DNA from: a virus
Virus record (IMG/VR): IMGVR_UViG_3300030101_002876
Span: 2,286-23,901 of that record
Reading direction: 5' to 3' (one strand)
DNA length: 21,616 bases
Position numbers and translations under genes: made by a program. The notes beneath the pieces were generated by a model, which was not told the DNA's origin, ran no database searches, and saw only the letters and a program-made list of their open reading frames with translations. Shown piece after piece: positions 1-21,616 of the stretch; the first letter of the stretch is position 1; each line of letters opens with the position of its first letter.

Positions 1-1604
1 TTCAAGTCCTCTTGAAGTGTTGCCATGTCATCGGCCAACTCTTCCTCATCAAAGAGAAAGTCGAATTCTAAATCTGCGTCAACGTCATCTCGAACCTTAC
101 TGGCGTTTTTGTTGTTTTGGAGTTCTGCGTATGCCCGAGCTACGTTGTAAGCGGAGTCCTCTTCATCTTGGTTCTTTCCTATCAGTTCATCCTGTATGCT
201 CAGACTACTTTTCATGACTGCATTTAATTCATTTCTGAACTCTGTAACCTCATCGACAGCGTTAGAGACATCCTCCTCAGCCCCTTTGGTCTCTGCCAAA
301 GCCTTATTCATATTCTGAATTAATAGGCCTGAATCAAAAGCATTTGCTCCTGATAGTGCAAAGCTATTTGACATCAATGACATTGCTATTTCAGTAGCGG
401 ATGACTCACTAGACATATTCTCGAGAGCTTTTGTTTGAGCTTTTATCTGCTCCTCAAATGATAGGTTCGTATCAATCGCTAGTCCTGTAACTCTTGAAGT
501 GGCCTCGATTTGATTTGCTAGGTCTAAATTAGCCTGAACCTGATTTTCAAAAGCCTCTGTCGATTCTTCTATTTTTTCTTTTACTAATGTCTCTGCGACT
601 GCTAGATTGATTCTTTCTTGAAATTTTTTATTATGCTCATCTAAGGCCGTAGCGATATTTTTGACGTTTAGCTCTTCGCCTTTTAGGTTTTTTAATAGGT
701 CAGGATAAATCCTATTTATTCTATTTAATAGGCTCTCCCTCATCTCTTCATTATCTAGGTTATTAGATAAAGCATTAGCCAAGGAATTGACTTCAATCTG
801 CTGACGCCTAATATTTTCGCTAGGGTCTCCGTCGCTGACTTCCTGTAGCGCTGACGAAAATGATGACATAAGCCTGCTTGTTTTGATGATAACAGGAGTC
901 AAGACATCTCCTAAATTTTCAGCCAAGTCTCCTAGTGAGTTACTTAACTGAGCGATTGCAAATTCTGAAGTCTCTTTTCCTGACTTAGCTAACCCTCCGA
1001 ACTGAGTTTCTAATTCTCCTAAGATTATTTTCTGAGCATTAGAGACGTCATTAACCTCCATGAAAGTTTTTATCATGTCGGTCTGTTGGTCGCTTAATTG
1101 AATACCAACCCGCCTCAGAGCAGTAACGCCCAAAATAGGGTCATTTAGAGCCTTTCCGACCTGAATTACTGTCTGCTGTAAGTCTTGTCCCATAGCTTGA
1201 GACATATTTAATACTGACTCGATGGCCTGAGGGAATACATCTTGCCCGATTTTCGTAAATGTCAGCATCAAATTACTAGCGCCTATGATAGCATCGTCTC
1301 CAAATCTTGTGACGCTTTGAAATGACTTCGCCATTTCTTTAACTTGTTTCGCTGTAACTCCTGCGACTCCTCCTGTCGATTTTATAACCTGATTAAGTTG
1401 AGCCTCGACTCTAGCCTGTTCTCCTGATAATCTGATAGCTGACTGGAATCCTTGAAGTAGCATCCTAGCGCCAAAAAAAGCTCCTGCTGTCTTAATTGCT
1501 GATTTCCCTAGGCTCCCTAAGGTCTTGTCAACTCCTGAGATTTCTTTTTTTGCTCTTTTCCCGCCCTTTACATCTAATAATATTTCTAGTAGTCTATTGC
1601 TCAT
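1..1604 (-). CDS. Tape measure protein, N-terminal part (runs off the window)
   Basis: This is the N-terminal part, about 534 codons, of the phage tail tape measure protein, which sets tail length and fills the tail tube. The frame is open from the ATG at 1604 to base 1. It begins MSNRLLEILLDVKGGKRAKK, followed by a segment with small and hydrophobic residues and then long helical stretches. The segment QQTVIQVGKALNDPILGVTA, around residue 150, is typical of lambda-like tape measure proteins. The rest is rich in Gln, Asn, Glu and Ala, as expected of a coiled helical ruler. The start overlaps the stop of the upstream chaperone as ATGA (1604-1601), and the position directly after the G/GT pair is the standard siphovirus order. 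The C-terminus lies outside the window, so total length is unknown. Confidence in the family is high. Confidence 0.93.
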   Translation of the reverse strand, partial: MSNRLLEILLDVKGGKRAKKEISGVDKTLGSLGKSAIKTAGAFFGARMLLQGFQSAIRLSGEQARVEAQLNQVIKSTGGVAGVTAKQVKEMAKSFQSVTRFGDDAIIGASNLMLTFTKIGQDVFPQAIESVLNMSQAMGQDLQQTVIQVGKALNDPILGVTALRRVGIQLSDQQTDMIKTFMEVNDVSNAQKIILGELETQFGGLAKSGKETSEFAIAQLSNSLGDLAENLGDVLTPVIIKTSRLMSSFSSALQEVSDGDPSENIRRQQIEVNSLANALSNNLDNEEMRESLLNRINRIYPDLLKNLKGEELNVKNIATALDEHNKKFQERINLAVAETLVKEKIEESTEAFENQVQANLDLANQIEATSRVTGLAIDTNLSFEEQIKAQTKALENMSSESSATEIAMSLMSNSFALSGANAFDSGLLIQNMNKALAETKGAEEDVSNAVDEVTEFRNELNAVMKSSLSIQDELIGKNQDEEDSAYNVARAYAELQNNKNASKVRDDVDADLEFDFLFDEEELADDMATLQEDL

Positions 1605-2017
1605 TTTTTACTGGCCTCGAGTTTCATTTGATATTTTTTAATCTCGTTTAATTCTTGGTCTATTACTAGCATCGAGTCTAATATACTTACGTTGATAGTT
1701 TCAAGGCTACTACTGAGCGGGATATTTAGGTTTTTAACAGCCCAATAATCATTAATCATGTCTATGTGCCATTTTCTAAGAAAAAGCCTAATATCGGCAA
1801 ATAAGGGACATTGAATATAAAGGCTCTGAGCTATTGGATACCCGTTGTCCTTAGCCTCTTGAATTAGTCTCGATACTTCGCTGAGGACGTCGTCTATTGT
1901 TTCAAATCTTAAAACCTTTGAAAGACTGGGCGACTGAGCATCGTATGGGAGCGAATAGGGGGAATCGGGCGAGCCTAAAACGGCACACCAAACCGACAAC
2001 CTCAATCGCCAGTCATA
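1601..2017 (-). CDS. Tail assembly chaperone T domain, made by -1 frameshift as a GT fusion
   Basis: This is the downstream part of a lambda-type gpGT tail assembly chaperone. The reading frame has no good independent start: the first possible codon is a TTG at 2005 that merely overlaps the TGA of the upstream ORF. The frame is open further upstream, and it lies in the -1 frame relative to the upstream gene. A slippery heptamer GGGAAAT sits at 2023-2017, phased G GGA AAT as in the lambda G/T signal GGGAAAG. Slippage there would give a fusion of 87 plus 138 residues (225 aa), continuing as YDWRLRLSVW. The T part has a helical C-terminal half. T domains normally bind the tape measure and tube proteins. 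The expression route is inferred from the heptamer, the frame relation and the position before the tape measure gene. Confidence 0.85.
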   Translation of the reverse strand, partial: YDWRLRLSVWCAVLGSPDSPYSLPYDAQSPSLSKVLRFETIDDVLSEVSRLIQEAKDNGYPIAQSLYIQCPLFADIRLFLRKWHIDMINDYWAVKNLNIPLSSSLETINVSILDSMLVIDQELNEIKKYQMKLEASKK

Positions 2018-2277
2018 TTTCCCGACTGCATCCCCATATAGTGCATAATAATACTGACTAGAATTTCATCCTCTTCAACGGCACTATATTTCCCCATAGC
2101 CTTGGAAAATTTATCCTCAGAGCCAAATGCTATGACTCCGAACTTGTCCTGTAATTTGTGCAGGCTTTCAATATCATTAGAGTCGAAAACTGTTTTGACT
2201 TCTAGATATAGCTCTCTTCTCTTTTTGTGAGTGATATCAGCGACCTCTATAGACCCTTTTTTAGTATCTATTAACAT
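2002..2277 (-). CDS. Tail assembly chaperone G-like protein
   Basis: This 91-aa protein occupies the position of lambda gpG, between the tail tube and tape measure genes. It acts in the cytoplasm during tail assembly and is not expected in the virion. I chose the ATG at 2277 because AGGGG lies five bases upstream. Longer readings, up to 2406, would overlap the tail tube gene by more than 100 bases and would add a sequence that looks like a shadow of that gene. The protein begins MLIDTKKGSIEVADITHKKR and is charged and helical, ending GKYSAVEEDEILVSII and then a Met-rich segment. The slippery heptamer lies four codons before the stop, so a fraction of ribosomes should continue into the T frame. 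Assignment rests on context and the frameshift, not on strong sequence identity. Confidence 0.82.
   Translation of the reverse strand: MLIDTKKGSIEVADITHKKRRELYLEVKTVFDSNDIESLHKLQDKFGVIAFGSEDKFSKAMGKYSAVEEDEILVSIIMHYMGMQSGNMTGD
2017..2023 (-). promoter_or_regulatory. Programmed -1 ribosomal frameshift site (GGGAAAT)
   Basis: On the minus strand the heptamer reads G GGA AAT in the frame of the G-like ORF, which fits the X XXY YYZ rule. Both tRNAs can re-pair after one step back (GGG AAA), and the -1 frame then runs without a stop to 1601. Three bases downstream, ACTGGCGA could pair with TTGTCGGT around a six-base loop, though three of the eight pairs are G-U. That stem is weak and the spacer is short, so it may not matter. 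Confidence 0.85.
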
Positions 2278-2299
2278 CGATTCCCCTTTTTGTTTATTT

Positions 2300-3388
2300 T
2301 TACCAGTCAGCCAAAGCTCTTGAGCCGTACAACTCCACTTTAAAGGCATCAGTAAGACCATCGCCCATCCCGAATTCCATTGGTAGATTGACAAAGATAG
2401 CATCATCTAACTGTAAATCAGGCTGTCCTGAGAATTGACATTCTCCAGTTATTTGCAAATCTCCAGCGCCTATGAACGAACTTCCCCATCTTAGATTCAG
2501 ACTTGATTTTTCTCCTGCTATAAAATCATCCAACATTCCTGAATTTACGAAAGTAGAATTTCCGTCGCTTTTTACTGATACATTACCAGTCACATCATAA
2601 GCGGGTAGCATATATCCCTCAGCGTCTCCTCTTTCATCGCCTCCGTATCTTTGAGCGTTGTTATTGATTGTAAAACTAAAGGAATTGATGACTAAATCTT
2701 GGTCATCGGATGCCCCAATATCTAGCGTTTTAGTTGCCAACTCTGACCCGTTATAATATGCCAATGTAGGGTCGACCCATGAATTCGGGCTGAAAGTGAC
2801 TGCTCGATTGCTAGTCCCTGCCTGACCAACAGTTACTCCGCTAGTAATAACTCCGCTCATCATCATATTATTTCCATTGCTTCCCGCCTGCCATGATAAA
2901 GTCAACTCTCTAACAACACAAGCAGATAACTTTAGTCCTGTTCCTGTTAGTTCGTTTTGATTTTCTAAATATGCTAGGGTGAATAAGTATGGGTCTGCGA
3001 TTGTTGTATGAGCAACCCCTAGAGGAACGCTGTTTCTGTTTGCGTTATTTACGACAAACGCATAATCTGTCGTCCCCGTTCCGCTTTGAGTAACTGAGGC
3101 TAAAAAATGAGGTAATAGCTCATCTGTTACTGGCATCTCAAATTCTATCTCTGCCGTACCTCCTGCGTTTGATGTGAAAGTATCATCAAGATTCTTGATA
3201 CTTCCTGCGCCTGATGTTAGCCTAGACTCTCTGATGATGTTATAAACTGGAGGACTTGCCTCTGCGACGTTTAGTCTGTTGTATGCTCCTGTATCGGTTG
3301 CACTTGCTACAGCAGGAGTTCCGCCAGTTGCCTCTCTGAGTACCCCAATTATGCTATTACTTGGAGTCCTTACGATTGATGATGCCAT
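2300..3388 (-). CDS. Major tail tube protein
   Basis: This 362-aa protein is the likely tail tube subunit. It lies just before the G/GT chaperones and after the tail completion gene, where siphoviruses encode the tube. It begins MASSIVRTPSNSIIGVLREA, and is rich in Ser, Thr, Gly and beta-prone segments, with few charged clusters. The middle contains repeated beta-strand patterns typical of the tube fold (FTINNNAQRYGGDERG, then a YDVTGNVSVKSDGNS strand). It is longer than minimal tube proteins, which suggests an extra surface domain, but I cannot place its borders. The start overlaps the previous stop as TAATG, with AGGAAGG six bases upstream. Confidence in the role comes from position plus composition. 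Confidence 0.82.
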   Translation of the reverse strand: MASSIVRTPSNSIIGVLREATGGTPAVASATDTGAYNRLNVAEASPPVYNIIRESRLTSGAGSIKNLDDTFTSNAGGTAEIEFEMPVTDELLPHFLASVTQSGTGTTDYAFVVNNANRNSVPLGVAHTTIADPYLFTLAYLENQNELTGTGLKLSACVVRELTLSWQAGSNGNNMMMSGVITSGVTVGQAGTSNRAVTFSPNSWVDPTLAYYNGSELATKTLDIGASDDQDLVINSFSFTINNNAQRYGGDERGDAEGYMLPAYDVTGNVSVKSDGNSTFVNSGMLDDFIAGEKSSLNLRWGSSFIGAGDLQITGECQFSGQPDLQLDDAIFVNLPMEFGMGDGLTDAFKVELYGSRALADW

Positions 3389-3579
3389 TAGTTACCTTCC
3401 TTTTTCTTAGAACTCTTCTTAGAATCCTTCTCAGCCCATCCCATACCTATCAGAGCCTCTGCGACCACTTCTTTAACGTCTACAGATTTCCCCTCATTCA
3501 AGGACTTGACTTGTGCTTTATTTAAAAAATTTAAATTAGGCTTATATCTTCTAAAGCCTTCTTTTGCTACTATTTTCAT
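3388..3579 (-). CDS. Small conserved tail-region protein (63 aa)
   Basis: I do not recognise a family with certainty. The 63-aa product begins MKIVAKEGFRRYKPNLNFLN, has a central helix (VDVKEVVAEALIGMGWAE) and ends in a Lys/Ser-rich tail (SKKSSKKKEGN). An AGGG lies seven bases before the ATG at 3579, and its TAA overlaps the tube protein start. Small proteins of this type often sit between the tail terminator and tube genes, and this one could help tail assembly. That role is inferred only from position. Confidence 0.7.
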   Translation of the reverse strand: MKIVAKEGFRRYKPNLNFLNKAQVKSLNEGKSVDVKEVVAEALIGMGWAEKDSKKSSKKKEGN

Positions 3580-3593
3580 AATAATCCCTAAGG

Positions 3594-4103
3594 TTATGAG
3601 CCTAAAATTATACTAGAGCAGACGAATTCTGCATCCGAAAAAATAAAATTATTTTCTTCATCGTCTCTCAGGTATTCAACAGAGTCAATCTTAGCATTAA
3701 ACCAAGTCGACCCATTATTTAGGTTCCTGTTTGTGAATATCAATTTTCTGAGTCTTTCCATTTTAAGACTTACCTGATTTAATGTATTGACTGAATGACC
3801 ATAATTAGGCTGACGCAGTCTGTATTGGATAGTTAAAGAGAAATCTCTATGCTCTGCGTTAGAAAGATAATCCTCTAATGATTCAGATAAGTTGCTAATT
3901 AAAAAACTCTGATTTCCTTTATGATTATCATATAGGACTGGAGTTTTAAATTCATTATTTAAGAGCTTTGTGAGTTCTTTTATAATTCTCTCATGATAGA
4001 CATTTTCGTAAGTCAGAGCGTCATTAGTAATAATTTGCTCAGTTAATAACTCACTCCAAGGAACGTCGACATTGTTCCAGTAGTCTGAATCAATCCACTT
4101 CAT
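3594..4103 (-). CDS. Tail completion or tail terminator protein candidate
   Basis: This 169-aa protein lies between the head-tail connector candidate and the tube region, where the tail terminator or completion protein is usually encoded. It has an N-terminal helix with ENVYHERIIKELTKLLNNEF and then alternating strands, including DFSLTIQYRLRQPNYGHSVN and IDSVEYLRDDEENNF. This alpha then beta layout fits proteins that cap the tail tube and dock it to the head. The ATG at 4103 overlaps the upstream stop as ATGA. There is no catalytic motif. The role is inferred from size, layout and position; a neck protein is the alternative. Confidence 0.6.
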   Translation of the reverse strand: MKWIDSDYWNNVDVPWSELLTEQIITNDALTYENVYHERIIKELTKLLNNEFKTPVLYDNHKGNQSFLISNLSESLEDYLSNAEHRDFSLTIQYRLRQPNYGHSVNTLNQVSLKMERLRKLIFTNRNLNNGSTWFNAKIDSVEYLRDDEENNFIFSDAEFVCSSIILGS

Positions 4104-5095
4104 CGATATGAGACTCTTTTCATTTTAGCATTTTTAATCGGGAGAACAGTTCTATCCAGTCGCCCTGATATCTCTAAGCTCCATTCATCCCCGACAGAGT
4201 ACGTCCCCTCAGAAAACCTGACCGACATTCCTCTCCCGACATTCTGATATTTGCAATTTACTTCCTCATTTTCTACTGTGATATCTGTTCCTAGATTGTC
4301 AGAGCTTCCGACAAAGGTTGAGAAAGTGACTCCAGTAATAGAACTCCCTAGAGCCTTTGTACCTCCGCCCGTTATAATTATTTTTATTTTATCATATCCA
4401 GTAGTCGGAGTCCCTGAAACGTCTAAAATGTTTCCTGTGCTTGACGAGTCTCTATTGACAATCCTTAAAAATCCTCTTTGTTTTAAGGCCTCGTCATTTT
4501 GCTCTAGGCTTATTTTACCCTGAGAAATCTTATCGAGCCATCCAGTTTCGGCCTCATTGTAAACAATATCTCTAATCGAATCAGCCCTCTCGGAATCCAT
4601 CGGACGAATAATGCTCTCTACGGCTAAATGACTAGCGCTCCTGACAATAATTTCAGGATAATTTCTTGCTGTAGTATCTTGAGCATTGATTCCGACTTGC
4701 TGATATATAGGGAAAGGGATATAGGAGTCGATAAATGATGACGCTCTTTTGACCGCATCAGACTTTAAGCTCTCCCAGTCTCTACCTCCCTCGAAAACAT
4801 GGCTAGTAATATCGTCAGAATCAGGAGCCGTCAGATATAGCTCTAACCTATCCTCAGAAACGACATATCTATACTCCTGAGTAGATGATGGCTGAGCGAC
4901 TACAGGATTCATTTCAGCGCCATTTAGAAATAACTGTTCGACATAACCTGACTCATAGAGATAATATAAATTCGCTACTCCACTAGCGACCCAGTTATTC
5001 GCTAAGACTTTACGCTGATTAAAAAAACTTAAATTAGGTTCGACAAATAGCAAATCTGTCGAAGTGTTGCAGTAGGTTTCTTTCGCTGTACTCAT
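4100..5095 (-). CDS. Head-tail connector-like structural protein with beta-rich C-terminus
   Basis: The 331-aa product is a probable virion joining protein. Its middle, around residues 110-210, contains helices such as DAVKRASSFIDSYIPFPIY and SASHLAVESIIRPMDSE followed by RADSIRDIVYNEAETGWLDK. This recalls the four-helix DUF1320/gp15-like head completion proteins that bind below the portal. The N-terminal ~105 residues are beta-rich. The C-terminal ~110 residues (GTPTTGYDKIKIIITGGGTK onwards) look like an added beta-sandwich. The fused layout is larger than the usual 130-150 aa connector. It starts at an ATGA overlap with the metallophosphoesterase gene and ends in an ATGA overlap with the next gene. 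The connector assignment is moderate; the flanking domains are unassigned. Confidence 0.62.
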   Translation of the reverse strand: MSTAKETYCNTSTDLLFVEPNLSFFNQRKVLANNWVASGVANLYYLYESGYVEQLFLNGAEMNPVVAQPSSTQEYRYVVSEDRLELYLTAPDSDDITSHVFEGGRDWESLKSDAVKRASSFIDSYIPFPIYQQVGINAQDTTARNYPEIIVRSASHLAVESIIRPMDSERADSIRDIVYNEAETGWLDKISQGKISLEQNDEALKQRGFLRIVNRDSSSTGNILDVSGTPTTGYDKIKIIITGGGTKALGSSITGVTFSTFVGSSDNLGTDITVENEEVNCKYQNVGRGMSVRFSEGTYSVGDEWSLEISGRLDRTVLPIKNAKMKRVSYR

Positions 5096-6135
5096 TTTCT
5101 ATTCCTTAAAAATTTTAAGTAGTCGCACCCTGTCTCTAAGTCTAGAATGACCTGAATAAATTTATTGTCATCCTCGTTGTATTTTGGATTTATGATGGTT
5201 ACTGGGCAATTAAAAATATTGCTATCATGTAGCCCTAATTTATCAGCATATCCGTCTATCCTTTTAAACGATGCAACTTGTATCGCATGAGAAATTAAAC
5301 CCGATGACGGGTCTTTTAAAACATTGTATCCCGAGACATGGATATGTCCTGCCGTCACTATATGGTCTCTAAATCCCATCTGAACCGCTCTCGCTACTCC
5401 GTGAGCAGTATTCCACATCGAATTCCCTTTGAAAGTATGCCGAGCATTGATGCGACAAGCACGGCCATTCGGAAAATTTAGATTAATTCTTATCCCGTGA
5501 TTATTATAAACGGCCTTTGTCCTTCTAATCATAAACTCTAGAGGGTCTCCATCCCCAGTCCATACGTCATGATTTCCTCCGACAATATATAGCCAGTCTA
5601 GGGATGAAATGAAATGCTCAGTCAATAGCCATGATTCTTTGGCTGTAGTGGATTGCTGAGAGTATAGACTGGCTAATCTTCCGACCCAATTATTTTGAAC
5701 GTCTCCGAGATTCCCTGCGAACATTCCTTCCGTTTCATTGATTAATCTGACATTATTTAAAATTTCTGATAAGTCTGTTCCGTCATCATCGACATGAGGG
5801 TCTCCGAAATGAGCGATTCCGATAGCTCCATCCATCTTGATATTTACGTTGACTTTATTATGCCAATCTCTATGAGCTTTTTTCTTTTTGTATTTTTTGA
5901 CTCGATATTCTATCAATTCATCGATAGATAATTCTCTCTCAGGTTCGGGAGTCTCAACCTCATAGGGCGAAGTCGAGACCAGTTTTACTTTATGGGAACG
6001 ATACCCGCAATCTCGACATCTATATCTCGGCTTTTGTTTGCTCTTATCTTTATGATTAGAGACCCCGTCTCCGTGCAGTCTTTCTGAACCGCACTTATAA
6101 CATAAGGCGACATCATTTCCCTTTCTTACTGTCAT
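5092..6135 (-). CDS. Zinc-ribbon calcineurin-like metallophosphoesterase
   Basis: This 347-aa protein carries an N-terminal zinc ribbon (C12, C15, C40, C43), a charged linker, and a calcineurin-like phosphoesterase domain. The metal-binding motifs are in the right order: GDPH (D112, H114), GNLGD (D145), GGNHD (186-190), and GHIH (263-266). Enzymes of this fold use two metal ions to hydrolyse phosphomonoesters or phosphodiesters, including nucleic acids. The Cys4 ribbon suggests it binds DNA or RNA. It is unusual to find it between the lysozyme and the head-tail connector gene. It overlaps the lysozyme gene by 23 bases and the next gene as ATGA, so it is transcribed with late genes. Substrate is unknown. 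Confidence 0.9.
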   Translation of the reverse strand: MTVRKGNDVALCYKCGSERLHGDGVSNHKDKSKQKPRYRCRDCGYRSHKVKLVSTSPYEVETPEPERELSIDELIEYRVKKYKKKKAHRDWHNKVNVNIKMDGAIGIAHFGDPHVDDDGTDLSEILNNVRLINETEGMFAGNLGDVQNNWVGRLASLYSQQSTTAKESWLLTEHFISSLDWLYIVGGNHDVWTGDGDPLEFMIRRTKAVYNNHGIRINLNFPNGRACRINARHTFKGNSMWNTAHGVARAVQMGFRDHIVTAGHIHVSGYNVLKDPSSGLISHAIQVASFKRIDGYADKLGLHDSNIFNCPVTIINPKYNEDDNKFIQVILDLETGCDYLKFLRNRK

Positions 6136-6601
6136 AAACTCCCCTCCTGTACCAACCGAACCAAAATTTCTCTAATGATGGCTTTTTAGTCACTAAACGA
6201 GCATAGAATAAAACCTTATATGATTTTAGTCTTTCATTCTCTAGGCCTTTACTAGAGCGAATCGTATTTTTCCCGATTCTACCATCTACCTTGACTTTAA
6301 ACTTTCCTTTCCCGTTGATAGCGTTTTGTAAAATCTTGACAGCCCTAGTCTGCCCCATATTTACGCACATATCAAAATATGTAAGTCTAAGTTCGCTAGG
6401 TAATTCTTTTGCCCGTGAGGGGATAAAATAATGCGTTTTATAGATATTTATCGCATCATCCCTAGATAGGTTTTTAATATCTAAATCGGGGAACGCTCTT
6501 TTTGAGATTCCCCAATTTGTTTCACCGCCCGCATCATCTTTGTCATTGACGTATCCTCCCTCATGTCCTAAGACAACGTCAATCATCTCTTTAAACGTCA
6601 A
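6113..6601 (-). CDS. Endolysin, glycoside hydrolase family 108 (N-acetylmuramidase)
   Basis: This 162-aa lysozyme cleaves the glycan backbone of peptidoglycan to release progeny. The family signature is clear at the N-terminus: GHEGGYVNDKDDAGGETNWG, with E14 as the expected catalytic acid. Residues from about 95 onward (ILQNAINGKGKFKVKVDGRI) match the peptidoglycan-binding part usual in this family. There is no signal peptide, so a holin is needed for access to the wall. The start is a TTG at 6601, directly after the TGA of the upstream gene, with GAGG eight bases before it. Proteins of this family normally begin a few residues before the HEGG motif, which agrees with this start. Three membrane proteins lie upstream and provide holin candidates. 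Confidence 0.93.
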   Translation of the reverse strand: MTFKEMIDVVLGHEGGYVNDKDDAGGETNWGISKRAFPDLDIKNLSRDDAINIYKTHYFIPSRAKELPSELRLTYFDMCVNMGQTRAVKILQNAINGKGKFKVKVDGRIGKNTIRSSKGLENERLKSYKVLFYARLVTKKPSLEKFWFGWYRRGVYDSKKGK

Positions 6602-6856
6602 TCAGTCAGCCTCTAGGTCAACGCTTTCAGCCAGTTCGTCTGTAACCTTGTCGATAACGTCTTTAATTAGCTCTATCTGTAAGTCATTAGGAAAAGCGTC
6701 TGTATCAGGTATCTTGTCAGCGATAACCTTAGCCATCTTTTCTTCAAACTCAGGAGCCTGAAATTTTTTGACTTGCTCTTGAACCATTCCTTTTAATAAG
6801 TCCTTGCCGAACTTCATTATCAGGCTCATTATGATTTTAGGAACCTTTTTAGGCAT
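6602..6856 (-). CDS. Small helical protein of unknown function upstream of endolysin
   Basis: I do not recognise this 84-aa protein. It begins MPKKVPKIIMSLIMKFGKDL and is predicted by eye to be mostly amphipathic helix, with an acidic C-terminal end (VTDELAESVDLEAD). The first 25 residues are basic and hydrophobic and could touch a membrane, but they are interrupted by Lys, so this is not a clear membrane span. AAGGAG lies seven bases before the ATG. It lies between a membrane protein and the lysozyme, so a part in lysis is possible but unproven. Confidence 0.72.
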   Translation of the reverse strand: MPKKVPKIIMSLIMKFGKDLLKGMVQEQVKKFQAPEFEEKMAKVIADKIPDTDAFPNDLQIELIKDVIDKVTDELAESVDLEAD

Positions 6857-7007
6857 CTTTTTTCTCCTTTTTGTGAAATAAATTTTTCAGAATCGCTATA
6901 ATTGAAAGTAATGCGACAATGATTTGTAAAGCAATATGTATTTCAGTAAGCGATAAAGCATAATTTGACAAACTTACTGACCCATAAAACATTGAACTAT
7001 CTCTCAT
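6849..7007 (-). CDS. Small single-pass membrane protein, holin candidate (52 aa)
   Basis: This 52-aa gene is shorter than common ORF cut-offs but well supported. Its ATG at 7007 overlaps the upstream TGA as ATGA, AGGAG lies six bases before it, and its stop overlaps the next gene's start. The product begins MRDSSMFYGSVSLSNYALSL, then has one hydrophobic span (about residues 23-40, IHIALQIIVALLSIIAIL) and a basic end, HKKEKKDA. A short N-terminus, one span and a charged C-terminus fit a small single-span (class III type) holin or an accessory lysis protein. It lies two genes upstream of the lysozyme. Which of the three nearby membrane proteins is the actual holin cannot be told from sequence alone. 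Confidence 0.78.
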   Translation of the reverse strand: MRDSSMFYGSVSLSNYALSLTEIHIALQIIVALLSIIAILKNLFHKKEKKDA

Positions 7008-7399
7008 CGTGTTCTCCTAGATACCTTCTTTCCGACTTTCTTTGAATAACTTGCTCTCTGTTTCCCCTTAGCTGTCGCAGTTCTCTTCTTTCTGTTCTCA
7101 TAAGCCTTCTGACTTGGTGTTAATGACTTCCTGACGCTCTCAGGTAGATAGCGACCTCGTTTCTTTCTAGGTTTTTTACTGTCGCTCTTTGTTACATATC
7201 CCCATTTTTGTTTAGTCCATTTCGTAAGACTATTACTAGCAGACTTTTTCCCTCGATATCCACCGCCTGCCTTCTTGTATCTTTGGACGGCTAATTGACT
7301 CTTTCTCGCAGACCAAGTCCCACTCCTTCCGCCCTTACTACCTCTCTTAACACTAGCGACGATTGACTTCCAAAGTTTAGGCTTTGTTCTCTTTACCAT
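7004..7399 (-). CDS. Extremely basic protein resembling the DUF5872 type
   Basis: This 131-aa protein has about 29 Lys and 16 Arg. It contains the segment GGRSGTWSARKSQLAVQRYK followed by AGGGYRGKKSASNSLTKWTK. As I recall, this resembles a family labelled DUF5872 found in phages and large DNA viruses, although I cannot run the search. The C-terminal half (SLTPSQKAYENRKKRTATAK, then KKVGKKVSRRTR) is also strongly positive. Such a protein should bind nucleic acid, and being expressed with late genes it could condense or accompany packaged DNA. It overlaps the preceding basic gene by seven bases. The ATG at 7399 is the only sensible start. Function is unproven. Confidence 0.78.
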   Translation of the reverse strand: MVKRTKPKLWKSIVASVKRGSKGGRSGTWSARKSQLAVQRYKKAGGGYRGKKSASNSLTKWTKQKWGYVTKSDSKKPRKKRGRYLPESVRKSLTPSQKAYENRKKRTATAKGKQRASYSKKVGKKVSRRTR

Positions 7400-7680
7400 T
7401 TGACTTTATTTGCCCACCAACTAGCCCCGAGCTTTCCAAATTTTTTAATGTTTGCGCCATGTCTTGCCTTGAAACTTTTTCTCTTTAATTTCATAGCCTT
7501 AGACTCGCTCTTCTTGGGCTTGCCTGCTGTTTTAGAACCCTGCTGACCGAACCTGATTAATTTGACTTTTTTTCCGACTTTTGCGAGGACTACATGGCTC
7601 TTAGTCTTATGATTCGGAGTTCTCTTAGGCTTATTAAAATCGCTCAGGCCGAATCTTTTTAATCTTGGGTCTTTTGCCAT
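7393..7680 (-). CDS. Conserved basic protein (Lys-rich, 95 aa)
   Basis: This 95-aa product has about 24 Lys and 6 Arg against few acidic residues. It opens MAKDPRLKRFGLSDFNKPKR and includes SHVVLAKVGKKVKLIRFGQQ, then a Lys-rich stretch and the ending SWWANKVKW. I recall closely similar proteins encoded by other environmental phages, with the same RFGQQG and WA.KVKW elements, but not a proven function. The beta-prone middle flanked by basic segments suggests nucleic-acid contact. It starts at a TAATG overlap with the upstream membrane gene and overlaps the next, even more basic gene, so the two are probably made together. Confidence 0.8.
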   Translation of the reverse strand: MAKDPRLKRFGLSDFNKPKRTPNHKTKSHVVLAKVGKKVKLIRFGQQGSKTAGKPKKSESKAMKLKRKSFKARHGANIKKFGKLGASWWANKVKW

Positions 7681-7997
7681 TAGTGTTTCCCATTTATTCG
7701 AGACAGAGACCCCTCCACTCGGCTTATTTGATTATCTAGGTCATTTATTTCTTTCGTCATAGCATCAAACTTCCTGTCTAACTTATCATCAGACTTATTC
7801 CAACGCTCAATTAATTTGATTATCATCCCCTCAGTATTCTCAAGCGTTTCCGACTGGCCTTTGTTCTCGATTTTTAACTGTTCTAAAGTCTCCTGCTGTG
7901 CATCAGATTTCTTTGACATGGAGACAACTAAATAAACGAACATTACTCCGACAACTCCAATCATTCCCGCCTCTCCATATACTTCCATGAAATTCAT
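7680..7997 (-). CDS. Membrane protein with N-terminal span and coiled coil
   Basis: The 105-aa product has a short N-terminus (MNFMEVYGEAG), one membrane span (about residues 12-28, MIGVVGVMFVYLVVSM) and then a long polar helix that ends SRVEGSLSRINGKH. Heptad-like spacing of Leu and Ile in LKIENKGQSETLENTEGMII and the following segment points to a coiled coil. This layout occurs in phage holins, inner-membrane spanin subunits and other accessory lysis proteins. The gene is five steps before the lysozyme. An SD (AGGA) lies before the first ATG at 7997. A second Met four codons in could be an alternative start, giving the two-start pattern seen in some holins, but this is speculative. Confidence 0.72.
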   Translation of the reverse strand: MNFMEVYGEAGMIGVVGVMFVYLVVSMSKKSDAQQETLEQLKIENKGQSETLENTEGMIIKLIERWNKSDDKLDRKFDAMTKEINDLDNQISRVEGSLSRINGKH

Positions 7998-7999
7998 CT

Positions 8000-8272
8000 T
8001 TATTCCTTTCCTAAGACTTTGTCTAATAGGCTTTTATTCATCTCCTCTAGCTCTTGTTCCTTAAATCTTTCTAGTCTTGCGACCCTTCCGTCTAATAGTT
8101 CCTCGTATTCGATGAGAGATTCTTTTATGAAGTTAATCTCATCCGTGTTCTTATTAATATCGCCTTTTAGAGTGTAATAAGCGGATACTAAGCTGACAAT
8201 AAATGCGACAATCTGAATCGCCCATTTTACAGAGATTTTTATCTGCATCTCGTCATTTAATGCTTTACTCAT
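8000..8272 (-). CDS. Membrane protein with one span and C-terminal coiled coil
   Basis: This 90-aa protein has a polar N-terminus (MSKALNDEMQIKISVK), a hydrophobic span at about residues 17-34 (WAIQIVAFIVSLVSAYYT), and a charged helical C-terminus (DGRVARLERFKEQELEEMNK). It resembles the next gene in topology, and the two could be partners in the membrane. It starts at TAATG with the upstream 42-aa ORF. A role in lysis (holin, antiholin or inner spanin) is a context-based guess. No lipobox-bearing outer spanin was seen nearby. Confidence 0.72.
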   Translation of the reverse strand: MSKALNDEMQIKISVKWAIQIVAFIVSLVSAYYTLKGDINKNTDEINFIKESLIEYEELLDGRVARLERFKEQELEEMNKSLLDKVLGKE

Positions 8273-8400
8273 TACGCCTCGGCCATAAAAATATGAAAAT
8301 TTAAATCCTTATATTCCCAATAGAGGATAGTCAATTCCTCTATCTCTCTCATGGAGTATCCCTGATTTTTCCAAAACCCTAACAGGAACGCCCCTCCCAT
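8272..8400 (-). CDS. Small ORF between fibre and membrane genes (42 aa)
   Basis: This 42-aa ORF fills an otherwise empty gap. Its ATG at 8400 is seven bases after the fibre stop, and its TAA overlaps the next ATG as TAATG, so it fits translational coupling. The peptide begins MGGAFLLGFWKNQGYSMREI and continues EELTILYWEYKDLNFHIFMAEA, with an aromatic and acidic helix. No strong SD precedes it. I do not know its function. The tight fit at both ends and protein-like composition are the support. Confidence 0.62.
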   Translation of the reverse strand: MGGAFLLGFWKNQGYSMREIEELTILYWEYKDLNFHIFMAEA

Positions 8401-8407
8401 ATCTAAT

Positions 8408-9379
8408 CTAGTATGAGCAAGCCCAAACAGTTGTCACTAGGACGCCATATAAATTCGTATTAGTCAGAGTTGTATCAAAACTAATCCCTAATAACACCTC
8501 CCAACCTCTCTGATAAGTCTGTAGGCTATCCATAGCCGTTGAGTCATCTATATCCACTTGGTAACTTAGATAAGGCGTTTGACCAATTCCCGCAGGAGGA
8601 TTGCTAGTTGTACTCATTGTGATAGTTCCGTTTGATGTGATATTCGGGTTTGCTGTGTCGTCATCTGTAGTTCTTTTAAAATATCGATGAATCGTAACAG
8701 TTGCGGGATAACTTGTAAATGTATTATTGTTCGGCTTTACATATACACCGACTAACTTCATAGCTTGGAAAGGTACTAGGAATCTATATTTAGACCTAGG
8801 ATTATCACTTGATGAGTAGCCTCCCGCACTAATACTCTGAGCAGTATCGCCCGCCCAAGGAATAGCAAATTCATTATTGACACCAAATGCGCTGTCTTTT
8901 ATATGATGATGATAAGCCTGTAAAAACTGGCTCCTATGTAGAACCTTCGCCTCTCCCTGAGGGAAATAAGACTGATGGTCTATACTTATCGGCTCATCAA
9001 AAGTTCCGCCATTAGCCTTGGAGACAAAGTCTGTCGGGTCTGCGGGAGTACCCTGTACAACGTATCTCGCATCTCCTTCTGTTTCTGTTAAGAACTCAGA
9101 CGGGACGCTCTGTAAGTACCTAGAATCATTCTCAGTCTCAGTTTTATAGGTTCCTGTAACGCTACCGCCTCCGTCGACCTTCTCTAAGTTACCCTGAATC
9201 TGAACCTTCCCTCCGAATCTAGCGTCCCCGTTAGACGTTCCCTTTAATTCTACTCCTGAATCATTGCCGTTTCCGTCTGTGATTCTTTTGTAGTTGCCGT
9301 CTAGCTCTGAATTATCGCCAGTAGTTTTCAGGATTCCTTTATAAGTATCCTTTAACTGTTTATCGGTCAGGGAACTCAT
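8408..9379 (-). CDS. Fibre-like virion protein with shared N-terminal adaptor (second copy)
   Basis: This product has 323 aa from the ATG at 9379. That start overlaps the upstream stop as ATGA and has GGAG seven bases before it; the longer reading from 9406 is not favoured. The first ~50 residues (MSSLTDKQLKDTYKGILKTT, then a GNGNDSGVELKGTSN segment) match the N-terminus of the neighbouring 210-aa protein, so they probably form a common attachment domain. The middle contains a glycine/threonine-rich region with repeats of YL and YVV strands (ENDSRYLQSVPSEFLTETEG), then a His-rich turn (AYHHHIKD). The C-terminal ~170 residues are beta-rich and end in an aromatic strand. This fits a tail or head fibre or receptor-binding protein. 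Which virion part it sits on is unknown. Confidence 0.75.
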   Translation of the reverse strand: MSSLTDKQLKDTYKGILKTTGDNSELDGNYKRITDGNGNDSGVELKGTSNGDARFGGKVQIQGNLEKVDGGGSVTGTYKTETENDSRYLQSVPSEFLTETEGDARYVVQGTPADPTDFVSKANGGTFDEPISIDHQSYFPQGEAKVLHRSQFLQAYHHHIKDSAFGVNNEFAIPWAGDTAQSISAGGYSSSDNPRSKYRFLVPFQAMKLVGVYVKPNNNTFTSYPATVTIHRYFKRTTDDDTANPNITSNGTITMSTTSNPPAGIGQTPYLSYQVDIDDSTAMDSLQTYQRGWEVLLGISFDTTLTNTNLYGVLVTTVWACSY

Positions 9380-10008
9380 AAAGTAACTCCCCAAGAAGTA
9401 GAGCAATAAATCTCATTACTTGCGTTCTGAGGGTCTACGTTTGACTGGAGTCTCATAGCTACTAGCTTTCCATTTCCCGTCGTTGCTGTTTGAGTAACCT
9501 CAGGGGAGACATTAAAATCTCCATGATTGACGATATAGGATTTATTATCTGTCGCATCTTGCGAAAATGTTGCTGTCGCTATGACGCTGAAATTAGTACT
9601 CGTAACGGCCTGCCCATCGTTGACTGTTCCGAGTTGTAGAGTCATCGTTGACCCTGTATTCATAGCTCTAAACCTAATCATAAACCTATTTAATGTCATG
9701 CTAGAGTATGGCATAGCGAAATAATATCGACCTCCTGCCGTTGTACTCTCTATCTCATCCGACCAAGGGAGATAGTGATTTCCAGTCCCTAAGTCATCGA
9801 CAAAGTTATGAGCAAAGCTCACCAGTCCGCTTTGAAAAGCAGTATTACTAGAGGACTTTATTTCGGAACTTGATAGCATTAAGGGAGATGAGGTTCCCTC
9901 TCCGTCCTCTACGTTGCGAGCAGTCCCGTCGATTCCTGCATTTGAATTCCCGATTTGTAATAAATCCTTATAAGAATCTTTTATTTTTTGGCCTGTAAGT
10001 TGTCCCAT
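9376..10008 (-). CDS. Fibre-like virion protein with shared N-terminal adaptor (first copy)
   Basis: This 210-aa protein begins at the ATG at 10008 (MGQLTGQKIKDSYKDLLQIG). GGAGG lies seven bases upstream, and the ATG overlaps the stop of a 37-aa ORF as TAATG. A longer reading from a TTG at 10021-10023 would use the SD itself as codons and is rejected. Residues 1-50 pair with the start of the next protein (LT..KIKDSYK.LL, then DGEGTSSPL). From about residue 65 the sequence is a beta-rich domain (FAHNFVDDLGTGNHYLPWSD onward) that ends EIYCSTSWGVTL. A shared adaptor with different distal domains is typical of fibres or capsid-decorating proteins. The host receptor cannot be inferred. Confidence 0.74.
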   Translation of the reverse strand: MGQLTGQKIKDSYKDLLQIGNSNAGIDGTARNVEDGEGTSSPLMLSSSEIKSSSNTAFQSGLVSFAHNFVDDLGTGNHYLPWSDEIESTTAGGRYYFAMPYSSMTLNRFMIRFRAMNTGSTMTLQLGTVNDGQAVTSTNFSVIATATFSQDATDNKSYIVNHGDFNVSPEVTQTATTGNGKLVAMRLQSNVDPQNASNEIYCSTSWGVTL

Positions 10009-10121
10009 TAGGCATCCTCCCAATTAACATTTTTATTTTCCCAGTTGGAAATATATAACTCCCAAACTGAATCTGATATTTGAATTATTTTAGACTTTAA
10101 TTTTAGACCTAAACTAACCAT
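10008..10121 (-). CDS. Small ORF upstream of fibre gene (37 aa)
   Basis: This 37-aa ORF bridges a gap between the decoration and fibre genes. Its ATG at 10121 overlaps the end of the upstream gene by eight bases, and its TAA overlaps the next ATG as TAATG. The peptide is basic at the N-terminus (MVSLGLKLKSKIIQISDSV) and ends in a Trp-rich acidic part (WELYISNWENKNVNWEDA). No strong SD is seen, so translation likely relies on coupling. It resembles the 42-aa ORF near 8300 in having an aromatic, acidic C-terminal half. Function unknown. Confidence 0.6.
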   Translation of the reverse strand: MVSLGLKLKSKIIQISDSVWELYISNWENKNVNWEDA

Positions 10122-10437
10122 AGTAAGCAATCACCGAACCGCTAGAAAGCTCAAAGCCTACCCAGTTTCCAAAAAGAACAGTCCCCGCAGGAAATGAGAC
10201 TCCTGTTAGACTGTCCCCTGAAATAGTTTGACCATCACCATCTGAGTCTAGCGCTGTTCCTATGTGCCTAGCGTTAGCAACCTCTAGAGCTGTAAATGAT
10301 GCGCTCGCTACTACCTGAAAGGCTACGAAATTTCCCTCATGGAAAGTCCCGCCTGTGTTATCGAAGAGCGCTCCGTTTTGTCCTAGTTGTAAATTGTTAG
10401 ATTCTTGAACTGAATATTTGTGGATATTGTTTGCCAT
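10114..10437 (-). CDS. Beta-rich capsid decoration or head-fibre candidate
   Basis: The 107-aa product lies two genes after the major capsid gene. It starts MANNIHKYSVQESNNLQLGQ and is almost free of Lys and Arg, rich in Gly, Ser, Ala and aromatic strands (GTVLFGNWVGFELSSGSVIA). A compact beta fold of this size, encoded just behind the capsid gene, is typical of decoration proteins or the fixed base of head fibres in environmental phages. AGGAG lies five bases before the ATG. It could also be part of a tail tip, but position favours the head. The assignment is inferred from composition and context. Confidence 0.68.
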   Translation of the reverse strand: MANNIHKYSVQESNNLQLGQNGALFDNTGGTFHEGNFVAFQVVASASFTALEVANARHIGTALDSDGDGQTISGDSLTGVSFPAGTVLFGNWVGFELSSGSVIAYYG

Positions 10438-10490
10438 TGATTCTCCTAATCTCTAAGGCTAATGGTAAGCCGTGAATGAGTCCGTTTAAA

Positions 10491-10661
10491 TTACTTTTTC
10501 TTAGCTACTTTTTTCTTTTTAGCTACTTTCTTTTTAGGAGGATTCATTAAAACAAACCCGTCTCTCTTCAATTTCTCAACGAATTCAGGATGCTTGTCGG
10601 CCTGCCTGTCCTCTACCTTATGAGTCTGTCCGCTTTTTTCATGTTTCCAAACTTGTAACAT
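10491..10661 (-). CDS. Small protein with Lys-rich C-terminal repeats (56 aa)
   Basis: I place the start at the ATG at 10661, because AGGAG lies seven bases before it. A longer reading from 10700 lacks an SD and would begin almost in the terminator tail. The 56-aa product begins MLQVWKHEKSGQTHKVEDRQ and ends with a repeated Lys motif (KKKVAKKKKVAKKK). The N-terminal part looks like a compact fold with KHPEFVEKLKRDGFV. The tail suggests contact with DNA or with an acidic surface. It is the first gene after the capsid terminator. Function is not known. Confidence 0.72.
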   Translation of the reverse strand: MLQVWKHEKSGQTHKVEDRQADKHPEFVEKLKRDGFVLMNPPKKKVAKKKKVAKKK

Positions 10662-10715
10662 ATTAAAACTCCTATTGTCTTGAAGAAAATTATTTCTCAT
10701 GACATTAATAAAGCA

Positions 10716-10751
10716 AACAAAAAACCCCCGAAAATAATATCCGAGGGTTTT
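10716..10751 (-). terminator. Rho-independent terminator after the capsid gene
   Basis: On the minus strand a ten-pair stem forms between AAAACCCTCG (10751-10742) and CGGGGGTTTT (10730-10721), with one G-U pair and an 11-base loop. A T-rich run continues into TTTTTTG. It lies 23 bases after the capsid stop codon. It should reduce transcription of the fibre and lysis genes relative to capsid, unless antitermination occurs. The flanking A and T runs mean that it could also work from the plus strand, though no plus-strand gene is seen. Confidence 0.88.
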
Positions 10752-10774
10752 CTGCTAACAAATGGAGATTTGTA

Positions 10775-11668
10775 TTAAGTGACGTTTTTAAACGCTACTC
10801 CTCTGATGTTGTCAGAATCGTCTAATCTCTTGACCCCGTATAGCAAATCGGAAACTATCTTTTGTCCTAAAGCGTCGATTGAATATTCCGTCTGAATACG
10901 CACATCGCTCTGAACTGCTATAGCGCACGCTGAACGATGGAAGATGGCTCCTGATACAGTTGTATTAGTTCCACCTGTTGAGATTGTATTGCTCATCATG
11001 ACGTCCATTCCATAGATACTCCCGACCATTCCATTTCTAAGGCCTGAACCTTCTCCGCCTGCGTCTGCTCTAATGAAATACTGAGCAAGTCCGCCTGATG
11101 GATTTAAGATATCAGCGTAGAGAGTCGGATTGACTACCATAAAGCAGTCTCCGTCCATGTAAGGGACATCATTCTCTCCGAGATTAGCCAAAGCCTCCTC
11201 GAACTTATCTGCTGTCAATACATCATCAGCCGATAGAGTAATAGACTGATTAAGTCCTGATAATTCAGTCCAAATATCGACATCCATTTGACGACTTAAA
11301 GCCTCGCCAAACATACGAGTGTATTTTGACACTAAATCAGGCTGTGCCTGAATTTGTAAAATATCCTCAAATAATTTTGCGATGTACTTGTGTTTATTGA
11401 CAGTCAACTGAGTCTCTGTGGAAGAGGTATTGTCATAAGATACGTCGTCTCCTTCAGCCTTATCCTGAGCGGATGCTAGAGCAACCTCAGGGATATGAAT
11501 GACGTCTCCTTTCTTAGCTCCTCCAAATAGAGCAGAGTAATCCTCGATTAATCCTCGAAAGATACTAGACCTCTCGAAATACTTATAAATTCCCTCAGCC
11601 CAAACCTCAGGAACGAATTTTTCGTCTGAAGTCAAGCCCGAGGCTGTTCCTTGATAATGATTCGGCAT
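10775..11668 (-). CDS. Major capsid protein
   Basis: This 297-aa protein forms the icosahedral shell. It begins MPNHYQGTASGLTSDEKFVP and has features of HK97-fold coats of environmental phages: an N-terminal helix with EVWAEGIYKYFERSS, a beta strand (GDVIHIPEVALASAQDKAEG), then VNKHKYIAKLFEDILQIQ, the spine helix around 105-135 and an A-domain with FMVVNPTLYADI. It follows the coiled-coil scaffold gene directly, which is the standard order. AAGGAG precedes the ATG by eight bases, and a strong terminator follows. No N-terminal protease-type delta domain is evident, in keeping with a separate scaffold. Fold assignment is by pattern, not by search. Confidence 0.88.
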   Translation of the reverse strand: MPNHYQGTASGLTSDEKFVPEVWAEGIYKYFERSSIFRGLIEDYSALFGGAKKGDVIHIPEVALASAQDKAEGDDVSYDNTSSTETQLTVNKHKYIAKLFEDILQIQAQPDLVSKYTRMFGEALSRQMDVDIWTELSGLNQSITLSADDVLTADKFEEALANLGENDVPYMDGDCFMVVNPTLYADILNPSGGLAQYFIRADAGGEGSGLRNGMVGSIYGMDVMMSNTISTGGTNTTVSGAIFHRSACAIAVQSDVRIQTEYSIDALGQKIVSDLLYGVKRLDDSDNIRGVAFKNVT

Positions 11669-11715
11669 TTTATTTTCTCCTTAAAACTACCTTACGTCTG
11701 TTTAGACGTTCAACA

Positions 11716-12249
11716 CTATCCCCGATAAGATTTTAACACCTCTGACCAATTATTCCTCCGCTCTTCAGCAGTCATATCAGTCCATTTTTTATTCTCAGGA
11801 TTCAATGACCTTGGAGAAGTATTATCAGTCTGAGGAACTACTTTTTCAGAGTTAGTGTTTATTTTATTAAATACATATTCTAGAGTGTCCATCGGTAAAT
11901 TTTCGACTGACGCTCTCTCTTCTTCAGGAAATTTGGCTAGCATCGATTCTCGTCTCCTGTCTTCCATCGCCTTCAATCTATCAAACTCAGGCCTCATACT
12001 ATCTAGCTCGGCCTTATGTTTCTCGCTTAGTTCTTTATATTTGTCCTGCTCTTTTAATCGTGTTTCCTCGAACTCTGCCAGTTGAGATTTTAATTTCTCA
12101 TTTTCCTGCTCTTGAATTTGCGCTCTTTTTCGATACTTCTTGCTCTCTGCAATTAAATCAGTATTTGCGCTAGATACTGACCTCTCTTCTGTTTGCTGTA
12201 CCTCAGCAGTCGGCTCGGACTGAGCTTTTGTCTCTTGATTTTCAGACAC
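11716..12249 (-). CDS. Capsid scaffolding protein
   Basis: This 177-aa protein is highly charged and mostly helical, with a long coiled coil at about residues 30-105 (KYRKRAQIQEQENEKLKSQL and following). The N-terminus is Gln/Glu-rich and disordered, and the C-terminus (KKWTDMTAEERRNNWSEVLK) is a compact helical piece that may bind the coat. These are the usual features of internal scaffolds that guide procapsid assembly. It starts with GTG at 12249, sharing one base with the TAG of the 35-aa ORF (TAGTG). GGGAG lies upstream. The gene sits just before the major capsid gene. Confidence 0.87.
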   Translation of the reverse strand: MSENQETKAQSEPTAEVQQTEERSVSSANTDLIAESKKYRKRAQIQEQENEKLKSQLAEFEETRLKEQDKYKELSEKHKAELDSMRPEFDRLKAMEDRRRESMLAKFPEEERASVENLPMDTLEYVFNKINTNSEKVVPQTDNTSPRSLNPENKKWTDMTAEERRNNWSEVLKSYRG

Positions 12250-12356
12250 TATTTTCTCCCATATTTTATTTTTTTCCCCGATTTTCTAGCGACCTTTTTG
12301 GCTCGCTTTATCCCCTTCGGAGTGTAGGGGAATTTTTTTCTACCCACTTTCGGCAT
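12249..12356 (-). CDS. Small basic peptide between minor head and scaffold genes (35 aa)
   Basis: This 35-aa ORF begins MPKVGRKKFPYTPKGIKRAK and ends GKKIKYGRK. It has AGGA seven bases before the ATG at 12356, overlaps the end of the minor head gene by 17 bases, and shares a base with the scaffold start. I recall similar short peptides with a KKFPYT.KG motif annotated in other phages near head genes, but not with a known role. The strongly positive charge suggests DNA or capsid contact. Good support from SD and overlaps. Confidence 0.75.
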   Translation of the reverse strand: MPKVGRKKFPYTPKGIKRAKKVARKSGKKIKYGRK

Positions 12357-12858
12357 ATCTTTTCCTAAGCTGTCTAGTTCTTTCCTGTCTGTATAAAATG
12401 CCATCAGTCTCCTCTGACGAATAACTCGCAGGAACTAAAACGCATTGACAGTTCGATGTACAAACTGAAAAACCTGACCTCGGCAATCCTACTTCCTCCC
12501 AAGCCTCATAAGTATCCTCCTGACCATGCCTAGGCTCGCAGTCTCTACATACGTTATTTCCTGCCGTCACCCATCGATACAACCTGACGCCTCTATTTTG
12601 AAAGACCTGACGAGTTGCCTCTGTACTAGCCATCCTGACAGCGCTGTTGGTCGTATTTCTAATCGCATTTCTGTACGCTCCAAATATTACGCCACCCTCT
12701 CTCAAATCGTCAAGCAGAACATTTCTAATCCTATCAGGCGTCATTCTAGTCGTTACCATCGTCGCAACTGCTGTCTCAATAGCTATCGCAGTCGTTTCAG
12801 CTACAGCCTCAACCTGAGTCCCTATCAATATCTCTAGCTCTCCCAATCTATCAGGCAT
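12340..12858 (-). CDS. Mu gpF-like minor head protein
   Basis: The 172-aa product matches the phage Mu F / SPP1 gp7 minor head family. A helical N-terminal part leads to the signature region: MASTEATRQVFQNRGVRLYR, then W.T.GNNVCRDCEPRHGQ (C104, C107) and a second cluster SVCTSNCQCVLVP (C133, C137, C139). These Cys pairs probably bind a metal. Such proteins sit at the portal and may assist DNA ejection or head assembly. It is shorter than many homologues, which often carry a longer N-terminus. AAGGGG precedes the ATG. Neighbouring portal and scaffold genes agree with this role. Confidence 0.87.
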   Translation of the reverse strand: MPDRLGELEILIGTQVEAVAETTAIAIETAVATMVTTRMTPDRIRNVLLDDLREGGVIFGAYRNAIRNTTNSAVRMASTEATRQVFQNRGVRLYRWVTAGNNVCRDCEPRHGQEDTYEAWEEVGLPRSGFSVCTSNCQCVLVPASYSSEETDGILYRQERTRQLRKRYAESG

Positions 12859-12859
12859 T

Positions 12860-13396
12860 TTATCCCCTTAGCGCCATGTCTATTTTTCTCGCAATCCTTC
12901 TCAAGCCCTTTTGCTCCTGCTCCTTTGTGATTCCGAACCATTCTCTCTTAGGGACGCCAGTATGCCTGACCTCCTTAGCAAAGTAAGTCCCGCCTCTGTT
13001 GTTATATATCGGCCCCAAAACATTGGCCGTCCTAGGCTTTATCGTATAAGGTCTTGTCCCGTTTTGATGATAGACTCCTATATCCTGACGGCTTTTAGGA
13101 GGGACTATCTTAGCCCTCTGTCTCTGTCTTGTAGCTCTAGAGACTACCGATACATCTGTCATCGTTCCCGTATCATATAGAGGAGTCCTAGGCTTAGATG
13201 ACCCCTTAGCTCTTTTAGAGTGGATTGTACTAGCTTTAAGTCTCTTCATCTTTTTATTATTAATCCCTATCCCAAATTTTCCTCGTTTCTTATGGTCTGC
13301 GACAACAGAGTCAGCCATGAGATTAATTTCTCTAGTTAAATCTAGCTTTCTGATGACCGATTGTAGATTAAAGTTTTTTCTGACCTTAACTGCCAT
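12860..13396 (-). CDS. Virion morphogenesis protein (Mu gpG / HK97 gp10-like)
   Basis: This 178-aa basic protein resembles the phage virion morphogenesis/tail completion group. Visible features are an N-terminal helix, the LYDTGTMTDVSVVSR segment (the LxxTG element of the family), the IGVYHQNGTRPYTI element, which takes the place of the usual YAxxHQFG, and KREWFGITKEQEQ near the end. The VPKREWFG part followed by a closing helix is highly typical. These proteins join heads to tails. It lies before the capsid gene rather than among tail genes, which is less common. AGGG lies about seven bases before the ATG, inside a short tandem repeat. Confidence 0.8.
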   Translation of the reverse strand: MAVKVRKNFNLQSVIRKLDLTREINLMADSVVADHKKRGKFGIGINNKKMKRLKASTIHSKRAKGSSKPRTPLYDTGTMTDVSVVSRATRQRQRAKIVPPKSRQDIGVYHQNGTRPYTIKPRTANVLGPIYNNRGGTYFAKEVRHTGVPKREWFGITKEQEQKGLRRIARKIDMALRG

Positions 13397-13418
13397 GACT
13401 ATTCCCTGACTATTCCCT
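13397..13418 (-). repeat. 11-bp tandem repeat next to a start codon
   Basis: On the plus strand GACTATTCCCT occurs twice without a gap (13397-13407 and 13408-13418). On the minus strand this gives AGGGAATAGTC twice, ending directly at the ATG of the morphogenesis gene, so each copy carries an SD-like AGGG. More AGGG units lie upstream, up to about 13430. Confidence 0.85.
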
Positions 13419-13589
13419 TACCCTTCCCTGAGTTTTGTGCTTTATTAGCCGATTTTTCCTCATTTTTCCGTAATTACCAAACTTTCTTCCGACTTTTCGG
13501 AATATTTTAAATTGAAATTTATCATTTTTGATAAAAGCAAATTATCTAAAGCATAAAAAGACGATGACCATTTATAGATAAATATCATT
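13419..13589 (-). other. Longest intergenic gap, AT-rich with two short hairpins
   Basis: This is the longest space without a gene in the window. I see no ORF worth calling. Two perfect small hairpins are present: TTCCGA-CTTT-TCGGAA at 13487-13502, and TTTATCA-TTTT-TGATAAA at 13518-13535. Neither has a convincing T run on the minus strand, so they are poor terminators. They could be protein or RNA binding sites or transcript stabilisers. AT-rich stretches could hold a late promoter for the capsid block, but I cannot identify -35 and -10 boxes with confidence. Confidence 0.55.
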
Positions 13590-13835
13590 TCATTTGTCTT
13601 TTTTAGATATTCGTTCAACTCCATCAGCGAACTTCTCTCCTAATTCATAAGCCTTTTTTATTTCTTTATTATGTTCCTTTAGGTAGGCCTGAGCTAGTGA
13701 CTTCAGGTAAGGCCTGACGCCTACTTTTAACATCTCATCTATATCAATAGCCTCTAAGACTTTATCAGCGTCCTTCTGCATTTTAAACTGAAGAATCTGA
13801 ACGTCATCTAGGAATTTAGTTATCGGCTTAGCCAA
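13590..13835 (-). CDS. Small helical protein after portal (81 aa)
   Basis: This 81-aa product is not recognised. It is helical and charged, starting MAKPITKFLDDVQILQFKMQ and including VRPYLKSLAQAYLKEHNKEI. It overlaps the end of the portal gene by eight bases. The start appears to be TTG at 13835, with AGGAG unusually close (two bases). The next Met is 18 codons downstream and has no SD, so the TTG is preferred but not certain. By position it may be a head assembly factor. Confidence 0.68.
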   Translation of the reverse strand: MAKPITKFLDDVQILQFKMQKDADKVLEAIDIDEMLKVGVRPYLKSLAQAYLKEHNKEIKKAYELGEKFADGVERISKKDK

Positions 13836-15186
13836 GACTCCTCAGTCCCCCGAATACTGGCTGACTGGCCTGCTGTTGCTGTGTTGTCTGCTGTTGCTCT
13901 TCCTGAACCTCATTCAACTTCTCATCTAGCTCAGACTCGCTCATATCAGGATTAAAATATTTCAGGACATCTTTTTGAGTCATTATCCCATTAGCCATCT
14001 TCCAGTCTAGCAGTTTTAATTCTTGGTCTACTGACATCGGATATTCTACTTCCCCGAAATCGACATAATAATCCTCAGGCAATGTCATAACTTTATGAGT
14101 CTCTAGGATAGCCCTATCAATAGCATATCGGTCATTTTCAAACTCTCTATAGATAAGAGTATCAGCCTCTCTAGATTCATGATTCTCGAGTTCTAATATT
14201 CTTAGAGCCTCACCGCTAGGAGCATTTCCTCCTGATTCGCCCCATCTTATCCTGAGATGATTGTTCTCTGCTGTAATATTTGCGAATAATTTGACCGCCT
14301 CTATCATCTCAACCATTGAGCCGTTAGGAGAGACATATTTAAAATCTGAATTTTCTCCTAGAAATAAAGCATTATCTATTCCTGATTTTATCTCAGACTG
14401 ACCCTCTTCGACTCCTGTAAATACTGGCTGACCTAGTCTGAACCTCACATTTAGAGCGATTTCTGTCATGGCTATCGATATTTGAAGAGCAGAGCGTACA
14501 ACGTCATAAGAGTTTTTATAGTTGTCTACTTTACAGATAGGGATGATTCCGTAAGGGTTAATCATTTCGGTATTATCACCGACAGCATATCTCTTCCCGT
14601 CTTGGTCGAACTTAAAATGAGCGCCCTGTACTCCATCTCTATCCTCTGACCAATAAACGAACATCCTCTTATTTTTAAATGGGGACTCTACTTCGTAACT
14701 CATACCGAAAGGACTCGACTCACCTATGACGCAATATTCTCTAACATCAGGGAGGATAGTATATTCGAGACGTTGCTTGTTTTCGTTGTAAGATGTCTTT
14801 AAAAAACAGTCCCCTAATAGCCAAGCTATCTCAGAGAACATCTTGACTTTACTGTCGAGCATATAGGTCATCCTATTATAATCGTCATTTATCTCGTTTC
14901 CTATATACCTTTTGCATGGGTTTTTATATAGCATCATCCTAGCCCTTGCAAACCTTTGGACTACTGCCTGAGGATAGACTGGGACTTGCTGTAGAGAATC
15001 AGACTCAAACCATTGCTGGACATGGCGCTCGGTATTCTGATATAAATAAAAGTCTAAGGCCGTTCTCCTCTTAGCTTTCTCAGAGTCCTTATATTCTTGA
15101 CTAGCCCTGACTAAACTTTTAATGACCTCCGACTCTGAATACTCAGGAAATACGACTGAGTTGACAGACTTTCCGAAATTAATCAT
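13828..15186 (-). CDS. Portal protein
   Basis: This 452-aa protein should form the ring through which DNA is packaged and ejected. It follows the large terminase and precedes head genes. Its length and order of elements fit SPP1 gp6-like portals: helical N-terminus with YLYQNTERHVQQWF, a wing segment with FLKTSYNENKQRLEYTILPD, the IIPICKVDNYKNSYDVVRSA motif that leads to the stem, then SGEALRILELENHESREADT near the crown helices. The C-terminus has a Gln-rich tail around residues 427-442. AAGGAG precedes the ATG by six bases. Family call is firm on context; subfamily is from pattern. Confidence 0.9.
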   Translation of the reverse strand: MINFGKSVNSVVFPEYSESEVIKSLVRASQEYKDSEKAKRRTALDFYLYQNTERHVQQWFESDSLQQVPVYPQAVVQRFARARMMLYKNPCKRYIGNEINDDYNRMTYMLDSKVKMFSEIAWLLGDCFLKTSYNENKQRLEYTILPDVREYCVIGESSPFGMSYEVESPFKNKRMFVYWSEDRDGVQGAHFKFDQDGKRYAVGDNTEMINPYGIIPICKVDNYKNSYDVVRSALQISIAMTEIALNVRFRLGQPVFTGVEEGQSEIKSGIDNALFLGENSDFKYVSPNGSMVEMIEAVKLFANITAENNHLRIRWGESGGNAPSGEALRILELENHESREADTLIYREFENDRYAIDRAILETHKVMTLPEDYYVDFGEVEYPMSVDQELKLLDWKMANGIMTQKDVLKYFNPDMSESELDEKLNEVQEEQQQTTQQQQASQPVFGGLRSLG

Positions 15187-15196
15187 CTCTTACTCC

Positions 15197-16402
15197 TTAC
15201 CATCTCTTACTAATTGCTTTATTGTGAATAATAGGGAATCGATATTCTATCAGATAAGTTGACGCATCTAGACAATGAGTCCGCTCGATGTCTGATTTAT
15301 CGATACCTCCTTTCTTGTCTCTTGTGCATTGCTCAAAATCTTTTATCAATTCTTTACATTTAGGGTCTATTGACAGGCTTATATTACCATCTGCCGACAG
15401 TAATTTCCTATTAAGAGAGTTAATCCTGTCTTTTTGAGAGGGATGACTCTTTCTTGCCCTGACTATAAATCCATTTTCCCTCAGGATAGCAAAGTCGCTC
15501 CTAGATGACTGAGTAGACCTAGAATTCCCCGCAGGGTCAGGATAGATGACTTTTATATCAGGATACTTTCTTTTTAATGCTTTACACATCTCCTCAGTAT
15601 TGCTATTATGTAGAATAATCTCATCAAAATAATGAATCGTCCCATCTGACCACTCACAGCAAAGCACAGCGCACATCTTCGAGACGTTAAAATCTAATCC
15701 AATATATTTGACGTCAGGTAGATTGTCAGCAGTCTTGAGATGCTTAGTCCTGTCAAAGTTGTAGGCTACTCTATTTTGAGCAGTCTCAAAACTGGCCTCA
15801 AACTCCTGAGCGAAAATCTTTGGGTCTAATGTCCTCTTAGCGTTCTCTATTTCTTTTTTAGGTATCCACCCACCCTCTGAACTCTTGAACTGCCATGACT
15901 TCCAGTCGCTATCTTTCTCCTGACCCTTCAAGTATAAGTCATAGAATCCATTAGAGAACCCATCAGGAGTCCCTATGAATAAGGCCTGAGAGTTTGGGTC
16001 TGTTGTCATCATAGGATAGATGACCTCCTCCCATACGTTAGCTTTTTGATATGCGTATTCATCTAGGACAACTCTGTTCAAGTGAGAGCCTCTTAATTTA
16101 GACGCATCTTCAGACCCCTTGACTGATATCTCACATCCTGCAATATTGATTGTCAGCGTTGAATTATTGATGACAGCATAGGGAGTCTCTCTCGCTATCT
16201 TGGTCAGGATAGGGAATACGACCATGCGTCCCTGACGATATGTCGGAAGAATTATCCATCTACGTTCCCCCTCTCTCAGCTTTCCCATTAGTAGCCACAT
16301 GATAGACATATAGGTTTTCCCAAATCTTCGCCCTGCTACTACGACCTTATATTTAGATTTATCAAGGGCTATTTTCTCCATAACTGGAGTCACTTTAAAC
16401 AT
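15197..16402 (-). CDS. terL: Terminase large subunit
   Basis: This 401-aa protein is the packaging motor ATPase and nuclease. Walker A is AGRRFGKT (residues 23-30), and Walker B is VVLDEYA (111-117) with the catalytic Glu after Asp. SLGTP-type coupling motif appears as ALFIGTPDG. The C-terminal RNase H-like nuclease carries YIGLDFNVSKMCAVL with its metal-binding Asp around residue 236, the DPAGNSR segment, and a terminal Asp in HCLDASTYLI. The ATG at 16402 overlaps the upstream gene by eight bases. Both domains are complete, with no sign of inteins or introns. At 401 aa it is at the short end of the family. Confidence 0.96.
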   Translation of the reverse strand: MFKVTPVMEKIALDKSKYKVVVAGRRFGKTYMSIMWLLMGKLREGERRWIILPTYRQGRMVVFPILTKIARETPYAVINNSTLTINIAGCEISVKGSEDASKLRGSHLNRVVLDEYAYQKANVWEEVIYPMMTTDPNSQALFIGTPDGFSNGFYDLYLKGQEKDSDWKSWQFKSSEGGWIPKKEIENAKRTLDPKIFAQEFEASFETAQNRVAYNFDRTKHLKTADNLPDVKYIGLDFNVSKMCAVLCCEWSDGTIHYFDEIILHNSNTEEMCKALKRKYPDIKVIYPDPAGNSRSTQSSRSDFAILRENGFIVRARKSHPSQKDRINSLNRKLLSADGNISLSIDPKCKELIKDFEQCTRDKKGGIDKSDIERTHCLDASTYLIEYRFPIIHNKAISKRW

Positions 16403-16754
16403 CAGGATTGTCTATTTCATCGATGCCAGTTTTTAGTAATTGGATAGGCTCATGAGACTCGACTTGCATTTTCTGAACTGGCTTTCCTTCTATTCTATCC
16501 GCTATGAATTGAACAGCCCATGCTTTACCTGATATGGCATAAGCAAACGTCGTTCTCAAGACTGCCTCCTGCATAGTCATCTCGCTTAAATCAGCGTCAT
16601 ACTTCTTTTTAATAGCCTCAGCAAGCTCCTCGGTTACTGGTTCCTCCCCTATCTTTCTCAGTAGGTCAGGGATGCTACTCGTCCCCTTTGGCCTTCCTGC
16701 TTTATTTATATTCTTCGGATTATCTAAGAATCCGCCTTTGCCCGTTTTATTCAT
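16395..16754 (-). CDS. Probable terminase small subunit (DUF5681-like N-terminus)
   Basis: This 119-aa protein starts MNKTGKGGFLDNPKNINKAG and continues RPKGTSSIPDLLRK. This G.F..NP.NINK.GRPKG motif is known from a family often labelled DUF5681, found directly before large terminases. The rest is helical, with a segment KAWAVQFIADRIEGKPVQKM. The GRPKG element resembles an AT-hook-like DNA contact. Overlap with the large terminase gene supports the small terminase role: binding the genome and feeding it to the motor. Another DNA-binding role cannot be excluded. Confidence 0.75.
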   Translation of the reverse strand: MNKTGKGGFLDNPKNINKAGRPKGTSSIPDLLRKIGEEPVTEELAEAIKKKYDADLSEMTMQEAVLRTTFAYAISGKAWAVQFIADRIEGKPVQKMQVESHEPIQLLKTGIDEIDNPDV

Positions 16755-16769
16755 ATCTCTTAACTTGTT

Positions 16770-17315
16770 TTAGCTTGTTTCATCAAGCTCATTTTTATTA
16801 ACTGGAATCCAAGATTTCGACCATTCTGAATTCTCTATCAGGTCGCTTTGAGGTATCCCTTGCCTATTTGCAAGCCTTACAACCTCCTCCCTTTCCATCT
16901 GTAATCTACTCATTATTTCCTCAATAGAGCAATCTGAGGCAATCATCTCAGAAACAATCTCAGCCATCTTCAAAACTAAATGAGTTCCCCTAGCTCTATT
17001 ATGGCGAATCGTAGCCATCTGAGACGTTCTCCTATCCAATCGAAGTAAGTAACAAACTGGGACTAATCCGTTCGTCATTTTATAAATATCCTTATCCTCT
17101 GAGACCTTCCATCTATGAAATCCGTCGATGATTTCTTTCTTCTCGTTTGCGACTATAGGCTGAGTCCAACCATTCTCTAATATGCTTATTTTTAGCAATT
17201 TTAACTCGCTAGGATAGACCTTATTCGGATTATAGTTATTCGGAATAAGTCTATCTCTATCCTCCCAATAAACAGCATTAACTGGCTGTCTCTCCCATCC
17301 TTTATTTTTTCCCAT
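16770..17315 (-). CDS. ParB/Srx-fold protein, IbrB/YbdM-like
   Basis: This 181-aa protein has the ParB/sulfiredoxin fold: PNNYNPNKV near residues 25-33, a LLKISILENGWTQPIVANEK strand-helix segment, IIDGFHRW (62-69) as the nucleotide-site motif, and ATIRHNRARGTH (101-112). A helical region with a predicted helix-turn-helix follows (MIASDCSIEEIMSRLQMERE). It is encoded immediately after a PAPS-reductase-family gene, overlapping it by 14 bases. That pairing matches E. coli IbrA/IbrB (YbdN/YbdM), described as regulators of immunoglobulin-binding surface proteins on prophages. The biochemical reaction is unknown to me. It could bind DNA, or use ATP/CTP through its ParB-type pocket. Confidence 0.85.
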   Translation of the reverse strand: MGKNKGWERQPVNAVYWEDRDRLIPNNYNPNKVYPSELKLLKISILENGWTQPIVANEKKEIIDGFHRWKVSEDKDIYKMTNGLVPVCYLLRLDRRTSQMATIRHNRARGTHLVLKMAEIVSEMIASDCSIEEIMSRLQMEREEVVRLANRQGIPQSDLIENSEWSKSWIPVNKNELDETS

Positions 17316-18537
17316 GTTTTATAATAGCCTCCCTATCTGATATTTTTAGCGATTGTCTATGAGTTGTCCCTAGCCTGTGCATCGAGCCTCCCTGCCTGTC
17401 TTTCCTGTCTCCCTTTATCGCTAACCTACAAAAGAATTTCCAACTCGCTCCAGTAATTAAATGAGGCTCTCCATCAGGTATCCTATCGTCAGTCTTTCTA
17501 TAGTGAGTCCTGATAAGAGTATTGATTCTCCCCTTCATCGCTCTTTTTTCCTGACCCTTATAGTTGTCTATCAACACATCAAAATACTTCCTCCAATCTA
17601 AATGAGTAGGCTTGAAATCTGTATGCTTAGAGCGACCTATTCTGTGTCCGTATAGTTCCGTGTTTGCGTATCTCATGGCCGTCCTAACTCCTGAGACCCT
17701 ATCGAGCATTTTCTCCCATAACTCGGGGAAACATTCTTTGTATAAATGCAGACTCCTGACTGGCTCCTCTCCGAATGGAGGACAGACTCGCTGTTGAATC
17801 CAAGACTCATAGAGTTTAGTTTTATTGAAAATGTCATAAGTCTTATTATAGTCAAACCCATTATCTGAGACATATTTCCAAACGTCCTCGCTCTTCCAAT
17901 CATAGATAGGATAACCATTTATCGCCCTGACGTATCGATGCTTGTTCTTACCGACTTTTATAGGCCTCTTATAATTTCTTAGCCATGCGAGGTCGCCCTC
18001 TTTTGATGCGATTGCTCTATATCTCCTTAGAGATTCCTGAGTCCTGATTCCCATAACTACAGCGTAATATTTGCCCTCAAACATCAATTTAGTAAACGAC
18101 TCAACATCCATCCCCGCTCCATCTATGAATTTAGGATGCTCTGTTATAGCCTGCTCAGGAAGTTCTCTGACCCATAAATTTTTTTTAGTTTTATCCCAAC
18201 AGTACCACCAAGGCTCATCGTAAGAGCATGAATTTCTGTGCTTTATAGGTAGACAAAACCATTTGAGATTAACCTCAGGCCATTTTGAGACCCTGTCGAC
18301 GTATTCGATAGTCGTTGGATGGATACATTCCTCGTCGATAAAAACAACGTCTAAGGGCTTATCGATTCTCTGTTGTTTTCTTACCTCTAGACATAATTGG
18401 AGGACGGCTGTCGAATCCTTACCTCCTGAAAACATGACGACGACATTATCATAAGCCTCAAAAAGATAGTTTATTCTTTCAATGGCCTTATCATAAACAT
18501 TCTCCTCAATTTCCTTCGCTTTTCTGATAGTCGCCAT
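17302..18537 (-). CDS. PAPS-reductase family protein, IbrA/YbdN-like (DUF3440)
   Basis: This 411-aa protein has an adenine-nucleotide alpha hydrolase (PP-loop) domain with SGGKDST at residues 37-43, FIDEE around 65, and GIRTQESLRR around 168. A C-terminal region follows with YDWKSEDVWKYV, RVCPPFGEEPVRSLHLY and GASWKFFCRLAIKGDR. Length and order match E. coli IbrA/YbdN. The domain is also found in DndC, which activates sulfur for DNA phosphorothioation, but no DndA, DndD or DndE gene is present here. The gene starts two bases after the upstream stop and overlaps the ParB-like partner. It may adenylate a substrate, activate sulfur, or have a regulatory role. The TGA-free full length argues it is functional. 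Confidence 0.88.
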   Translation of the reverse strand: MATIRKAKEIEENVYDKAIERINYLFEAYDNVVVMFSGGKDSTAVLQLCLEVRKQQRIDKPLDVVFIDEECIHPTTIEYVDRVSKWPEVNLKWFCLPIKHRNSCSYDEPWWYCWDKTKKNLWVRELPEQAITEHPKFIDGAGMDVESFTKLMFEGKYYAVVMGIRTQESLRRYRAIASKEGDLAWLRNYKRPIKVGKNKHRYVRAINGYPIYDWKSEDVWKYVSDNGFDYNKTYDIFNKTKLYESWIQQRVCPPFGEEPVRSLHLYKECFPELWEKMLDRVSGVRTAMRYANTELYGHRIGRSKHTDFKPTHLDWRKYFDVLIDNYKGQEKRAMKGRINTLIRTHYRKTDDRIPDGEPHLITGASWKFFCRLAIKGDRKDRQGGSMHRLGTTHRQSLKISDREAIIKHGKK

Positions 18538-18538
18538 A

Positions 18539-18787
18539 TTATATCACTTTATCATTTTCTAAGCATTTAGGACACTTCTCTCGCTTTTTACCATACGTTA
18601 CAAACCCCTTATAGTATCGAACCATGTCTGACTCTCTCCCGACCTCTTTTTCCCAACAGCATCGACAATGAATACAATATTTTATCCTGATATCTGCCTG
18701 CTCTGAATCTTTGTTTTTATATCTACCTGATTTTTTCGGCTTATATGAACTCTGACGCTTTCCCCAAACCACAAAGTCTCGACTCAT
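18539..18787 (-). CDS. Small zinc-ribbon protein upstream of IbrA-like gene
   Basis: The 82-aa product has two Cys clusters: YCIHCRCCWEKE around residue 38 and KCPKC near residue 73. They probably form a treble-clef or ribbon zinc site for nucleic acid or protein contact. The N-terminus is basic (RQSSYKPKKSGRYKNKD). Its ATG overlaps the cupin stop as ATGA, and its TAA is two bases before the IbrA-like start, so it is co-expressed with both. It is not a recognised family member. It may be a partner or DNA tether for the neighbouring enzymes. Confidence 0.75.
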   Translation of the reverse strand: MSRDFVVWGKRQSSYKPKKSGRYKNKDSEQADIRIKYCIHCRCCWEKEVGRESDMVRYYKGFVTYGKKREKCPKCLENDKVI

Positions 18788-19542
18788 TTATGATGCCTCG
18801 CTGAGACTCCCCTTATAATTGTTTTATTTATCATCGGATGAAAGTTGTCCTCTGCGCCAAAATCAGAATCAGGATGAAAAGCAATGACGTCCATCGAATC
18901 TCTTTTGTCAGTAGTGAATCGATGCTCTTTTTCAGCGTCAATGATAAAAATTAAACCCTCAGATAAATAATACTCCCATGACCTAGTATGACAAATCCCT
19001 GAACCCCTAGCAACTATCCCGACTCTGACTGATGGATGAGTATGAAATGTCTGACTGATGTTTTTTGGGAAATGTAAGTGATTAAGACAACTCATCCCCT
19101 TCTTTACTGGAGGAATAATCAGGGAATCTGTGCATCCGTCAATGTACTTTAAGCGACCCTCTTTCTCTATTGCTCCCCCTACCATAAAAAAGGGACTATC
19201 CTCATAAATTTTAATTATCAAAGCCTTACCCTTAGAGTGCTGAGTAAATGTGAAATTGTCTCCGACTGATGAATACATCCCATCGGTCAAATTAATAGGC
19301 TTTCGAGATTCGGTTGCTATAGAAAACTCTCCCTGATAGACATATAAATAATGACCGCTTTTAGGTTCTTTTTTTTGCTTGAAAATATATTTAGAATCTT
19401 TCTGACTGCTACAATGAACCTCAATCAAAAAACGGCCACTCTTAAAAAACTTAATCAGGCCATGAGTATCAAGCCAACTCGTAAAAGCTGTCTCTAGCGT
19501 CGTTTCCTGATTTTTGTTCTTATAAGTTTTGGGGATTTCCAT
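18784..19542 (-). CDS. Two-domain cupin protein
   Basis: This 252-aa protein has two beta-barrel cupin halves, at about residues 35-115 and 140-225. The second has the metal-binding pattern: NHLHFP (H155, H157), FHTHPS (H167, H169), a glycine turn (GIVARGSGICH), and EHRF (H207) followed by DVIAFHPDSDFGAEDN. The first half lacks the His set and is probably structural. The conserved end FHPDSD...HPMINKTIIRG looks like a known phage/bacterial cupin group, but I do not know its substrate. It starts 49 bases inside the upstream membrane gene with no clear SD. Its place directly before the IbrA/IbrB-like genes suggests a shared pathway. Possible roles are small-molecule binding, isomerase or oxygenase. 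Confidence 0.85.
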   Translation of the reverse strand: MEIPKTYKNKNQETTLETAFTSWLDTHGLIKFFKSGRFLIEVHCSSQKDSKYIFKQKKEPKSGHYLYVYQGEFSIATESRKPINLTDGMYSSVGDNFTFTQHSKGKALIIKIYEDSPFFMVGGAIEKEGRLKYIDGCTDSLIIPPVKKGMSCLNHLHFPKNISQTFHTHPSVRVGIVARGSGICHTRSWEYYLSEGLIFIIDAEKEHRFTTDKRDSMDVIAFHPDSDFGAEDNFHPMINKTIIRGVSARHHK

Positions 19543-19676
19543 TTATCGATTTTTTTCTCTATTCTATTAAGTCTCCAAACTAAACTCATCAACAGACATA
19601 ACATCATCAGCATCGTAAATTCCCAATATGGGAAATATTCAACGCTAAAAACTAGCTCCCAATAATGTCTAAGCAT
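19494..19676 (-). CDS. Single-pass membrane peptide in accessory block (60 aa)
   Basis: This 60-aa product begins MLRHYWELVFSVEYFPYWEF, has a Met/Leu-rich span at about residues 21-34 (MLMMLCLLMSLVWR) and ends in a strongly basic tail (KLIRTKIRKRR). GAGG lies five bases before the ATG, and the start overlaps the ParB-like gene's stop by eight bases. The 49-base overlap with the cupin start is long, so one of the two starts may be misplaced. It would place a basic cytoplasmic tail at the inner membrane. Function unknown. Confidence 0.62.
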   Translation of the reverse strand: MLRHYWELVFSVEYFPYWEFTMLMMLCLLMSLVWRLNRIEKKIDKWKSPKLIRTKIRKRR

Positions 19677-20250
19677 AAGACCTCACTAAGACCATCAAAG
19701 CGTCCTCTGTGTCTGTTAAATCATTATTTATCTTGATTTTATTAATAACCCTCATTAATTCCTCTCTATTTTCTTTTGATAAATCTAAAATAAATTCAGT
19801 CCTATTTCCCTTGACTACGTCGCTATCTTTTGCCGACTCTGTAGCGTCCTCAAATAATTCAGGCATATCAAAAGATGGATTGGGAACATTTAATCCCCAT
19901 CCTTTCAATTCATCGTAGTCCCATTCGTTCGCTATCTTATCCCAATTCCAAGAGCCTCCATTAGCGTTGAGCCTGATATTTAGCTCTCTCTCCATCCTTT
20001 CGTCTAGTTCTACATAAACAGCAGGCACATCATCCATCCCTAGAGACTTAGCGACTCTGATTCTCTGATGGCCTCCGACTACTACATTGAACCTATCAGG
20101 ATTTTTATTCAAAATGACTGGCTCAACAAACCCAAATTTCTCGATACTGAATTTTAATTCTTTAAACTGAGACTCTGTTATTTCTCTAGGATTATACTCT
20201 GACTCATGTAGTTCAGTAAGTTCAACCCTCTGCGATTTACCTTCTAGCAC
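19669..20250 (-). CDS. ParB-like protein (phage type, no methylase domain)
   Basis: This 193-aa protein starts with GTG at 20250 (GGAG five bases upstream). Motifs of the phage ParB-like group are clear: SEYNPREI, IEKFGFVEPVILNK, VVVGGHQRIRVAKSLGMDDV, then ELNIRLNANGGSWNWDKIAN and YDELKGWGLNVPN. In many phages and mobile elements this N-terminal module is followed by a DNA methyltransferase domain. Here the protein stops after a short helical C-terminus (TEFILDLSKENREELMRVIN), so the methylase is missing or was never present. It differs strongly from the second ParB-like protein at 16770-17315. It may be a DNA-binding regulator, a nuclease, or a modification partner. Confidence 0.85.
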   Translation of the reverse strand: MLEGKSQRVELTELHESEYNPREITESQFKELKFSIEKFGFVEPVILNKNPDRFNVVVGGHQRIRVAKSLGMDDVPAVYVELDERMERELNIRLNANGGSWNWDKIANEWDYDELKGWGLNVPNPSFDMPELFEDATESAKDSDVVKGNRTEFILDLSKENREELMRVINKIKINNDLTDTEDALMVLVRSYA

Positions 20251-20419
20251 CCTTTCTCCTTTTTTGCTTAAGCGGACATTTCGACATCAGTTCTAATTTA
20301 TTAGGATTTTTTGATATTCCGCAATATTTATCATTTTTATAGATTCCGCAGAACGGACAATTCCCTCCAACTACGTTTTCAGGCGTTTTTTTATACTTTA
20401 AATGACAAAACTCATTCAT
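20237..20419 (-). CDS. Small Cys-rich protein (60 aa)
   Basis: The 60-aa product has CPFCG and YCG elements (GGNCPFCGIYKNDKYCGISK) and a basic end (KQKRRKGARR). Together with Cys5 and Cys48 this suggests one small zinc site. The ATG overlaps the end of the 59-aa ORF by eight bases, and the stop lies 14 bases inside the ParB-like gene. No strong SD is seen, so coupling is likely. Probably a nucleic-acid-binding accessory factor; no family recognised. Confidence 0.65.
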   Translation of the reverse strand: MNEFCHLKYKKTPENVVGGNCPFCGIYKNDKYCGISKNPNKLELMSKCPLKQKRRKGARR

Positions 20420-20591
20420 CTTGGTTAGATGTTAGCCTAACAGATATTCCGAACTCAGAGAGCGCATTTGCGAGCTTTCTTACCATCATTTCAAACTCAT
20501 CTCTATCGACTTCATCATTCCGAACAACCCTTAAAGTCCATCCATTTTCTTTTTTAATTAAACTGACATCATCAAAAGTAGGCTTTTTCAT
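20412..20591 (-). CDS. Small acidic protein after replication gene (59 aa)
   Basis: This 59-aa ORF fills the gap behind the replication gene. Its ATG at 20591 overlaps the upstream TGA as ATGA and has GGAG six bases before it. The stop overlaps the next gene. The product begins MKKPTFDDVSLIKKENGWTL, continues with strands RVVRNDEVDRDEFEMM and a helix, and ends GISVRLTSNQDE. The pattern of alternating strands and helices suggests a small folded domain. Function unknown. Confidence 0.8.
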   Translation of the reverse strand: MKKPTFDDVSLIKKENGWTLRVVRNDEVDRDEFEMMVRKLANALSEFGISVRLTSNQDE

Positions 20592-21364
20592 TTTATCTCC
20601 TTCTCTACGTTATAGGGAGCTTTACAGCAGGGACTCCCGTTGGCAATTTCAAAGGGAAAATTCGGACGATGTTCTTTCCCGCACTTTGAACAGTAGGCAG
20701 TAAATTGACCAGTCACCTCATCCCTCTTGAACTTAGAAAAATCAATTCCTGAGGACTGTTTCTCATCATCCTCTCCAAAGTCCCAAGTCTTGACGCACAT
20801 CTTCCATTTTTTGATTTTTGTCTTTCCACGATACCAGTTGACAGACTCATAATGATTCCAAAACCTAGAGGCATTGTCTAAATAATTAGGAATCTTTTTT
20901 TCTAAGAAATATTCTTCAACCTCTTTTAGTGTAGGCCTTGCATAATTTGTTTTCTTTTTAATTTCATTAGATTCTATTTTATTATCTTCTATTATATTAT
21001 TCAGACCTTTCTCAACCTTTCTAGACCTTTCCTGACCTTTTATCAAATCAGGATAATTAGACTCGGCTCTTCGATGACCGATTTTCTGATTCTTCTCAAA
21101 TCCTAGGAACTGGACGCAAACATTCTCCTCAAATGCGACGAGTTTATATTTTACCATCTCTTCAATCTTGTTTTTTATCCATTCAGGACTCACCTCACTT
21201 GATGGGATGCAAAGATATTTTATCTCTGTACAGTTTCCCGTCATTTTGCCATAATCATCCATAAATGGCAACATTCTCATATAAAGCCATTGACCCTCCA
21301 TTCCTAACTCATTAAAAATTGGGTCTATTGCTATAGTCCTATTTATCATTCTCCCCTTTGCCAT
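20588..21364 (-). CDS. Replication protein with C-terminal zinc ribbon
   Basis: This 258-aa protein is a probable initiator or helicase loader. Its N-terminal ~100 residues (MAKGRMINRTIAIDPIFNEL, LYMRMLPFMDDYGKMTG, then a winged-helix-like region with SPEWIKNKIEEMVKYKLVAF) match the DnaD/replisome-organiser type start of many phage proteins. Around 165-195 the sequence RFWNHYESVNWYRGKTKIKK, followed by a WKMCVKTW helix, is the usual DnaT/DnaD-like C-terminal element. A zinc ribbon follows (CSKCG, then PCCKAP), which is less common. AGGGAG lies seven bases before the ATG. The gene overlaps the HNH nuclease by 26 bases. Confidence 0.83.
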   Translation of the reverse strand: MAKGRMINRTIAIDPIFNELGMEGQWLYMRMLPFMDDYGKMTGNCTEIKYLCIPSSEVSPEWIKNKIEEMVKYKLVAFEENVCVQFLGFEKNQKIGHRRAESNYPDLIKGQERSRKVEKGLNNIIEDNKIESNEIKKKTNYARPTLKEVEEYFLEKKIPNYLDNASRFWNHYESVNWYRGKTKIKKWKMCVKTWDFGEDDEKQSSGIDFSKFKRDEVTGQFTAYCSKCGKEHRPNFPFEIANGSPCCKAPYNVEKEIK

Positions 21365-21616
21365 GTTTTCGCTCCCTTAAAATTTTTAGTTTTTCTTTTA
21401 GTAAAGCATAAAATTCAGGATTTTCATATTCCCTCTTTTTACGAGTCTCCCTATTTCTCATAAGTAATTTCTCAAATCTATCCCGACCTATTCTTTTTAT
21501 TTTATGCTCTCGATGTTTCTCAGGATTAGCTGTCAGGTAGGAATGACACCCGTAGCATAAAGCCTCGCAATTAATCTCGTCAAACCTAGTGGCGTAGGCT
21601 CTTCGTCCGAAAAAAT
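21339..21616 (-). CDS. HNH/Rap-like endonuclease, C-terminal part (runs off the window)
   Basis: The frame is open from the right edge (first full codon at 21614) to a TAG at 21341-21339, giving 91 residues. It begins FFGRRAYATRFDEINCEALC and continues YGCHSYLTANPEKH, with a Cys pair (C20, C23 of the fragment) and a conserved helix RIGRDRFEKLLMRN. This resembles the end of NinG/Rap and HNH-type recombination nucleases of phages, in which a zinc-binding CxxC follows the metal-finger His. The His-containing start is outside the window. Position before a replication gene fits a lambda nin-like recombination role. Confidence 0.78.
   Translation of the reverse strand, partial: FFGRRAYATRFDEINCEALCYGCHSYLTANPEKHREHKIKRIGRDRFEKLLMRNRETRKKREYENPEFYALLKEKLKILRERKHGKGENDK

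Follow-up and report, generated by a model that had tools for sequence, protein, structure and literature searches.

IbrA and IbrB genes are common in phages, where their annotation reads either PAPS reductase, a sulfur-metabolism gene, or regulator. For the preQ0 (Dpd) system, the proposed role of DpdB is to bring the chemistry to DNA. The IbrA/IbrB pair of E. coli has been described as co-activators or regulators of prophage genes (PMC4490671, PMC4541368), and in Rosebush DNA preQ0 amounts to about 28% of G (PMC6884629). In phage DNA modified by CmoX/CmoY, glycine is joined to carboxymethylcytosine by an Asn-synthetase homologue, and ParBc proteins accompany these enzymes (PMC12783734); Dnd systems include the ParB-superfamily protein DndB (PMC12839542).

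Here, we analyzed a stretch of 21,616 nt of IMG/VR record IMGVR_UViG_3300030101_002876 (positions 2,286 to 23,901; hereafter the window). By profile and gene order, two of its proteins are members of the published IbrA/IbrB pair; unlike that pair, they stand in a four-gene core with a cupin and a ParB-like protein, ParB2, directly before the terminase. The window block shares with the Dpd and phage preQ0 systems (Rosebush, phage 9g) the combination of a ParB protein and a PP-loop enzyme, there DpdB and QueC, as well as the pre-terminase slot, but it has no transglycosylase, QueC, QueD, QueE or FolE. Family scans found no DpdA or QueC/D/E, so that the block is not a Dpd/7-deazaguanine system but equivalent to one in its slot only. 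The CmoA/CmoX/CmoY system (PMC12783734) likewise pairs a PP-loop amide ligase, in some cases with an amidotransferase domain, with a ParBc partner. DNA hypermodification has been demonstrated there; IbrA is of the PAPS-reductase type, neither CmoA nor CmoX was seen, and that paper mentions no cupin. We rejected an assignment to this system, as no carboxy-SAM synthase, C5-methyltransferase or Asn-synthetase-type ligase lies within the window block; the other cassettes were sampled. Dnd, Ssp and type-4 BREX (DndC, SspD, BrxP) also combine a PAPS-reductase-like PP-loop enzyme with a ParB-superfamily protein (DndB), yet IbrA lacks an invariant Cys and scores far below cut-off, and no further Dnd/Ssp gene turned up among the five proteins scanned. 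Finally, in mycobacteriophage Gaia (gp103-gp104) a PAPS reductase precedes a cupin-IbrB fusion (Ectoine_synth E 1e-32 plus ParB_N), which physically links cupin and IbrB in that phage; its cupin is single-domain and of the ectoine-synthase family, unlike the window cupin.

Results

Gene layout and protein families

ParB2, the membrane peptide, the cupin, the Zn protein, IbrA, IbrB, TerS and TerL form a single packed run on the minus strand (Table 1). Consecutive genes overlap by 14 nt (ibrB/ibrA), 4 nt (Cys protein/cupin), 49 nt (cupin/membrane peptide) and 8 nt (membrane peptide/ParB2), with a gap of 1 nt from IbrA to the Cys protein and a spacer of 15 nt between IbrB and TerS. The reading frames and their spacing thus agree with the first-pass annotation, which had described six linked genes.

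Table 1. Genes of the accessory block and its flanks, in window coordinates
Feature	Position	Strand	Evidence
TerL, packaging module downstream of cassette	15197..16402	-	tblastn vs phage terminases, up to 42% identity
TerS-like gene, downstream cassette border	16395..16754	-	DUF5681 E 8e-9; phrog_2538 weak
IbrB-like ParB/Srx-fold protein (181 aa)	16770..17315	-	phrog_2159 E 1.6e-59, alignment, model
IbrA-like PP-loop ATPase (411 aa)	17302..18537	-	PAPS_reduct, DUF3440, residue conservation
Small Cys-cluster protein (82 aa), probably Zn-binding	18539..18787	-	homologue distribution
Two-domain cupin (252 aa)	18784..19542	-	conservation, AF2 model, Foldseek
Single-helix membrane peptide (60 aa), basic tail	19494..19676	-	hydrophobic segment in sequence
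ParB2, ParB_N protein (193 aa, GTG start)	19669..20250	-	PF02195 E 6e-11, phrog_498 E 1.5e-29
Zn60, small Cys-rich protein (60 aa), overlaps ParB2	20237..20419	-	ORF list
59-aa protein, upstream of Zn60	20412..20591	-	ORF list
Replication-type gene, upstream end of run	20588..21364	-	ORF list

IbrA matches PAPS_reduct (Pfam, E 1e-17, 65 bits against a cut-off of 22.5), followed at the C-terminus by DUF3440 (E 9e-11, 42 bits against 25), and phrog_2302 (E 2e-82). With its SGGKDS-bearing PAPS_reduct domain ahead of DUF3440, both above the curated cut-offs, it belongs to the DUF3440/phrog_2302 IbrA family. It carries SGGKDS, DxE and GIRTQES motifs, and the PP-loop motif is invariant in the aligned IbrA proteins. 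Neither the 40 close nor the 14 broad homologues share an invariant Cys, an argument against sulfur transfer. IbrA is not a PAPS reductase (CysH), since its family has no invariant Cys to match the catalytic one of CysH (ECGLH motif) and the NCBIfam CysH models score far below cut-off, nor is it a DndC (37 bits against a cut-off of 290; no other Dnd/Ssp match in a PADLOC scan of five proteins).

IbrB is a phrog_2159 member adjoining IbrA, with a DGFHR box, as against the GERR box of ParB, and an NRARGTH motif. Its model (pLDDT 75) places a helical, HTH-like part behind a ParB N-domain. Foldseek ranks Noc, ParB and KorB on top (E about 1e-7 to 1e-6), and matches to sulfiredoxin and SbnI are weaker. 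ParB2, the first core gene of the cassette, carries a GGHQR box; its phrog_498 match is to the ParB-DNA methyltransferase family, and it groups with the ParB domain of such phage enzymes. Both ParB-like partners are probably DNA-binding.

In family scans the cupin matches AraC_binding, the top Pfam match, and Cupin_2 (E about 5e-6), and its predicted double-stranded beta-helix barrels and an invariant metal-binding-type His motif place it in the cupin superfamily. The AF2 model is two-barrelled (pLDDT 89, pTM 0.85) and retrieves bicupins in Foldseek (E to 5e-11), the best being DUF861/(S)-ureidoglycine aminohydrolase. H167, H169 and H207 (HxH...H) of the C-terminal barrel are invariant, as are E126, R130, K132, Y133, C137, D139, C152, Q164, R173, C184, H223, D227, D232 and H235 (42-82 sequences), among some 40 invariant positions overall; the protein is predicted to be metal-dependent. 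Despite the shared fold, identity to the DUF861 bicupins is 11-16% and no corresponding Pfam or NCBIfam match exists, so that the protein is not assigned as an (S)-ureidoglycine aminohydrolase. Together with R173 and three invariant Cys, the invariant His triad suggests that the cupin forms a separate family. A search of 50,697 phage records for the cupin gave no cultured phage at E 1e-5 and, with a second member of the family as query, none at E 0.01; one match lies on a Paraburkholderia replicon.

A conserved gene order in unrelated phages

Searching IMG/VR from the cupin yielded 52 non-redundant loci, with denominators that vary by gene. The gene immediately before the cupin is ParB in 45/49 loci; IbrA lies at most three genes downstream in 45/46, and IbrB after IbrA in 39/46 (not found in the other 7/46); TerL follows further downstream in 28/30. 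The terminases of these phages are mostly unrelated (median TerL identity 17%), while cupin, IbrA and IbrB of the same phages share 54-61% identity. Because the order is kept in 52 non-redundant loci with such terminases, its recurrence far exceeds chance: the set of two ParB-like proteins, a PP-loop enzyme and a cupin before the packaging genes recurs in many uncultured viruses. Correlations of identity across loci (cupin-IbrA r 0.31, cupin-TerL r 0.51) do not discriminate co-evolution, so the claim of linkage rests on order and conservation and not on agreement of trees. The core consists of ParB2, IbrA and IbrB. The cupin is not a general partner of IbrA, being present in 0/160 loci of two other IbrA clades, and it therefore marks a subtype, which is distinct and widespread.

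These results bear directly on the first-pass annotation, which proposed one functional block with cupin and zinc ribbon as steady, undescribed partners and named random, unlinked positions in homologous phages as the outcome that would speak against it. The opposite was found. The cupin recurs, and no paper was found that describes it together with a PAPS reductase and ParB; it is a steady partner, apparently undescribed so far. The zinc ribbon did not hold up as such: this Cys-cluster protein, the membrane peptide and Zn60 have homologues only in close relatives of the window (L002, L003, L082, L083), making them lineage-specific accessories. The Cys-cluster protein has no family match in Pfam or PHROG scans.

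In cluster-B actinophages, IbrA-IbrB takes the slot of the preQ0 DNA-modification genes of Rosebush-type phages. The slot borders are orthologous (gp1 ParB 49-58%, TerL 54-62% identity), and between them lie DpdA-QueC-QueD-QueE-FolE in Arbiter and Sour, a lone DpdA in ChrisnMich and, in Athena, IbrA-IbrB (gp4-gp5). The 47 records with DpdA and the 52 mycobacterial records with Athena-type IbrA have no member in common.

Variable partners

Between cupin and IbrA, 6/52 loci carry a class II glutamine amidotransferase (N-terminal Cys) and a second PP-loop enzyme. The amidotransferase is absent from the majority of cassettes; searching from its side, the cupin is present in 11/13 loci, and a twelfth (L407) has the order GAT-PP-ParB-IbrA-IbrB without cupin. 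Chromosomal relatives of the cupin, from several phyla, have an Asn-synthase-type SGGxDS gene within two genes in 20/69 loci, compared with 12.3 expected from within-locus shuffling (0/2000 shuffles reach 20); the remaining 49/69 have no PP-loop gene at that distance. They also stand beside AMP-ligase, GTP cyclohydrolase II and NeuB-like genes. Some IbrA cassettes adjoin methyltransferase, glycosyltransferase or PD-(D/E)XK-like genes. These variable partners point to glutamine amidotransferase/asparagine-synthase-type chemistry, and the amide inference comes from them because IbrA itself is PAPS-reductase-like, and not an Asn-synthase or QueC.

Discussion

The genes with their motifs, the conserved order, the recurrent PP-loop/amidotransferase partners and the exchange with preQ0 genes in one slot are direct observations. 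The conserved context and the swap suggest a DNA-modification role for IbrA/IbrB, and we give about an even chance to the block being a phage nucleic-acid hypermodification cassette, acting most likely on the phage's own DNA before packaging. A nucleic-acid or nucleotide modification system, raised as a possibility in the first-pass annotation, is supported as such, and so is a single linked functional block. The affinity of ParB2 with ParB-DNA methyltransferases, the ParBc proteins beside CmoX/CmoY and the methyltransferase, glycosyltransferase or PD-(D/E)XK-like neighbors of some cassettes also favor this reading. In such a cassette, IbrA would adenylate a carbonyl or carboxyl group, carried either by the target base or by a small molecule for attachment, and ammonia or an amine would then displace AMP; in some relatives, ammonia may come from the dedicated class II glutamine amidotransferase adjoining the second PP-loop enzyme. 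The putatively metal-dependent cupin would prepare or finish the added group, the ParB-like proteins would deliver the chemistry to DNA in the manner of DpdB, and possibly of the ParBc proteins beside CmoX/CmoY, and the modification would protect phage DNA against host nucleases. Counting against this reading, the core contains no plain DNA-base-attaching enzyme (TGT, cytosine-C5 methyltransferase, hydroxymethylase), which leaves its first step unaccounted for. We know of no modified nucleoside for any IbrA phage found here. Also weighing against it are the majority of cassettes without amidotransferase, the 49/69 chromosomal cupin loci with no PP-loop gene nearby, the regulator role described for E. 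coli IbrA/IbrB, and the 7/46 loci in which IbrB was not found.

Pathways of small molecules or glycans may be where the chromosomal relatives of the cupin act, so a small molecule is conceivable as the target in phages too. The cassette would then make or attach a nucleotide derivative, a protein-nucleobase conjugate or a cell-envelope glycan amide as a means of blocking host defence or other phages, with DNA not being the substrate. The Asn-synthase-type, AMP-ligase, GTP cyclohydrolase II and NeuB-like neighbors of the chromosomal relatives fit this, as do a glycosyltransferase 4 gene upstream of one cassette (L070) and QueC-family PP-loop enzymes, which are known to conjugate nucleobases to proteins in anti-phage systems (PMC13279940). 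We nevertheless regard it as unlikely, given that no component is more constant than the ParB-like, probably DNA-binding partners and that IbrA-IbrB swaps with a preQ0 DNA-modification operon.

Sulfur chemistry, with IbrA working like DndC or SspD to install phosphorothioate or thio-bases, or to block a host defence that relies on sulfur, is suggested by the top IbrA matches (PAPS reductase, DndC and BrxP models) and by the DndB of Dnd systems. This idea, raised at first pass, has lost ground and appears improbable: IbrA misses the CysH and DndC cut-offs and the invariant Cys, Pfam scans of the neighbors yielded no cysteine desulfurase and the PADLOC scan no other Dnd gene, and the recurrent partners are of amidotransferase/Asn-synthase type instead. 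About as improbable is control of expression, in which IbrA/IbrB would bind DNA to regulate genes of prophage or host, while the cupin, as an AraC-like sensor barrel, and ParB2 would sense ligands or bind DNA. The published co-activator annotation, the AraC_binding match and the Noc/KorB-like IbrB model agree with it, but the invariant IbrA PP-loop motif and the many invariant cupin positions suggest catalysis, and a glutaminase-type amidotransferase with a second PP-loop enzyme is difficult to reconcile with a regulator. That unrelated accessory (moron) genes merely gathered at a pre-terminase hot spot, in line with small Cys and membrane genes that differ between relatives and with the cupin-free IbrA/IbrB loci, is highly improbable in view of the order, overlaps and membership conserved among phages with mostly unrelated terminases.

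Returning to hypermodification, we tentatively propose, at somewhat less than even probability, an undescribed, widespread route that puts an amide- or amine-type group on DNA by means of two ParB-like proteins, a new bicupin family and a PP-loop enzyme resembling PAPS reductase, with amidotransferase and second PP-loop plug-ins giving chemical variants, in phages that have escaped cultivation. If true, a DNA-modification role would explain a large class of misannotated phage genes and add a bicupin enzyme family and possibly a new DNA base chemistry. It is accessible to testing in the already cultured Pipefishvirus mycobacteriophages, and would point to counter-defence in many uncultured phages and some prophages.

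Results

ORF calling on the window, which spans positions 2286-23901 of a 23.9-kb virus record, bore out the six packed minus-strand genes that the first-pass annotation had placed between a replication-type gene and the terminase, with neighbouring genes overlapping by 4 to 49 nt or separated by 1 nt. Profile searches likewise upheld its IbrA (PAPS_reduct and DUF3440), IbrB (phrog_2159), ParB-like (ParB2; ParB_N) and cupin identities, and gave the Cys protein and membrane peptide no secure family. ParB2 matches the ParB portion of phage ParB-methyltransferases, and IbrB is predicted, with moderate confidence, to be ParB/Noc/KorB-like.

An IMG/VR scan starting from the cupin alone returned 137 relatives for one query sequence, and the number rose to 187 when an alignment was used; 81 loci were analysed, leaving 52 once cupins >90% identical were dropped. 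In 45 of the 49 loci that extend far enough to tell, a same-strand ParB lies directly upstream of the cupin, in most cases overlapping it or within 10 nt, and three of the four exceptions keep a ParB nearby upstream (loci L002, L084 and L023, re-cut as L405). IbrA follows within three genes (45/46 loci), IbrB follows in 39/46 and TerL within eight genes in 28/30. Pairwise identity has a median of 17% for TerL, which is mostly unrelated among these phages, against 57% for the cupin, 54% for IbrA and 61% for IbrB. On these figures the cassette looks like one that moves between phages rather than reflecting whole-genome shared descent; identity correlations are uninformative here (cupin-IbrA 0.31, below cupin-TerL 0.51). 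The ParB-cupin-IbrA order also occurs in five bacterial genomes (L094, L096, L097, L140, L147), probably as prophages.

The proposed zinc ribbon is not a steady partner of the cupin: only L002, L003, L082 and L083 have the 82-aa Cys protein, the membrane peptide and a 60-aa Cys protein. Between the cupin and IbrA, roughly one in four of the 52 loci has a further PP-loop gene, adjoined in six by a class II glutamine amidotransferase (conserved N-terminal MCG; GATase_6/7 matches) and without one in seven, including L047 and L056, whose contig-end fragments may be IbrA itself. In other loci a PD-(D/E)XK-like gene separates IbrA from IbrB, or a glycosyltransferase lies upstream. An amidotransferase-started scan found the cupin in 11 of 13 loci. 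Because amidotransferase-side locus L407 (GAT-PP-ParB-IbrA-IbrB) and all 160 loci of two other clades in an IbrA-side scan (IbrB in 132) lack it, IbrA-IbrB, often with ParB, forms a general core, and the cupin marks one subtype. This subtype appears undescribed in the literature searched, which its absence from the 50,697 phage records searched may explain.

Genes and slots discussed, with coordinates
Feature	Locus	Coordinates	Content
Zinc-ribbon and metallophosphoesterase-like protein	window	5092-6135	within structural gene region; reads like this from its sequence, GNHD motif
Endolysin-like	window	6113-6601	reads like this from its sequence, EGGYVNDKDDAGGETNWGIS
Gaia gp104	L093	5299-6198	ectoine-synthase-type cupin fused to IbrB domain
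Arbiter, ParB–TerL slot, first 6 kb	L394		DpdA-QueC-QueD-QueE-FolE
Sour, same slot	L396		DpdA-QueC-QueD-QueE-FolE
ChrisnMich, same slot	L395		DpdA alone
Athena, same slot	L085		two small genes + IbrA-IbrB

Discussion

The cupin model is confident (pLDDT 89, pTM 0.85) and predicts a bicupin, with DUF861/(S)-ureidoglycine aminohydrolase among its top PDB matches. H167, H169 and H207, the likely metal ligands, are invariant in the family, as are three cysteines and many more charged residues. Chromosomal relatives occur in Bacteroidota, Planctomycetota, Verrucomicrobiota, gammaproteobacteria, Frankia and others. Because SGGxDS PP-loop genes of asparagine-synthase type lie within two genes of the cupin in 20 of 69 such loci (12.3 expected from shuffled gene positions within loci; 20 reached in 0/2000), the association with PP-loop ligases extends beyond phages. 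At L101, L129, L098, L144, L156 and other chromosomal loci the cupin adjoins Asn-synthase-type genes for which no product is named, and these are possible unrecognised biosynthetic clusters. An AMP-ligase-like gene adjoins the cupin in Xenorhabdus stockiae (L164, also with GTP cyclohydrolase II) and Chromobacterium subtsugae (L161), in what looks like a small-molecule cluster. Mycobacterium phage Gaia gp104, downstream of a PAPS-reductase-like gene, is a second, independent cupin-IbrB link.

As to the sulfur chemistry first suggested for IbrA, membership of the PP-loop enzyme family stands, with PP-loop and GIRxxES motifs kept. No cysteine is invariant among 40 close or 14 broad homologues, and scores fall far under the CysH and DndC cut-offs, which argues, at sequence level, against a CysH-type reductase or a DndC-like cysteine mechanism; some other sulfur reaction is conceivable.

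Several observations point to DNA as the probable target. Among cluster-B mycobacteriophages and their relatives, differing cassettes (see table) lie between a gp1 ParB and a TerL that are orthologous across these phages (49-58% and 54-62% identity, respectively). A comparison of all 52 mycobacterial Athena-type IbrA records with all 47 DpdA records gave none in common. PreQ0 accounts for ~28% of G in Rosebush DNA (PMC6884629), and DpdB and DndB are ParB-superfamily members of DNA-modification systems (PMC12839542). ParBc proteins also accompany CmoX/CmoY, a system whose Asn-synthetase homologue attaches glycine to carboxymethylcytosine in DNA (PMC12783734). The swap was seen for the IbrA-IbrB cassette without cupin; extending it to the cupin subtype rests on the common IbrA, IbrB, ParB and position. 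In prophage prophi79-1 of M. abscessus (L397), a tandem pair of gp1-type ParB genes is found with IbrA, IbrB and a methyltransferase just ahead of the terminase. At the right end of Microbacterium phage Leaf (L092), an IbrA-type gene annotated as adenylyltransferase adjoins two glycosyltransferases, an acetyltransferase and a methyltransferase, a candidate further DNA-modification cluster.

Altogether, the data show the slot swap, the gene order and the partner genes; from them we infer the target, product and cupin reaction, and give an even chance to the block being the cupin-bearing subtype of a phage cassette for nucleic-acid modification, of PP-loop/ParB type, which probably forms an amide or amine on the phage's DNA. 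Athena, Arbiter, ChrisnMich and Sour are cultured phages, allowing a direct test of IbrA function.
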